Shown here one piece after another: positions 1-64,000 of a DNA stretch of 64,000 nucleotides (position 1 is the first letter of the stretch; every line of letters starts with the position of its first letter). The stretch spans positions 62,001-126,000 of the forward strand of contig NZ_JAPSLH010000005.1 in the NCBI RefSeq assembly GCF_031180965.1, read 5' to 3'. Source of the stretch: Chelativorans sp. (GTDB lineage: Bacteria; Pseudomonadota; Alphaproteobacteria; Rhizobiales; Rhizobiaceae). A model generated the notes under the pieces. The model did no database searches. It had not been told where the DNA came from and saw only the letters and a list, made by a program, of their open reading frames with translations. Both the position numbers and the translations under genes were made by a program.

Positions 1-206
1 CCGAAGCCGAGAGGCGCCGGGTCGAGGCAGGGTTGGAAAGCAAGCTGGCGGAGGCCGAGCAGCGCATCTCAGCGATCAAGAGCTCCGCCTTGAGCGATGT
101 CGGCGCGATCGCCGAGGAAACGGCCGCAACCATCATACGGGAACTCATCGGCGCCGATGTCGACAGGGCGTCCCTGGAGGCCGCGGTGAAGGCCTCGCGG
201 CAATAG
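1..206 (+). CDS. atpG: ATP synthase F0 subunit b' (3' part only)
   Basis: The first 206 bases encode the last 67 residues of a protein whose start lies outside the window; the frame ends at TAG 204-206. The sequence is charged and helical ([10 protein letters not shown]..., ending [18 protein letters not shown]), as expected for the C-terminal part of the b/b' peripheral stalk, which joins F0 to F1 in the membrane. It lies 9 bases upstream of a second b-type subunit. Paired b' and b genes are the usual arrangement in alphaproteobacteria, and this position after the missing atpB/atpE genes supports b' (also called AtpF' or AtpG). Only the C-terminal half is visible. Confidence 0.85.
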
Positions 207-215
207 GAGAGGCGC

Positions 216-695
216 ATGGACGCGACATTCTGGGCGCTTATCGCGCTGATCATCTTTCTCGGCATCCTCGTCTATATGAAGGTGCCGGCCATGCTGGCGG
301 GCTCTCTCGACCAGCGCGCCGAGCGTATCCGCAACGAGCTCGAGGAAGCGCGCCGTCTGCGCGAGGAAGCGCAGCAGCTCTTGGCCGAATATCAGCGCAA
401 GCGCCGCGAGGCGGAGCAGGAGGCGAAGGATCTCGTCGATGCCGCCAAGCGCGAGGCGAAGCTGATCGTCGCAGACGCGAAGGCCAAGACCGAGGAATAT
501 GTCGCCCGCCGCACTGTGCTGGCCGAGCAGAAGATCGCCCAGGCCGAGCGGGATGCGGTGAACGAGGTGCGCGCACGGGCCGTCGATCTCGCCATCGTGG
601 CGGCAAACAGGCTGCTCGCCGAGAAGGTCGATTCGAAGACCGGGGCCGAGCTCTTCAACCAATCGCTCAGTGAAGTGAAGTCGAAGCTGAACTGA
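216..695 (+). CDS. atpF: ATP synthase F0 subunit b
   Basis: 159 residues. One hydrophobic segment sits at residues 5-24 (FWALIALIIFLGILVYM), followed by a long charged coiled coil rich in Glu, Arg and Ala, the normal build of the F0 b subunit that forms the peripheral stalk holding F1 to the membrane. Length fits the family. The ATG follows AGGAGAG directly upstream, and the gene starts 9 bases after the b' stop, so both are translated from one atp operon mRNA. A rho-independent terminator follows at 721-747, making this the last gene of the operon. Confidence 0.95.
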   Translation: MDATFWALIALIIFLGILVYMKVPAMLAGSLDQRAERIRNELEEARRLREEAQQLLAEYQRKRREAEQEAKDLVDAAKREAKLIVADAKAKTEEYVARRTVLAEQKIAQAERDAVNEVRARAVDLAIVAANRLLAEKVDSKTGAELFNQSLSEVKSKLN

Positions 696-720
696 GCCGT
701 TCCGCCAGCGCTGGTTCAAG

Positions 721-747
721 AATGCCGCCGTTTCGGCGGCATTTCTT
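721..747 (+). terminator. Rho-independent terminator of the atp operon
   Basis: A 9-bp perfect stem, AATGCCGCC (721-729) and GGCGGCATT (735-743), with a GTTTC loop is followed by TCTTT. It lies 25 bases after the atpF stop. On the opposite strand the stem is not followed by a T run, so it should act mainly on the atp transcript. Confidence 0.85.
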
Positions 748-767
748 TGACTGGCGCCCGCAGCCGA

Positions 768-1508
768 TCAGGCAGCGAGCAGTTCCGGTGCGTCGTAGGG
801 CACGTCGATCAGGCGGCAGAGGTCCTGCAGGCACTCCTCGTAGACGGGCGCCAGATTGCTGAAGGCAAAGCCGATCTGGCCCAGCACCTCCATGCAGAGC
901 AGGCCGTAAAGCCGCATCCAGCAGGACAGGAAGACGTAGCACGCCTCGGGCGGAAGCACGCCGCCGATCCTTTCCGAATAGGCCTGGAGCTGCTCGGCAA
1001 GCAGCGGGTCCATATCCTCAAGGCTCGGGATCGGGAAGCGCTTCGACCGCCAGATCGCGACGAACTCCTCCAGGAAGACCTGGCCGAAGGCCTGTCCGGT
1101 CTGGCTCACCACGCTCGTGCACTGTTCGGGAGAAGCGCGGCTTGCAAAGAGGCAGCCGAACTCGGCCGGGTGGGTGATGGCCCATTCCCGCAATGCGCGG
1201 GATATGGCGAGCAGCCGGCAGCCCGGCGCCTCGGCGCCGCTCCTGTCGCGTGCCGACTTCAGCGTCTCGACCAGCTCGCAATAAAAGTCGTTGCGCAGCG
1301 CGTCGAGAAGCTCACCCTGGCTGGGATAGTAGCGGTAGAGCGCCGGTCCGCTCACGCCCATGCGCCTGGCGACCGCGTTCACAGTCACCGCCGGCACGCC
1401 GAGCGTGACAAGCAGCTCGCGGGCATTGCCGCGGATCTCCGCCATTGTGGCTTCCCGGAGCTTTTCTCTGCGGCCGGGCTTCGCGGCGCCGGCGGAATTT
1501 TCGGTCAT
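768..1508 (-). CDS. TetR/AcrR family transcriptional regulator
   Basis: 246 residues from the ATG at 1508; a GTG at 1517 would add three residues and neither start has a strong ribosome site. Residues about 15-65 form a TetR helix-turn-helix: AVTVNAVARRMGVSGPALYRYYPSQGELLDAL. The C-terminal half resembles the WHG-type ligand domain of TetR proteins. It stands alone, with no obvious target gene beside it; the gene behind it, rnhB, points the same way but lies about 100 bases upstream. The 5' region (1521-1551) is A+T-rich and holds ATAG-N6-CTAT (1533-1546), a possible weak operator. Ligand and targets cannot be told from the sequence. Confidence 0.88.
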   Translation of the reverse strand: MTENSAGAAKPGRREKLREATMAEIRGNARELLVTLGVPAVTVNAVARRMGVSGPALYRYYPSQGELLDALRNDFYCELVETLKSARDRSGAEAPGCRLLAISRALREWAITHPAEFGCLFASRASPEQCTSVVSQTGQAFGQVFLEEFVAIWRSKRFPIPSLEDMDPLLAEQLQAYSERIGGVLPPEACYVFLSCWMRLYGLLCMEVLGQIGFAFSNLAPVYEECLQDLCRLIDVPYDAPELLAA

Positions 1509-1613
1509 GACAGGCACTTAAAGGGATATAACATAGGTTAGACTATATAACGACGGCATGCGGCGCAAGCAGAGCGCCGTCAGCCCGCCATCGGCCTTGC
1601 CACGGATATGCGA

Positions 1614-2312
1614 TCACTCGGCGGGAATGGGCAGTTCCTCGACGGGGCTACCCTCGTCAAGCGAGGGCTTGAAGGGCGAGAAGCTCATGCGGTGCAGCCG
1701 CACCACGGGCCCGTGCGCGAGAATGGCCGAGCGGTGCCGCTCGGTCGCATAGCCAACATGACTGTCGAAGCCGTAATGCGGCATGAGGGTGCCGGTGCGC
1801 ACCATCATCCTGTCGCGCACCACCTTGGCGACGATGGAGGCGGCGGCGATCGATTGCGAGCGCTGGTCGCCCTTGATCACCGCGCGGCACGGGCAGGGGA
1901 GGCCGGGCGGTATGTCGCGCCCGTCGGCGAGCGCATAGGCCGGACGCAGGCACAGGCCGTCGAGGGCCCGGCGCATGGCTTCGAGGCTCGCCTTCAGGAT
2001 GTTGGATCCGTCGATGCTGCCGGCGCAGAGCGAGGCGACCGATACCGCCAGCGCCGCATCGAAGATCTGGCCGGCGAGCGCCTCTCGCTCCTCAGCCGAA
2101 AGCCGCTTGGAATCGTCGAGCCCCTCGGGAATGCGGTCGCGATCGAGGATGACCGCCGCCGCCACAACCGGCCCCGCGAGCGGACCCCGCCCTGCCTCGT
2201 CGAGCCCCGCGACGGGCGCAAGGCCCTCGCGCATGATGCCCGCCTCGAGCGTGAAGTCCGGTCGCACCGGCAGATCGAAAAGGGGCGGAGAATCGGATTG
2301 CGACGCAGCCAT
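1614..2312 (-). CDS. rnhB: Ribonuclease HII
   Basis: 232 residues, cytoplasmic. It cleaves the RNA strand of RNA-DNA hybrids, including single ribonucleotides misincorporated in DNA. The RNase HII signature begins at about residue 37 ([20 protein letters not shown]), with the catalytic Asp-Glu pair in DEAGRG. Further acidic active-site residues lie in the conserved regions [13 protein letters not shown] and AYALADGRD. Length is typical. The gene ends 105 bases upstream of the TetR gene and is preceded on the same strand by the radical SAM gene, an order common in Mesorhizobium relatives. Confidence 0.96.
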
Positions 2313-2469
2313 GCGGCGATGCTTACATCGCTTCCGATTCTCCGCAAGCCATTCCCGAGGCTTTGGGGGCGAAAAGCCGGGAAGGCGGCCGTCGGCCCTG
2401 GGGACGGGGGCTTCGACGGGTCATCCGGATGCGGCCTGGGGCGAGGACCGGTCCGGAAGCTCAGGTCGT

Positions 2470-3624
2470 TCAAAGCAAGGTCAGCTGCTCACCCTCGCCC
2501 TTGCCTGCCTTGAAGAGGTCCGTGCGCAATTTGCGCCGCTCTGCATTGAGGCCGATGCGCCGTGCGGCGATCTCGAAGCGGCGGCCGATCTGCCAGGCAT
2601 AGGGGCCGCTTCCGGTCATGCGCTTGCCCCACTCCGAATCGTAGTCCTTGCCGCCGCGCATGGAGCGCACCAGCGACATCACGTGCCGGTAGCGGTCCGG
2701 ATAGTGGCGCAGCAGCCAGTCCTTGAAGATCGGGCTTACCTCCAGCGGCAACCGCAGGATCACATACCCAGCCTCGCGGGCGCCGACCGAATGCGCCGAT
2801 TCAAGGATCCGCTCGATCTCGCTGTCGTTGAGGCCAGGAATTACCGGCCCGATCATCACCGAGGCCGGAACCCCCGCCTCGTTGAGCGCGCGCATGGCCT
2901 CGAGCCTACGCGTCGGCGTCGCCGCCCGCGGCTCCATGGTGCGGGCGAGCCGCCGGTCCAGCGTGGTCACCGATAGGGCCACTTTCGCGAGTCCGCGCTC
3001 GGCCATGCGCGAGAGGATGTCGATGTCGCGCGTCACCAGCGCCGACTTGGTGACGATCCCGACGGGATGGCTGTGCGCATCCAGCACTTCGAGGATCTCG
3101 CGCATGATGCGCCATTTCTTCTCGATCGGCTGATACGGGTCGGTGTTGGTGCCGATGGCGATCACGCGCGGCTCATAGCCGGGCTTCGACAATTCCTTCT
3201 CCAGGAGCCGCGCCGCATCCGGCTTGGCGAAGAGCTTCGATTCGAAGTCGAGCCCAGGGGACAGCCCCATGAAGCTGTGCGTCGGCCGGGCGAAGCAGTA
3301 GACGCAGCCATGCTCGCAGCCGCGATAGGGGTTGATCGACCGGTCGAAGGAGATGTCGGGCGAGGTATTGCGCGTGATGATGGTGCGCGGCTTTTCCACC
3401 TGCACTTCAGTCTTGAAGGGGGGCAGTTCCTCCAGCGTCTCCCAGCCATCGTCGAAGACATGGCGGGTGATCGGCTCGAAGCGCCCGCTCGGATTGACGC
3501 CGGCGCCGCGCCCTCTGCGGCGGTCCTCGCCGATTCGCAGGCCCGCTTCCTCGATCATCGCATTCGCCATGGCCGAACCTCCACCGCTAAAAGCGGCAAT
3601 GTCTGCCCGTGCGATCTGTTCCAT
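2470..3624 (-). CDS. PA0069 family radical SAM protein
   Basis: 384 residues. The [4Fe-4S] radical SAM motif CxxxCxxC is at CEHGCVYC, preceded by NPYRGCEHG, which marks the PA0069/Rv2578c group distantly related to spore photoproduct lyase. Other group features follow, including AIGTNTDPYQPIEK and VTKSALVTRDIDIL. The true reaction of this group is unknown. The frame is open upstream to 3783, but an ideal GGAGG six bases before the ATG at 3624 decides the start. The gene lies upstream of rnhB on the same strand with 157 bases between. A weak uracil-DNA-repair-like role is sometimes guessed for relatives, but nothing here tests that. Confidence 0.9.
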   Translation of the reverse strand: MEQIARADIAAFSGGGSAMANAMIEEAGLRIGEDRRRGRGAGVNPSGRFEPITRHVFDDGWETLEELPPFKTEVQVEKPRTIITRNTSPDISFDRSINPYRGCEHGCVYCFARPTHSFMGLSPGLDFESKLFAKPDAARLLEKELSKPGYEPRVIAIGTNTDPYQPIEKKWRIMREILEVLDAHSHPVGIVTKSALVTRDIDILSRMAERGLAKVALSVTTLDRRLARTMEPRAATPTRRLEAMRALNEAGVPASVMIGPVIPGLNDSEIERILESAHSVGAREAGYVILRLPLEVSPIFKDWLLRHYPDRYRHVMSLVRSMRGGKDYDSEWGKRMTGSGPYAWQIGRRFEIAARRIGLNAERRKLRTDLFKAGKGEGEQLTLL

Positions 3625-3744
3625 CGTCTGCCTCCGCGCCTTGGGCGCCGACCTCTGTGTGATGAATCTATTCCTATCTCCTTGCTCAGAACAAAGCAAG
3701 AACATTTTTGTTCCCATGAGGCGCGACAGGGGCAGGCGGTTGCG

Positions 3745-3800
3745 GGTGGAGATCGACCCCTCATATGCGATTGCCCTCCACACGGAGCAGGGAAAGGGCG
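3745..3800. repeat. Partial copy of a rhizobial-type intergenic repeat
   Basis: The segment reads GGAGATCGACCCC then TCATATGCGATTGCCCTC followed by ACGGAGCAGGGAAAG. The same words (GGGTCGAACTCC, CATATGCGATTGCCCTC, GACAGGGAAGAG) occur at 13161-13203. It is a truncated member of the repeat family described at 12951-13200. Confidence 0.6.
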
Positions 3801-3856
3801 CGTTTCATCGCCGCCACGCCCGGCTTTCGCCGTCTGGCCATTGAAGAAGGTGGGAA

Positions 3857-3915
3857 GCGGGGCGCGTGATCCGAGCCTCTCTGTTAGTTTATGTGGCGCG
3901 TTCCACGCGCCCCGC
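3857..3915. repeat. Perfect 12-bp inverted repeat
   Basis: GCGGGGCGCGTG (3857-3868) is repeated in inverse as CACGCGCCCCGC (3904-3915), with 35 bases between. There is no flanking T run, so a terminator is not indicated. It may be the border or core of a small decayed element. Confidence 0.6.
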
Positions 3916-4038
3916 CGGCCGCTGTCCCGACATTGGCCGGTCACTCGGGCCTCTTCTCCGTCCCGGCTGCACCCAATGAAGGGGGTGGTCTCTGCCGGGC
4001 CGAAGGAAAAGCCCTAGCGGCTTCTCCGCGGTTTCCGC

Positions 4039-4094
4039 GATGCTGTCTCTCACCCAGCATCCGTTTTTCCGAAGTGCTGTCTGTCACCCAGCAC
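4039..4094. repeat. Two related stem-loops with conserved loops
   Basis: Hairpin one is GATGCTG (4039-4045), loop TCTCTCACC, CAGCATC (4055-4061). Hairpin two is GTGCTG (4074-4079), loop TCTGTCACC, CAGCAC (4089-4094). The loops differ by one base, and one stem position changes from an A-T to a G-C pair, keeping the pairing. No function is known to me. Confidence 0.5.
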
Positions 4095-4400
4095 CCCGGC
4101 ACCGCCGGCCTGTCGCGGGCCCTCAGCATGCCTCCAGGTACCGATCCCTGGAGGGGGAGGTTGCCGCCGCTCTCCCGAACACCCGGTGCGCATCCGGTTC
4201 CCGCAAGAGCGATGGGACGGATGATAAGGGAGGCCCAAAGCTGTGGGATAGAAAACAGGCGGAAAGGGCGAAAATAATCGGCCGGCCCTTGTTTTTGCTG
4301 CGGAATTTTTTTGCGAGGAGAAAATCCTATCCCCGCCGTTCCAGCACCCTGGCGCCGGCGTTCGCGGGCGAGCCGGCCGGGCCTGACGACCCGGCCGTGG

Positions 4401-4526
4401 ACTCACAATCTGCAGCCACCGACGGATCGCCGCGAGTTTGACAAAGGCCAGGAAGATGGCGGCACGTTTCTCATAGCGCGTATCACGCCGGTTCCGTCAG
4501 CGCGGGATATTCGCCCAACCTCCGCG
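4401..4526 (-). pseudogene. Remnant of an IS5-family transposase C-terminus
   Basis: Read on the minus strand, one frame gives GGWANIP, then a TGA stop, then RNRRDTRYEKRAAIF, then LAFVKLAAIRRWLQIV. These match two conserved blocks of IS5-family DDE transposases: the WANIP block, and the RYDKLAxxFLAFVKLASIRxWL block that ends those proteins. In an intact enzyme the blocks are separated by tens of residues carrying the catalytic Glu region; here they are fused, so an internal deletion plus a stop has destroyed the gene. Nothing of the 5' two-thirds is present. This shows past mobile-element activity next to the acetyltransferase gene. Confidence 0.75.
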
Positions 4527-4663
4527 TGAACTCCCAAACGCCCTTATCTCGGCTGCGCGTAGGAACGCCCAGTTTCAAAGTCCGCTTCGCCTCGAATCAC
4601 TTGAAGGCGGACGACAAGCTCCGAACTCATCCCTACCGGCGGGCGATCTGCTAAACTGTGCGA

Positions 4664-5152
4664 ATGATGACAACCAATCATTACAGTTTTCGCAAGGCGA
4701 CGCTGGACGACCTCGATATGCTGATGGGGTGGCAATCGAGCCCGCATGTTGGTGAATGGTGGGATTCAGATGAGCCATATGATGAAGCGGAATTGGCTGA
4801 CCCACGGGTAGCACGCTGGATTGTTTCGATCGCCGAACGCCCATTTGCGTTCATGCAGGACTACACGGTTCACGGGTGGGCAGATCACCATTTCGCCTAT
4901 CTTCCCAAAGGCTCGCGGGGAATTGACCAATACATCGGAGACCCCGAAATGGTCGGTCTCGGGCACGGATCAGCATTTATCAGCATGAGAATGCAAGCTC
5001 TCTTTGATGAGGGGGCACCTGTGATCGCGACTGATCCGCATCCAGACAATGCACGGGCGATAGCCGTCTACAAGAAGCTGGGTTTCGAGCCGGTTGGACC
5101 ACCTCAGAAAACACAGTGGGGTCTGATCTTGCCCATGTTGGCTAAGAACTAA
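4664..5152 (+). CDS. GNAT acetyltransferase, AAC(6')-like
   Basis: 162 residues from ATG 4664; GTG 4658 and ATG 4667 are alternatives, none with a good ribosome site. The protein would transfer acetyl from acetyl-CoA to an amine. Features shared with the aminoglycoside 6'-N-acetyltransferase group are VGEWWDSDEPYDE near residue 29, GSRGIDQYIGDPEMVGLGHG in the acetyl-CoA-binding region, and TDPHPDNARAIAVYKKLGF near the C-terminus. Whether it modifies aminoglycosides cannot be told; many chromosomal homologues have other or unknown substrates. Base composition is visibly less G+C-rich than the neighbours and an IS5 remnant lies just upstream, so transfer is likely. Confidence 0.82.
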   Translation: MMTTNHYSFRKATLDDLDMLMGWQSSPHVGEWWDSDEPYDEAELADPRVARWIVSIAERPFAFMQDYTVHGWADHHFAYLPKGSRGIDQYIGDPEMVGLGHGSAFISMRMQALFDEGAPVIATDPHPDNARAIAVYKKLGFEPVGPPQKTQWGLILPMLAKN

Positions 5153-5379
5153 GCGTCGCGCAGGCAACGGCAGCGTGTCCCGCACCGACATACGCGGGGA
5201 TTGGTCAAACTCTGCGGTTATGCCAAAGCCGCCATCGGCTCGCTATCTTTTACGAGCACGCGGCCTAGTCGTGCTGGGCGAGAACGCGGCGGGCCTTTGA
5301 GAGATGGACCTTGAACAGGCGGGTCGGCTTCGCATGCGCCGACATTGCTCATCCGTCGCCATTGGTCGCCCTATTGCGC

Positions 5380-5817
5380 TCAGCTGAGTTCTTGGGCGAG
5401 ACCGATGAGAAGCCCTTCAGGCCCGCGGATGTAGCAGAGCCGATACGCGTCCTTATATTGGACGACTTCACCGACGAGCTCAGCGCCGCGCTTGCGAAGC
5501 CTTTCAAGCGTCTCGTCGATATCATCCACCGCGAACATGACGCGCAGGTAGCCCAGGGCGTTGACCGGGGCGTTCCGGTGATCTGCGATGACAGGCGGCG
5601 CGAGGAAGCGGGAGAGCTCGAGCCGGCTATGGCCGTCCGGCGTGCGCATCATGGCGATCTCAACGCGCTGATCGCCCAGACCTGTGACTCGCCCGGCCCA
5701 TTCTCCTTCGATGGTGGCCCGCCCTTCGAGCTCGAGGCCGAGTTCGCTGAAGAAGTCGATCGTCGCTCCGAGGTCTTCGACGACGATTCCTACATTGTCC
5801 ATCCGCTTGAGCGCCAT
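5380..5817 (-). CDS. VOC family (glyoxalase/dioxygenase fold) protein
   Basis: 145 residues from the ATG at 5817 (MALKRMDNVG); the frame is open further upstream to 5904 but has no homology there, and GGGGA lies 8 bases before this ATG. Two beta-alpha-beta-beta-beta modules are visible: MDNVGIVVEDLGATIDFFSEL (residues 6-26) and LRVMFAVDDIDETLERLRKRG in the second half. The VOC superfamily includes glyoxalase I, bleomycin-resistance proteins and dioxygenases; nothing here fixes the substrate. The 227 bases between this gene and the acetyltransferase show no feature I recognise. Confidence 0.85.
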   Translation of the reverse strand: MALKRMDNVGIVVEDLGATIDFFSELGLELEGRATIEGEWAGRVTGLGDQRVEIAMMRTPDGHSRLELSRFLAPPVIADHRNAPVNALGYLRVMFAVDDIDETLERLRKRGAELVGEVVQYKDAYRLCYIRGPEGLLIGLAQELS

Positions 5818-5974
5818 GAGTCCAGTCCCCGAGGTTTCGTCCCAATCTACAAGGTGTCGCCTGGTTCGACAACGAATGCTTGGGGCGCCGGCACCGGCGG
5901 CCATCCGCGCATGGATCGCCGGGCTGCACCAGCTCAGCGTCCGGGCCGGGAAGACATGGTCCTTCCCCGCCCAC

Positions 5975-6517
5975 TTAAGCCTTGCCGGCCCCGCGCCTCA
6001 GATGTTCGTTGAGGCGGGGCATGATCTCCACGAAATTGCAAGGTATGTGCCGGTAGTCGAACTGGTCCTTCAGGACCCCGTCCCAGGCATCGCGGCAGGC
6101 ACCGGGCGAGCCGGGCAGCACGAACACGAAGGTCTGCCGGATGAGCCCCGCGGTGGCGCGGGACTGGATGGTCGAGGTGCCGATCTTGTCGAAGGAGATG
6201 CGATGGAAGACGGAGGAAAAGCCCTCCATGCGCTTGTCGAACAGCGGCTCCAGCGCCTCCGGCGTCACGTCGCGGCCGGTAAAGCCGGTGCCTCCCGTCG
6301 TGATCACCGCGTCGATGCGCGGGTCCGCGCACCAGCCAAGCACCACCTCGCGGATGCGTTCCACGTCATCAGGCACGATGGCGCGGTCGGCAAGCTCGTG
6401 GCCGGCGGCCTCGATACGATCGGCAAGCGTCTGGCCGGATCTGTCGTCGGCGAGCGAGCGTGTGTCGGACACGGTGAGCACGGCGAAGCGGACGGGGATG
6501 AAGCTGCGCTCAGACAT
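5975..6517 (-). CDS. moaB: Molybdopterin adenylyltransferase-type protein MoaB
   Basis: 180 residues. It belongs to the MoaB/MogA family of molybdenum cofactor synthesis, which binds or adenylylates molybdopterin. Visible motifs are [15 protein letters not shown] near residue 14, [19 protein letters not shown] in the centre (the substrate-binding TTGGTG loop) and [15 protein letters not shown] near the C-terminus. The start at 6517 has GGAG nearby and overlaps the ispE stop by 8 bases (ATGTCTGA), so the two genes are translationally coupled. Length and motifs fit MoaB better than the longer MoeA. Confidence 0.93.
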
Positions 6518-7394
6518 GGCCGAGCTCCGGGGCCGGGGCCATGGTGGCGGTGGCGCGGACGAACCAGCCCGGATTTCCTCGCGCAATGGCCTCTTCGGCG
6601 CGCGCGGCCTCGGCCTCGCTGCGGAAGAGGCCGAAACAGGTGGCGCCGGAGCCTGACATTCGGGCGATCAGCGCGCCTTCATTGTTGAGCAGGGCGAGGG
6701 CGCGGCCGATCTCCGGCGCAAGTGAGAGCGCCGGCGCTTCGAGATCGTTGCGTGCCGCGCGCAGCCAGCCGGCGATGGCGTCGGCGTCGCTTCCGCCGCC
6801 AAAGGGCGGCAGCGCCGGGTTATCCCTGCGCAACAGCGCGCCGAAGACGGCAGGTGTGGCGAGCGGCACGCCCGGATTGACGAGCAGGATCGGCAGGGGC
6901 GGCAGGACGGGGAGAGGCTCCAGCCGCTCGCCTATGCCGCGCGCAAGGAGAGGGCGGGCGGCAAGGCACATGGGCACGTCCGCGCCGAGCTGAAGCCCGA
7001 TCGCGGCGAGCCGGCGACTATCGGCGTCGATGCCCCAGAAGCGGGAAAGCAGCGTGAGCGCAGCGGCCGCGTCGCTCGATCCGCCGCCGATGCCCGCGGC
7101 GACGGGAAGGTTCTTCTCCAGATGGATGGCTACGGGGCGTTCCGCCACCGCTCCGAAATGGCGGCGCAGGAGATCGCGGGCGCGCAAGACGAGATTGGGA
7201 TCGGCCCCGGCAAGAAGGGCGGCGAAGGGCCCGCCGAGCGTGAGGGAGTCGCGCTCCGCCTCCTCGACGCGCAGGCGGTCGCCGTAGCGCGTGAAGACGA
7301 CGAGCGTCTCGATCAGGTGATAGCCGTCGCCGCGCCGCCCGGTGACATGGAGGGCAAGGTTGACCTTGGCCGGCGCGGCCGCTTCCAGCCTCAT
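6510..7394 (-). CDS. ispE: 4-(Cytidine 5'-diphospho)-2-C-methyl-D-erythritol kinase
   Basis: 294 residues, a GHMP kinase. It phosphorylates the 2-hydroxyl of CDP-methylerythritol in the MEP route to isoprenoids. The N-terminus [19 protein letters not shown] and the glycine-rich ATP loop [17 protein letters not shown] are diagnostic, and a second conserved block [12 protein letters not shown] is near the end. The start at 7394 is set by homology; the frame continues upstream without similarity. It follows a small membrane protein gene by 8 bases and overlaps moaB, forming a three-gene operon. Confidence 0.96.
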
Positions 7395-7402
7395 GGAGAC
7401 GG

Positions 7403-7585
7403 TCAATCCTTCGCCAGGCGGTATTCGCCGGTCTTCGGGTCCTTGACCAGCGTGCCCATGCTGCCATTGGCGGCTTCCTGGCGCGCTCGTTCCATCCGTT
7501 TCGTCACGCGCTCGGCCTCGCGCACGAGGGACCTGTAGCCCACATAGCCGGCGACCGCGACGACGGCGAAAAAGATCAGCTGCAT
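7403..7585 (-). CDS. Small membrane-anchored protein of unknown function
   Basis: 60 residues. A single N-terminal hydrophobic segment ([16 protein letters not shown], residues 2-17) is followed by a charged helix rich in Arg and Glu ([17 protein letters not shown]), and the protein ends [15 protein letters not shown]. This looks like an inner-membrane anchor with a short cytoplasmic tail. I know of similar small proteins upstream of ispE in rhizobial genomes but no function. It lies 8 bases upstream of the ispE start, so the two are cotranscribed. Confidence 0.7.
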
Positions 7586-7657
7586 GGCCTGCCTGCCTCC
7601 TTGGCATTCGCACCCGGCTTTTAGTTTAGGCTGGTTTGCGAATGCGTCAAACCCGCG

Positions 7658-8518
7658 TCAGAGCCCGTAGCGGCTCCACAGCGCCCTTTCCTCCGCCGCG
7701 TCGAAAAGGCCGGAAGCGGCCGCTGCGGCAAGCTCGCCCGCGCGCGCCTCGATGCCGAAGAAGCCGAGCCTGCGGCCGAGCAGCCCGCGCGGGGCGCTCA
7801 CCAGCTTGAGCTGCGTCTTCGGACCATAGCGGCTCTTGAGGAACGAGCGCATGTCGCCGATGGCGTCGACCAGGCCGAGGGCGCGGCCGCGCTCGCCGGT
7901 CCAGAAGAGGCCTGTGAAGAGCTCCTCGTCATTGGCGAGCCTGGCGCCGCGCCGCGCTTTCACCATGGCGGTGAAGGTCTCGTGCACCTCCTCCTGCAGC
8001 GCCTTCAGCCGCTCCACATCCTCCGGCTTCTCCGGCTGGAAGGGATCGAGGATGGCCTTGTTGCGGCCGGACGTATGAACCCTCCGCTCGACGCCGATCT
8101 TCCTGATCATCTCCTGGAAGCCGAAGCCGGCGGAGACGACGCCGATGGAGCCCACGATGGAGGAGGGGTCGGCGATGATCTCGTCGCCGGCAAGGGCGAT
8201 CATGTAGCCGCCCGAAGCCGCCACATCCTCGACGAAGACGAGCACGGCCTTGTTCTTTTCCTCCGCAAGATCGCGGATGCGCTTGTAGATGAGGCGCGAC
8301 TGGACGGGCGAACCGCCGGGCGAATTGATCGAGATCGCGACCGCGGGCGCCGAAAAGGAGAAGGCCTTTTCAAGAAGGCCGGCCGTGGAGGCGAGCGACA
8401 GGTGCTGGCGGACCGGGCCGCCGCCCGCCATGATCGTCCCATGCAGCCGGACGACGGGGATCGTGACCGCATCGCGGCGGAGGGATTTCGGCAGGAGGCG
8501 GGCCAGTGCTTGCTTCAC
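7658..8518 (-). CDS. S49 family (SppA-like) serine peptidase
   Basis: 286 residues from a GTG at 8518, with GGAG 8 bases upstream. S49 peptidases use a Ser-Lys dyad and digest signal peptides or membrane proteins. The core is visible as SINSPGGSPVQSRLIYKRI (crotonase-like oxyanion region, about 65-83), then VEDVAASGGYMIALAGDEI containing the catalytic Ser, and SSIVGSIGVVSAGFGF. The length is that of the short 36-kDa-type enzymes rather than the double-domain E. coli SppA. No clear signal peptide or membrane segment is present. It lies downstream of the methyltransferase gene on the same strand. Confidence 0.93.
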   Translation of the reverse strand: MKQALARLLPKSLRRDAVTIPVVRLHGTIMAGGGPVRQHLSLASTAGLLEKAFSFSAPAVAISINSPGGSPVQSRLIYKRIRDLAEEKNKAVLVFVEDVAASGGYMIALAGDEIIADPSSIVGSIGVVSAGFGFQEMIRKIGVERRVHTSGRNKAILDPFQPEKPEDVERLKALQEEVHETFTAMVKARRGARLANDEELFTGLFWTGERGRALGLVDAIGDMRSFLKSRYGPKTQLKLVSAPRGLLGRRLGFFGIEARAGELAAAAASGLFDAAEERALWSRYGL

Positions 8519-8589
8519 GGAGTTCTCCAGGGCTCGGACTCGCCTTCATGTAGGCGCTCGGCCAGTGGCCGCAATGGCTTGCGCTCCCC

Positions 8590-9399
8590 TCAGCCGGCGA
8601 AAAGCGCGGCCCTGCCATTGATGAGGGCCTCGGCCCGCGGCGTGAAGGCGTGGCCGTCGGGCCCGTGGAGGACGAGCGGGGGAAGCAGAGTGAGGCCGCC
8701 GCGCGCGCCTTTTCTGGCCGTCAGGATGATGCGGATCGCCTCCGCCTCCGCGCGCGGATGGACGGCGAGGGCGCGCGGGGCCCCGAAGCGGCCTTTCAGC
8801 GCATGAAGGATCTCGGCGAGCGATTGCGGCCGGGCGATGACGGCGACCTCGCCGCCCGGCACGGCGATGGCGGCGGCGGTGCGCAGCCAGCGCTCGAACA
8901 TGCCGTCCGCCATCACATGCGCCTCCCGCCGCAGCGCATCGGGCGTGGCGCGGTCGCGCGGGGCGTTGAAGGGCGGGTTCATGATGACGAAGTTAAAGGC
9001 GCGGTCGGCAAGGCCGGCGCGCGTCCGCTGCGGACCTGAAAGCTCCGCATCGGCTTCGAGCACCTCGATGCGGGGTGACAGCGCCGCGTTGTCCGAAAGG
9101 GCAAGGCTCTGCCGCGCGCAGGCGGCCATGTCAGGCGACTTCTCCACCAGGAGGATGCGCGCATCAGGGCAGCGGGCGGCGACGGCAAAGCCGGCCGCGC
9201 CGGCGCCCGCGCCGAGATCGGCGAGCCGGCCGGCAAAGCCGTCGGGAACCGCGGCGGAAAGCAGCATGGCGTCAAGGCCCGCGCGGTGGCCCCTGCCGGC
9301 GGGCTGGACGAGATGGAAGCCGCCGCGGTGGAAGGCGTCGATGGTGAAGGGCCCCGGCGCCTTCGCCTGCGCCGCCTCGCTTCTATCGTCCGAGCACAT
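8590..9399 (-). CDS. TrmN6-like tRNA1(Val) adenine-N6 methyltransferase
   Basis: 269 residues. A class I S-adenosylmethionine fold is seen: motif I ADLGAGAGAAGFAVAAR, then EKSPDMAACARQSL, and the adenine-N6 signature NPPF in FVIMNPPFNAPRDRA. In E. coli the homologue (TrmN6/YfiC) methylates A37 of tRNA1(Val). The start at ATG 9399 lies inside the end of the DUF2007 gene, a 17-base overlap that suggests coupled translation. Upstream extension to 9414 adds only five residues. The exact tRNA target is inferred from family. Confidence 0.88.
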   Translation of the reverse strand: MCSDDRSEAAQAKAPGPFTIDAFHRGGFHLVQPAGRGHRAGLDAMLLSAAVPDGFAGRLADLGAGAGAAGFAVAARCPDARILLVEKSPDMAACARQSLALSDNAALSPRIEVLEADAELSGPQRTRAGLADRAFNFVIMNPPFNAPRDRATPDALRREAHVMADGMFERWLRTAAAIAVPGGEVAVIARPQSLAEILHALKGRFGAPRALAVHPRAEAEAIRIILTARKGARGGLTLLPPLVLHGPDGHAFTPRAEALINGRAALFAG

Positions 9400-9604
9400 C
9401 CGCAAGGCCGGCATCTGCGAGGAGCTTGCGGGCTTCCTCCGCCCGGTCCTCGGCGACCATGACGCGGCGCGGCAGGACGCCGATCGAGCCTTCCATGATG
9501 CTCATATTCTGGTCGGCCACGAAGAATTCGATGCCGGCGTCGCGCAGCAGGCTTTCGATGAAGGAGATGGAAACGGCGTCGTTGGTGCGGATGAGCTCGA
9601 TCAT
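9383..9604 (-). CDS. DUF2007 domain protein
   Basis: 73 residues, MIELIRTNDAVSISF to ADVLGR. It matches the DUF2007 family of small proteins, sometimes called putative signal-transducing proteins, with an alpha-beta fold: LIRTNDAVSISFIESLLRDAG, then IEFFVADQNMS, and RRVMVAEDRAEEARKLLADAG. The biochemical role is unknown. It is divergent from the polyprenyl synthase gene and overlaps the methyltransferase gene, an order I know from other rhizobia. The 5' region 9605-9755 must hold the promoters for both directions. Confidence 0.85.
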   Translation of the reverse strand: MIELIRTNDAVSISFIESLLRDAGIEFFVADQNMSIMEGSIGVLPRRVMVAEDRAEEARKLLADAGLADVLGR

Positions 9605-9755
9605 GCGCCGAGGGTGGCAGGTTCGCGCCGGCTTGTAAATGCGAGGGCCTTGCCCTACCGGAGAGCCGCGCCATTTCGCCGCTTGCGGCGATGGCTGAAG
9701 CGGCCATAGACTTTGCCGGCGGCGGCTTGGCCGGCCGGGATGGAAGGAGGCGTTG

Positions 9756-10772
9756 TTGGGCGTCGTAGTGAACCTCGAAGACGGCAAGCGCGGTCCGGCC
9801 TCGATCGACCGCCTGATCGGCCTGACCAAGGACGATATGGCGCGCGTCAACGAGCTGATCTTGTCCAAGGCCGGCTCCGATGTCGAGCTCATCCCGGAAC
9901 TGGCGCGGCACCTCATCTCCTCCGGCGGCAAGCGGCTGCGGCCGATGGTGACGCTCGCCGCGGCGCAGATGTTCGGCTATGCGGGCGAGGGGCATGTCAA
10001 GCTCGCCACCAGTGTCGAGTTCATGCACACGGCGACGCTGCTGCATGACGACGTGGTGGACGAAAGCGACATGCGGCGCGGCAAGAAGACGGCGCGCATG
10101 ATCTGGGGCAACCAGGCGAGCGTGCTGGTCGGCGATTTCCTGCTCGGCCAAGCCTTCCGCATGATGGTGGATGTCGGCTCGCTGGATGCGCTCGACGTGC
10201 TTTCCACCGCCGCCGCCATCATCGCCGAGGGCGAGGTGATGCAGCTCGACGTCGCCAAGAACCTGGAGACGACCGAGGACGAATATCTGGCGGTGATCAG
10301 GGCCAAGACGGCGGCGCTCTTTTCCGCCGCCGCCGAGGTGGGGCCGATCATCGCGCAGGCCTCGCGCAACGACCGGGCGGCGCTGCGCTCCTTTGGCACG
10401 AATCTGGGCCTTGCCTTCCAGCTGGTGGACGACGCGCTGGACTATGGCGGCAGCACGAGCGATCTCGGCAAGAATGTCGGCGACGATTTCCGCGAGGGCA
10501 AGGTGACGCTGCCGGTGATCCTCGCCTACCGGCGCGGGTCGGAGGAGGAGCGGCAGTTCTGGAAGCGGGCGATCGAGGATAACGAGGCCGACGAGGCGGC
10601 GCTGGAAAAGGCGATCGGCCTCATGAACCGGCACGGCGCGATCGGCGACACGATCGGCCGCGCCCGGCATTTCGGCGAAATCGCGCGCGACGCGCTGGCG
10701 CCGCTCAAGAACACGCCGCAGAAGGCGGCGCTCTTCGACGTCATCGATTTCTGCATCAGCCGGGTCTCCTGA
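9756..10772 (+). CDS. ispB: Polyprenyl diphosphate synthase (octaprenyl/decaprenyl type)
   Basis: 338 residues. It condenses isopentenyl diphosphate units into the long side-chain precursor of ubiquinone. Both aspartate-rich Mg-binding motifs are present: LLHDDVVDESD (about residue 95) and FQLVDDALDYGG (about 222). The GGKRLRP motif near residue 55 binds the diphosphate. The start is one of two adjacent TTG codons; the second (9756) sits 5 bases after an excellent GGAAGGAGG and gives MGVVVNLE, as in relatives. Most alphaproteobacteria make ubiquinone-10, so the product may be decaprenyl diphosphate. It works upstream of UbiA, encoded at 20.8 kb. Confidence 0.94.
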   Translation: MGVVVNLEDGKRGPASIDRLIGLTKDDMARVNELILSKAGSDVELIPELARHLISSGGKRLRPMVTLAAAQMFGYAGEGHVKLATSVEFMHTATLLHDDVVDESDMRRGKKTARMIWGNQASVLVGDFLLGQAFRMMVDVGSLDALDVLSTAAAIIAEGEVMQLDVAKNLETTEDEYLAVIRAKTAALFSAAAEVGPIIAQASRNDRAALRSFGTNLGLAFQLVDDALDYGGSTSDLGKNVGDDFREGKVTLPVILAYRRGSEEERQFWKRAIEDNEADEAALEKAIGLMNRHGAIGDTIGRARHFGEIARDALAPLKNTPQKAALFDVIDFCISRVS

Positions 10773-10900
10773 GCGCGGCTTTCCCGCAAATCGCTGTTGC
10801 CGGTTGAAGCCTTTCCGCAAAAAGGCCATGCTCTGCGGCTAGCGGGGATTCCGCGGGCGGCCTCCCGGGGAGGCGGCAGGACCGGATCGGAAGGGAAACT

Positions 10901-12913
10901 ATGCGGCTTACCAAGGCGACACTCAAGACAAGTGCGGCGCTCGCGCTCTTCATGGCGCTTTCCATCGACGCCGGCGCGGCGCAGGAAACCGCCGCCAGGG
11001 CGACAGAAGCCGTGCCGACGAACACGTTTTCCGGCGCCTATCTTGCCGGGCGGGCCGCCGAATTCGACAACGACCTGAAGAACGCCGTCACCTTCTACGA
11101 GCGCGCCATAGCGCTCGATCCGGGCAATGCGGAACTGCAGCAGACGCTGCTCCTGACGCTGCTTTCGCAGGGCGAGATCGACAAGGCGCTGCCCTATGCG
11201 GAGAAGCTGAAGAGCGTTCCCGAGGTCGAGCGCTTCTCGCGCGTGACGCTCGCGGTCGACGCGTTCCGCAAGCAGGATTATGCGGCGGCGAAGCGCTGGC
11301 TCAATCTCGTGCTGGAATCCGATCTCGACCGGCTGATCACCGGCGTCATGACCAGCTGGGCCGATGTCGGCGAGGGGAATGCGGAGGCGGCCCTTGCCAA
11401 TCTCGACAAGCTGGAAGGGCCCGAGTGGTACACGCTGTTCAAGACCTACCAGCGGGCGCTGATCCTTGCCTATGACGGCCGCCAGGAAGAGGCCGACAAG
11501 GTGTTCGACGAGGTGGTCGGCACGCTTGCGCCCCGTTCGGTCGCCCCCGATACGTTCGGCCGCATCGCCGAGGTCTATGCCTCCTATTTGTCGAGCCGCG
11601 GCGAAAAGGACCGCGCGCTTGCCGTCCTCAACAAGGCGGAAGAGGAGGGCGGCGGCATCGCCACCATCCCCGAGCTGCGCGCGACGCTGGAAAAGGGCGG
11701 CAAGCTCGACCAGGTCGTGACCAAGCCCGCAGACGGCGCGTCGGAGATCCTGCTCAACCTCGCCACCGAGCTCGCGAGCGGCGGCGGCGATTCCTTCGTG
11801 CGGTTCTATCTCCAGCTCGGCCGCGCCCTGCGCCCGGACAGCGACGCGATCCTGGTGCAGCTTGCGCATGTGGCCGAGAGGGGACAGCAGGGCGAGGAGG
11901 CGATTGCGCTTTATCGCCGGATCAAGGACACCTCGCCATGGGCCCGCTTTGCCGCTTTCCAGATCGGGCTGAATCTGGCCGACCTGGACCGCAACGAAGA
12001 GGCGATCGAGCACCTGAAGAAGGTGCTGGAGGCCGACCCCAAGGACATGCGCGCCTATCTGGCGCTGGGCGGCGTCTACGCCAGCGAGAAGGATTATAGC
12101 GCAGCGGCGGAACTCTATGACCGCGCGGTGGCGCAGATCCCCGAGCCGAAGCGCAAGCACTGGAACATCTTCTATCAGCGCGGCATCGCCTATGAACGTC
12201 TGAAGGAATGGCCGAAGGCGGAACCGAACTTCAGGAAGGCGCTGGAGCTCTCGCCGGACCATCCCCAGGTGCTGAACTATCTCGGCTATTCCTGGATCGA
12301 CATGAACATGAATCTGGAAGAGGGGATGGAGCTCATCAAGAAGGCGGTGGAGCTGCGCCCGAGCGATGGCTACATCGTCGATTCGCTCGGCTGGGCCTAT
12401 TACCGGCAGGGCCAGTATGAGGAGGCGGTGAAGCATCTGGAGCGCGCCGTCTCGCTGCGGCCGGACGATGCGGTGCTGAACGATCATCTTGGCGACGTCT
12501 ATTGGCGCGTTGGCCGGCGGCTCGAAGCGCGCTACCAGTGGTCCCATGTCAAGGATCTCGAGGCTGAGCCGGACCTGCTTGCCCAGGTGGAGAAGAAGCT
12601 GAAGGAAGGCCTTCCCGAGGCGGACGGCAAGAAGCTTGCCGACGCCGCCGGCAATGCCCGCGTCCTGAACGATGGCAGCGGCCGCCAGCCCGCGGCAGCG
12701 CAGGCCGAGAAGCCCGCCGAGGGCGCGGCCCAGGAGGCCAGCCCCGCCACCTATACGGTGAAGCCCGGCCAGTCGCTCTGGTCCATCGCCGCCGAGCAAC
12801 TCGGAAGCGGCGAGCGCTTCCGCGAGATACTGGAACTCAACCCGGTGCTTCAGGGGGACCCGGGCCGCGTCCGCCCCGGCCTCGAGCTGACCCTTCCCGA
12901 GAAGGGAGAGTAG
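10901..12913 (+). CDS. TPR-repeat protein with C-terminal LysM domain, exported
   Basis: 670 residues. An N-terminal signal-like segment (LKTSAALALFMALSIDAGAAQ) is followed by many tetratricopeptide helices from about residue 40 to 560; the clearest repeats are HWNIFYQRGIAYERLKEWPK and VDSLGWAYYRQGQYEEAVKH. After an Ala-rich linker the protein ends in a LysM module (YTVKPGQSLWSIAAEQLGSG, about 617-636), which binds peptidoglycan. A periplasmic or outer-membrane-linked scaffold role is inferred; the partner is unknown. GGAAGGGAAACT before the ATG is a good ribosome site. A TPR protein of this kind beside the polyprenyl synthase gene is usual in rhizobia, though the LysM tail is less common. 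Confidence 0.88.
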   Translation: MRLTKATLKTSAALALFMALSIDAGAAQETAARATEAVPTNTFSGAYLAGRAAEFDNDLKNAVTFYERAIALDPGNAELQQTLLLTLLSQGEIDKALPYAEKLKSVPEVERFSRVTLAVDAFRKQDYAAAKRWLNLVLESDLDRLITGVMTSWADVGEGNAEAALANLDKLEGPEWYTLFKTYQRALILAYDGRQEEADKVFDEVVGTLAPRSVAPDTFGRIAEVYASYLSSRGEKDRALAVLNKAEEEGGGIATIPELRATLEKGGKLDQVVTKPADGASEILLNLATELASGGGDSFVRFYLQLGRALRPDSDAILVQLAHVAERGQQGEEAIALYRRIKDTSPWARFAAFQIGLNLADLDRNEEAIEHLKKVLEADPKDMRAYLALGGVYASEKDYSAAAELYDRAVAQIPEPKRKHWNIFYQRGIAYERLKEWPKAEPNFRKALELSPDHPQVLNYLGYSWIDMNMNLEEGMELIKKAVELRPSDGYIVDSLGWAYYRQGQYEEAVKHLERAVSLRPDDAVLNDHLGDVYWRVGRRLEARYQWSHVKDLEAEPDLLAQVEKKLKEGLPEADGKKLADAAGNARVLNDGSGRQPAAAQAEKPAEGAAQEASPATYTVKPGQSLWSIAAEQLGSGERFREILELNPVLQGDPGRVRPGLELTLPEKGE

Positions 12914-12950
12914 GCGCGGGCCGGTCTCCCAGGGCAGGGTACTCGCAGCT

Positions 12951-13080
12951 GGATAGACCTCCACTCCGGTCGGCTTTGCCGCCCACCTCCCCCCTTGAGA
13001 GCAGGGCTTCGCATATGCGTCTTTCCCCCACTCCGTCCCGCTTCGCGGGCCACCTCTCCCCCACTTTGTGGGGTAGAGGA
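12951..13080 (+). repeat. Two direct copies of an intergenic repeat
   Basis: Copy one (12951-13007) reads GACCTCCACTCCGGTCGGC, TTTGCCGCCCACCTCCCCC. Copy two (13011-13080) reads CATATGCGTCTTTCCCCCAC, TCCGTCCCGCTTCGCGGGCC, ACCTCTCCCCCACTTTGTGG. Both share CACTCCG - CTTTGCC/CTTCGCG - CCACCTC - CCCCC. Confidence 0.7.
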
Positions 13081-13105
13081 AGGGTGCGAGCCTTGCGGCC
13101 GGCGT

Positions 13106-13200
13106 TTCCTCTCCCCCGTCGAGCGGGGGAGAGGTGGTCGGCGAAGCCGATCGGAGTGGGGGTCGAACTCCATATGCGATTGCCCTCGATCGACAGGGAA
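13106..13200 (-). repeat. Inverted copy of the intergenic repeat with strong hairpin
   Basis: The reverse complement carries the same words as the two preceding copies (CCCCCACTCCGATCGGCTTC, GCCGACCACCTCTCCCCC). It contains an 11-bp perfect stem, CCTCTCCCCCG (13108-13118) and CGGGGGAGAGG (13124-13134). The outer end TCGAACTCCATATGCGATTG also occurs at 3760. Such elements are scattered through rhizobial intergenic DNA; transcription of either strand would fold strongly. Confidence 0.7.
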
Positions 13201-13297
13201 GAGCAAACGCGGTGGAAGGCAGGCGCCCGACCGCTGCCTTGACGCCCGGACAGGCGCGCAATAGGACGGGGCCGTTCCAGCCTCCGGAGAAGCCCGC

Positions 13298-14266
13298 GTG
13301 AACGCCAGTCCGTTGCCACACATGCATCCATCGCGGTCCTTCCAGGGCCTGATCCTGACGCTTCACGGCTACTGGGCGGCGCAGGGCTGCGTAATCCTCC
13401 AGCCCTACGACATGGAGGTGGGCGCGGGCACCTTCCACCCGGCGACGACCCTGCGCTCGCTCGGACCCCGGCCGTGGAATGCGGCCTATGTGCAGCCTTC
13501 GCGCCGGCCCAAGGACGGGCGTTACGGCGAGAACCCGAACCGGCTGCAGCACTACTATCAGTACCAGGTGATCCTGAAGCCGAACCCGCCCAACCTGCAG
13601 GAGCTCTATCTCGGCTCGCTGGCGGCCATCGGCCTCGACCCGCTGCTGCACGACATCCGCTTCGTCGAGGACGATTGGGAGAGCCCGACGCTCGGCGCCT
13701 GGGGGCTTGGCTGGGAGTGCTGGTGCGACGGAATGGAAGTGTCGCAGTTCACCTATTTCCAGCAGGTCTGCGGCATCGAATGCGCGCCCGTTTCCGGCGA
13801 GCTCACCTACGGGCTGGAGCGGCTCGCCATGTATGTGCAGGGCGTCGACAATGTCTACGACCTCAACTTCAACGGGCTGGAGGGCCCGGAGAAGGTGACC
13901 TATGGCGACGTGTTTCTGCAGGCGGAGCAGGAATACTCCCGGCATAATTTCGAGCATGCGGACACGGCGATGCTCTTCCGCCATTTCGAGGACGCGGAGA
14001 AGGAGTGCCGCGCGCTGCTTGCGGCCGGCGCGCCGCGCCCGAGCGACAATTCCACGCTGCACAAGATGGTGCTGCCCGCCTACGACCAGTGCATCAAGGC
14101 GAGCCACGTCTTCAACCTGCTGGACGCGCGCGGAGTGATCTCCGTCACGGAGCGGCAGAGCTACATCCTGCGCGTGCGGGACCTGGCCAAGGCCTGCGGC
14201 GAGGCCTTTCTCATGACCGAGGCGGGCGGCGGGGCGCCCGCCTCCATGGGAGAAGTCGCGGCTTAG
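13298..14266 (+). CDS. glyQ: Glycyl-tRNA synthetase alpha subunit
   Basis: 322 residues. With GlyS it forms the alpha2-beta2 enzyme that charges tRNA(Gly); the alpha subunit holds the glycine- and ATP-binding catalytic site. Signature sequence [20 protein letters not shown] and [19 protein letters not shown] at residues 11-46 is unmistakable, as is [20 protein letters not shown]. The GTG at 13298 has GGAG 8 bases upstream and is preferred; ATG 13322 would drop eight residues. glyS follows after 417 bases, a gap that contains a small gene on the other strand. Confidence 0.97.
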
Positions 14267-14286
14267 CGGCTGGTGGGGATGCCTAT

Positions 14287-14469
14287 TCAGGCATCCGGGC
14301 AGAAACTTGCGGGAACGTCCGGCAGGACGATCGAGGGCCTGCACTTGCCGCCCGCCATCTCCACGGCGCGGCGCAGGCCGGTCATCTGCATATCGTCCGA
14401 AAAGGCCTGGTGCGCGGCGAAGCAGGCCAGGAGCGCGATCAGCTGCACAAATGTCGATACCGTCTTCAT
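14287..14469 (-). CDS. Small putative secreted protein with two cysteines
   Basis: 60 residues. The N-terminus MKTVSTFVQLIALLACFAA is a clear signal peptide with a plausible cut after HQAFS, leaving about 36 residues with cysteines in GGKCRPSIV and ASFCPDA that could form a disulfide. A good ribosome site (CGGAG, 6 bases before ATG) supports translation. It lies between glyQ and glyS on the opposite strand. I recognise no family. It could be a spurious frame, but the signal peptide and ribosome site together argue for a real gene. Confidence 0.5.
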   Translation of the reverse strand: MKTVSTFVQLIALLACFAAHQAFSDDMQMTGLRRAVEMAGGKCRPSIVLPDVPASFCPDA

Positions 14470-14683
14470 GACCGTCTCCGGGCAAAAAATCGCCTGCCTG
14501 AAGCGAGTGCCGCTTCAGCGTGCCTTTCCTTCGATGTGGATTTCGCTCCAAGGACGGGCGGCGGCCCGCACAGCCGACAGCCTGCGCAAAGTTTTTCGCT
14601 ACGCAGGGGCTCCAAAGGCGGGCGGTGGTGACAGCACCGGGCTGAGTTGCTATTGCCCGCGGACCTCCACGCGAGACTGACCG

Positions 14684-16981
14684 ATGCCCGACCTGCTTCT
14701 TGAACTGCGCTCAGAAGAAATTCCCGCCCGCATGCAGCGCAAGGCCGCGGGCGACCTGAAGAAGCTCGTGACGGACGGTTTGGTCGAGGCGGGCCTCACC
14801 TATGAGGCGGCGAGGGAATACTGGACGCCGCGCCGCCTGGCGCTCGACATCCGCGGCATCACCGCCCGCTCGCGCGACGTGCGCGAGGAGATCAAGGGGC
14901 CGTCGACCAGCGCGCCGGAACAGGCAGTGCAGGGCTTTCTCCGCAAGGCCGGCCTCACCGATATTGGCCAGATGCAGGTGCGGTCCGACTCGAAAAAGGG
15001 CGATTTCTACGTCGCGGTGATCGAGAGGAAGGGCAGGGCGGCCGAGGAGATCCTCGCCGACATCATGCCCGGCATCATCCGCGATTTCCCGTGGCCGAAA
15101 TCCATGCGCTGGGGCGCGGCCTCCCGCAATCCGGGATCGCTGCGTTGGGTCCGCCCACTGCAGTCCATCCTCTGCACCTTCGGCCCGGAAACGGAAGAGC
15201 CGGTGGTGGTCGGGTTCGAGGTGGACGGGATCCGCTCCTCAAACATCACCTATGGCCACCGCTTCCACGCGCCCGAGGCCATCACCGTGCGCCGCTTCGA
15301 GGATTATGTGGAGAAGCTGGAGCAGGCGAAGGTCGTGCTCGACGCCGAGCGGCGCAAGCGCATCATCCTTGATGATGCGAAGAACCTCGCCTTCGCGAGC
15401 GGGCTCGAACTCATCGAGGATGAGGGCCTGCTCGAGGAAGTCTCGGGCCTCGTCGAATGGCCGGTCGTGCTGATGGGCGAATTCGAGGAGGCCTTTCTGG
15501 CGATCCCGCCGGAGGTCGTGCGGCTGACCATCCGCGCCAACCAGAAGTGCTTTGTCACGCGCCCGCAGGGCGAGACGGAAAAACTCTCCAACCGCTTCAT
15601 CATCACGGCGAATATCGAGGCCTCCGATGGCGGCAAGGAGATCGCCTATGGCAATGGCAAGGTGGTGCGCGCGCGCCTTTCCGACGCGCTCTATTTCTGG
15701 AGGACCGACCAATCAGACCTGCCCGATCTCGACCGGTTGGCGGGATCGGCCGAAAGGTTCGGCCTCGACCTGAAAAAGCCGCTCGACCAGCGCATGGCGC
15801 GGCTCGACCATCTTGGCGTCACCTTCCACGCCAGGCTGGGCACGCAAGGCGAGCGCGTGGAGCGCATCCGCCGGCTGGCGCGCGAACTGGCTCCCATGGT
15901 CGGCGCCAATCCGGCGCTCGCCGAGCGCGCCGCCGTGCTCGCCAAGGCCGACCTGCAGACCGAGGTGGTGGGCGAATTCCCCGAACTGCAGGGCGCGATG
16001 GGGCGCAAATATGCCGAGCTCCAGGGCGAGAACCCGTCCGTCGCCCGCGCGATCGAGGAGCACTACAAGCCGCTCGGTCCGTCGGACATCGTGCCCACCG
16101 ACCCAGTCGCGGTCGCCGTGGCGCTGGCCGACAAGCTCGATACGCTGACGGGCTTCTGGAGCATCGACGAGAAGCCGACCGGGAGCAAGGATCCTTATGC
16201 GCTCAGAAGGGCGGCGCTGGGCGTGATCAGGATCGTTCTCGAAAATGGCCTCAACTTTTCCATCGATCCGATCAATGACGTGCAGGCGCTCCGCCATCAG
16301 ATCGGGGCAACGCCAGCAGCGGCAGGCAAGCTCGACGCCATCCTCTCGGCGGCGGTGTCGGGCGGACTGTTCGGGGAGCGCGCTCGCATCCTCATCGCCG
16401 AGGCCAAGGCCGATGCTCCGGCCTGGCTGCCGCTGGTTGAGGAGCACGACCCGGCGATCAGCGACGATCTGCGGACATTCCTTCAGGACCGCCTCAAGGT
16501 CTATTTGCGCGATGCCGGAGTGCGCCATGATGTCGTCGATGCCGTGATCACCTCCGAAAGCTGCAACCTTCTGCTGATCGTGCGCCGCGTCGAGGCGCTC
16601 TCGCAACTGCTCGACAGCGAGGCTGGAAAAAACCTGCTCGCCGGCACCAAGCGCGCGGCCAACATCCTTGCTGCCGAGGAGAAGAAGGGGACGCGGATCG
16701 CCGACGCGGTGGAGCCGGAGCTCCTGAAAGAGGAGGCCGAGATCCGCCTTTTCAGCGCGGTGAATCAGGCCGAGAAGGAAGCCGGCGAAGCGATTGCCGA
16801 ACAAGACTTTTCCGGCGCCATGAAGGCGCTTGCGGCACTGCGCGAACCGGTTGATTCATTCTTCGACCAGGTGCTGGTAAATGCCGAGGATGACAGGGTT
16901 CGCGCCAACCGGCTGGCGCTGCTGGCGCGCATCCGCCAGGCGACCGGGCGCGTGGCGGATTTCTCGAAGATCGCCGGCTAG
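14684..16981 (+). CDS. glyS: Glycyl-tRNA synthetase beta subunit
   Basis: 765 residues (family about 690-770; alphaproteobacterial forms are often longer). It forms alpha2-beta2 with GlyQ and carries tRNA recognition and anticodon-binding parts. Typical sequence: [19 protein letters not shown] at the start, [20 protein letters not shown] near 140, and an HD-like/anticodon region with [20 protein letters not shown] around 488-507. The long insertion of about 30-40 residues near 560-600 is common in this order. The stop is 10 bases from the end of the convergent gene at 16992. Confidence 0.97.
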
Positions 16982-16991
16982 CCCGGCCGGC

Positions 16992-17405
16992 TCAGTTGAA
17001 GACATAGACGGCGAGCGCTACGGCGGCGAGAGCGAGCAGGCCGGAGGCCGGCCCCAGGCGCTGGATGAATGCGGGCGGCGGTGTGCCCGGCTTGCCGCGC
17101 TTCATCGCCACGCGCGCTGCGATGGCGATGGCCAGCATGAGGGCGGCGGCGAGGATCTTCAGCGCGAAGGCGGTGCCGAGCAGCGCAGCATCATAATTGA
17201 CGATCCACAGCCACAGGCCCGTCGCCCACAGGACGAGGATGCCGGTGAGGCCGACCAGGCCGAGCTGTCTGCGCATCGCGATCAGGCCGGGGGCGGGCGG
17301 GCCTTCGGCGCGCTTTGCCGTGATGGCCATAATCATATGTCCGATGCCGCCGGCCGCGCCCATCATCAGGCCGACGAAATGCAGCGTCTTCATAAGAACC
17401 AACAT
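16992..17405 (-). CDS. Four-helix integral membrane protein, unknown function
   Basis: 137 residues from ATG 17405, which has GGGGAGAGG just upstream; the frame is open to 17501 without homology. Four hydrophobic segments are seen: about 4-25 (LMKTLHFVGLMMGAAGGIGHM), 48-70 (LVGLTGILVLWATGLWLWIV), 80-97 and 117-136. A conserved His lies in the first and the second segment is Trp-rich, which resembles the DUF2269/CopD-like membrane family, but that assignment is weak. It is convergent with glyS. Confidence 0.65.
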   Translation of the reverse strand: MLVLMKTLHFVGLMMGAAGGIGHMIMAITAKRAEGPPAPGLIAMRRQLGLVGLTGILVLWATGLWLWIVNYDAALLGTAFALKILAAALMLAIAIAARVAMKRGKPGTPPPAFIQRLGPASGLLALAAVALAVYVFN

Positions 17406-17595
17406 TTGCCCCTCTCCCCTTCGGCGCGGAAGGTGCGCCGCAGCGGCCGCCCCGTCAAGCGCCCGGCGGGGATAAATCCCCGCGCGCGGTTTCCCGCGCA
17501 TGCGCTTGAACCGATTCGGGAAAGGCGTGACGATCCGCCTTGCCCGGCGGGCCGCGGCGCGATAGGCACCGAGGCGGTATCTGGAAGGAAGAAAT

Positions 17596-18567
17596 TTGGC
17601 CGAAATCCTGCCGCAGGACGCCGCGCTTGACCCTGCCTGCCGACTGCTCCTGGCGGGCGAGCTGGTGGCGATCCCGACCGAGACCGTCTATGGGCTTGCC
17701 GCCGACGCGACCAATGGGGAGGCTGTTGCCCGCATCTTCGAAGTGAAGGGCAGGCCGCGCTTCAACCCGCTGATCGCCCATGTGGCCGACCGCAAGATGG
17801 CCGAGGCGATCGCTGCCTTTTCGCCGCTGGCCGAGCGCCTGGCGCAGGCCTTCTGGCCGGGCCCCCTGACCCTCGTGCTGCCGCACCGCGCGGGCTCGGG
17901 TATTCACCCGCTGGTCACGGCGGGGCTCGGGACGATCGCGCTGCGGTGCCCCAAGGGGTTCGGGCGCGACGTGATAGAGCGCATCGGCCGTCCGCTGGCC
18001 GCGCCCAGCGCCAACATCTCCGGCCGGGTGACGGGCACGACGGCGGAAGCGGTGGACAAGGCGCTCGGCGGGCGCATCGGGCTCATCGTCGACGGCGGGC
18101 CGACGCCGGTCGGCCTGGAATCCTCCATCCTGAAGGTGGCGGAGGAAGGGCTGTTCCTGCTGCGCCCGGGCGGCCTGGCCGTGGAGGAGATCGAGCGCGT
18201 AGCGGGCCAGCCGGTCCTGCGCGGCGCAAAGGGCGTCGAGGCTCCGGGCATGCTCGCCTCGCACTATGCGCCGGCGGCGCGCATCAGGCTTGACGCGGCA
18301 GAGGTGTTTCCAGGCGAGGCGCTGCTTGCCTTCGGGCCCACACGGGCGCGGGGAGCGGAGCGGGCGGCGGCGCTGCTGAACCTCTCGCCTTCGGGCGATC
18401 TGCGCGAGGCGGCGGCCAACCTCTTCTCCCACCTGTCGGCGCTCGATGCTTCCGGAGCCGCAACGATCGCAGTGGAGCCGGTGCCGGGGCATGGGCTGGG
18501 CGAGGCCATCAACGACCGGCTGGCCCGCGCCGCCGCCCCCCGTGACAGCGGCCGGGAAGGGACATAG
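17596..18567 (+). CDS. L-threonylcarbamoyladenylate synthase (Sua5/YwlC type)
   Basis: 323 residues. It makes threonylcarbamoyl-AMP from threonine, bicarbonate and ATP, the first step of the t6A37 tRNA modification. The YrdC domain fills residues 1-205: IPTETVYGLAADATNGEAV, KGRPRFNPLIAHV and APSANISGRVTGTTAEAV are conserved. An additional Sua5 C-terminal domain (about 215-320, PGMLASHYAPAARIRLDA) marks it as the long form rather than TsaC. The start is a TTG at 17596 behind GGAAGGAAG. The FAD oxidase gene follows after 10 bases. Confidence 0.94.
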   Translation: MAEILPQDAALDPACRLLLAGELVAIPTETVYGLAADATNGEAVARIFEVKGRPRFNPLIAHVADRKMAEAIAAFSPLAERLAQAFWPGPLTLVLPHRAGSGIHPLVTAGLGTIALRCPKGFGRDVIERIGRPLAAPSANISGRVTGTTAEAVDKALGGRIGLIVDGGPTPVGLESSILKVAEEGLFLLRPGGLAVEEIERVAGQPVLRGAKGVEAPGMLASHYAPAARIRLDAAEVFPGEALLAFGPTRARGAERAAALLNLSPSGDLREAAANLFSHLSALDASGAATIAVEPVPGHGLGEAINDRLARAAAPRDSGREGT

Positions 18568-18577
18568 GTTTCGCCCC

Positions 18578-20008
18578 ATGGACGCTTCCCACGACATGCT
18601 CGACCCCGCCCTCGCCGACCGTTTTGCCACGATCGTCGGCGAGCGGCACGCGCTGCGCGACCCTGCGGACATCGCGCCGCATGTGGTGGAGCCGCGCGGT
18701 CTTTACGGCGGGCGCACCTCTCTGGTGCTGAAGCCGGGCAGCACGGAGGAGGTGAGCCGCATCCTGCGCCTTGCGACGGAAACGGGCACGCCCATCGTGC
18801 CGCAGGGCGGCAATACGGGGCTGGTGGGCGGGCAGATGCCGGATGCTTCCGGCCGGCAGGTGATCCTTTCCACATCAAGGCTCAACCGCATCCGCGAGAT
18901 CGATCTGAGCTCCAACACGGCGACGGTAGAGGCGGGCGTAGTGCTGCAGGTGCTGCAGGAGGAGGCGGCGAGGAACGACCGGCTGTTTCCGCTGGCGCTG
19001 GGCTCGCAGGGCTCCTGCCAGATCGGCGGCAACCTCTCCTCCAATGCAGGCGGCGTCGGCGCGGTGGCCTATGGCGTCGCGCGCGATCTGTGCCTCGGCG
19101 TGGAGGTCGTGCTGCCGACCGGCGAAATCTTCGACGATCTGAGGAAGCTCAAGAAGGACAATACGGGCTACGACCTGAAGGACCTTTTCGTCGGCGCCGA
19201 AGGTACGCTCGGCGTCATCACCGCCGCGGTGGTGAAGCTTTACCCGAAGCCGAAGGGGCGCGAGCTCGCCTGGGCCGGGCTCCGCTCTCCGGTCGACGCG
19301 CTGCGCCTGTTCGAACTCGCCAACGACCGGGCGGGGACGGCGCTCACAATGTTCGAGCTCATGGAAAGGACGCCCGTCGACCTCGTGCTGAAGCACATGC
19401 CGGAGACCCGGAAGCCGCTCGCCGGAGAGCATGCCTGGCATGTGCTGCTGGAAATCTCGTCCGGCCGTTCCGCCGAGGATGCACGCGCGCTGATTGAGGA
19501 CATTCTGGGCGGCGGCCTCGAGGCGGGCTGGGTGGAGGACGCGGCGATTGCGCAGAATGCAACCCAGGACCTGCAGCTGCGCCGCCTGCGCGAGGACATG
19601 TCGGACGCGCAGACCCGCGAGGGCGGCTCCATCAAGCACGACATCTCGGTGCCGGTGGCCGCCATCCCCGAATTCATCGCCCGGGCGGGCGAGGCGGTGG
19701 GGAAGGTGGTGCCGGGAAGCCGTGTCGTCTGCTTCGGCCATATGGGCGACGGCAACCTGCACTACAACGTGTCGCAGCCGGTCGGCGGCTCGCGCGAGGA
19801 ATTCCTGAAGCACTACCGGACGATGAATGACGAGGTTCACGCCATCGTGCGCGAGCTCGGCGGCTCCTTTTCCGCCGAGCACGGCATCGGCACCATGAAG
19901 CGCGCCGAGCTCCTCGCGACCCAGCCGGCGATCGCCACGGAGCTGATGCGCCGCATCAAGAAGGCCTTCGATCCGGCCGGCATCATGAACACCGGCAAGG
20001 TGATCTGA
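18578..20008 (+). CDS. FAD-binding oxidoreductase, GlcD/D-2-hydroxyglutarate dehydrogenase type
   Basis: 476 residues. The FAD_binding_4 domain covers about 45-230, with the FAD-contact region PQGGNTGLVGGQMPDASG and GSQGSCQIGGNLSSNAGGVG. The FAD-linked oxidase C-terminal domain carries FGHMGDGNLHYNVSQP and SAEHGIGTMKRAEL, with metal and substrate residues. Members oxidise D-lactate, glycolate or D-2-hydroxyglutarate; the exact substrate is not clear. The start is ATG 18578, 10 bases after the Sua5-type gene, so the two are probably cotranscribed. Confidence 0.92.
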   Translation: MDASHDMLDPALADRFATIVGERHALRDPADIAPHVVEPRGLYGGRTSLVLKPGSTEEVSRILRLATETGTPIVPQGGNTGLVGGQMPDASGRQVILSTSRLNRIREIDLSSNTATVEAGVVLQVLQEEAARNDRLFPLALGSQGSCQIGGNLSSNAGGVGAVAYGVARDLCLGVEVVLPTGEIFDDLRKLKKDNTGYDLKDLFVGAEGTLGVITAAVVKLYPKPKGRELAWAGLRSPVDALRLFELANDRAGTALTMFELMERTPVDLVLKHMPETRKPLAGEHAWHVLLEISSGRSAEDARALIEDILGGGLEAGWVEDAAIAQNATQDLQLRRLREDMSDAQTREGGSIKHDISVPVAAIPEFIARAGEAVGKVVPGSRVVCFGHMGDGNLHYNVSQPVGGSREEFLKHYRTMNDEVHAIVRELGGSFSAEHGIGTMKRAELLATQPAIATELMRRIKKAFDPAGIMNTGKVI

Positions 20009-20208
20009 CCGCCACCGGCGGCCGGTGCGCAGAGCAAAGTTCCCGCCGCTCAGGAAGCGGTAACCAAGGCGCGGATCAGCAAAATTTAACCGACTTTCTA
20101 AGCCGGGAGGTAAGGACCGGCGCGCTAGCTTCGCGCTCATAAAAGGCCGGGAAAACGGCCCGTGGGAGCCAGGACGGCTCTCAGGAGTGAACAGAAGGCA
20201 AGAACAGA

Positions 20209-20772
20209 ATGGCGAGTGGTCTGAAGCCAGTTTGGGCCGGTCGGGCGATGAGGCTCGACCCTTTCCGCCTGCCGCAGGTGGTGAGCTACGCGACGCAGGA
20301 CAGTTTCGGCGAGGTGACATTCACGATCGGCAAGCGCGGCGTGCGCATGCGCCGGGTACTCGATATGAGCCAGCTTCCGGTCACCTTCGCGCTCCCGCCG
20401 GCCGCCTTTCGCGGGGTGGCGGCCCGCGCGATCGAGGACGAGGACGGTCAGGTCACGGTGACGCTGGAGCTTTTGCACAGCGATCCGATGCTGTCGGTCC
20501 CGCTGCTGGTGGCCGGCGACCTGGACGATGTGGCGGCGGACTGGCGCGCCTGGGCGGAAGCCTATCGCCTGCCGATGCTGCTGGTGGAGTCCGACGGCGT
20601 CGCCCGTACGCTGGAGGAATCGCTGGGGCAGGTGAAGACGCAGGCACCGCAGGAGCGGCGTCAGGGCCGCGCGGTGCGCCAGCGCCGCCCGCGCTTCCTC
20701 GCCCGGCGCAGGCAGGGCACGCTGGGCCTCAGGCTCGTGGTGGACGGCGAGGAGATCATCGCGCGGAACTAG
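20209..20772 (+). CDS. DUF6101-like protein
   Basis: 187 residues, no signal peptide or membrane segment. The N-terminal part RLDPFRLPQVVSYATQD, then RGVRMRRVLDMSQLPVTFAL and VAARAIEDEDGQVTVTLEL, resembles the DUF6101 family found next to ubiA in rhizobia. The C-terminus is basic (QERRQGRAVRQRRPRFLARR), which could contact nucleic acid or membrane lipid. The role is unknown. The 200-base upstream region holds two short stem-loops: GGCCG-N6-CGGCC at about 20144-20159, and GAGCC-N5-GGCTC at about 20165-20179. These could form a structured leader. Confidence 0.75.
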   Translation: MASGLKPVWAGRAMRLDPFRLPQVVSYATQDSFGEVTFTIGKRGVRMRRVLDMSQLPVTFALPPAAFRGVAARAIEDEDGQVTVTLELLHSDPMLSVPLLVAGDLDDVAADWRAWAEAYRLPMLLVESDGVARTLEESLGQVKTQAPQERRQGRAVRQRRPRFLARRRQGTLGLRLVVDGEEIIARN

Positions 20773-20838
20773 CGCCCCGCGTTCGAGTGGATCGTGGAAC
20801 GGCGGTGTTCACAGGCGCCCGCCTGAACGCTTTCTGTC

Positions 20839-21822
20839 CTAAAAATACGGGCTGAGCGCCGCCCAGCCGCCGCCGCCCAGAAGGCCGAGAAAGATCAGCC
20901 AGCCCACCGTCGAATTGGACTTGAAGAGCGCCAGGCACTGATCCGGATTCTCGATGTCGAGCACGCGGATCTGCCGCGCCATGTGCACCCCCGCCGCCAC
21001 GAGGCCTGCAAGCGCCGGCATCGGCACAGCGGCAAGGGCAAAGGCGACGGCGAAGAACAAGAGCGCGCCGCCATAAAGCGCGACCAGCCAGCTCTTGGTG
21101 TTTTCTCCGAAAAGGCGCGCCGTTGACCGCACGCCCACGATGGCGTCGTCCTCCTTGTCCTGGTGCGCGTAGATCGTGTCATAGCCGATCACCCACAGGA
21201 TCGAGCCGCAATAAAGGAGGAAGGGCGCAAGCGACAGGCTGCCGAACTCGACCGCCCAGCCCATCAGCGCGCCCCAGGAAAAGGCAAGCCCCAGAAAGAA
21301 TTGCGGCCAGTCGGTGAATCTCTTCGCGAAGGGATAGACGGCGACGACCGCAAGGGACCCGAGCCCCACCAGGACGGCGAAGGCATTGAACTGCAGGAGC
21401 ACCAGAAGGCCGACCAGCGCCTGCGCAACAAGGAACGCCCAGGCCTGGCGGCGCGACACCTGGCCGGAGGGCAGCGGCCGCGAGCGGGTGCGCTCCACCT
21501 TCTCGTCGATGTCATGATCGACGAGGTCGTTATAGGTGCAGCCCGCCCCGCGCATGGCGATGGCGCCGACGAGGAAGAGGAGGAGGAGCCAGGGCGAGGG
21601 CAGGACGGTCCGGAGCGGCGCGCCGGGTTCCGCCCCTGCGCTCGCGGCCATGGCGAGCGACCACCAGCACGGCCACAGGAGAAGCTTCCAGCCGATCGGC
21701 CGGTCCCACCGGGCAAGCTGGGCATAGGGCCAGGCGGCCCGCGGCAGGAGGCGGTAGACCCAATGGCCCGACGGCGCATCGGCGACGCGGCCGCGCATCT
21801 GCCGTGACTGGATGATGTCCAT
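20839..21822 (-). CDS. ubiA: 4-Hydroxybenzoate polyprenyltransferase
   Basis: 327 residues, an integral membrane enzyme with about eight to nine hydrophobic segments. It prenylates 4-hydroxybenzoate, the first committed step of ubiquinone synthesis, using the chain made by the polyprenyl synthase encoded at 9.76 kb. The two Asp-rich Mg-diphosphate motifs are seen: NDLVDHDIDEKVERTRSRPL (about 125-144) and GYDTIYAHQDKEDD (about 233-246). The start ATG 21822 is chosen because GCGAGG lies 7 bases upstream; the frame is open to 22014 without homology. It is divergent from the kinase-like gene at 22044. Confidence 0.95.
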   Translation of the reverse strand: MDIIQSRQMRGRVADAPSGHWVYRLLPRAAWPYAQLARWDRPIGWKLLLWPCWWSLAMAASAGAEPGAPLRTVLPSPWLLLLFLVGAIAMRGAGCTYNDLVDHDIDEKVERTRSRPLPSGQVSRRQAWAFLVAQALVGLLVLLQFNAFAVLVGLGSLAVVAVYPFAKRFTDWPQFFLGLAFSWGALMGWAVEFGSLSLAPFLLYCGSILWVIGYDTIYAHQDKEDDAIVGVRSTARLFGENTKSWLVALYGGALLFFAVAFALAAVPMPALAGLVAAGVHMARQIRVLDIENPDQCLALFKSNSTVGWLIFLGLLGGGGWAALSPYF

Positions 21823-22043
21823 GCTTTCGCCTCGCTCGAACGGACGTGGAGTGGCAAGACGCACGACTGAGGTCAAGCGATACTGCGCACGACTCGCTTG
21901 TTTCGGTCCGAATCGTTGCCGGCGGTCCGTAGACGCCGCGACGTCTTGCCTCGCGGCCTTGTCAAAAGCAGACGCACAATTATCACTTGTTCCGGGCTTC
22001 TGCCGCCGGGGCACGATGTACCCAGCTACTCAAGGAGTTTCCC

Positions 22044-22631
22044 TTGCCGAGATATGTCGCGCTGGAAGAAGCGGCGGAGATGCTTCCCCGCGTCGACAGA
22101 GTTCTTGTCATAGGCTGCTCAGGCGGCGGGAAGACAACGCTTTCACGCGCAATCGCGATGAAATTCGATCTGCAATACCAATCCCTCGATCGTGATGTCC
22201 GATGGTTGCCCGGCTGGAAAGAACGTGATCGGCAGGAGCAACGGGAGATCCTCCGTGGGCTGGTGCAGCGCGATCGCTGGGTCATGGACGGAAGTGGCGC
22301 ATCCACATTCGATCTCCGGCTACCACGCACCGACATGGTGCTCTGGGTCCGCGTCCCAAGACGCGTGGCATTAGTCGGACTGGCAAGACGGGTGCTGCGG
22401 TATTACGGATCAGTTCGTCCAGATATGGCGGAAGGTTGCCCTGAGCCGCTGCCGGATCGGCAATTTCTTTCCTACATCTGGAATTTCGAAAAGAGGTACG
22501 CGCCTATATTCGTGGCCAAAATTGACCTCTACGGGCCAAAGGTCCCGGTTGCCATTCTCAGGTCGCATGAGGACGTGGCACGTCTCCTTCAAATGGCCGA
22601 GAAAGGTCGGGTGAGTACCGCCCGAGCGTGA
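22044..22631 (+). CDS. P-loop kinase of the FlaR/adenylate-kinase-like group
   Basis: 195 residues from a TTG at 22044, which has AAGGAG at a spacing of 6. The Walker A motif is VIGCSGGGKTTLSRAI (about 22-37). QSLDRDVRWLPGWKERDRQE resembles the lid region of the DNA topology modulation (FlaR-like) family, and WVMDGSGASTFDLRLPRTD the following strand. The group consists of small NMP-kinase-fold proteins with no proven substrate. Base and codon use look less G+C-rich than in purD and ubiA, which suggests acquisition. It is not in an obvious operon; purD starts 115 bases later. Confidence 0.85.
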   Translation: MPRYVALEEAAEMLPRVDRVLVIGCSGGGKTTLSRAIAMKFDLQYQSLDRDVRWLPGWKERDRQEQREILRGLVQRDRWVMDGSGASTFDLRLPRTDMVLWVRVPRRVALVGLARRVLRYYGSVRPDMAEGCPEPLPDRQFLSYIWNFEKRYAPIFVAKIDLYGPKVPVAILRSHEDVARLLQMAEKGRVSTARA

Positions 22632-22682
22632 GGGTCGATGGTACGGCAACACTGTTTCTCCCCTAAACAGGCGGCTGGCAAC

Positions 22683-22711
22683 TTGACCGTGAATCACTTC
22701 GGTCATAGCCC
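22683..22711 (+). promoter_or_regulatory. Possible purD promoter with inverted repeat
   Basis: TTGACC (22683-22688) could serve as a -35 box with a weak -10 around 22705-22711. It is embedded in an inverted repeat, TGACCG (22684-22689) and CGGTCA (22700-22705), which could be an operator. Confidence 0.3.
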
Positions 22712-22746
22712 GTTGCGGGGGCATTATTGAAGCAGGGCTGCAGCGC

Positions 22747-24027
22747 ATGAAAGTTCTTCTCATCGGATCGGGCGGCCGCGAACACGCGCTGGCCTGGAAG
22801 CTTGCCGCCTCGCCGCTCCTCGGGAAGCTTTATGCGACGCCGGGCAATCCAGGCATCGCCGAGCATGCCGAATGCGTGGCCATCGACATGCGCGATCACG
22901 AGGCGGTCGTCTATTTCTGCCGGGACAATGCCATCGACCTCGTCGTGGTCGGCCCCGAGGCGCCGCTGGTGGCGGGGCTCGCCGACGATCTCATTGCCGC
23001 CGATATTCCTGTCTTCGGGCCGACCGCCGATGCGGCTCGGCTGGAGGGCTCGAAAGGCTTCACCAAGGACCTCTGCGCCCGCTACGGCATCCCGACGGCC
23101 GCCTACGCCCGCTTTGCCGATGCCGTCCACGCCCGAGATCATGTGCGGCGGGTAGGGGCGCCGATCGTGGTGAAGGCGGACGGGCTTGCCGCCGGCAAGG
23201 GCGTCACCGTGGCCATGACCGAGGCGGAGGCGCTCGCCGCCGTCGACGAATGCTTCTCCGGCGCATTTGGGATCGAGGGCGCGGAGGTGGTGATCGAGGA
23301 GCTTCTGGAGGGCGAGGAGGCGAGCTTCTTCTGCCTGTGCGACGGCAAGACGGCGCTGCCTTTCGGTACGGCGCAGGACCACAAGCGCGTGGGCGAGGGC
23401 GACACCGGGCCCAATACCGGCGGCATGGGCGCCTATTCGCCCGCGCCGGTGATGACGGAGGAGATGGTCGCGCGGGTGATGCGCCAGATCATTGAGCCGA
23501 CGCTGAAGGGCATGGAGGAAATGGGCGCGCCCTTTACCGGGGTGCTCTATGCCGGGCTGATGATCACCCGGGACGGCCCGAAGCTGATCGAATATAACGT
23601 GCGTTTCGGCGACCCGGAATGCCAGGTGCTGATGCCGCGGCTGAAGGACGACCTCCTCGTCCTGATGAAGGGGGCGGTCGATGGCCAGCTCGCGCATATG
23701 TCGGCACGCTGGCGCGACGAGGCGGCGCTGACCGTGGTGATGGCCGCCAAAGGATATCCGGCCTCGCCTGAAAAGGGCTCGGTGATCCGTGGCCTCGATG
23801 CGGCGAAGGACGGAGACGTGGAGATCTTTCATGCCGGCACCGCCCTCCGCAACGGCGAGATTATTGCTGATGGGGGCAGGGTGCTCAATGTGACGGCGCT
23901 CGGCCGCACGGTGACGGAGGCGCGCGACCAAGCCTATCGCGCCGTGGACCGGATCGACTGGCCGGAGGGTTTCTGCCGGCGCGACATCGGCTGGCGGGCG
24001 GTGGAGCGGGAAGCGGAGGGCCGGTGA
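22747..24027 (+). CDS. purD: Phosphoribosylamine-glycine ligase
   Basis: 426 residues, an ATP-grasp enzyme that joins phosphoribosylamine and glycine in the second step of purine synthesis. The start [19 protein letters not shown] and [20 protein letters not shown] are typical. The ATP-binding central domain contains [20 protein letters not shown], and the Mg site is in [20 protein letters not shown]. Length matches the family. The stop overlaps the start of the following GNAT gene (TGATG), so the two are coupled. Confidence 0.97.
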
Positions 24028-24602
24028 TGAACGGAGGAGAAGGGCCGATAAGGCTCGTTACCCAGCGCCTCGTCCTGCGCCCGTGGGAGGCGCGGGATCG
24101 GGAGGCGATGGCCGCCATCCAGGGCGATCCGCATGTACGCCGCTTTTTCCCCAAGGTGATGACGCCGGAGGAAGTCCAGGCGGATATCGACCTGGCGGTC
24201 GAGCGCGCGCGGGTGAACGGCTTCCATTTTCAGGCTGCCGAGTTGAAGGAGACCGGCGAACTCATCGGGCTGATCGGGATCGCCTTTGTCCCCGACATCA
24301 TCCGCTCGGCGATACCGAGCCATCCGCGGGTGGAGATCGGGTGGGTGATCGGCAAGGAGTTTTGGGGCCGCGGCCTTGCTCCCGAAGGTGCCCGGGCATG
24401 GCTCGGCTATGCATGGTCCATCGGCTTGCCAGAGGTGGTCGCCTTCACCGCGAGGATCAACCTTCCCAGCCAACAGGTGATGCAGAAGATCGGCATGGAA
24501 TACGACCCGGCGGACGATTACCAGCACCCCAAGATCGCCGAGGGCCACCCCTTGCGCCCGCATGTGCTCTACCGGATCCGCAATCCGCAGCTTCGCGGCT
24601 GA
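24027..24602 (+). CDS. GNAT acetyltransferase, RimJ/RimL type
   Basis: 191 residues from ATG 24027, overlapping the purD stop by one base (a GTG at 24024 is the alternative). The RimJ/RimL group signature is clear: LVTQRLVLRPWEARDREAMA at the start, the acetyl-CoA loop IGKEFWGRGLAPEGARAWL around 110-128, and FTARINLPSQQVMQKIGM near 140-157. Such enzymes acetylate protein N-termini or small amines; the substrate is unknown. Coupling to purD is probably for expression rather than function. Confidence 0.88.
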   Translation: MNGGEGPIRLVTQRLVLRPWEARDREAMAAIQGDPHVRRFFPKVMTPEEVQADIDLAVERARVNGFHFQAAELKETGELIGLIGIAFVPDIIRSAIPSHPRVEIGWVIGKEFWGRGLAPEGARAWLGYAWSIGLPEVVAFTARINLPSQQVMQKIGMEYDPADDYQHPKIAEGHPLRPHVLYRIRNPQLRG

Positions 24603-24618
24603 AGACCGTGGGCGCGGC

Positions 24619-25209
24619 TCAAGCCGACGCTCCCGCGGAAGGTTTCGCGCGCGCCGCTTCCCAAAACAACCAGGCCGACACGAGCCACAGCGCGGCGAAG
24701 AACCCGTTCAGGACAACGATGACCTGCGGCCAGTTCTCTCCTTCAGAGCCCAATCCGCCGGCCAGCGCGATGGCGGCGACGAGTATCTGGGCAAGGGCAG
24801 TCCCGGCCAGTGCCCGCGCCATTCCGTCCGGCCGGAACCGGGCGATGAAGGCGCCGACGATCCCCACCGCGAGCACCCCGAGATACATCAGGTTGGCGGG
24901 GTTGTCTTCGCTGCCGATGATGCCGACCGCGAGATTGATCCATATCAGGAGGAAGGTTCCAAGGAGGGCGACGGCTACAGCCGCCCGGTATGCCGTGCTG
25001 CCCGTCATCCTCGCTGCCAGCTCAAAGGCGCCGCAGGCGCCGAACAAGAGCACTCCCATCACAAGGAAATCCGTCTCGTCCCAGTCGACCTCGCCGGTAA
25101 ACCGCATCGCCACGAGCGGCAGCAGCAGGAGGAGTGCCGCTACTGCCCAAGCTACGATCCTCCAACGGCCTGCGCGCCGCCCGCCATGCGTTTCCGAGTT
25201 TTCTGCCAT
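24619..25209 (-). CDS. Conserved multi-pass membrane protein, unknown function
   Basis: 196 residues. After a basic N-terminus there are six likely membrane segments: about 17-35, 47-64, 72-97, 105-122, 133-150 and 160-184. A short conserved loop VDWDETDFLVMG follows the first helix, and GIIGSEDNPANLMYLG sits between segments three and four. I have seen this acidic-loop pattern in unnamed membrane proteins but know no function. It is divergent from the winged-helix membrane regulator, with 107 bases between, which makes it a candidate target of that regulator. Confidence 0.7.
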   Translation of the reverse strand: MAENSETHGGRRAGRWRIVAWAVAALLLLLPLVAMRFTGEVDWDETDFLVMGVLLFGACGAFELAARMTGSTAYRAAVAVALLGTFLLIWINLAVGIIGSEDNPANLMYLGVLAVGIVGAFIARFRPDGMARALAGTALAQILVAAIALAGGLGSEGENWPQVIVVLNGFFAALWLVSAWLFWEAARAKPSAGASA

Positions 25210-25316
25210 TGCCTTGCCTTCCTCCGCGGGTGAGGGTTCAACATGGATGCGTGCGGCTTCACATGGCTTGCCGGGCCGGTGAGCGGCATGAGCAACTTCT
25301 GAGGTTTTGCTGAGAA

Positions 25317-26402
25317 ATGGCGACCGGCGGCTTCCGCTTCGACCGATTCGTTCTTGACCCGAGCGACCGTCAGCTCAGGCGGGACGGCTTGCCGGTCGAG
25401 CTGAACGCCCGGTACCTCGACGCGCTGGCGCTTCTGGTGCGTGAGCAAGGAAGGCTCGTTTCGAAGAACCGCTTCCTCGACGAGGTCTGGCGCGGCGTGC
25501 CCGTCACAGACGAGGCCCTTACCCAGTGTATCAAGACGCTCCGCAGGCAGCTCGGTGACGATGCCGCCAGTCCGCGCTTCATCGAGACGGTTCCCAAACA
25601 CGGCTACCGCTTCATCGCGCCGGTTGAACGGGTCGGCGATGGGAGCGGGCCCGACGCTGTGACGATGGCGCGATCGGAGGCCCAGCCCCAGCCTTGGCGG
25701 CGGGTTCTCCTGCTCGGCAGCGCTGGCACGATCGGCGGCGGCATCGCCGGCATCTTCGGCGGCCTGTTCTACGGCTTTGCCGGGGCCTTCCAGCCGCTGC
25801 AGCCCGGAATGGGCGCGGTGTCGGTGCTCCTCGTCCTCCTCTGCCTCAACATAGTGGTCGGGCTGCTCGGAGGCGCCGGGGTCGGCTTCGGGATCGCGCT
25901 GGCGGGCGTAGCCTCCGGCCGCCCCTGGCAGTGGGGCATAGCCGGCGGCGCTGCCGGAGGCATGGTGGTGGGCGCCCTGGTGAAGCTGCTTGGCCTCGAC
26001 GCCTTCAACCTCCTGTTCGGCCAGTCGCCGGGCGACATAGCCGGCGCCCCTGAGGGCGCTCTCCTTGGTGGGGCGGTAGGTTTCGGGGCGTGGCTGGGAA
26101 ACCGCGGAGCGGGCTCTCCCCTGCTCGGGCGCTGCATTGCCGCCGCGGCTGTGGCCGGAGCCGCCGCCGGCATGCTCATCGCCCTCATCGGAGGGCGGCT
26201 GATGGGCGGCAGCCTGGACCTGCTCGCCCGCAGTTTCCCCGGTTCGCGCCTGCGGCTCGGCGACATGGGCGGCCTGTTTGGCGAGAGCGGCTTCGGGCCG
26301 GTCAGCCAGGTGCTAACGGCCGGCTTGGAGGGCCTGCTGTTCGGCGGCTGTGTGGTCGGCGCGATGGTCCTCGCGCGGCGGAGCTTGAGCGGGAACGGCT
26401 GA
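25317..26402 (+). CDS. Membrane-integrated winged-helix transcriptional regulator
   Basis: 361 residues. Residues 1-102 form an OmpR/CadC-type winged helix (FRFDRFVLDPSDRQLRRDG, ALALLVREQGRLVSKNRFL, DEVWRGVPVTDEALTQCIKT and HGYRFIAPVE). After a short linker, residues 124-358 are six to eight glycine-rich hydrophobic segments, e.g. LLLGSAGTIGGGIAGIFGGL and GIAGGAAGGMVVGALVKLLG. There is no large periplasmic domain of the CadC/ToxR kind, so the sensor must lie in or at the membrane. DNA binding while membrane-bound is inferred from the fold. ATG 25317 lacks a strong ribosome site. The divergent membrane protein gene is the obvious candidate target. Confidence 0.82.
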   Translation: MATGGFRFDRFVLDPSDRQLRRDGLPVELNARYLDALALLVREQGRLVSKNRFLDEVWRGVPVTDEALTQCIKTLRRQLGDDAASPRFIETVPKHGYRFIAPVERVGDGSGPDAVTMARSEAQPQPWRRVLLLGSAGTIGGGIAGIFGGLFYGFAGAFQPLQPGMGAVSVLLVLLCLNIVVGLLGGAGVGFGIALAGVASGRPWQWGIAGGAAGGMVVGALVKLLGLDAFNLLFGQSPGDIAGAPEGALLGGAVGFGAWLGNRGAGSPLLGRCIAAAAVAGAAAGMLIALIGGRLMGGSLDLLARSFPGSRLRLGDMGGLFGESGFGPVSQVLTAGLEGLLFGGCVVGAMVLARRSLSGNG

Positions 26403-26478
26403 GGTAGGGCTCCCGAATGCTGCCGGCGATCAGGTCTTTCCGATCCGCCACTGCAGATGGGGGGGAAAATCCCGCCTC

Positions 26479-26700
26479 CTAGTCTTCCTCGAACGGATCG
26501 GCCGCCGGAGCGGAAGAAAGCGTGCCCTCGGCCATCCGCTGTCTGTGGTGCCGCAGCGAGCATTCGAGCGAACAGAGCATGCCGCGGTCGGACCAGTAGG
26601 CCGGCCCGCTTTCAATCTGCCCATAATAGCAGGCGAAATCCGGCGCGCCGAACGGCTTGCTGCATTCGATGCATCTGAACTTTTCAGGCCTGGCGAGCAT
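26479..26700 (-). CDS. Small cysteine-rich, probably zinc-binding protein
   Basis: 73 residues from ATG 26700, which has GAGGAGA 5 bases upstream; an upstream start at 26724 is less likely. Cysteines are arranged as FRCIECSKPFG, then FACYYG, then LCSLECSLRHHRQRMAEG, i.e. CxxC...C...CxxxC with nearby histidines. This is a treble-clef or zinc-ribbon-like pattern. The C-terminus is acidic (DPFEED). I do not know the family or function. The protein has no signal peptide and should be cytoplasmic. It is divergent from the acyl-CoA dehydrogenase operon. Confidence 0.65.
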   Translation of the reverse strand: MLARPEKFRCIECSKPFGAPDFACYYGQIESGPAYWSDRGMLCSLECSLRHHRQRMAEGTLSSAPAADPFEED

Positions 26701-26763
26701 GGCTTCTCCTCGTTCGCAACCCATCTTTGAGCCCGCCGGCCGGCGAGCTCAACCGCGAGCAAA

Positions 26764-26779
26764 TTGACGTTTACGTAAA
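26764..26779 (+). promoter_or_regulatory. Candidate LiuR-type operator before the acyl-CoA dehydrogenase gene
   Basis: TTGACGTTTACGTAAA lies 79 bases upstream of the acyl-CoA dehydrogenase ATG. It contains the perfect palindrome TTTACGTAAA (26770-26779) and starts with a TTGACG -35-like box. It resembles, from memory, the sites of MerR-family LiuR regulators that control branched-chain amino acid and fatty acid catabolism genes in proteobacteria. Confidence 0.45.
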
Positions 26780-26857
26780 GAGTGGATATCCCTTTTTGCC
26801 AGACTGGTTCCCGGTCCCGATCGCCGCTAGGCTTGGCCAAGCTCAGGGAGGAGAAGC

Positions 26858-28633
26858 ATGTATCGCGCACCCCTCGACGACATCAATTTCACGCTGAATC
26901 ATGTTGCCGGATTGGCGGGAATGCTGGAGGAGGGGCGGTTGGAAGGCCTCTCGCCCGACCTCGTCGGGGCGATTCTCGCCGAGGCAGGCCGCTTTGCCGG
27001 CGAGGAGGTGGCGCCGCTCGCCCGCATCGGCGACGAGGCGGGCGCACGTCTGGAGAACGGCGAGGTGAGGACGCCCGCCGGATGGCCGGACCTTTACCGC
27101 AGATGGTGCGAGGGCGGCTGGAATTCGCTCGCCCTGCCGACGCATCGGGGCGGGCAGGGCCTGCCCATGATGCTGGCCGTCGCGGCGCTGGAGATGTGGA
27201 ATTCAGCCTCCATGGCCTTCGCGCTCGGGCCGACCCTGACCGTCGGCGCCGTCGAGGCGCTGGAGCGGCATGCGACGGAGGAGCTGAAGGGCACCTATCT
27301 GGAAAAGCTCGTCTCAGGCGAGTGGATGGCGACCATGAACCTGACGGAGCCGCAGGCCGGCTCCGATCTCGGCGCGCTTCGCACCCGGGCCGAGCGCGCC
27401 GGGGACGGCACCTACAGGATCTTCGGCCAGAAGATCTTCATCACCTTCGGGGAGCACGATTTCACGGACAATATCGTGCATCTGGTCCTGGCGCGCCTTC
27501 CCGACGCCCCGCCCGGCACCAAGGGCATTTCGCTCTTCCTCGTGCCGAAATTCCTGGTGAACGGTGATGGCAGCCTCGGCGCGCGCAACGACGTCTTCTG
27601 CGCCTCGATCGAGCACAAGCTCGGTATCCGCGGCGCGCCCACCTGCACCATGATCTATGGCGACGGGCGCTTCGGCGAGGCCCCCGGCGCGGTCGGCTGG
27701 CTTGTCGGCGAGGAGAATCGCGGCCTTGCCTGCATGTTCACCATGATGAACAACGCGCGGCTTGCCGTCGGCATGCAGGGCGTGGCAGTGGCCGAGGCGG
27801 CGTATCAGAGGGCGCTCGCCTATGCGCGCGAGCGCCGGCAGGGCCGTGCGCCGGGCTGGAGCGGCGAGGGCATGAGCCCGATTGCCGCCCATCCCGACGT
27901 CAAGCGCATGCTCCTCACCATGAAGGCGATGACGCAGGCGGCCCGCGCCGTTGCCTATTCCTGCGCCCATGCGGTAGACATGGCGCGGCTCGCCGAGCCC
28001 GGCGCAAGGGCGCATTGGCAGGAACGTGCCAATCTCCTGACACCGCTGGCGAAGGCCTTTCCGACCGATATCGGCGTGGAGGTGGCCTCGCTCGGCGTCC
28101 AGGTGCATGGCGGGATGGGGTTCATCGAGGAGACGGGCGCCGCCGCCCTCTACCGCGACGCCCGCATCGCGCCGATCTATGAAGGCACCAACGGCATCCA
28201 GGCGATCGACCTCGTTCTTCGCAAGCTGCCGCAGTCGGGCGGCGGGCACGTGCGCGCCTATATCGCCGAGTTGCGCCGTGACGCGGAGACGGTGCGCGGC
28301 GCGAACATGCCCGAGCTCGGCGATACGGCCGGGTGCCTCAACGCCGCGCTCGAGGATCTGGAGGGGGCGACGGAACATCTCCTGCGGCTTGTGGGCGAGG
28401 GGGAGACGGAGGCGGCGCTCAGCGGCGCCACGCCCTATCTGCGCCTCTTCGCCCTTGCGGCCGGTGCAACGATGTTCGCGCGCGGCGCCGTCGCCGCCGC
28501 AGATGCCGGCCAGGCGCGGCTCTGCCGGTACCTTGCGGAGAATCATCTCGGCGAGACGGCGAACCTGAAGCGGGTGGTGGTGGACGGTGCCGAGAGCCTC
28601 TCGGCCGCGGCAGAGGTTCTGGAGCAGGAATGA
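26858..28633 (+). CDS. Acyl-CoA dehydrogenase
   Basis: 591 residues, the long FadE-like type with a C-terminal extension. It would oxidise acyl-CoA to 2-enoyl-CoA with FAD. FAD/substrate contacts are seen in MNLTEPQAGSDLGALRTRAE (about 160-180), the loop QVHGGMGFIEETGAAALYRD and the catalytic Glu motif IYEGTNGIQAIDLVLRKL (about 438-455). GGGAGGAGAAGC before the ATG is a strong ribosome site. The stop overlaps the start of the enoyl-CoA hydratase gene (ATGA). The chain-length preference cannot be told. The candidate LiuR-type site upstream fits a catabolic role. Confidence 0.93.
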   Translation: MYRAPLDDINFTLNHVAGLAGMLEEGRLEGLSPDLVGAILAEAGRFAGEEVAPLARIGDEAGARLENGEVRTPAGWPDLYRRWCEGGWNSLALPTHRGGQGLPMMLAVAALEMWNSASMAFALGPTLTVGAVEALERHATEELKGTYLEKLVSGEWMATMNLTEPQAGSDLGALRTRAERAGDGTYRIFGQKIFITFGEHDFTDNIVHLVLARLPDAPPGTKGISLFLVPKFLVNGDGSLGARNDVFCASIEHKLGIRGAPTCTMIYGDGRFGEAPGAVGWLVGEENRGLACMFTMMNNARLAVGMQGVAVAEAAYQRALAYARERRQGRAPGWSGEGMSPIAAHPDVKRMLLTMKAMTQAARAVAYSCAHAVDMARLAEPGARAHWQERANLLTPLAKAFPTDIGVEVASLGVQVHGGMGFIEETGAAALYRDARIAPIYEGTNGIQAIDLVLRKLPQSGGGHVRAYIAELRRDAETVRGANMPELGDTAGCLNAALEDLEGATEHLLRLVGEGETEAALSGATPYLRLFALAAGATMFARGAVAAADAGQARLCRYLAENHLGETANLKRVVVDGAESLSAAAEVLEQE

Positions 28634-29385
28634 GCGAAGACATCATCGTCGAGCGCCGCGAGGCGGTGCAGGTCATCAGGCTGAACCGGCCGGAAAAGAA
28701 GAACGCGATCACGCGCGCCATGTATGCCCGCATGGCCGCAGCCCTCCAGGAGGGAGATGCCGACGCGGCGGTCCGCTGCCACGTCTTCCTCGGCGTGCCC
28801 GGCGCCTTCTCGGCGGGCAATGACCTTTCCGATTTCCTCGCCGTGGCGACAGGCGGCGAGGCGGGGACCGAGGTGTTCGATTTCCTCGCCGCCCTTGCTG
28901 CTGCGCGCAAGCCGGTCCTGTCCGGCGCCGACGGCATCGCGGTCGGCGTCGGTGCGACCATGCATCTTCATTGCGACCTGACCTTCGCCACGCCGGAGAC
29001 GGTGTTCAGGACGCCCTTTGTCGATCTCGGTCTCGTTCCGGAAGCAGGTTCGAGCCTGCTCGCGCCGAGAATCATCGGGCACCAGCGCGCCATCGCTCTC
29101 CTGGCCCTGGGGGAGGGTTTGAGCGCGGCGGAAGCGCGCGATTGCGGGCTCATCCATCGCGTCGTTCCGGCTGCGGAACTGGAAGAAGCGGTTCTCGCGG
29201 CGGCGCGGGCGATTGCAGCCAAGCCGGCCGAGGCGCTGCGCATCACGCGTGACCTGCTGCGCGGGCCCCGCACGGAGGTGCTGGCGCGCATCAAGGAGGA
29301 GGCGGAGCATTTCCGCGCCCGCCTCAAATCCGAGGAGGCGCGCGCCGCCTTCACGGCCTTCATGAACCGGCGCAAGGGCGGCTGA
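28630..29385 (+). CDS. Enoyl-CoA hydratase/isomerase family protein
   Basis: 251 residues, crotonase fold. It would hydrate the enoyl-CoA made by the preceding enzyme. The oxyanion-hole region FSAGNDLSDFLAVATGG (about 59-75) and ADGIAVGVGATMHLHCDLTF with TPFVDLGLVPEAGSSLL are typical. The second active-site Glu of true hydratases falls in LGLVPEAGS. The start ATG 28630 overlaps the preceding stop by 4 bases. Genes of this kind also include isomerases, so hydration itself is an inference. Confidence 0.92.
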   Translation: MSEDIIVERREAVQVIRLNRPEKKNAITRAMYARMAAALQEGDADAAVRCHVFLGVPGAFSAGNDLSDFLAVATGGEAGTEVFDFLAALAAARKPVLSGADGIAVGVGATMHLHCDLTFATPETVFRTPFVDLGLVPEAGSSLLAPRIIGHQRAIALLALGEGLSAAEARDCGLIHRVVPAAELEEAVLAAARAIAAKPAEALRITRDLLRGPRTEVLARIKEEAEHFRARLKSEEARAAFTAFMNRRKGG

Positions 29386-29401
29386 CTGCGATGGGGCAGC
29401 T

Positions 29402-30019
29402 CTACGGGTAGAGCCGCGTCTTGGACCAGCCTCCCCCATCCTCCCGCCTGAAGATCACGCGGTCATGCAGGCGGAACGGCCGGTCGTGCCAGAACTCGAT
29501 GCTCACGGGCAGTATGCGGAAGCCCGACCAGTAGGCGGGGCGGGCAATCTCGCCCACGGCGAATTTGGCGGTGTATTCGGCGACCGCCTTTTCAAGGGCG
29601 AAGCGGCTTTCGAGCGGCCGCGACTGTTTCGACGCCCAGGCTCCGATGCGGCTGCCGCGCGGGCGCGAGGCGAAATAGGCATCCGCCTCCTCCTCGGTCA
29701 CCTGTTCGACCGGGCCGCGCACGCGCACCTGCCGGCGCAGGCTTTTCCAATGGAAGCACATGGCGGCCTTCATCGAGGAGAGGATTTCTTTTCCCTTGGT
29801 GCTTTCGAAATTGGTATAGAAAACGAACCCGCTTTCGTCGAAGCCCTTGAGCAGGACCATCCGTACATTGGGCATGCCCTCCGGGTCGACGGTGGCGAGC
29901 GCCGTTGCGTTGGGATCGTTGGGCTCGTTGCCCTGCGCGTCCCCGAGCCATTCCGCAAACAGGCGGTATGGCTCCATATGTTCGGTAAAGTCGGCGTTCT
30001 TTAACTCGTTCGTAATCAT
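29402..30019 (-). CDS. pdxH: Pyridoxamine 5'-phosphate oxidase
   Basis: 205 residues, an FMN flavoprotein that oxidises pyridoxine or pyridoxamine 5'-phosphate to pyridoxal 5'-phosphate. FMN and substrate regions are seen in [40 protein letters not shown] and [20 protein letters not shown]. The C-terminus WSKTRLYP is the family signature. The start is set at ATG 30019; the frame continues upstream without homology. Convergent with the enoyl-CoA hydratase gene (16 bases apart) and divergent from the lipoprotein gene. Confidence 0.97.
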
Positions 30020-30061
30020 CGTGTTGCTCAATTCGAAAATATCGCTTCGGGAGATTGCCGA

Positions 30062-30502
30062 TTGTCCGGACCGACGCAAGAGGCAGATAGGAGCGCCCGC
30101 CTGGCACTGCGCCTCGGCGGGAACGCCGCCATGCTCGTCTTTTTGGCCGTCGCGATCCAGGGTTGTTCCTTCGGCGGGGGGAAGAACGCGGTCGACACGG
30201 TGCTGACCACCTCCGCCGTGCCCCCTGCCCAGGTCTTTCCCGACGAGAACCTTGCAAAGGACGGGCAGGCGATCCTGGCGGCGCTTTCCTCCGGTCCTGC
30301 CGCCGGCAGCCTGCCCTGGGAAAACCCGGAAAGCGGCGCTCGCGGACTCATCACCGCCTATAGCGGCGAGGCCGAGGAGGGCCGGGATTGCCTTGCCTTC
30401 ACCACGACGCGCGAGAGCTTCGACGGCGTCGGGCTGTACGAGGGCGAGGCCTGCAAGGACGCCGCCGGCATCATGCGCATGCGCGCCTTCGAGCCGCGCT
30501 AG
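30062..30502 (+). CDS. RT0821/Lpp0805-like surface lipoprotein
   Basis: 146 residues if the TTG at 30062 (GGGAG 8 bases upstream) is used, or 123 from ATG 30131. A hydrophobic stretch [12 protein letters not shown] ends in a lipobox-like cysteine, so the mature protein should be lipid-anchored. The mature part has [20 protein letters not shown] near the middle and a disulfide-prone pair in [14 protein letters not shown] and [10 protein letters not shown], as in the 17-kDa surface antigen/RT0821 group. The same gene pair, pdxH divergent from such a lipoprotein followed by a dnaJ-type gene, occurs in mesorhizobia. Role unknown. Confidence 0.75.
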
Positions 30503-30614
30503 GCCGCTGCCGCACTGGAATTCGGCCGCCGCAATGCGCATATAATTGCCGGGAGCCAAATCTCCAGGCAAAACATCCGGTTGTGGTTTTCTCCCATCGC
30601 ACGGGCAAGGCAAG

Positions 30615-31535
30615 ATGAGAGATCCCTATGAGGTGCTGGGCGTGTCGAAGAGCGCTTCGGCCAAGGACATAAAGGCGGCATTCCGCCGTCTGGCGAAGAA
30701 ATACCATCCCGACCAGCGGCCCGACGACCCGCAGGCGAAGGAGCGCTTTGCCGAGATCGGCCAGGCCTATGAGATACTCGGCGACGAGAAGAACCGCAGG
30801 GCGTTCGACAGCGGCGAGATCGACGCCAGCGGCAAGCCGCGCTTTCAGGGCTTCGAGGGCGCCGGCGCCGATCCCTTCGCCGGTTTCCGGCGCGCGGGCG
30901 GCGGCCCCGGCCGGACCCATTTCGAGTTCCGCAGCAGCGGCTTCGGCGACGATCCCCACGGCGCCGACATCTTCAGCGAGATTTTCGGCCAGGCCTTCTC
31001 GCGCGGCGGCGCGCAGGGCGCGCGCGGCGGGCGGCCGGAGGGCCTCGGCGACCTCAATGTCACGCTCGATGTAACGGTGGAGGATATCGCCACCGGCGCC
31101 AAGGTGATGGCGGCTTTCCCCGACGGGCGCCGCATGGCCGTGAAGCTGCCCCGCTATGTCGAGGACGGCCAGACCATCAGGCTCAAGGGGCAGGGCGCCG
31201 AAACGCCCTTCGGCGAGCGCGGCGACGCGCTTGTCAAACTCCGGCTCCGGCCGCACCCGCTCTACCGGGTCGAGGGGCGCGACCTGCATGTGGACCTGCC
31301 CGTCAGCCTGCGTGACGCGGTTCTCGGCGCCAAGGTGGCCGTGGATACCCCCACCGGCAAGGTGGCCGTGAAGGTGCCGGCCTGGTCGAGCTCCGACCGG
31401 ACCCTGCGTCTCAAGGGACGCGGCCTCCCGCTGAAGAGCGGCGGCGATGGCGATCTCTACGTCCATGTGCGGGTGATGTTGCCCGAGGGCGGCGATCCGG
31501 CGCTCGAAGCGCTCTTCCGTAAAGCGGAGGCCTGA
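30615..31535 (+). CDS. DnaJ-type co-chaperone (CbpA-like)
   Basis: 306 residues. The J domain covers 1-66 ([20 protein letters not shown]) with the HPD motif in [11 protein letters not shown], which stimulates DnaK ATPase. A Gly/Phe-rich linker (about 70-135) follows, then the DnaJ C-terminal peptide-binding domains (about 140-300, [20 protein letters not shown] and [20 protein letters not shown]). No zinc-finger cysteines are present, so this is the CbpA/type II class, not DnaJ itself. The start ATG 30615 is chosen by homology. Confidence 0.92.
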
Positions 31536-31571
31536 CGCCGAACCATCCCGGTTTTCGAGAGGAGATCGGCC

Positions 31572-32000
31572 ATGTCGACATCTGCGAACAAGGAACTGGT
31601 CCGCCGGCTCTATGCCGAAGTGTTCTCCAGTGGGGATGTTTCGGGCATCGAGTCCCTGGTCGGCGCGGACTATGTGGATCATAACAGTGAAGGAGCGGGC
31701 CGGGGCCCCCAGGTCCTTCGCGCACATGTCCAGGCGATACGGACCACCTTTCCGGACTTTTCCCTGACCGTCGAGGACATGATCGCCGAGGGGGACAAGG
31801 TCGTCACGCGCGTGAGCGGACAAGGTACGCATGGCGGCATATGGCTCGATATTCCCCCGACAAACACGGTGGTGAAGGTCAAGGGCATCAACATCGACCG
31901 GATAAAGGACGGTCGGATCGTCGAGCATTGGGGCGAGGCCGACACGGTGGGCATGCTGATGCAGATGGGCGTCGATCCCTTCGCAGGCCGGGGCGGGTGA
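31572..32000 (+). CDS. SnoaL-like/ester cyclase family protein
   Basis: 142 residues from an ATG with AGAGGAG upstream. The SnoaL-like NTF2 fold is indicated by KELVRRLYAEVFSSGDVSGI, YVDHNSEGAGRGPQVLRAHV, TTFPDFSLTVEDMIAEGDKV and DGRIVEHWGEADTVGMLMQM. The same family holds polyketide cyclases and many uncharacterised small proteins. No partner genes of a secondary-metabolite pathway lie near, so the substrate is unknown. It is inserted between the DnaJ-type gene and fabI. Confidence 0.85.
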   Translation: MSTSANKELVRRLYAEVFSSGDVSGIESLVGADYVDHNSEGAGRGPQVLRAHVQAIRTTFPDFSLTVEDMIAEGDKVVTRVSGQGTHGGIWLDIPPTNTVVKVKGINIDRIKDGRIVEHWGEADTVGMLMQMGVDPFAGRGG

Positions 32001-32072
32001 AACCATCCCGCGCTTGAAGCGATCCCGCCGCTGTGCGATACGGCGTCTCCGCAACTGGTCCGGAGAATCGTT

Positions 32073-32891
32073 ATGGCAGGTGGCAGTGGCCTGATGGCCG
32101 GCAAGCGCGGGCTCGTTCTCGGCGTCGCCAACAACCGCTCCATCGCCTGGGGCATTTCCAAGGCCTGCGCCGCTGCCGGGGCGGAACTTGCGCTCACCTA
32201 CCAGGGCGATGCGCTGAAGAAGCGTGTGGAGCCGCTCGCCGGCGAACTCGGCGCGATCGTTGCCGGCCATTGTGACGTCACCGACCTTTCCTCCGTCGAC
32301 GCGGTGTTCGAGACGGTCGAGAAGCAGTGGGGCAGGCTCGACTTCCTGGTGCACGCGATCGGCTTCTCTGACAAGAACGAGCTGACCGGCCGCTATGTGG
32401 ACACCACGCATGGCAATTTCCTGCGCACGATGGACATCTCGGTCTATTCCTTAACGGCGGTCGCCCAGCGCGCCGAGAAGCTGATGACGGACGGCGGCTC
32501 GCTCCTCACCATGACCTATTACGGCGCCGAGAAGGTCATGCCGAACTACAACGTCATGGGCGTGGCCAAGGCCGCGCTCGAGGCCAGCGTGAAATATCTC
32601 GCCGTCGATCTCGGGCCCAAGAACATCCGCGTCAACGCGATCTCCGCCGGGCCGATCAAGACGCTTGCCGCCTCCGGCATCGGCGATTTCCGCTACATCC
32701 TGAAGTGGAACGAGTACAACGCACCGCTGCGGCGGACCGTCACCATCGAGGAGGTGGGCGACACGGCGCTGTACCTCTTGTCGCCTTTGTCGCGCGGCAT
32801 GACGGGAGAGGTGCTGCACGTCGATTCCGGCTACCACGTGATCGGCATGAAAGCGGTGGACGCGCCCGACATCTCCACCGTTCTGGATTAG
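32073..32891 (+). CDS. fabI: Enoyl-[acyl-carrier-protein] reductase (NADH)
   Basis: 272 residues, a short-chain dehydrogenase that reduces enoyl-ACP in the last step of each fatty acid elongation round. FabI hallmarks are GKRGLVLGVANNRSIAWGIS at the N-terminus, and the catalytic Tyr-x6-Tyr-x6-Lys in MTYYGAEKVMPNYNVMGVAK (about 148-167), with SAGPIKTLAASGIGDFRYIL after it. These residues also form the triclosan/diazaborine target site. A second ATG eight codons in is an alternative start. Confidence 0.95.
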   Translation: MAGGSGLMAGKRGLVLGVANNRSIAWGISKACAAAGAELALTYQGDALKKRVEPLAGELGAIVAGHCDVTDLSSVDAVFETVEKQWGRLDFLVHAIGFSDKNELTGRYVDTTHGNFLRTMDISVYSLTAVAQRAEKLMTDGGSLLTMTYYGAEKVMPNYNVMGVAKAALEASVKYLAVDLGPKNIRVNAISAGPIKTLAASGIGDFRYILKWNEYNAPLRRTVTIEEVGDTALYLLSPLSRGMTGEVLHVDSGYHVIGMKAVDAPDISTVLD

Positions 32892-32928
32892 CTCTGCCGG
32901 GCGCGTGGCGCCGATATGAGGTCACCGC

Positions 32929-33516
32929 GTGCTTCCGCTCCTTTACATCGTGCGCCACGGTGAGACCGACTGGAACGCGCAGGCGCGCCTGCAGGGCCAG
33001 GCTGACACGGATATCAACGAGCGCGGGCGCGCCCAGGCCGACCGCAACGGCCGCCGCCTCGCCGAACTTCTCGCCGATCCCGCCTCCTTCGACTTCGTGG
33101 CGAGCCCCCTGCGCCGCACCTGCGAGACGATGGAGCGCGTGCGCGTCCAGCTCGGCCTGCCGGCTACCGGCTATCGGACCGACCCGCGCCTGAAGGAGGT
33201 GCATTTCGGGGCCTGGCAGGGCTTCACCTATGCCGAGTTGGAGGCGCGCGAGCCCGGCTGCACCGAGAGGCGCTCGCGGCGCAAATGGCATTTCCTGCCG
33301 CCGGGTGGCGATGCGGAGAGCTACGAGGTGCTGGCGGGGCGGGTCCGCGCGTGGCTGGACGAGATCGCCCGCCCGACCGTGTGTGTGACGCATGGCGGCG
33401 TCATCCGCACGGTCTTCCACTGGATCGGCGGCGCCGCGCCGGAAGAGGCGGCGGAAATGCACATCCCGCAGGACCGGGTCCTGCGGGTCGAGAATGGCAG
33501 GCTGGAGTGGCTATAG
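32929..33516 (+). CDS. Histidine phosphatase (phosphoglycerate mutase-like)
   Basis: 195 residues from a GTG at 32929. The histidine phosphatase signature LLYIVRHGETDWNAQARLQG is at residues 4-23, with the phospho-His in RHGE. The second catalytic His is in VCVTHGGVIRTVFHWIGG near 147. Members are phosphoglycerate mutases or small phosphatases; the length suggests a broad-specificity phosphatase rather than glycolytic GpmA. The gene ends 3 bases before the end of the convergent DUF1344 gene. Confidence 0.9.
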   Translation: MLPLLYIVRHGETDWNAQARLQGQADTDINERGRAQADRNGRRLAELLADPASFDFVASPLRRTCETMERVRVQLGLPATGYRTDPRLKEVHFGAWQGFTYAELEAREPGCTERRSRRKWHFLPPGGDAESYEVLAGRVRAWLDEIARPTVCVTHGGVIRTVFHWIGGAAPEEAAEMHIPQDRVLRVENGRLEWL

Positions 33517-33519
33517 GGA

Positions 33520-33771
33520 TTACTCCGGCAGAAGCATGTCGGTGATCTGCTTCACCCCGTCCGCGCCCTCCTCATAGGCGATGACGACCTCCATGCCGTC
33601 GCTGACTGCCGTCACATCGATCTCGGCGGGCAGCTTGTAGGTGGAGCCGTCCTCGAGCGTGATCGTCATCTCCTCCGGATTGACTTCGGCGATCGTGCCT
33701 TCCGCGTCGGCAGAGAAGGCGGGCAGGGAAGAAAGGCCGAGGAGAAGAGCCAGGGCTGCAATTCGCTTCAT
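33520..33771 (-). CDS. DUF1344 protein, exported
   Basis: 83 residues. A signal peptide MKRIAALALLLGLSSLPAFS is followed by a small beta-rich domain of DUF1344 type (AEGTIAEVNPEEMTITLEDG, STYKLPAEIDVTAVSDGMEV). Periplasmic location is expected. The fold is OB/SH3-like by family description; the role is unknown. It is divergent from aroC with 140 bases between, and convergent with the phosphatase gene. Confidence 0.85.
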   Translation of the reverse strand: MKRIAALALLLGLSSLPAFSADAEGTIAEVNPEEMTITLEDGSTYKLPAEIDVTAVSDGMEVVIAYEEGADGVKQITDMLLPE

Positions 33772-33911
33772 CGGGTCCTCGATGTGGGCTGTGGCTGGAG
33801 AGAATCGCCGGCACTACAGACGGCAAATGTGTCCAAACGGTGCACGGCGCGGTTTGACCCCATGGCCAAAGCAAAATAGAAGCGTGGCGGCCCTTCGGGG
33901 AAGGGAGGCTC

Positions 33912-35012
33912 ATGTCGCACAACACCTTCGGTCACCTGTTCCGCGTCACCACCTGGGGCGAAAGCCACGGGCCGGCGATCGGCTGCGTCGTGGACGGCTG
34001 CCCGCCCGGCATCCGCTTCACCTTAGCCGAAATCCAGGCCGAGCTCGACCGCAGAAGGCCCGGCCAGTCACGCTTCGTCACCCAGCGCCGCGAGCCGGAC
34101 GAGGTGAGGATCCTGTCCGGCGTGATGCCGGGGGAGGACGGCGAGACGCTGGTGACCACCGGTACGCCGGTCTCGATGCTGATCGAGAATGTCGACCAGC
34201 GTTCCAAGGACTACGGCGAGATCGCCGAGCGGTACCGCCCGGGACACGCGGACTATACCTATGACGCGAAATACGGCCTGCGCGACTATCGCGGCGGCGG
34301 CCGGTCCTCCGCCCGCGAGACGGCGACGCGCGTGGCGGCGGGCGCGCTCGCCCGCAAGATCGTGCCCGGCATGGTGGTGCGCGGTGCGCTGGTGGCGATG
34401 GGCGAGAAGGAGATCGACCGCGCCAATTGGGACTGGGATTTCGTCAACGATCCGGAAAACCCGTTCTTCACGCCCGATCGGCAGTCGGTCGCCGTCTTCG
34501 CCGACTATCTGGACGGCATCCGCAAGGAGGGCTCCTCGGTCGGCGCGGTCATCGAGGTGGTGGCGGAAGGGGTTCCGGCCGGCCTCGGCGCGCCGATCTA
34601 TGCCAAGCTCGACCAGGACATCTGCGGCAACCTGATGTCGATCAACGCCGTCAAGGGGGTGGAGATCGGCGCCGGCTTTTCCGCGGCACGCCTGCGCGGA
34701 GAGGAGAATGCCGACGAGATGCGCGCCGGCAATGACGGCCAGCCCGTGTTCATGTCCAACCATGCGGGGGGCATCCTGGGCGGCATCTCGACCGGGCAGC
34801 CGATCGTGGCCCGTTTTGCCGTCAAGCCGACCTCGTCCATCCTGACGCCGCGTCGCTCGATCGACCGCAGCGGCCGCGAGGTGGAGGTGGTCACGAAAGG
34901 CCGGCACGATCCCTGTGTCGGGATCCGGGCCGTGCCCATCGGCGAGGCCATGCTCGCCTGCACGATCGCCGACCACTATCTGCGGCACCGGGGGCAGACG
35001 GGAAGAGTGTAA
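33912..35012 (+). CDS. aroC: Chorismate synthase
   Basis: 366 residues. It makes chorismate from 5-enolpyruvylshikimate 3-phosphate with reduced FMN, the end of the shikimate pathway. The three family signatures are present: [18 protein letters not shown] (17-34), [20 protein letters not shown] (about 130-150) and [18 protein letters not shown] near 300. GGGGAAGGGAGGCTC gives a strong ribosome site. The TAA stop is the first part of a long inverted repeat that probably ends transcription. Confidence 0.97.
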
Positions 35013-35094
35013 GGGAATAGGGGAGTAAGGAAGTAGGGGAAGAGCTTTTCTGGATGAGAGCTTTTCTTACTTCCCTTACTCCCCTATTCCCTTA
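35010..35094. repeat. Long inverted repeat between aroC and ribB
   Basis: The left arm, 35010-35035 (starting at the aroC stop TAA), pairs with 35068-35094 over about 26 bp with a single bulge. Arms are built of AAGGGAATAGGGG and its complement CCCCTATTCCCTT. The 32-base loop contains two direct copies of GAGCTTTTCT. The 3' flank repeats TTACTCCCCTA. It can act as a transcript-end or stability hairpin; no classical T tract follows it. Confidence 0.8.
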
Positions 35095-35117
35095 CTCCCC
35101 TAATCGGCGAGGAACAC

Positions 35118-36209
35118 ATGCCCTACGATCAGAGACGAGTCGTCGAAGCCCTGCGCGCCTTCGAGCGCGGCGAGATCGTCGTGGTCATGGATGATGACGG
35201 GCGGGAGAACGAGGGCGACCTGATCGTTGCCGCCGTCCACTGCACGCCGGAGAAAATGGCCTTCATCGTGCGCCACACGTCGGGGATCGTCTGCGCGCCC
35301 ATGCCGCGCGAGGAGGCGCGGCGGCTGAACCTTGCGCCGATGGTGGCGGAAAACGACGCGCCGCATCAGACGGCGTTTACCGTGAGCGTCGATTTCAGGC
35401 ACGGAACGAGCACCGGGATTTCCGCCGAGGACCGGACGCTGACCGTGCGCAACCTCGCCAATCCGAATGCGGGCGCCGGCGATTTCGTCCGGCCGGGGCA
35501 TATCTTTCCGCTCGTGGCGCGCGAGGGCGGCGTGCTCATGCGCTCTGGCCATACGGAGGCCGCCGTCGACCTTTGCAGGCTTGCCGGCCTGCCGCCGATC
35601 GGTGTCATCTGTGAGCTCGTGAATGACGACGGCACGGTGATGCGCGGCCCGCAGGTGGTGGGCTTCGCCGAGAAGCACGGGCTGAAGCAGGTCTCCGTCG
35701 CCGACCTTATTGCCTACCGCCAGCGCCAGGAGACGCTGGTGGAGCGCGTCGCGACCTTCCCGGTGAGCACCGCCGGCGGCCCCGCCACGGCGCATGCCTA
35801 TACGCTTCCCTGGGAGGCCATGCAGCACCTGGCTGTGGTGTTCGGCGACATCCGCGACGGAGAGGACGTGCCGGTGCGGCTCCACACGGAAGATGTGGTG
35901 GAGGATGTTTTCGGCACCGAAAGGCGCCTGCAGAAGGTGATGGAGCGGATGGGCGGGCGCGGCGTGCTCGTCTATCTGCGGGAAGGCTCCGTGGGCGTTG
36001 CCCATCAGCAGCGCCGCCGCCCTTCCGGAGCCGCGGAGGCGCATGACGAGGCGCTGGAGCGCGAGAGCGAATGGCGCGAAATCGGGCTGGGGGCGCAGAT
36101 CCTGAAGGACCTCGGCATCACCTCGATCCGCCTGCTTGCCTCGCGGGAGCGCCACTATGTGGGCCTGGAAGGGTTCGGCATCGAGATCGTCTCGACCGAG
36201 ATATTGTAG
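35118..36209 (+). CDS. ribB: 3,4-Dihydroxy-2-butanone 4-phosphate synthase with degenerate cyclohydrolase II domain
   Basis: 363 residues. Residues 1-205 are a complete RibB domain that converts ribulose 5-phosphate to the four-carbon riboflavin precursor: [40 protein letters not shown] and [17 protein letters not shown] are conserved. Residues 210-363 resemble GTP cyclohydrolase II ([24 protein letters not shown]), but the three zinc cysteines of RibA, expected after the HTE region as C...CDC, are absent, as is the QEGRGIGL motif. So only the RibB reaction is expected. GAGG lies 5 bases before the ATG. Confidence 0.93.
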
Positions 36210-36211
36210 AT

Positions 36212-36241
36212 TCGGTCCCGGCTGGGAGCAGCCGGGACCGA
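36212..36241. terminator. Perfect hairpin between convergent ribB and MFS genes
   Basis: TCGGTCCCGGCT (36212-36223) pairs perfectly with AGCCGGGACCGA (36230-36241) around a 6-base loop. It lies between two converging genes and could stop transcription in both directions, though no T run follows on either side. Confidence 0.65.
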
Positions 36242-36255
36242 TACATGGGTGTTCG

Positions 36256-37476
36256 TCACTCGGCAGGCTGTGCCGCGGCGGCGGGTGCCGCGACCTGCCG
36301 TTCGCGGGCAAGGCTCCTCTGGCCGATGAGCACGGTCAGGAATGCCGCAATGCTGGCCGCCACCGAGACCCAGAAGCCGTTTCGGGCCCCAAACATGTCG
36401 ACCACCCAGCCAGCCGCGAATGCGCCGAGCGCCATGCCGATGCCGATGCCGGTCATGACCCAGGTCACGCCCTCGGTGAGCATGGATTCCGGAACGCGAC
36501 GCTCGATCAGGCCGAAAGCCGTGATGAAGGTGGGCGAGATGGCCACACCGCTCAGGAACACCGTGAGGGCGAGCAGCGGAACCGTACCGGCCAGCAGAAG
36601 GGGCACCTGCGTCACGGCGAGAACGAGAAGCGCGATCGCCAGCCGCCGCTCCATGGGCATCGTCAGCTTCATCGCGCCGATCACGAGGCCGAGAACGAAG
36701 GACCCGAGGGCATAGACGCCGATCACCAGGCTCGCCGCCTCCGGCTGCCCGAGCTCCTCTGTGATTGCGACGGAGCTCACCTCGGCCGTCGAGAAGATCG
36801 CGCCGACGAAGATGAGTGTGAGCGTGACGATCTGCACCGGTCGCAGGCGGATGGCAGAGCGGGAGGGGCCGCCCGAACTTGGCCGGATGCGCGGCTCCGT
36901 CGAGCGCTGCAGGATGAATGCCGCCGTGCCGAACGCCAGCAGGAGCGTGTTGGCCAGCATGCCTGCCTCGGGAAAGAGACTCACGGCCAAGCCGACCGAC
37001 AGGGACGCGCCGAGAATGTAGACAAGCTCGTCCGCCGCCGATTCGAAGGCGAAGGCCGTGTTGAGTTCCGGCCGGTCGTGGAAGATTTCCGCCCAGCGAG
37101 CCCGTACCATGGCGGGTATGCTGGGCATCGCCGCCGCCAGGAGGGCTGCGGCGAAGAGCGTCCACACCGGCCAGTCTTGGTTGGCTGCCGCAATAAGCGC
37201 CAGGAAGGCCACGACCGAAATGGCCGTTGTGGGGATGACGACGGCCGCCTGGCCGTATCTGTCGACCAGCCGGGATATCTGCGGAGCGATGAATGCGTTT
37301 GTAAGTGCGAAGGTGGCCGACACGGCCCCGGCCAGCCAGTATTCGCCGTGCGTCTGGGACAGCATGGCGACAATGCCGATCGGTGCCATGGCGATCGGCA
37401 GGCGCGCCACAAAGCCGGCAGAGGAGAAACCTTTGGTGCCCGGCACCTTGAAGATTTCGCGGTAAGGATTGGGCAT
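36256..37476 (-). CDS. MFS transporter
   Basis: 406 residues, 12 predicted membrane segments. The N-terminal half contains APIGIVAMLSQTHGEYWLAG, the cytoplasmic loop ISRLVDRYGQAAVVIP between helices two and three (the MFS signature-like GxxxDRxGR region, weakened) and many Ala/Gly-rich helices. Such proteins are often drug or metabolite exporters, but the substrate is not shown. The start ATG 37476 has AAGGA upstream; an ATG at 37506 is possible. It is divergent from a TetR gene with three identical-type operators between, so it is almost certainly repressed by that regulator. Confidence 0.9.
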   Translation of the reverse strand: MPNPYREIFKVPGTKGFSSAGFVARLPIAMAPIGIVAMLSQTHGEYWLAGAVSATFALTNAFIAPQISRLVDRYGQAAVVIPTTAISVVAFLALIAAANQDWPVWTLFAAALLAAAMPSIPAMVRARWAEIFHDRPELNTAFAFESAADELVYILGASLSVGLAVSLFPEAGMLANTLLLAFGTAAFILQRSTEPRIRPSSGGPSRSAIRLRPVQIVTLTLIFVGAIFSTAEVSSVAITEELGQPEAASLVIGVYALGSFVLGLVIGAMKLTMPMERRLAIALLVLAVTQVPLLLAGTVPLLALTVFLSGVAISPTFITAFGLIERRVPESMLTEGVTWVMTGIGIGMALGAFAAGWVVDMFGARNGFWVSVAASIAAFLTVLIGQRSLARERQVAAPAAAAQPAE

Positions 37477-37512
37477 GGGTCTGATCCTTGATGGGAGGAC
37501 GAACAAGGGTTA

Positions 37513-37581
37513 CATACGCAGCGTATGCCAAGTGATGTAGTAGCATACGTTCCGTATGTCAACTCACATACGTTACGTATG
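37513..37581. promoter_or_regulatory. Three palindromic operators CATACGNNNCGTATG
   Basis: Perfect 15-base palindromes occur at 37513-37527 (centre CAG), 37544-37558 (centre TTC) and 37567-37581 (centre TTA). Centres are 31 and 23 bases apart. They fill the 117-base space between the MFS gene and the TetR gene; the third ends 12 bases before the TetR start. They are the evident binding sites of the TetR protein and would control both genes. Confidence 0.88.
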
Positions 37582-37593
37582 GAAAGAGGAATG

Positions 37594-38196
37594 ATGGCAC
37601 GCAAGCCACGCAGTGAGATGATCGCCGAGACACGGGCGAAGCTTGTGGCATCGGCTCGCAAGGCCTTCGGCACGGTTGGATATGCCGAGGCGTCGATGGA
37701 CGACTTCACCGCCGAGGCGGGCCTTACGCGCGGGGCCCTGTATCACCACTTCGGTGACAAGAAGGGTCTGCTCAAAGCGGTGATCATGCAGATCGACGCG
37801 GAAATGAGCTGTCGCCTGAACGAGCTCTCGGCAAAGCACCCCGATCCTTGGCAGGGTTTCGTCGACGAATGCGTCGCTTATATCGAGATGGCGCTCGAGC
37901 CTGAGATTCAGCGCATCATGCTGCAGGACGGGCCGGCAGTGCTGGGAGATCCGTTCACCTGGCCGAATCAGCCGGGCTGCGTCCGCGCTCTGACGGCAAG
38001 CCTGAGCCGGCTCGCCGGAGAAGGCCTGATCGACGTGGAGGACCCGGAGGCGATGGCGCGGATGATCAATGGCGCCTCTCTTCATGCGTCGCTGTGGATC
38101 GCCAATGCCGAAGATCCCTCGGCGGTCTCGAAACGGGCGGTCGCCGCCTTCAAGCAGATGCTCGAAGGGCTGCGCACCGCGAGGAAGCGGGATTGA
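37594..38196 (+). CDS. TetR family repressor, divergent from the MFS gene
   Basis: 200 residues (ATG 37591 is an alternative start one codon earlier). The TetR helix-turn-helix is KAFGTVGYAEASMDDFTAEA followed by GLTRGALYHHFGDKKGLLKA (about 20-60). The C-terminal ligand domain (IMLQDGPAVLGDPFTWPNQP) resembles TetR_C domains of MFS-associated repressors. Three palindromes immediately upstream imply autoregulation and control of the transporter. The inducer is probably a transported compound, but its nature is unknown. Confidence 0.92.
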   Translation: MARKPRSEMIAETRAKLVASARKAFGTVGYAEASMDDFTAEAGLTRGALYHHFGDKKGLLKAVIMQIDAEMSCRLNELSAKHPDPWQGFVDECVAYIEMALEPEIQRIMLQDGPAVLGDPFTWPNQPGCVRALTASLSRLAGEGLIDVEDPEAMARMINGASLHASLWIANAEDPSAVSKRAVAAFKQMLEGLRTARKRD

Positions 38197-38307
38197 TCGG
38201 CTTTCCTTTCTTTGCCGGCGCGGGCATGCGCCGTCCGGACAAGCCCGAACCGGTTGATGGCACCAGCGCGCCGTGGCCAAATGCGGCGCCAGAGCCTATA
38301 TCGGGCT

Positions 38308-39234
<927 letters not shown>

Positions 39235-39237
39235 AGG

Positions 39238-39504
39238 ATGAATACCGGACCGGAAAACGCCGGGACCAATGACGACGTGAAGACGATGAGCTTCGAACAG
39301 GCGCTGCAGGCGCTGGAGAACATCGTCAACGATCTGGAGCGGGGCGACGTCCCGCTGGAGGAGTCGATCCGCATCTATGAGCGCGGCGAGGCGCTGAAGG
39401 CCCATTGCGACCGGCTGCTGCGCGCTGCCGAGGACAAGGTCGAGAAGATCCGCCTTTCGCGCGAGGGCGTACCTGTTGGTACGGAGCCGCTCGATCCGAA
39501 GTGA
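39238..39504 (+). CDS. xseB: Exodeoxyribonuclease VII small subunit
   Basis: 88 residues. The small helical subunit binds XseA to form the single-strand-specific exonuclease VII. The signature [20 protein letters not shown] (about 17-36), [20 protein letters not shown] and the following helix are diagnostic. The gene for the large subunit is not in this window, as usual in rhizobia, where xseB sits with dxs. Confidence 0.95.
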
Positions 39505-39528
39505 GGGCGCAAGTGTGGAGGATGAAAG

Positions 39529-39819
39529 ATGTGCCGCAACATCAGGCCCCTGTTCAATTTCGAGCCGCCGGCCACGCATGAGGAGATTCATGCGGCGGCG
39601 CTGCAATTCGTGCGCAAGGTGAGCGGCACGACGAGGCCCTCGAAGCGCAACGAAGCCGCGTTCGATCGCGCCGTCGAGGCGATTGCTGCGAGCGTTCACG
39701 AGTTGCTCCACTCGATGGAAGTGACGCATCATCATCATGCCAGGAACCGGGAGGAGGAGGCGGCGAAGGCACGCGCAAGATCGGCGGCCCGCTTCGCCCG
39801 GCCAACTGCGGCCTCGTGA
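39529..39819 (+). CDS. DUF2277 protein
   Basis: 96 residues. The start [20 protein letters not shown], then [20 protein letters not shown], matches the DUF2277 family, whose members are small proteins of unknown function with a conserved MCRNI opening. The C-terminus is Arg/Ala-rich ([17 protein letters not shown]). It has no signal peptide. It lies 24 bases after xseB and 7 bases before the dxs GTG start, so it is part of the same transcript. Confidence 0.88.
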
Positions 39820-39826
39820 GGCACCG

Positions 39827-41740
39827 GTGAGATCCGCGCCTCAAACGCCTCTCCTCGACCGGATCCGCTTTCCGGCCGACCTCAAGCAGCTTCCGGAAGA
39901 GGATCTGCCGCAGCTTGCGGACGAGCTGCGCACGGAGATGATCCATGCCGTGTCCCAGACTGGCGGGCACCTCGGCGCCGGGCTTGGTGTCGTCGAGCTT
40001 ACCGTGGCGCTGCACTACGTCTTCGACACGCCACACGACCGGCTGATCTGGGACGTAGGCCACCAGGCCTATCCGCACAAAATCCTGACCGGCCGGCGCG
40101 ACCGCATCCGCACGCTGCGCCAGGAGGGCGGACTCTCCGGCTTCACCAAGCGCGCCGAGAGCGAATACGACCCGTTCGGCGCCGCCCATTCCTCCACATC
40201 GATTTCCGCCGGCCTCGGCATGGCCGTCGCCCGGGACCTTCAGGGCGGGCGGCGCAACGTGATCGCTGTGATCGGAGATGGCGCGATGTCGGCGGGCATG
40301 GCCTATGAGGCGATGAACAACGCCGGCGCGCTCGACGCCCGGCTGATCGTCATCCTCAACGACAACGACATGTCGATCGCCCCGCCCACCGGCGCGATGA
40401 GCGCCTATCTGGCGCGGCTTGCCTCCGGACGCACCTATCAGGGTTTCCGCGGCTTCGGCAAAAAGCTCACCTCCTACCTGGGCAAGAAGGTCGACCGGGC
40501 GATCACCCGCGCCGTCGGGCATGCGCGCGGCTATGTCACCGGCGGCACGCTGTTCGAGGAACTGGGCTTTTTCCATATCGGTCCGATCGACGGGCACAAT
40601 CTGGAGCACCTCGTGCCCGTCCTGCGCAATGTGCGCGACCATGGCGACGGGCCGGTTCTGATCCACGTGGTCACCCAGAAGGGCAAGGGCTATGCCCCTG
40701 CGGAAGCGGCGGCGGATAAGTATCACGGCGTCGCCAAGTTCGATGTGATCACCGGCGCTCAGGCCAAGGCGCCGGCTGGCCCGCCGAGCTACACCAAGGT
40801 CTTCGCCCAGGCGCTGATCGAGGAGGCGCGTCAGGACCCGCGCATCGTGGCGGTCACGGCTGCTATGCCATCCGGCACCGGGCTCGATCTTTTTGCAAAG
40901 GAGTTTCCCGGCCGCAGCTTCGATGTCGGCATCGCCGAGCAGCACGCGGTGACCTTCGCCGCCGGGCTTGCAACGGAGGGGATGAAGCCATTCGCCGCGA
41001 TCTACTCCACCTTCCTGCAGCGCGCCTATGACCAGGTGGTGCACGATGTGGCGATCCAGAATCTGCCCGTGCGCTTCGCCATCGACCGCGCCGGCTTCGT
41101 CGGCGCCGACGGCGCCACCCATTGCGGCGCCTTCGATGTCACCTATATGGCCGCGCTGCCCAACATGGTGGTGATGGCGCCCGCCGACGAGGCGGAACTG
41201 AAGCATATGGTGCGTACCGCCGCGTACTATGACGAAGGCCCCATCGCTTTCCGATATCCGCGCGGCGACGGCATCGGCGTCGAAATGCCCGTACGTGGGG
41301 GGCCGCTTGCGATCGGCAGGGGCCGCATTGTCCGGGAGGGCACGAAGGTGGCGCTTCTGTCGCTCGGCACCCGCCTCGCCGATTGCCTCAAAGCCGCCGA
41401 CGAGCTGGAAGCCGCCGGCCTCTCGACCACGGTGGCCGATGCACGCTTCGCCAAGCCGCTGGATGGCGAACTCATCGGCCGGCTTGCGCGGGAGCACGAG
41501 GTGCTGGTCACCGTGGAGGAGGGGGCGATCGGTGGCTTTGGTGCCCATGTCCTGCATCTCCTTGCCCATGACGGCCTGCTTGAAAGCAGCTTCAAGGTGC
41601 GTCCGCTGGTGATGCCGGACATCTTCATGGACCAGGCCAAGCCGGAAAAGATGTATGCCTATGCGGGGCTGGATGCCGCCGGCATCGTCCGCACCGTCTT
41701 TGCTGCACTGGGGCAGGAGGAGCAGGCAGCGAGGGCGTAG
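39827..41740 (+). CDS. dxs: 1-Deoxy-D-xylulose-5-phosphate synthase
   Basis: 637 residues, a thiamine diphosphate enzyme joining pyruvate and glyceraldehyde 3-phosphate to start the MEP isoprenoid pathway. The thiamine motif [18 protein letters not shown] (about 152-169) and, in the second half, the transketolase-type region [20 protein letters not shown] (about 365-384) with the catalytic Glu are present, as are [17 protein letters not shown] and [20 protein letters not shown]. The start is a GTG at 39827 with GAGG 5 bases before it, matching relatives. It follows xseB and DUF2277 in one operon. Confidence 0.97.
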
Positions 41741-41793
41741 TCTATCTGCGCCCTTACCTTGCCAGGCGGTCCCGCATCCTCCACTAAGCAGTC

Positions 41794-42549
41794 ATGACTA
41801 GGCCGGCCTCTTCCCGTCTTCGCCTCGACCAGCTTCTGGTGGTGCGCGGCTTTTTTGAGAGCCGTGCACGCGCCCGCGATGCCGTACTGCGTGGTACGGT
41901 TCGCGTGGCGGGGGAAGCGGCGGAAAAGCCGGGCCAGGTCGTGGATGCCGACGCCGTTCTCTCCGTGGAGGACCCGGCCCGCCGCTACGTTTCGCGCGCG
42001 GCGCTGAAGCTCGTCCACGGGCTGGAGGCGTTCGGCCTCGACCCTAGCGGGGCCGAGGCGCTCGATATCGGCGCGTCCACCGGCGGCTTCACGCAGGTAC
42101 TTTTGGAGCGCGGGGCTGCTCACGTGACCGCCGTCGATGTCGGAACCGGCCAGATGGATGCCCGCCTGCGCGACGACCCTCGCGTCACATGCCTCGAGGG
42201 CATCAACGCGCGGCACCTTACCGTCGACACGACTGGTGGCCGCCGGCCGGATTTCGTCGTCTGCGATGTGAGCTTCATCTCGCTGAAACTCGCATTGCCG
42301 CCGGCGCTCGAAATGGCGCAGCCGGGCGCCAGCGGGCTGTTTCTCGTCAAACCGCAATTCGAGGCGGGACGCGAGGCGATCGGCAAGGGCGGGCTTCTGC
42401 GCGAGCCGGAGAGGGGCGAGGAGATCGCCCGCGAAATTGCCGGATGGCTGGAGACCAGCAAGGGTTGGCGCGCCATCGGCCTCGTTCCTTCTCCGATCGA
42501 GGGCGGTGACGGCAACCGCGAGTTCCTGCTGGCGGGGCGGAAGGAATGA
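41794..42549 (+). CDS. tlyA: TlyA family rRNA 2'-O-methyltransferase
   Basis: 251 residues. An N-terminal S4 RNA-binding domain (SRLRLDQLLVVRGFFESRAR, residues 6-25, to about 68) precedes an FtsJ-type methyltransferase domain with motif I ALDIGASTGGFTQVLLERGA (about 89-108) and the K-D-K-E-like residues around VDVGTGQMDARLRDDPRV. TlyA proteins methylate 16S and/or 23S rRNA ribose and can influence capreomycin sensitivity; only the fold is seen here. The stop overlaps the start of the next methyltransferase gene by 4 bases (ATGA). Confidence 0.93.
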   Translation: MTRPASSRLRLDQLLVVRGFFESRARARDAVLRGTVRVAGEAAEKPGQVVDADAVLSVEDPARRYVSRAALKLVHGLEAFGLDPSGAEALDIGASTGGFTQVLLERGAAHVTAVDVGTGQMDARLRDDPRVTCLEGINARHLTVDTTGGRRPDFVVCDVSFISLKLALPPALEMAQPGASGLFLVKPQFEAGREAIGKGGLLREPERGEEIAREIAGWLETSKGWRAIGLVPSPIEGGDGNREFLLAGRKE

Positions 42550-43790
42550 GCACCCGCCTCGCCATCGATGAACTGGGCGCGCAGGGCGACGGCATCGCGC
42601 ACACGCCGGCCGGTCCCGTCTATGTGCCCTTTGCACTGCCGGGCGAGGTGGTTTTGGCGCAGGTGGAAAAGGGGCGCGGCCGGCTCCTGGCAGTCGAAAA
42701 GCCCTCGAGCCTGCGGGTGGAGCCGGCAAGCCGCCATTTCGGCATATGCGGCGGCTGCGCGGTCCAGCATCTTGCGCCCGATCCCTATGCCGAGTGGAAG
42801 CGGGAGAAGGTGGTGCGCGCATTGGGCAGCCGCGGCCTCGATGCGGCGGTCGAGCCGCTGATACGCTGCCCTCCCGGATCGCGCCGGCGCGTCACGCTCT
42901 CGGCGCGGGCGGCGGACGGGCGCACGCTGCTCGGCTTCCACGCGGCGCAGTCGCACCGGATCATCAACATCGAGGAGTGCCCGGTGGCGGTGCCGCAGAT
43001 CACCGCCGCACTTTCCGATCTGCGGCAGCTGGCGGGTCTCATCGCGACCGGCCCGAAAACCTTCCGGATGACCGTTACCGCGACGCGCACGGGCCTCGAC
43101 ATCGCCGCGGAGGACCTGGGCAGACTGGACGAGGGGAGACGGCGGCAGGCCATCGACTTCGTGCTCGCCAAGGGCTTTGCGCGGCTTTCCATCGGCGGCG
43201 AGGTGCTGGTCGAACGGGAGAAGCCGGTGGTGCTGTTCGGCAGCACGCCTGTCTCGCTGCCACCCGGCAGTTTCCTGCAGGCGACGGAGCAGGCGGAAGA
43301 GGCGATGGCCGGGCTGGTCTGCAGGCATCTTGCGGGCGCCAAGCATGCGGCCGATCTCTTCGCCGGCAGCGGCACGTTCGCCCTGCACCTTGCGCGCGCA
43401 TCGCGCGTTCACGCGGTAGAGGGGGATGCGGCTGCCCTGAAGGCGCTGGACGAGGCGGCGAAAAGAGCGGGGGGCCTCAAGCCGATCAGCGTGGAAAAGC
43501 GCGACCTATTCAACCGCCCGCTGACTGCCAAGGAGCTTGGCCGGTTCGACGGCCTGGTCTTCGACCCGCCGCGCGCGGGCGCCGAGGCGCAGTGCCGCCA
43601 GATCGCCCGCTCCACGGTGCGGCGGGTGGCGGCGGTCTCCTGCAATCCCGGCACGCTCGCGCGCGACCTGGCCGTCCTCGTGGAGGGCGGCTACGGCATC
43701 GTGAGCGTCACGCCGGTCGACCAGTTCCTCTGGTCTCCGCACGTTGAGGTGGTGGCGCTGCTGGAGCGCGTCAAGAGCGGCCGCCCCTGA
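42546..43790 (+). CDS. TrmA/RlmD-type uracil-C5 RNA methyltransferase
   Basis: 414 residues. An N-terminal TRAM-like region (about 1-55) is followed by an iron-sulfur motif that normally has four cysteines. CGGC is present in HFGICGGCAVQHL and the fourth in IEECPVAVPQI, but the first, expected just before HFG, is replaced (VEPASRHFG). The methyltransferase core has ADLFAGSGTFALHLA and FDPPRAGAE, and the catalytic nucleophile is in AAVSCNPGTLARDL. It would methylate a uridine in 23S rRNA or tRNA. The last 124 bases lie in a rearranged region, so the C-terminus (RVKSGRP) is probably not the ancestral one. Confidence 0.88.
   Translation: MSTRLAIDELGAQGDGIAHTPAGPVYVPFALPGEVVLAQVEKGRGRLLAVEKPSSLRVEPASRHFGICGGCAVQHLAPDPYAEWKREKVVRALGSRGLDAAVEPLIRCPPGSRRRVTLSARAADGRTLLGFHAAQSHRIINIEECPVAVPQITAALSDLRQLAGLIATGPKTFRMTVTATRTGLDIAAEDLGRLDEGRRRQAIDFVLAKGFARLSIGGEVLVEREKPVVLFGSTPVSLPPGSFLQATEQAEEAMAGLVCRHLAGAKHAADLFAGSGTFALHLARASRVHAVEGDAAALKALDEAAKRAGGLKPISVEKRDLFNRPLTAKELGRFDGLVFDPPRAGAEAQCRQIARSTVRRVAAVSCNPGTLARDLAVLVEGGYGIVSVTPVDQFLWSPHVEVVALLERVKSGRP
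43667..43770 (+). repeat. 104-base direct repeat, copy 1 (in the methyltransferase gene)
   Basis: The segment starting CCTGGCCGTCCTCGTGGAGG and ending CTGCTGGAGCGCG recurs at 44453-44556 with a single mismatch (43676 C versus 44462 G). Copy 1 is the coding 3' end of the RNA methyltransferase gene. Confidence 0.95.
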
Positions 43791-43811
43791 CGGGCGTTCG
43801 GCGCCGGCCTT

Positions 43812-44098
43812 TCAGAATGGCAGGCCGGAGCGGCTGATATGGTGTTTCTGGACGGCTCCATCGTCGACTGGACGCCGGTCTTGGGTGGGTTGGAGATTTT
43901 CCGCCAGGCGTCAAGCACGGCTTCCGACTCCCACAGCTCGAACATGTTGATGCGTGAGGGGTCGACGGGGTCCTCGCTGATCGAGAGGTCAAGGCAGCCG
44001 GGATAGGCGCGGGCTCGCCGGATGAGGTCTGCATGAGCCTCGACGAAGGCTTTGCGTAGGTCGGGTGCCATCTTGAGATGTCCTGCAACAATCAGCAT
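43812..44098 (-). pseudogene. Antibiotic biosynthesis monooxygenase (ABM)-type gene, frameshifted
   Basis: From ATG 44098 the frame gives MLIVAGHLKMAPDLRKAFVE and a normal ABM/quinol monooxygenase-like domain (ARAYPGCLDLSISEDPVDPS, MFELWESEAVLDAW). It should end near 43812, but the frame is shifted at about 43850-43858. Reading with one extra base there restores VQKHHISRSGLPF and a TGA at 43812-43814, the usual C-terminus of this family. Without it the frame runs on to 43691 into the opposite-strand methyltransferase gene. So this is a gene with a one-base deletion near its end, or a sequencing error. The activity is unknown; ABM proteins are cofactor-free monooxygenases or quinol oxidants. 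Confidence 0.7.
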
Positions 44099-44391
44099 AG
44101 CGAATTCTCCATCCTGGATGGGCCGTGCGGCGGTTCCCGCAGGCTTCCTGCCTAGGACGGTGAAGAGCGGCCCGATCCGACAATGGGTGGAGATTTGTTG
44201 CGCGCACCGCGACGCCCCCGCCCCAATTGAAGCCCAGAACGGGATGAGGAAAAGCATGAAGCGGATTTCCCCCCGGATTCCGCTCCGACTAATTGAATCC
44301 GACTGCGGAATTTTCGCAGGTCGATTCGACCCCATGTCGTCGCGATCGGGCTGTTGGGTTTCAAGCGGACTTCACGCGCGTCAAACCTCCC
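44099..44391. other. Region between the ABM gene and the tldD fragment
   Basis: No convincing gene. It should carry the promoter of the ABM gene. An inverted repeat ATTCCGC (about 44278-44284) / GCGGAAT (about 44306-44312) flanks an A+T-rich core (CTAATTGAATC), and the base composition is lower in G+C than in the flanks. Confidence 0.5.
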
Positions 44392-44461
44392 TGCCGCCGA
44401 CCGTCATTTGGGCCGTGCGCAGATGCGGCTGGCCGACACTGACGGGTCACAACCTGGCCGT
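44392..44461 (-). pseudogene. Diverged fragment of the tldD 3' end
   Basis: About 70 bases match the 3' end of tldD at 44660-44728, starting TGCCGCCGACCGTCAT and containing TGCGCAGATGCGGCTG, with roughly a dozen differences. It is a scrap of tldD lacking everything upstream. It is joined at CCTGGCCGT directly to the second copy of the methyltransferase repeat. Confidence 0.8.
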
Positions 44462-44575
44462 GCTCGTGGAGGGCGGCTACGGCATCGTGAGCGTCACGCC
44501 GGTCGACCAGTTCCTCTGGTCTCCGCACGTTGAGGTGGTGGCGCTGCTGGAGCGCGGGAGGAAGCGGGACTGAAA
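44453..44575 (+). pseudogene. Second copy of the RNA methyltransferase 3' end
   Basis: Bases 44453-44556 repeat 43667-43770 with one mismatch; the frame then continues GRKRD to a TGA ending at 44573. It encodes the last about 40 residues of the methyltransferase only and cannot be translated as a gene. It may be the original end of the gene before the rearrangement. Confidence 0.9.
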
Positions 44576-44648
44576 TTGGTCTAGTTGTCTAGACCTCTGT
44601 TCTACCGCGTCTCATGCGGTCACCCATGAGCGGCCCGCGTCGGCGGTA

Positions 44649-46064
44649 TCACGCCTGGGTGCCGCCGACCGTCATCTGGTCCATGCGCAGATGCGGCTGC
44701 CCGACGCCAACGGGCACGCCCTGGCCGTTCTTGCCGCACATGCCGATTCCCGTGTCGAGCTTCATGTCGTTGCCGAGCATCGAGACGCGCTTCATGGCGT
44801 CCGGCCCGTTGCCGATCAAGGTGGCCCCGCGGATCGGCCGCGTCACTTTGCCGTCCTCGATCATATAGGCTTCCGTGCAGTCGAACACGAATTTCCCTGA
44901 GGTGATGTCCACCTGGCCGCCGCCGAAGGAAACGGCGTAGATGCCCTTCTTGACCGAGGCGATGATCTCTTCGGGCGTCTTGTCGCCGCCGAGCATATAG
45001 GTGTTCGTCATGCGCGGCATCGGTGCATGCGCGTAGGATTCGCGCCGCCCGTTGCCCGTCGGATTCATGCCCATGAGCCGGGCATTGAGCCGGTCCTGCA
45101 TGTAGCCGACGAGCTTGCCGTCCTCGATGAGGACGGTGCGGTCGGTTGGGGTACCCTCGTCATCGAAGGTCAGCGATCCGCGCCGCTCGGCCATCGTGCC
45201 GTCGTCTACCACGGTCACGCCCCTGGCGGCGACCATTTCGCCAAGGAGACCGGCGAAGGCCGACGTCTTCTTGCGGTTGAAGTCGCCTTCAAGCCCGTGG
45301 CCGACGGCCTCGTGCAGCATCACGCCCGGCCAGCCGCTGGCAAGCACGATGTCGAAGGTGCCGGCCGGGGCGGGCGCGGCCTCCAGATTGACCAGCGCCT
45401 GGCGCAGGGCCTCGCCCGCCGCGAAGCGCCACGAGTCCTCGGCCACGAACTCGCTGAAGCTCTTGCGCCCGCCCATGCCGTAACTGCCGGTCTCCTGCCG
45501 GTCGCCGTCGCCCACGACGACGGAGATGTTCATGCGCACCAGCGGACGGATGTCGCGCGCAAGATGGCCGTCGGCGCGCAGGATCTCCACATGCTGCCAG
45601 GACGCGGCAAGCGAGGCGGTCACCTGGCGCACGCGCGGGTCCCTGGCGCGCAGCCAGCCGTCGATCTCCTGAAGGAGCTTTGCCTTCTCCTCAAAGCCCG
45701 GCGCGGCGATCGGATTGTCCTCCCCATAGAGCCGCTGGTTGGTGCCGGAGGGCGCCGCCGCGAGCGTGCCCGAATAACCGTCCTTCACGGTCGACACGGC
45801 CTCGGCCGCGCGCTTCAGCGCCGCTTCGGAAAGTTCGCTCGAATGGGCATAGCCCGTGGCTTCGCCGGCCACCGCGCGCAGCCCGAAGCCCTGGTCGGTG
45901 TTGAAGCTTGCCGTCTTCAGCCGGCCATTGTCGAAGACCAGCGCCTCGCCCTCGCGGTATTCGAGGAAGAGCTCGCCGTCATCGGCGCCGGAGACGGTCT
46001 CGTTGACGAGGGTCTTCAGTTTTTCCGGCGAGCAGTCGAAGGCGTCGATGAGGGAGCGGGGCAT
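44649..46064 (-). CDS. tldD: Metalloprotease TldD
   Basis: 471 residues. TldD works with TldE (PmbA) as a zinc protease that processes or degrades unfolded peptides and modified peptide antibiotics. The zinc motif HEAVGHGLEGD (about 250-260) is intact, with later conserved MLGGDKTPEEIIASVKKGIY and IRGATLIGNGPDAMKRVSML at the C-terminus. The partner gene is not in this window. The C-terminal coding end is intact here even though a diverged scrap of it lies 190 bases away. Confidence 0.96.
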   Translation of the reverse strand: MPRSLIDAFDCSPEKLKTLVNETVSGADDGELFLEYREGEALVFDNGRLKTASFNTDQGFGLRAVAGEATGYAHSSELSEAALKRAAEAVSTVKDGYSGTLAAAPSGTNQRLYGEDNPIAAPGFEEKAKLLQEIDGWLRARDPRVRQVTASLAASWQHVEILRADGHLARDIRPLVRMNISVVVGDGDRQETGSYGMGGRKSFSEFVAEDSWRFAAGEALRQALVNLEAAPAPAGTFDIVLASGWPGVMLHEAVGHGLEGDFNRKKTSAFAGLLGEMVAARGVTVVDDGTMAERRGSLTFDDEGTPTDRTVLIEDGKLVGYMQDRLNARLMGMNPTGNGRRESYAHAPMPRMTNTYMLGGDKTPEEIIASVKKGIYAVSFGGGQVDITSGKFVFDCTEAYMIEDGKVTRPIRGATLIGNGPDAMKRVSMLGNDMKLDTGIGMCGKNGQGVPVGVGQPHLRMDQMTVGGTQA

Positions 46065-46160
46065 GGGCGGTATCCTCTTTTCGTTCTCCCCATGTAGAGA
46101 GGATGCGCGCCGCGATCCAGTGGTGGGCGTGCGGCTCTTCGGTGCCCCGGCGCGCGGCCC

Positions 46161-46679
46161 TCAGCGCGGCAGCGCGGCGAAGGCTTCGTCGAACCCGTCA
46201 AGATCGACGGGAATGCCGATTCCCTCCTCGGGGGTCTGGAACACGATGAAGGTGGCCGACTGCCCGCCGCGCAAGGTTTGCAGGAGCTCTCCTTCGAGGA
46301 TCACCTCGGCATAGCAGCCGTCCTGGAAGCAGCGGACGAAATAGGCCCGGCCGATATCCTTGCCGTCGACATTGAGGCCAAGGCCGTTGGGGAGCAGCAC
46401 GCCGAGCGGGGCGAGCACGCGCAAGATCTCCGCCTTGTCATCCGCGGTGCGCAGGATGACCACCGAAAGGCCGACCTCCGGCCGGTCCTCGGCAACAACA
46501 TTCTGCATCATCGCGCATTGCTCGCTGGAAGCGCCCGCCGGCGTGTCGCAGACAATCGACCAGGCGCCATGGGTGGCACGCACATTGCCGTTCTGCTGCG
46601 GCTGTTGCTGCTGCGCGACCGCGGGCGCGGCCACGGCCAGGAAGAGGGCGAATGTCGCCACGCGTGCGAACAGCGGCAT
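46161..46679 (-). CDS. ialB: Invasion-associated locus B (IalB) family protein, exported
   Basis: 172 residues. A signal peptide FARVATFALFLAVAAPAVAQ ends near residue 22, followed by a Gln-rich stretch (QQQQPQQ). The mature domain has the IalB pattern: GAWSIVCDTPAGASSEQCAM, a hydrophobic MLG-type middle and AYFVRCFQDGCYAEVILEG near 110-128, with cysteines that probably pair in the periplasm. The family is named after a Bartonella invasion protein but occurs widely in free-living rhizobia with no known role. It is divergent from coxB. Confidence 0.85.
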   Translation of the reverse strand: MPLFARVATFALFLAVAAPAVAQQQQPQQNGNVRATHGAWSIVCDTPAGASSEQCAMMQNVVAEDRPEVGLSVVILRTADDKAEILRVLAPLGVLLPNGLGLNVDGKDIGRAYFVRCFQDGCYAEVILEGELLQTLRGGQSATFIVFQTPEEGIGIPVDLDGFDEAFAALPR

Positions 46680-47036
46680 TTGAGGACCTCGCTTTCTGAC
46701 GAATCGGGGCAATCTATCGCGGCGCGCGCCTGCTCCCAAAGAAAAAGACGCCGCAACGGCTTGCCCGGCGCGGCGCCCGGGACATTTCCCCAGGAATCGG
46801 ACGGAACTGCGGCGCCGAGGGCTGCCCTCGGGTCCTTTGCGCCGGTGCCCGCGCCGCCAGCGCAAAAATGCCGCATCCGGCCCGATATGCCTTTCTTGCG
46901 GTTCGCATGAGAGTATGATTTGAACGCGCCGGTATGAGCCAGGAATCTCAACAGGGCTTTCCCGCCGCGCCGCGTTTTGCCATAGGGCACGGGCGAGCAG
47001 CGCGGAAGGCGCGTTGATCGGGAGATGACGAGGGTG
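46680..47036. other. Divergent ialB-coxB intergenic region
   Basis: 357 bases without a supported gene. It should contain the promoters of ialB and of the cytochrome oxidase operon. A TATGAT hexamer (46914-46919) is the best -10-like box in the coxB direction, with TTTCTT at 46892-46897 as a weak -35. Nothing else was recognised. Confidence 0.45.
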
Positions 47037-47909
47037 ATGAAGAAACTCGCAGCAAGCCTCGCGGCGCTGTCGCTTTCCGCCACCGGCGCTTTCGCCGCAC
47101 AGCCGGAGCCCTGGCAGGTGCGTTTCCAGCCGGCCGGAACGGCGCTCATGGAAGAGATCGCCTGGTTCGAAAAATACACCCTGTGGTTCGTCGGGCCGAT
47201 CACGCTTCTCGTGATGGTATTGATCGGCTGGTGCATCTTTCGCTATCGCGCCAGCGCCAATCCGGTGCCCTCGCGCACCAGTCACAATACGGTTATCGAG
47301 GTTCTGTGGACCGTCGGCCCCGTCCTGGTGCTCCTCTTCCTCGCCATTCCGTCCTTCCAGCTTCTGACGCGGCAGTACACGCCCGACGAGGAGCCGGCGC
47401 TGACCATCAAGGCGACCGGCGTTCAGTGGTACTGGGACTACGAGTACCAGGATGCCGAGAGCCCGCTGACCTTCACCTCGCTGCTTCTGCAGGAGGGCGA
47501 TCGTGCGGGGGCCGGCAAGGAAGATCTGGCGACGTATCCGCGCCTTCTGGCGGTGGACAACGAGGTCGTCGTGCCGGTGAACACGACCGTTCGCCTGCTG
47601 GTGACGGCGAGCGACGTGATCCACGCCTTCGCAATGCCGTCCTACGGCATCAAGGTCGACGCCGTTCCCGGCCGCATCAACGAGACCTGGTTCAAGGCGG
47701 AGCGCGAAGGCATCTATTACGGCCAGTGCTCGGAGCTGTGCGGCAAGGACCACGCCTTCATGCCGATCGCCATCCGCGTCGTGTCGCCCGAGCAGTTCCA
47801 GACCTGGTATGCGGCCGCGCGCCAGGATCTCGCCGGCGCCAACCGCGCCCTGATGGCGGCGATCGAGAACGACGAGAACAAGAGCGAGGTCGCGTCCGCG
47901 GCCGATTGA
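47037..47909 (+). CDS. coxB: Cytochrome c oxidase subunit II
   Basis: 290 residues from ATG 47037 (ATG 47025 adds four residues). A signal-like N-terminus MKKLAASLAALSLSATGAFA precedes two membrane helices (about 45-70 and 85-107). The periplasmic CuA domain follows, with the conserved GVQWYWDYEY aromatic patch and the CuA ligands in CSELCGKDHAFMPI near residue 230. It accepts electrons from cytochrome c and passes them to subunit I. The next gene, ctaD, begins 34 bases downstream. Confidence 0.95.
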   Translation: MKKLAASLAALSLSATGAFAAQPEPWQVRFQPAGTALMEEIAWFEKYTLWFVGPITLLVMVLIGWCIFRYRASANPVPSRTSHNTVIEVLWTVGPVLVLLFLAIPSFQLLTRQYTPDEEPALTIKATGVQWYWDYEYQDAESPLTFTSLLLQEGDRAGAGKEDLATYPRLLAVDNEVVVPVNTTVRLLVTASDVIHAFAMPSYGIKVDAVPGRINETWFKAEREGIYYGQCSELCGKDHAFMPIAIRVVSPEQFQTWYAAARQDLAGANRALMAAIENDENKSEVASAAD

Positions 47910-47940
47910 CGCCGGGCGACTTAGAGGAATGGAGCGGTAG

Positions 47941-49596
<1,656 letters not shown>

Positions 49597-49661
49597 GGCG
49601 AAACGACGGCGCGGCCCGGAGCAAGTCCCGGCCGCGTCAGCTATAGGCAAGACGAGAAGAC

Positions 49662-50594
49662 ATGGCACTGGTCGAGCGCGAGCATTTGCACGATGACGCG
49701 GGCCGCCTTTCCGAGGCGACGGCCGGCGATTTCGTCGCGCTCCTGAAGCCCCGGGTCATGTCGCTGGTCGTCTTCACGGCCTTTGTCGGCATGGTGCTGG
49801 CGCCTGCCGGTCCCAATCCGGTGCTGGCGCTCATCTCGATCCTGGCGATCGCCGTAGGTGCGGGCGCTTCCGGCGCCCTCAATATGTGGTACGACGCCGA
49901 CATCGATGCGGTGATGGCGCGCACGGCGGGGCGCCCCGTGCCTTCCGGCCGCGTGGCGCCGGGCGAGGCGCTCGGCTTCGGTCTGGTTCTTTCTGCGCTT
50001 TCCGTGATGACGCTCGGGCTGATGGCCAACTGGCTGGCGGCAAGCCTGCTTGCCTTCACCATTTTCTTCTATGCGGTCGTCTACACGATGTGGCTGAAGC
50101 GTTCGACGCCGCAGAACATCGTCATCGGCGGGGCGGCCGGCGCGCTGCCGCCCGTCATCGGCTGGGCGGCGCTGACCGGCACGGTGAGCATGGAGAGCCT
50201 CGTGCTCTTCCTCATCATCTTCCTGTGGACGCCACCGCATTTCTGGGCGCTCGCCCTTTTCAAGAGCGGCGACTATGCGCGCGCCGGCATCCCCATGATG
50301 CCGAACGTGGCCGGGGCAGCCTCCACGCGCCGGCAGATATTCGCTTATGCTATCCTTGTGGCGGTGAGCGGAGTGCTGCCAACCTTTGCCGGCTTCGCAA
50401 GCCTCGCCTACGGGGTGGCCGCCGCCGTGCTCGGCCTCGCCTTCGCCTGCCATGCGTGGCGCGTGCTCGCCGCCCGCGGAGAGGATCCGGCGATGCGGGC
50501 CGAAAAGGCGCTTTTCGGCTATTCGCTGGTCTATCTCTTCGCCATCTTCGCCGCGCTTCTGTGCGACGGGCTTCTTGCGCGGCTGGGAGGCTGA
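49662..50594 (+). CDS. ctaB: Protoheme IX farnesyltransferase (heme O synthase)
   Basis: 310 residues, an integral membrane UbiA-superfamily enzyme that adds farnesyl to heme B, giving heme O, the precursor of heme A. Conserved features are [20 protein letters not shown] near residue 28, the Asp-rich motif [20 protein letters not shown] (about 75-94) and the late motif [20 protein letters not shown]. It is cotranscribed with ctaD (65 bases apart) and followed at once by a small gene. Confidence 0.96.
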
Positions 50595-50595
50595 A

Positions 50596-50751
50596 ATGTC
50601 CGAAGATCGCGTGAAACCGACTGAGGCACAGCTGAAGGCGCGGCGCAGCCGATCAATTGCGATCGCAGTGGCGCTGGCGGTTTTCGTTATCCTCGTCTAT
50701 CTCGGCACGCTGACAAAGCTCGGGCCGGCCGTCTTCGACCGGGCCATGTGA
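50596..50751 (+). CDS. CoxF-like small membrane protein
   Basis: 51 residues, starting one base after the ctaB stop. A charged N-terminus (MSEDRVKPTEAQLKARRSRS) is followed by one membrane segment (IAIAVALAVFVILVYLGTLT, about 21-40). Small proteins of this type sit between ctaB and ctaG in rhizobial oxidase operons and are called CoxF or oxidase assembly proteins. The exact role is unknown. Its stop codon overlaps a possible GTG start of ctaG. Confidence 0.8.
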   Translation: MSEDRVKPTEAQLKARRSRSIAIAVALAVFVILVYLGTLTKLGPAVFDRAM

Positions 50752-50756
50752 GCGCC

Positions 50757-51362
50757 ATGGCAAATCCTGCCCAGACCGAAAAGAACCGCGGCCGCCGCAA
50801 TCTCGGCGTGGCGCTGACATGCGCCGGCGTGTTTGCGGGCATGGTGGGAATGTCCTTTGCCGCGGTGCCGCTGTACCGGATGTTCTGTGACTTCACGGGC
50901 TATGGCGGCACGACCAAGCGGGTCGAGCAATATTCCGAGACGATCCTGGACAGGACGATCACGGTCCGGTTCGACGCCAACACAAACGGCCTGCCCTGGG
51001 AATTCAAGCCGAAGCAGCGGCAGGTCACGCTCAAGATCGGCGAGACCACGGAGATCGCTTATCTGGCGCGCAATCTGGCGGGGGCGGCAACGAGCGGGAC
51101 GGCGACCTACAATGTGACGCCGGCGCGCGCGGGGGCCTATTTCAACAAGATGGAATGCTTCTGTTTCACCGAGCAGAAGCTGGAGCCGGGCCAATCCTAC
51201 GAGATGCCGGTGCAGTTCTTCGTCGATCCGGAGATCGTGAACGTGCCGGAACTGAAGAACCTCAAGACGATCACGCTTTCCTATACCTTCTATCCGATGC
51301 GTCAGGAGCAGGTTCAGGCACCGGCTCCGGACGCGGCAGAGACCCAGAAGCTCGGGGGATAA
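50757..51362 (+). CDS. ctaG: Cytochrome c oxidase assembly protein CtaG (Cox11 type)
   Basis: 201 residues from ATG 50757. It delivers copper to the CuB site of subunit I. One N-terminal membrane helix (VALTCAGVFAGMVGMSFAAV) anchors a periplasmic domain with the copper ligands in FNKMECFCFTEQKLEPGQ (about 125-142), a CxC motif, and an upstream Cys in YRMFCDFTGYGG. Length is typical of Cox11. It lies 5 bases after the CoxF-like gene and 1 base before coxC. Confidence 0.94.
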   Translation: MANPAQTEKNRGRRNLGVALTCAGVFAGMVGMSFAAVPLYRMFCDFTGYGGTTKRVEQYSETILDRTITVRFDANTNGLPWEFKPKQRQVTLKIGETTEIAYLARNLAGAATSGTATYNVTPARAGAYFNKMECFCFTEQKLEPGQSYEMPVQFFVDPEIVNVPELKNLKTITLSYTFYPMRQEQVQAPAPDAAETQKLGG

Positions 51363-51363
51363 A

Positions 51364-52245
51364 ATGGCAGACGCCCACGCGAAGAAGCACGACTACCACA
51401 TCATCGATCCGAGTCCCTGGCCCTTCATCGGCTCCGTTGGCGCCCTCGTGATGGCCTTCGGCCTCATTGCCTGGATGAAGGCGGCGCAAGGCAATTCCTT
51501 CCCGATCTTCGGCATCGATCTGGCGGCGGCCAATTTCTGGCTCTTCCTGGTCGGCCTCCTGATCGTGCTCTACACCATGTTCTCCTGGTGGAGCGACACG
51601 ATCAAGGAAGCGCAGGAAGGCTACCACACACGCGTGGTCTCGCTGCATCTGCGCTACGGCATGATCATGTTCATCGCTTCGGAGCTGATGTTCTTCGTGG
51701 CGTGGTTCTGGGCCTTCTTCGACGCCAGCCTTTTCCCTGCCGACCCGCAGCAGGTCAGCCGTGCCGAATTCACCGGCGGCACCTGGCCGCCGCATGGCGT
51801 GGAGGTGCTCGATCCCTTCCACCTGCCGCTCTATAATACGATCATCCTGCTGCTTTCGGGCACCACGGTCACCTGGGCGCATCACGCGCTGCTCGAGAAC
51901 GACCGCAAGGGCCTCGTTGCGGGGCTGGCGCTCACGGTTGCGCTCGGCCTGCTCTTCAGCTGCGTGCAGGCCTATGAGTACCTGCATGCGCCCTTCGCAT
52001 TCCGCGATTCGATTTATGGCGCGACCTTCTTCATGGCGACCGGCTTCCACGGTTTCCACGTGATCGTCGGCACGATCTTCCTCGCCGTCTGCCTGTTCAG
52101 GGCGCTTGCCGGCCAGTTCACGCCGCAGCAGCATTTCGGCTTCGAGGCGGCGGTCTGGTACTGGCACTTCGTCGACGTGGTGTGGCTGTTCCTGTTCGCC
52201 TTCGTCTATGTGTGGGCTTCGGCCGGCGCGACGATCGCCCACTGA
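51364..52245 (+). CDS. coxC: Cytochrome c oxidase subunit III
   Basis: 293 residues, seven membrane helices. The long form of subunit III; it stabilises subunit I and holds bound lipid. Conserved sequence: YHIIDPSPWPFIGSVGALVM at the start, LRYGMIMFIASELMFFVAWF, AHHALLENDRKGLVAGLALT in the middle and FGFEAAVWYWHFVDVVWLFL at the C-terminus. A strong intrinsic terminator follows at 52267-52299, which probably ends much of the operon transcript here. Confidence 0.96.
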   Translation: MADAHAKKHDYHIIDPSPWPFIGSVGALVMAFGLIAWMKAAQGNSFPIFGIDLAAANFWLFLVGLLIVLYTMFSWWSDTIKEAQEGYHTRVVSLHLRYGMIMFIASELMFFVAWFWAFFDASLFPADPQQVSRAEFTGGTWPPHGVEVLDPFHLPLYNTIILLLSGTTVTWAHHALLENDRKGLVAGLALTVALGLLFSCVQAYEYLHAPFAFRDSIYGATFFMATGFHGFHVIVGTIFLAVCLFRALAGQFTPQQHFGFEAAVWYWHFVDVVWLFLFAFVYVWASAGATIAH

Positions 52246-52266
52246 GCAGGGCTAAGCTTTTGGCGA

Positions 52267-52299
52267 GGGGCGGCCCTGCGCGGCTGCCCCTGCTTTTTT
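52267..52299 (+). terminator. Intrinsic terminator after coxC
   Basis: GGGGCGGCC (52267-52275) pairs with GGCTGCCCC (52282-52290, one G-U pair), followed by TGC and six T residues to 52299. Stem plus U-tract make it a textbook terminator. Downstream surf1 would then need read-through or its own promoter. Confidence 0.85.
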
Positions 52300-52314
52300 G
52301 AAGGAAGGTGATCT

Positions 52315-52365
52315 ATGAGCCTGGGCATGCGCGCCGCCGAATGCGGCCTCGACGGAGCCGGATGA
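52315..52365 (+). CDS. 16-codon ORF overlapping the surf1 start
   Basis: ATG 52315 has GAAGGAAGG about 7 bases upstream and opens [16 protein letters not shown], ending in a TGA (52363-52365) that overlaps the surf1 ATG as ATGA. In many relatives a DUF983 gene sits at this place; it is missing here. The peptide resembles nothing I know. It may be a leader that couples translation to surf1, or a chance frame. Confidence 0.4.
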   Translation: MSLGMRAAECGLDGAG

Positions 52366-53111
52366 CCACCACCCCGCACGAACCCGCCGGCGGGCGGAAC
52401 CTCGTGTTGCTTGCGCTCAGCATCCTGGTGCTGGCCGTGCTGCTGGCGCTTGGCACCTGGCAGGTGCAGCGCCTTAAATGGAAGGAAGCGCTGCTCGCAC
52501 GGATCGACGAGCGCATCGCCTCCGAGCCGCAGCCGCTCGAGGAAATCGCCATCCGCTACAGCGAAGGCGAGGATATCGATTATTGGCCCGTCACGCTTGC
52601 TGGAACCTTCCAGCATGACAGGGAGCGGCACTACCTTGCGACCTGGCAAGGCCAGTCCGGCTTCTTCGTGCACACGCCGCTGAGGCTCGCCGACGGCGAG
52701 ATCATCTTCGTCAATCGCGGGTTCGTGCCCTATGACCGGAAGGACCCGGCGACGCGGCCGGAAGGGCAGAATTCCAGCCCGGTCGAGATCACCGGCCTCG
52801 CGCGCATGGCGCCGGAGGAAAAGCCCTCCTTCCTCGTTCCGGACAACGACCTTGCGAAGAACATCTTCTACTGGAAGGATCTTCGCGCCATGGCAAGTTC
52901 GGTCGGGCTCGGCAGCGTCCCCATCTATCCATTTTATGTGGACGCCAATGACGCCCCCAATCCGGGCGGCTTGCCGGTCGGCGGGGTCACGCTCATAAAC
53001 CTGCCCAACAATCACCTGCAATATGCGGTCACATGGTACGGCTTGGCTTTCGCGCTGGTTTGCGTGCTGATCGTCTGGTTCCGCCAGAAGCGGCCAGGGA
53101 GCCAGACTTGA
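52362..53111 (+). CDS. surf1: SURF1-family cytochrome oxidase assembly protein
   Basis: 249 residues. SURF1/Shy1 proteins help insert heme A into subunit I. Two membrane segments flank the periplasmic domain: about 12-30 ([20 protein letters not shown]) and 224-242 ([19 protein letters not shown]). The family signature [20 protein letters not shown] follows the first helix, and [18 protein letters not shown], a conserved loop, comes later. The start ATG 52362 lies 4 bases after GGAG and overlaps the mini-ORF stop. Confidence 0.93.
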
Positions 53112-53167
53112 CAGGGGCGGCTGATCTTACCCACTTACCGGGCGGCATGGACGGGAGCACGACCACG

Positions 53168-54178
53168 ATGCTGGAACGGACAACGAGACAGAAGCTGACG
53201 GTGCGGCTGTGCGGCCCGCGCGGCTTTTGCGCCGGCGTTGACCGGGCGATCCAGATCGTCGTGCTCGCCTTGAAGAAATACGGCGCGCCTGTCTATGTGC
53301 GCCACGAGATCGTGCACAACCGCTATGTGGTGGAAGGCCTGCAGGAGCGCGGGGCCGTCTTCATTGAGGAGCTGGACGAGATCCCCGACGACCATCGCGA
53401 GCGGCCGGTGGTCTTCTCGGCGCACGGCGTGCCGAAATCCGTGCCCGCCGACGCGCAGGCGCGCAATCTCTTCTATCTCGATGCGACCTGCCCTCTTGTC
53501 TCCAAGGTGCACAAGCAGGCGATGCGTCATCAGCGGTTGGGCCGCCACGTGCTCCTGATCGGCCACGCGGGCCATCCCGAAGTGATCGGCACGATGGGGC
53601 AGCTGCCGGACGGTGCCGTTAGCCTGGTCGAGACCGTGGAGGATGCGGCGCGCTTCGATCCCCCGGCAGGCGCTGAGCTCGGCTATGTCAGCCAGACTAC
53701 CCTTTCGGTGGAGGACACGGCCGAGATCATCCGGGCGCTGGAGAGCCGCTTTCCGGACATCCAGGCGCCGGCCGCCGAATCTATCTGCTACGCCACGACA
53801 AACCGGCAGGACGCGGTGAAGGCCGCCGCCCCGGGCTCCGACCTGTTCCTTGTCGTCGGCGCGCCCAATTCCTCCAACTCCCGCCGCCTCGTCGAGGTGG
53901 CCGAGAGGGCAGGGGCGAGGCGCGCCCTGCTTGTGCAGCGCGCCTCCGAAATCCCTTGGGAGGACCTCGGGCCCCTCTCGGTGCTCGGGCTTTCGGCAGG
54001 GGCCTCGGCGCCCGAGATCATCGTCGACGAGATCATCGACGCCTTCGCCGAGCGCTACCAGGTCGAGGTGGAACTGGCGGTTACGGCGGAAGAGCTGGAG
54101 AATTTCCCCGTCATGCGCGCCCTGCGGGACGTGGAACTGACCAAGGCGGACATGGCCTTCGTCAACGGGGCGGGATAG
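53168..54178 (+). CDS. ispH: 4-Hydroxy-3-methylbut-2-enyl diphosphate reductase
   Basis: 336 residues from ATG 53168; the ATG at 53147 is also possible. It makes isopentenyl and dimethylallyl diphosphate in the last MEP step with a [4Fe-4S] cluster. The three cluster cysteines are in [31 protein letters not shown] and [14 protein letters not shown]. The conserved Glu region is [19 protein letters not shown]. It follows the oxidase assembly genes and precedes thrB, an order usual in rhizobia. Confidence 0.96.
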
Positions 54179-54184
54179 GCCCTA

Positions 54185-55153
54185 ATGGCGGTCTATACCG
54201 ACATTTCCGAAGAGGAAGTGGCAGCGTTCCTGCGCCACTACGCGGTGGGGGAGCTTTTCTCCTATAAGGGGATCGCCGAGGGCACGGAAAACTCGAACTA
54301 TCTCCTGCATACATCGAGCGGCGCTTTCATCCTGACGCTCTATGAGCGGCGCGTGGACAGGGCGGACCTGCCCTTCTTCCTCGGGCTTATGGAGCATCTG
54401 GCGCAAAAGGGCGTTTCCTGCCCGCTGCCGGTGAAGCGGATCGACCGCGGCCTCATTGGAGAACTCGCGGGCCGGCCCGCCGCCCTCATCACCTTCCTGG
54501 AGGGCATGTGGATGCGCCGGCCGACGGCGCAGCATTGCCGCGCGGTCGGCAAGGCCCTCGCGAGCCTGCATCAGGCGGCCGCCGACTTTCCGCTGCAGCG
54601 GGCCAACGCCCTCAACCCCGCGGGATGGCGCCGCCTGTGGGACGTAACCGGCGGGCGGGCCGACGAGGTGGAGCCGGGTCTTGCGCGCGAGGTGGAGGCG
54701 GATTTTGCCGAACTCGACCGCGGCTGGCCCAGAGACCTGCCTGCCGGCGTGATCCATGCCGACCTCTTTCCGGACAATGTCTTCTTCCTCGGCGGCGAGC
54801 TTTCCGGCCTGATCGACCTCTACTTCGCCTGCAACGACCTGCTCGCCTATGACATCGCCGTCTGCCTGAACGCCTGGTGCTTCGAGAAGGACATCTCCTT
54901 CAACGTCACCAAGGGTGCAGCCCTCCTCGCCGGCTATCAGAGCGTGCGGCCGCTGACGCGCGAGGAGATCGACGCACTGCCGCTGCTTGCGCGCGGCGCG
55001 GCCCTGCGCTTCATGCTGACGCGCCTGCATGACTGGCTCACGATTCCGGATGGAGCTTTGGTGAAGAAACGTGACCCCATGGAATATGTCCGCCGCCTGC
55101 GCTTCCACCGGCAGGTCATGGCGCCCACCGAATACGGGATCGCGCTGGCATGA
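54185..55153 (+). CDS. thrB: Homoserine kinase (ThrB2, APH-fold type)
   Basis: 322 residues. It phosphorylates homoserine for threonine synthesis. This is the aminoglycoside phosphotransferase-fold form found in alphaproteobacteria, not the GHMP ThrB. Visible are [20 protein letters not shown] at the start, [20 protein letters not shown] (the catalytic HxDLxxDN motif, about 196-215) and [20 protein letters not shown] with the metal Asp. The stop overlaps the rnhA start (ATGA). Confidence 0.94.
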
Positions 55154-55632
55154 AGCAGGTTGAGATCTTCACCGACGGCGCCTGTTCCGGCAATCCCGGT
55201 CCCGGCGGCTGGGGTGCCGTGCTGCGCTTCAACGGCAAGGAGAAGGAGCTTTCGGGCGGCGAGGCCCTCACCACCAACAACCGGATGGAGCTTATGGCCG
55301 CCATCGAGGCGCTGAACACGCTGAAGGAGCCGTGCGAGGTCGACCTGCACACGGACAGCAACTATGTGCGCGACGGAATCTCCGGCTGGATCGAGGGCTG
55401 GAAGAGGAATGGCTGGCGGACCGCCGACAAGAAGCCGGTCAAGAATGCCGAGCTATGGCAGGCGCTGGACGAGGCACGCCGCCGCCACAAGGTTCGCTGG
55501 CACTGGGTGCGCGGCCATGCCGGCCATCCGGAGAACGAGCGCGCCGACGCGCTGGCACGCGCCGGCATGGCGCCATTCAAGAAGCGGAAAGGCGCCCCGG
55601 GCGGCGCGCCTTCCCAACGACAAGGCTCCTGA
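55150..55632 (+). CDS. rnhA: Ribonuclease HI
   Basis: 160 residues. It cleaves RNA in RNA-DNA hybrids at runs of ribonucleotides. The four acidic metal ligands are seen in [15 protein letters not shown] (Asp10), [12 protein letters not shown] (Glu48), [12 protein letters not shown] (Asp70) and [15 protein letters not shown] (Asp134). The gene overlaps thrB by 4 bases and is the last of the group. RNase HII is encoded at 1.6-2.3 kb. Confidence 0.96.
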
Positions 55633-55704
55633 AGGCGAAGTCACCTTCCACTGCAGGTTCACAAGCGGAAAATGAATCTGAATTCAGCAGGATAGAGCGC
55701 GCTC

Positions 55705-56190
55705 CTATAGCTGCTCGAGAATACGCGCAGCGCCGCTGTTCGTCACCTGGCCGCGGGCCTCTTCCAGGTTGAGCTGCGTCACGACCCCGTCATCGACGAT
55801 CATCGAGTATCTCTTCGAGCGCATGCCCATCCCGGCCATCGACAGGTCCTGCTCAAGGCCGAGGGCGCGCGTGAACTCGCCGTTGCCGTCGGCCAGGAAC
55901 ACCAGCCCGTGGTCGGCGCCGTAGGACTGCGCCCAGGCTCCCATCGTGTGTTGATCATTGACGGCGACGACGGCCACCGCGTCCACCCCGCGCGCGAGGA
56001 TCGCATTGTGGTTTTCCAGGAAGCCGGGCACGTGGCTGTTGCTGCAGGTCGACGAGAAGGCGGCCGGGACGCCGACGAGCACTACCTTGCGGCCGGCGAA
56101 GAAGTCCGCCGTGTTCACGTCTTCCGCGCCGTCCGGCGTGGCCTTCTTCAATTTGACGTTCGGCAGCCGGTCGCCGATGGAAATGGCCAT
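55705..56190 (-). CDS. Peroxiredoxin (Prx5/AhpE-like type)
   Basis: 161 residues. It reduces peroxides with a catalytic cysteine. The active-site motif PxxxSxxC is PAAFSSTCSNSHVPGFLENH (about 42-61), with the peroxidatic Cys after FSST. The usual glutaredoxin-type Prx5 pattern GVPAAFSSTC and QSYGADHGLVFLADGNGEFT supports the Prx5 group. No separate resolving cysteine is obvious, so a one-Cys mechanism with glutathione or glutaredoxin is inferred. Alone on the minus strand, convergent with rnhA. Confidence 0.92.
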   Translation of the reverse strand: MAISIGDRLPNVKLKKATPDGAEDVNTADFFAGRKVVLVGVPAAFSSTCSNSHVPGFLENHNAILARGVDAVAVVAVNDQHTMGAWAQSYGADHGLVFLADGNGEFTRALGLEQDLSMAGMGMRSKRYSMIVDDGVVTQLNLEEARGQVTNSGAARILEQL

Positions 56191-56303
56191 TGAAAAAACT
56201 CCTCGTGGTGGTTGGACGGTATGCCGAGCGGCGGCAGAAGCGCGCCTTTTGATCCAGGGGGACCGCCGCAGCGGACAGAGAAGACAGTAGCATAGTCCAT
56301 CGC

Positions 56304-57101
56304 TCAGGGGAGGGCAATTTGCCCGTCGGCCGCCTGCTTGCCGAGCACCAGCGTGTAGTCGAGCTTCGCCTCGCCTTTGGCGGCGCTCCCGCCCAAGATC
56401 TCGGCCGTGAAGACAGCCTCCCGCCCCTCCCGCTCCTTCAACTCGGGCATGCCGACCTGCAGGTTCTCGGGCGGCGCGAGGAAAAGCTCCGGCTCGCCTG
56501 CCTGGCCGGGTAGTTCGACCGCGATCCGAAGGGATGCACCCTCCCGCCTGACCTCGCTCACGCGAAAGCCGGCGCGCGCTGCTTCGGGAAGGGCGGCAAA
56601 GGCGGACTGCACCACGACCGCGTCCTGCGGATTGTCGGGATCCGCGCCGGCATCGAAGGAGAAGGGAGCCTCGACCGGGATGCAGATCGTCTCGCATATG
56701 CCGAGAAAGAGGCTGCCTTCGATGATCCCCGCCGCGCGTGCTTCGGGAAAGCTGAAGAGGACCGGAATGGTCACCGAATTCTTGTAGCCGGCCCAGCTCG
56801 CATAGGCATCGCTCATGCGCTCCGGCGCAGGAAAGAGGAGCCTTGCATCCGCCGCATCGGAGGCCTCCGAAAGGTTGATCTGCGGCGGCACGCCGGATCC
56901 GCCGGGATCGCGCCAATAGGTCTTCCATCCAGCCTCAAGCTTGATCTCCAGGGCGCCGCGAAGCTTGCCCTTATCGTCGGCGAGGCCCGAGGTGACGAGG
57001 CGGACCGTGCCACCCTCTGTTTGGATCCAGGCGCTGGATGATGCGGCGGCAGGCAGGGCCGTGACGAGGAGTGCTGTGAGGGCGGCGGGGAAGCGCAACA
57101 T
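56304..57101 (-). CDS. DsbD N-terminal-domain protein, periplasmic
   Basis: 265 residues. A signal peptide MLRFPAALTALLVTALPAAA is followed by a DsbD-alpha/DsbC-like domain: EIKLEAGWKTYWRDPGGSGV at about 53-72, LFPAPERMSDAYASWAGYKN, and a Cys pair in FLGICETICIPVEAPFSF (about 130-147). Such proteins act in periplasmic disulfide relay, perhaps for copper or cytochrome maturation, but have no DsbD membrane part. Divergent from the YqgE gene, with about 130 bases between. Confidence 0.87.
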   Translation of the reverse strand: MLRFPAALTALLVTALPAAASSSAWIQTEGGTVRLVTSGLADDKGKLRGALEIKLEAGWKTYWRDPGGSGVPPQINLSEASDAADARLLFPAPERMSDAYASWAGYKNSVTIPVLFSFPEARAAGIIEGSLFLGICETICIPVEAPFSFDAGADPDNPQDAVVVQSAFAALPEAARAGFRVSEVRREGASLRIAVELPGQAGEPELFLAPPENLQVGMPELKEREGREAVFTAEILGGSAAKGEAKLDYTLVLGKQAADGQIALP

Positions 57102-57231
57102 GGCGAGACATTGCTGCCGGAAAGGAGCATTTGCAACGCACAAAAAGGAGAGCTGCCGGAGGAGAGTCAAAATGCCGCCCCAGTGGCGCTGCCGTCTTTC
57201 AAGCGTAATCAAAACGCGATAGATTTTCACC

Positions 57232-57840
57232 ATGGTACAGATCATCGGCGCCAGCAAGACGGGCCTGGAGGCCACGCTGCAGAACCATTTCCTGATCGCC
57301 ATGCCCAGCATGCGCGACGAGCGGTTCTTGCGTTCCGTGATCTATCTTTGCGCCCACAACGCGGAAGGCGCGATGGGCCTCATCATCAACCGCACGCAGC
57401 AGCTCGGTTTCACGGACGTCCTGGTGGAATTGGGCATCGTCGAGCGGAGCCAGACGATCCGCCTTCCCGCCAGGGCTCGCAAGATCGCCGTGCGCAGCGG
57501 CGGCCCGGTCGACCGCAGCCGCGGCTTTGTGCTGCACTCCGGCGACTACATGGTCGATTCCTCCATGCCCGTTTCCGACCAGGTCTGCCTGACGGCGACC
57601 ATGGACATCCTGCGCGCCATTTCCGCCGGGCGAGGGCCGAGCCAGGCGCTGATGGCGCTCGGCTATGCCGGGTGGGGCGCCGGCCAGCTAGAGGCGGAAA
57701 TCGCCGACAATGGCTGGCTTGCCTGCCCGGCTTCTCCCGAACTCCTGTTCGACGCGGAGATCGACACCATCTATGACCGCATTCTGGCCTCGATCGGCGT
57801 CGACCTCCTGCATCTCAGCCACACGGCCGGCCACGCCTGA
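57232..57840 (+). CDS. YqgE/AlgH family protein (UPF0301)
   Basis: 202 residues. The family signature is LQNHFLIAMPSMRDERFLRS (about 18-37), then VIYLCAHNAEGAMGLIINRT and VRSGGPVDRSRGFVLHSGDY near 87-106. YqgE proteins are widespread and cytoplasmic; AlgH was linked to alginate regulation in Pseudomonas, but the basic activity is unknown. Divergent from the DsbD-N gene and convergent with the peptidase gene. Confidence 0.93.
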   Translation: MVQIIGASKTGLEATLQNHFLIAMPSMRDERFLRSVIYLCAHNAEGAMGLIINRTQQLGFTDVLVELGIVERSQTIRLPARARKIAVRSGGPVDRSRGFVLHSGDYMVDSSMPVSDQVCLTATMDILRAISAGRGPSQALMALGYAGWGAGQLEAEIADNGWLACPASPELLFDAEIDTIYDRILASIGVDLLHLSHTAGHA

Positions 57841-57879
57841 GGCGCCGGGCCCGCACGGAAAGGGTCTTCCGCCCTTGCG

Positions 57880-59445
57880 CTACTCAAGCCCGTAGAGCAG
57901 GAGCGCATCGTCGCGCAGGGCGCGGCGCGAGTCAGGCCGCGTATAGAACATGTGGCCACCCCTGTAATTCTCCTGCCGGAGCCGGCCGGCCGGTGCGAAG
58001 GGCCGCACCTGCCGCAGGAGCAGTTCGGTTCCGAAATAGGGCGTCACCAGATCCGTGTAGCCATGGACGACGAGCACCCGGAATTCCGGGTCCAGCGCCA
58101 GTACGCGGCTTAGCGCGCTGATCGCTTCCGGCGGCTCGCGGCCTTGTCCCCAGTTCCAGCCGAGTCGGTTGAGCAGGAGATATCGCCGCTGCGGCAGCCA
58201 CTGCAGCACATTGCGGTAATGATGGAGCATGGCGCTGGTCAGGGGCGCCGTCATGGCGCTCAGAACAGGGTCGAGGGATCGCCGCGCATTGGGACTGGCG
58301 GGCGCTTCAGCGGTAACCGTTCCATCATATATGCTGGCGATGCGCCCCTCCTTGAGCGCGAGCTCCTGCTCGAAGGCCGCCGCGTCGACCCGCCCTTCAT
58401 AGTCCCTCACCGTTGCCGCTGGCAGCCCGGTAAGCTCGGCCACCCGGGTGACGATGCGGCCAATGGCGCTCTCGTCCTGGAACCCGAGCAGAAGGTCCGT
58501 GACATATTCGCCGGCGGCATAGCCCTCCGCCGCATCGAGGGCGTCTTCCGAAAAAGCGCCGCGCCGCTCCATGCTCGTCGCCGCCAGCGACGGCAACAGC
58601 GATGCAAATCGGAGCGGCGAACGACCGGCTTCGCTCCACCAGCCGAAATCGAGCACGGGCGAGACGAGGATCAGGCCCTTCAATGCGACGCCGTATTCCG
58701 TCTGCAGCTCTTCCGCGAGAAGCGGCCCGCGGAACCCGCCATAGCTTTCGCCCACGAAATATTTCGGCGAGGGAAGGCGCCCATTCTCCGTCAGCCATCG
58801 CGTGACAAACCGGGCGAGCGCATCGATGTCGCCGTCGATCGAGAAGTAGCGGCCGCGCAGCCGGTCACTGGGGTCTATGAGGCGGCTGAATCCCGTCCCC
58901 GCAGGGTCGATGAAAACGAGATCGGTGAATTGCAGCCAGGTCTCCGGGTTGTCGACGAGAGCTATGGATTGCGACGGCACGATCCTGTCTCCGTCCATCG
59001 GCAGCAGCCATGGCCCAATGGCGCCAAGGTGGAGATAGGCGGAGGCCGCGCCCGGGCCTCCATTGACGGCGAAAGTAACTGGCCGGCTCGCCCGGTCGGC
59101 GCTCTCTCCCACATAGGACACGAAGGCGATCTCGGCTTCCGCCTGGCCCTCGGAATTGGTCAGAGTGATCGCCCCCGCAGTCGCTTCGAAGCGGAATTCG
59201 GCGCCATTCACCTGGATCCGGTGCAACGTCTTGCGCGGCTCGGGGAGGCGGCTCGCCTGGGCGGGGGGATTGGCCTCAGCCGACTGATCCCGCTGGGCGA
59301 GCACCGGATGCATCGGCAGAAGCCAGACCAGTAGGACGGCAAGCAACAGGCGCTTGCGCTGCGGCACGCCCCGCTGGGGATGCCTCCGCCCGGCGCGTGC
59401 GCCGGATTGTTCAGGCGCGGAAGAAGAGTAAAGGGCAGAATACAT
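57880..59445 (-). CDS. S10 family serine carboxypeptidase-like protein, exported
   Basis: 521 residues. A hydrophobic signal segment LLLAVLLVWLLPMHPVLA lies at about 33-50 after a basic N-terminus. The S10 catalytic Ser motif is FVGESYGGFRGPLLAEEL (about 225-242). VTFAVNGGPGAASAYLHLGA forms the oxyanion and substrate region near 121-140, and VLVVHGYTDLVTPYFGTE near the C-terminus holds the catalytic Asp and His region. Such exported peptidases remove C-terminal residues from peptides. The 174 bases upstream to the EAL gene hold no gene. Confidence 0.9.
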   Translation of the reverse strand: MYSALYSSSAPEQSGARAGRRHPQRGVPQRKRLLLAVLLVWLLPMHPVLAQRDQSAEANPPAQASRLPEPRKTLHRIQVNGAEFRFEATAGAITLTNSEGQAEAEIAFVSYVGESADRASRPVTFAVNGGPGAASAYLHLGAIGPWLLPMDGDRIVPSQSIALVDNPETWLQFTDLVFIDPAGTGFSRLIDPSDRLRGRYFSIDGDIDALARFVTRWLTENGRLPSPKYFVGESYGGFRGPLLAEELQTEYGVALKGLILVSPVLDFGWWSEAGRSPLRFASLLPSLAATSMERRGAFSEDALDAAEGYAAGEYVTDLLLGFQDESAIGRIVTRVAELTGLPAATVRDYEGRVDAAAFEQELALKEGRIASIYDGTVTAEAPASPNARRSLDPVLSAMTAPLTSAMLHHYRNVLQWLPQRRYLLLNRLGWNWGQGREPPEAISALSRVLALDPEFRVLVVHGYTDLVTPYFGTELLLRQVRPFAPAGRLRQENYRGGHMFYTRPDSRRALRDDALLLYGLE

Positions 59446-59619
59446 GGCGGCTTGTCCCCAAGGAGATGAAAGCGTCCGCCGGAAAAGCGGCTTCTATGAG
59501 GTTGCGGCGCGCCTTGATCTACGGCAGTCGGTTCGGCGGAACAGAATCCTGTCATCGCTCCGCTGCCGGAATGCCTCGGGTCCTCAATAGACTGCGGCCA
59601 CCGTCCCGGCCGGCCAGCC

Positions 59620-62505
59620 TCAATTCGCCACGACCGGGTTCTGCTCCATCAGCAGCTTCAGGCTGGCCTCGGCATCGGCCGGAGCGCCGAAATGGAAGCT
59701 TTGCGCATATTCACAGCCGATCCGGCGCAGCTGCTCGATGTCGCCTTGGTCGGACAGGCCTTCGGCGACGACGGACAGGCCGAGATCATGCGCCATGGCG
59801 ACCATGGATCTGAGCAGCACATTGCGCTTCGAAGTGGGGTCGTCGAGGAAACTGTTGTCGATCTTGATCGTGTCGAAGGGGAAGCGGGTGAGGTAGGATA
59901 ACGAGGAATAGCCGGTGCCGAAATCGTCGAGCGAAAGGCCGATCCCGAGCTGCTTCAGCTTGGAAAGGACATGCACCGACTGTTCGGGGTTGTCCATGAC
60001 GATGGATTCGGTGAGTTCGAGGCGGAAGCAGCGCGGCTTGATGTTGGACCGCGTGACGACGGAACGCACATCGCCGACGAGGTCGCGGCGGATGAGCTGC
60101 CGGCTGGAAAGGTTCACCGACATGAACAGCGGGATGTCGCCAAGCTGCTTCTGCCAGGAGTAGAGGTCCTCGGCGGCCTGCTGCATGGCGAAAAGGCCGA
60201 GCTGCACTATGAGACCCGAGCTTTCCGCGATGGGGATGAAGTCCGCCGGTGGGATGGTGCCGCGGCGGGGATGCTCCCAGCGCAACAGCGCCTCGAAGCC
60301 TGCGATGCTGCCGTCGTCGAGCCGCACGATGGGCTGGTAGGCGACGCGCAGCTCCTTGCGTTCCACCGCCCGGCGCAGGTCCGATTCCATCTGCAGCCGG
60401 TCCGTGCCGATGGAACGGAAGGCGGGGCGGAAAGGCTCGATCCGGTCGCCGCCGAAGCGCTTGGCCTGATACATGGCAAGTTCCGCGTCCTTCAGCATTT
60501 CCTCGGCCGATGTCTGCGCCGCAGTCCAGGAAACTAGGCCGATGGAAGCGGTGAGGATGATCTCGCGCCGGGCGAAGGTCACGGGCGAGCGTATCGCTTG
60601 GCGCACCGCGTCGGCGACGGCGGCGATATGGCCGGGCTCCTGTTCGGACAGGAGCATCATGACGAACTGGTCGCCGGTCATGCGCGAGAGCGCATCGCCC
60701 GGCTTCAGGAGGCGGTGCAGGCGCCGGGCTATGGTGAGCAGGATGGTGTCGCCGGCGGAGATGCCGAGCTCGTCATTTACGTGCTTGAAGCGGTCGATGT
60801 CGATGACGAGGACCGTGGGGCGGATCTTCTTCTCGTTACCGGCCATGGCGATCGTGGCGTCCAGCCGGTTGAGGAAGAGCTCGCGGTTGGGCAGGCCCGT
60901 CAGGTTGTCGTGCACGGCATCGTGCAGCAGGCGCTCTTCCGCCTTCTTCTGCTCGGTGATGTCGACCATCGTGCCGACACAGCGGATCACCTCCCCGTCG
61001 GAGCCGACAACCGGCCGGGCCCGCAGGGACATCCAGTGATAGTGCCCGTCGGCGGCGCGCAGCCGGAAATTCTGCGCGACGCGTCCGCGCCGGTGCTCCA
61101 GCACCATGTCGAGCGTGGTGCGGAAGGTGTCGCGGTCGTCGGCATGGAGCAGCGGCAGCCAGCTGCGGGCCGCCCCGTTCAGCGTGCCGGCGGGCAGGCC
61201 GAGTTGCCGGCTGAGATCGGGCTTGGTGACCACCTTGTCGCGCAGCACGTCCCAGTCCCAGACCGTGTCACCCGAGCCGGTGATGGCGAGGGCCTGGCGT
61301 TCCATGTCGCTGAACAGGCCCTGGAAGATCGCGCTGCCCGAAAGAGCGTGCTGCATGACCGTGAAGCCGAGCAGGAGCACGATGAGGATGAGGCCGCCGC
61401 CGATGGCCGGCTGCAGGATGTCGTTGTCGAGCGTGCCGGTTACGGCCATCCAGGCGCCGAGGAGCCAGACGAGGACCATCAACCAGCTCGGCACCAGCAT
61501 GATGGCGCGGTCATAGCCCTGCGCGCCGAGATAGATGATGAGGCCGAGCCCCACCACGGCCGTGGCGGCGAAGGAAAGTCGGGCGATGCCGGCGGCGATC
61601 GCCGGATCAATCACCGCGACGCCGGCGATGACGAGGAGCCCAAGAATCCAGGCAAGCACGCCGTAGCTGAAGTGGTTGTGCCAGCGGGAAAGGTTAAGAT
61701 AGGCGAATAGGAAGACGACGAGGGTGGCCGCCAGTGCGACCTCGGTACCCGCACGCCAGAGCTGCTCGGTGCCGGGCGATATCTCGACGATGCGCGACAG
61801 GAAGCCAAAATCGATCGAGATATAGGCAAGGATCGCCCAGGCGAGCGCGGCAGTGGCCGGGAACATGGACGTGCCCTTGACCACGAAGAGCACGGTGAGG
61901 AAGAGCGCGAGGAGCCCGGCGATGCCGATCACGATGCCACGGAACAGGGTGTAGGAATTGACCGTGTCCTTGTAGGCGGCGGGATCCCACAGATAGATTT
62001 GCGGCAGGTCGGGCGAGGCGAGCTCGGCAACGAAAGTGACGATGGCGCCGGGATCGAGCGTGACCAGGAATTCGTCCGCGTCGGTGCTCGGCTGCCGTTC
62101 CAGCGCGAAGCCTTCGCTCGGCGTGATCGCCGCGATGCGCTGCGAGCCGAGGTCGGGCCAGATCACGCCCGAGCCGACCAGCCGGAAATGCGGCGCCACG
62201 ATCAGGCGGTCGAGCTGCTCGTCCGTGGTGTTGGCTAGCGCGAACACGGCCCAGTCGCCGGATCGGGCATCCGTGGCTTCGACTTCGATGCGCCGAACGA
62301 TCCCGTTTGTGTCGGGCGCGGTCGACACCTGCAGGTTGTCGCCCTGACCGCGGTAGATCTCGACGGCGTTGGACAGGTCGAGCGCCACGTCGTCACGCGA
62401 GATCATTATGGGCTCTACGGCCGAGACCGGCACCGTTCCCAACGCAAGCAGCAGCCATGCAAGCATGGCCATTGCGCTCAGCAAGGACGGTTTCAGTCGC
62501 GACAA
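59620..62505 (-). CDS. 7TM-PAS-GGDEF-EAL protein, probable cyclic-di-GMP phosphodiesterase
   Basis: 961 residues from a TTG at 62505, which has GAGG 6 bases upstream and starts 2 bases after the upstream gene's stop; ATG 62574 would overlap that gene by 67 bases. Order: signal-like helix, a periplasmic 7TMR-DISM-type domain (to about 160), seven membrane helices (about 165-385), a PAS domain (about 405-515), GGDEF (about 520-680), EAL (about 695-935). The GGDEF site reads TGDQF, so the cyclase is probably dead. The EAL site has FEALLRW, DDFGTG, NLSSR, and KID intact, so phosphodiesterase activity is likely. Confidence 0.92.
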   Translation of the reverse strand: MSRLKPSLLSAMAMLAWLLLALGTVPVSAVEPIMISRDDVALDLSNAVEIYRGQGDNLQVSTAPDTNGIVRRIEVEATDARSGDWAVFALANTTDEQLDRLIVAPHFRLVGSGVIWPDLGSQRIAAITPSEGFALERQPSTDADEFLVTLDPGAIVTFVAELASPDLPQIYLWDPAAYKDTVNSYTLFRGIVIGIAGLLALFLTVLFVVKGTSMFPATAALAWAILAYISIDFGFLSRIVEISPGTEQLWRAGTEVALAATLVVFLFAYLNLSRWHNHFSYGVLAWILGLLVIAGVAVIDPAIAAGIARLSFAATAVVGLGLIIYLGAQGYDRAIMLVPSWLMVLVWLLGAWMAVTGTLDNDILQPAIGGGLILIVLLLGFTVMQHALSGSAIFQGLFSDMERQALAITGSGDTVWDWDVLRDKVVTKPDLSRQLGLPAGTLNGAARSWLPLLHADDRDTFRTTLDMVLEHRRGRVAQNFRLRAADGHYHWMSLRARPVVGSDGEVIRCVGTMVDITEQKKAEERLLHDAVHDNLTGLPNRELFLNRLDATIAMAGNEKKIRPTVLVIDIDRFKHVNDELGISAGDTILLTIARRLHRLLKPGDALSRMTGDQFVMMLLSEQEPGHIAAVADAVRQAIRSPVTFARREIILTASIGLVSWTAAQTSAEEMLKDAELAMYQAKRFGGDRIEPFRPAFRSIGTDRLQMESDLRRAVERKELRVAYQPIVRLDDGSIAGFEALLRWEHPRRGTIPPADFIPIAESSGLIVQLGLFAMQQAAEDLYSWQKQLGDIPLFMSVNLSSRQLIRRDLVGDVRSVVTRSNIKPRCFRLELTESIVMDNPEQSVHVLSKLKQLGIGLSLDDFGTGYSSLSYLTRFPFDTIKIDNSFLDDPTSKRNVLLRSMVAMAHDLGLSVVAEGLSDQGDIEQLRRIGCEYAQSFHFGAPADAEASLKLLMEQNPVVAN

Positions 62506-62507
62506 GA

Positions 62508-63104
62508 TCAGCCTCGTCTCGGTTGCACCTGATGCTCCCCCGCGATGAGGGCGTAGAGATGATGATCCTGCCATACGCCGTTGATGCGCAGATAGGACCG
62601 CAGAAGCCCTTCGCGCTGGAATCCGGCTTTTTCAAGCAGGCGCATCGAACGCTTATTGCTGGGAATACAGGCCGCCTCCAGCCGGTGCAACCTCAGGCGG
62701 TCGAATGCAAAGGGGATAACCTGCCGCAGCGCGTCGAGCATCAGCCCCTGGCCGGCATAGCGCTCGCCCATCCAATAGCCGACATGCGCCGACTGGGCTA
62801 CGCCATAGCGGATATTGCTCAAGGTGATGCCGCCGACCAGCCGGCCGCCCGCCTTTTCGAAGAGGAAGAACGCAACGCCGGTGCCGCGGTCATATTCGTA
62901 GCGGCCGCGCCTCAGGCGCTGGCGAAACGAGGCGCGGGAAAGCTCGTCCGGCGCCCATTTGGGCTCCCATGGCTCCAGGAAGGCGCGGCTTTCGCCCCGC
63001 AGCGCCGCCCATTCCGGATAGTCATGCGGGGCAGGCATGCGAAGGCGCAACAGCGCACCCTCGAGCGCCGGATAGTCGCGGCGGAAGAAGGGCAGCTGGA
63101 ACAT
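62508..63104 (-). CDS. rimJ: RimJ-like N-terminal acetyltransferase
   Basis: 198 residues. The GNAT core has LRMPAPHDYPEWAALRGESR near 20-39, the acetyl-CoA loop HVGYWMGERYAGQGLMLDAL about 122-141, and RLEAACIPSNKRSMRLLEKA near 155-174. The pattern is that of ribosomal-protein-S5-alanine acetyltransferase RimJ, though other N-terminal acetylases look alike. The gene starts 11 bases after the M16 peptidase gene and ends just before the TTG of the EAL gene, so the three may be one transcript. Confidence 0.88.
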   Translation of the reverse strand: MFQLPFFRRDYPALEGALLRLRMPAPHDYPEWAALRGESRAFLEPWEPKWAPDELSRASFRQRLRRGRYEYDRGTGVAFFLFEKAGGRLVGGITLSNIRYGVAQSAHVGYWMGERYAGQGLMLDALRQVIPFAFDRLRLHRLEAACIPSNKRSMRLLEKAGFQREGLLRSYLRINGVWQDHHLYALIAGEHQVQPRRG

Positions 63105-63115
63105 GCCGCGCCAGC

Positions 63116-64000
63116 TTAGACGGCGAGCTTGTGCAGCACCGGGCGCGGCGTCGTCAGCGTGTCGCGAATGCTTTCGAAAGGTGCCAGCGAGCCGACCGGG
63201 CCGATGGCCGTGACGGTGGGCCTGGAGGAGAACAGGCGCGAGGAGAGGTCCGCAAGCCGCTCCACGGTGAGGCCGGAGAGGCGGTCCATCAGCTCCTCCA
63301 TCTCGATCGGCCGGCCATAGAGGAGGAGCTGGCGTGCGACTTGCGAGGCGCGGCTGGCCGGGCTCTCGCGCGACATCATCAGGCCGGCGCGGTATTGCGC
63401 CCGGGCGCGGTCGAGCTCCGCCTGATCGATGCGCTCGCCGGCTTTCTGCAATTCGCCCACGATCACAGGGATGAGCTCGGCCAAGTCGCTCTGGCCGGTC
63501 GCCGCATGAACGCCGAAGATCCCCGTGTCCGAGAATCCCCAGTGGAAGGCGTAGACCGAATAGCAGAGGCCGCGTTTCTCCCGGACCTCCTGGAAAAGGC
63601 GCGACGACATGCCACCGCCGAGGATCATGGAGAGCACCTGCGAGGCGTAGAAATCGCGCACATGATAGGCGCGGCCCTCGAAGCCGAGGATTACATGCGC
63701 GTCCATCAGGTCGCGATGCTCGCGATAGTCGCCGCCGACATAATGGGAATATTGCGGCGCCGCGGGGTCCGCCTTGTCCCGGAACGTGCCGAGCCGCTTC
63801 TCCACCTCGCGCACGAATTCGTCATGGCTGAGCCCGCCGGCGGCGACCACAACCATCCGGTCGGCGCCATATTGGCGTTCCATGAAGCCGCGCAACTGAT
63901 CGGAGGTGAAGGACTGCACGGTTTCCGGCGTGCCGAGAATGGAGCGGCCGATCGCCTGGTGGCGGAAGGCGGTCTCGGTGAAGCGGTCGAACACCGCGTC
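63116..64000 (-). CDS. M16 family zinc peptidase, C-terminal part
   Basis: At least 295 residues; the frame runs off the right edge, so the N-terminus with the HxxEH zinc motif is missing. The visible part fits the processing-peptidase group of M16: ETAFRHQAIGRSILGTPETV near the edge, NPs such as LGGGMSSRLFQEVREKRGLC then YSVYAFHWGFSDTGIFGVHA and DQAELDRARAQYRAGLMMSR. Bacterial members are cytoplasmic or periplasmic proteases related to mitochondrial processing peptidase. The stop is at 63116. The gene precedes rimJ by 11 bases. Confidence 0.9.
   Translation of the reverse strand, partial: DAVFDRFTETAFRHQAIGRSILGTPETVQSFTSDQLRGFMERQYGADRMVVVAAGGLSHDEFVREVEKRLGTFRDKADPAAPQYSHYVGGDYREHRDLMDAHVILGFEGRAYHVRDFYASQVLSMILGGGMSSRLFQEVREKRGLCYSVYAFHWGFSDTGIFGVHAATGQSDLAELIPVIVGELQKAGERIDQAELDRARAQYRAGLMMSRESPASRASQVARQLLLYGRPIEMEELMDRLSGLTVERLADLSSRLFSSRPTVTAIGPVGSLAPFESIRDTLTTPRPVLHKLAV

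Follow-up and report, generated by a model that had tools for sequence, protein, structure and literature searches.

A Duplicated Methyltransferase Gene End beside an Apparently Decayed tldD Fragment in Chelativorans sp., a Probable Scar of Ordinary Recombination

INTRODUCTION

Short variable segments that are not mobile are thought to arise largely from illegitimate recombination, according to the relevant part of one comparative study (Genome Biol 2010, PMC2884548). In the portion of an Escherichia coli conjugation study that bears on such events, homology-facilitated illegitimate recombination (HFIR) was sought, 14 clones were sequenced, and single-crossover integrants with partial target duplications of 109 to 950 bp were described (PMC3240628). 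Elsewhere, variable gene arrays with displacement scars have been putatively attributed to HFIR (Sci Rep 2017, PMC5361080). For merodiploids made by transformation, the account given is that donor DNA pairs alternatively across sister chromosomes and that a duplication results (PLoS Genet 2013, PMC3784515).

Here, a locus with a small partial duplication was analyzed in Chelativorans sp. (NCBI RefSeq assembly GCF_031180965.1). The window, meaning the whole stretch of DNA under analysis, spans 64,000 nucleotides (contig NZ_JAPSLH010000005.1, positions 62,001 to 126,000). The locus probably records two or more ordinary recombination events, of the illegitimate kind and possibly assisted by homology, in the variable spacer that separates two convergent housekeeping genes.

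RESULTS

Anatomy of the locus. Domain and repeat analyses gave the gene order methyltransferase (MT), antibiotic-biosynthesis-monooxygenase (ABM), tldD scrap, second MT end, and tldD, in agreement with a preliminary description of the window. The full-length MT (42546 to 43790, plus strand) is an RNA m5U methyltransferase-like gene with TRAM and tRNA_U5-meth_tr domains. On the minus strand, tldD (44649 to 46064) has an intact open reading frame (ORF) for a PmbA/TldD family metallopeptidase with three PmbA_TldD domains. Positions 43666 to 43770 within the full-length MT recur as a direct repeat at 44452 to 44556, with the copies 786 bases apart; 104 of the 105 bases are identical, the sole mismatch being C at 43676 versus G at 44462. 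The near-perfect repeat reported earlier was therefore recovered and proved marginally longer. The mismatch base at 44462 was considered as a trace of tldD and dropped, since it is absent from the seven tldD ends printed.

The likeness to MT stops at 43770, where the inserted segment begins (43771 to 44451). It comprises an odd MT tail, an ABM pseudogene, spacer, and the tldD scrap, and its right limit can be placed only between approximately 44447 and 44463. Among the loci compared, clear matches of the insert were confined to the ABM gene (43812 to 44098, minus strand; PF03992), a short interspersed repeat (54 bases; 44236 to 44289), and the scrap (44381 to 44461, minus strand), a decayed tldD 3' end of about 22 codons. 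The GC content was 62% for the insert (43771 to 44380), 66% for the window, and 71% for MT.

In the 64-kb window, the MT-end and tldD-end pairs were the only direct-repeat families detected (length of at least 50, seed of 16); beyond approximately 41 to 48 kb, the window was scanned for repeats and tRNA genes only. No inverted repeats of at least 20 bases bounded the insert and no transposase domain was present among the five ORFs scanned, which speaks against transposon insertion. The window held no tRNA genes, and tRNA-linked integration was ruled out on this ground.

The joints. The scrap stops at the 9-base word CCTGGCCGT, which sits on the plus strand at the scrap/MT joint (44453 to 44461) and is found both in MT (43667 to 43675) and in tldD (44720 to 44728). 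Of the 67,600 possible joins of the MT and tldD ends, 31 would share at least 9 bases. The word at the junction had been noted before, and its presence in both parent genes was verified by position; the 9 shared bases also support the suggestion that the tldD end was joined to the MT end on the right by microhomology. On the left, the MT ends are near-identical up to 43770 and the tail beyond is unlike those of relatives. A crossover there would leave no mark, and homologous recombination at the left joint is possible. Simple tandem duplication, which the preliminary description had already set aside, was rejected because of the unequal identities of the two repeats (104/105 for the MT end versus 54/66 for the tldD end) and the single ABM match in the genome.

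Two MT ends and their tails. In the nine genus relatives compared (of 15), 66 to 79 of 90 bases match the MT 3' end. The last codons of the full-length MT, VKSGRP and a stop, were absent from 80 MT-centred loci and from 17 further tails, which came from a set of 19 loci in which the search motif missed L124 and L130. The second MT 3' end (44452 to 44573, plus strand) closes with the native-type tail GRKRD and a stop, which resembles the relatives' tails GKQRG, GKERG, and PGKRG. In three loci (L112, L118, and L123), the match to the second MT end continues through the tail to 44574. Given this native-type tail and the match to a cobB end beyond it (see below), it is the second MT end, not the tail of the full-length gene, that seems to keep its native surroundings. 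The two MT ends probably derive from near-identical genomes; gene conversion could be an alternative reason for their likeness.

The spacer in relatives. In the genus, MT and tldD are convergent, and the spacer that separates them varies. In 90 loci from the genus and wider relatives, its length ranged from 8 to 4544 bases with a median of 1366. These are the loci with both genes out of 99, with at least eight genomes counted twice and with doubtful tldD ends in L083 and L101; of the nine dropped, one was L121 (from genome G010) and the others came from the set of 80 MT-centred loci. Read by eye, the spacer of G010 has some tens of bases only. The spacer genes, among those listed, included Sir2 (cobB), NUDIX, an Xre/MbcA-RES pair, a DDE transposase, and a chromate transporter. 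The arrangement of the present locus was met in no relative that was examined.

A cobB gene was present in 9 of the 16 genus genomes, each time inside the MT-tldD stretch, and three of the nine matches hold an internal TAG; cobB was not found in this genome. Positions 44575 to 44602 (minus strand) match G012 at 96% over 28 bases, which correspond to the last codons of cobB and bases beyond. G012 was the only one of 15 relatives with this match, and its stretch lies approximately 80 bases after MT. Judging from these 28 bases, the segment is likely a remnant of a lost cobB 3' end, a reading weakened by the match to a single relative and by the greater distance from MT there. Within this putative remnant, positions 44578 to 44595 form an inverted repeat, GGTCTAG-TTGT-CTAGACC, which resembles the operators of GntR-type regulators and, with one mismatch allowed, is single-copy in the genome.

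Comparable scars occur in 3 of the 16 genus genomes, this one included. The spacers of the other two, G004 and G005, hold a tldD 3' copy of 138 to 145 bases that is 80 to 84% identical to their own tldD. Clear tldD scraps were limited to these two in the set of 90 loci, and the matches in seven more were short or weak. The two fragments (L115, 1341 to 1478; L116, 1420 to 1564) lie between a NUDIX gene and the Xre/MbcA-RES toxin-antitoxin-like pair. G004 and G005 look alike here and may record a single event. A common origin with the scrap in the window was rejected, because the latter is no closer to the G004 and G005 scraps (approximately 75%) than to their working tldD genes (76%).

The short interspersed repeat at 44236 to 44289 is 81 to 87% alike in G001, G005, and G013. 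Beyond the family, it was also seen in G053, which belongs to the same order. With up to three mismatches allowed, its 28-base core has a single occurrence here, and 10 of 151 family genomes, counting the present one, show any match. Since the core is rare in other genomes too, the repeat says little on origin, and an argument for foreign origin based on it was discarded.

Apparent decay of the tldD scrap. Between the scrap (44381 to 44446) and the tldD of the window (44649 to 44714), 12 of 66 ungapped bases differ, so the diverged tldD 3' copy described earlier is real. Past 44446, the match seems, on a reading by eye, to need a one-base gap. The scrap translates as PVSVGQPHLRTAQMTVGGREV and the tldD end as PVGVGQPHLRMDQMTVGGTQA, each followed by a stop. 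Two of the changes, M to T and G to S, fall on residues that are constant in 89/89 tldD rows, and a third, D to A, falls on a position that is N or D in the 89 rows and never A. The T position of the tldD end is T in 88/89 rows. These rows represent 88 loci and the window, with some genomes present twice and with L083 and L101 excluded because they have no clear tldD end.

With changes at constant residues and an apparent one-base gap, the scrap looks decayed. The changes point to loss of constraint rather than to a difference between two working alleles, and the earlier view, in which the scrap differs because a related strain supplied it as a working allele, was not supported. The scrap is short (66 to 81 bases) and the changes that speak for decay are few; a donor allele with an unusual course of evolution could be an alternative. 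The difference between the scrap (12/66) and the MT end (1/104) gave a Fisher P value of approximately 5e-5, with divergence inherited by the scrap included in its count. Decay after the MT duplication should have altered the spare MT end too, and this end differs at 1 of 105 bases; thus, the inserted material was probably already decaying before MT was duplicated.

The best score of the scrap, 48/56, was a tie between the tldD of the window and five other loci (three of Mesorhizobium, one of Nitratireductor, and one of an unclassified Hyphomicrobiales). Descent from a recognizable other species was rejected, as this tie indicates no donor.

The ABM gene and the search for a donor. The ABM proteins of the closest relatives end in forms like VQKHHISRSGPPF and a stop. 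The matching end here, VQKHHISRSGLPF with its stop at 43812 to 43814, lies in another frame, the shift falling after approximately codon 78, and the gene is regarded as frameshifted for this reason. As it stands, the frame extends into MT in antisense to 43691. Apart from the frameshift, which could be a sequencing error, the frame is clean and fits only light decay.

ABM has one match in this genome, which is among 92 with a match out of 394 searched in the family. The best genus copies are on contigs apart from tldD (contig 26 versus 21 in G008; contigs 4 and 15 versus 9 in G007). A search for ABM within up to 5 kb on each side of MT was negative in all 80 loci centred on that gene, as it was in all 19 MT-tldD stretches from genus and family genomes, for which the window served as positive control. 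A relative with the order MT-ABM-tldD, as predicted in the preliminary description, did not appear among these loci, and the donor is accordingly untraced. No genome with an ABM-bearing allele of this locus was found; hence, the donor and the order of events are inferred. Among plasmid records, 19 matched parts of the region, mostly in the tldD part; only one, from Phyllobacterium, has ABM, at 71.6%, and plasmid origin was rejected.

DISCUSSION

Proposed course of events. We propose that the locus arose in at least two steps. In an earlier step, in this or a close population, ABM would have been placed beside a cut-off tldD 3' end, and both would then have decayed. In a separate loss, cobB would have gone from the spacer save for its last few bases. 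In a recent step, the segment of ABM and tldD scrap would have joined the MT end of a near-identical genome. Its right joint would have formed at the microhomology CCTGGCCGT, and its left joint either by crossing over where the MT ends are identical or through another illegitimate join, placed at 43770. The overlap left over would be the 105-base MT end. Possible routes include a circle closed at CCTGGCCGT followed by one crossover in the MT end, and a donor strand that paired with sister chromosomes; integration of a circle, pairing across sister chromosomes, and template switching would all give the same structure. A single event could suffice if the donor segment had been decayed beforehand.

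Other explanations. The account given in the preliminary description, a single transfer from a diverged strain that carried the MT end, ABM, and a working tldD and that entered through homologous recombination in MT at its left joint and through microhomology at its right joint, is considered unlikely. It would explain the microhomology joint, the GC content of the insert, which is below that of its flanks, and the 48/56 match of the scrap to its own tldD and to five other loci, which is about a between-species distance. However, a donor that differed by approximately 18% in tldD should differ in MT too. The nine genus relatives compared differ there at 11 to 24 of 90 bases, against a single difference in 105 between the two MT ends here. 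The transfer would also have to deliver a tldD altered at residues constant in 89/89 rows, from a type of locus that was met in 0/80 MT-centred loci and 0/19 MT-tldD stretches. Also unlikely is template switching during replication, in which synthesis would leave MT at 43770, copy ABM and the scrap, and re-enter at the microhomology, so that approximately 95 to 105 bases were copied again. This account dispenses with a homologous crossover and with a separate donor MT. It fits the near-identical repeat, the return point at 9 shared bases, and the sharp break in homology at 43770, beyond which lies a tail that no compared relative shows. On the other hand, the segment to be copied was found nowhere else in the genome (one ABM match, one match of the region), and microhomology at the left joint can be assessed only with the source sequence in hand. 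One narrow literature search, in which every term was required, returned no paper on template switching with flanking repeats.

Very little probability is given to an assembly error that merged two strain variants. The genome is a 64-contig draft, the junction is known from the assembly alone, and a 105-base repeat is about the length of a short read, all of which would favor such an error. Against this, the joint lies deep within contig C52 (62001-126000 for the window, with a further match at 169237), the two copies differ by one base and carry different tails, and comparable scars exist in G004 and G005. The preferred reading is the stepwise recombination scar set out above. A broader proposal, considered improbable, is that the MT-tldD spacer is a long-lived, integrase-free exchange point, where small genes come and go by recombination in the conserved flanking genes and datable 3'-end scraps of the latter stay behind; three of the 16 genus genomes would then bear such a mark.

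Comparison with known systems. The locus offers a small case that can be read: gene gain and loss without mobile elements may use the homology of conserved neighbors and a few shared bases. Decay and strain divergence can be separated by asking whether changes strike residues that never vary. The locus is read here as an ordinary recombination scar, for which the preliminary description was correct in its observation and only partly so in its inference on the donor.

In the E. coli conjugation study, as far as its account of the integrants goes, homology joins foreign DNA on one side with little or none on the other; the same may hold here, with a duplication of 105 bp and a single genome from which to infer the event. 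The HFIR predicted in that study removes some of the target, whereas 105 target bases were duplicated here, and for this reason the event was not classed as HFIR; the locus has a joint of little homology (9 shared bases), with neither a target deletion nor an identifiable donor. As in the variable gene arrays described in PMC5361080, old genes remain beside new insertions, but scraps and a frameshifted gene are found here in place of effector/immunity genes. The part of PMC2884548 on variable segments compares several strains of a species, whereas one genome of the species is available here. The merodiploid duplications of PMC3784515, at the sizes given for them, span approximately 100 to 900 kb, compared with 105 bases at this locus. 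In general, by analogy with the clones described in PMC3240628, the locus appears nearer to the single-crossover duplications than to the deletion expected of HFIR.
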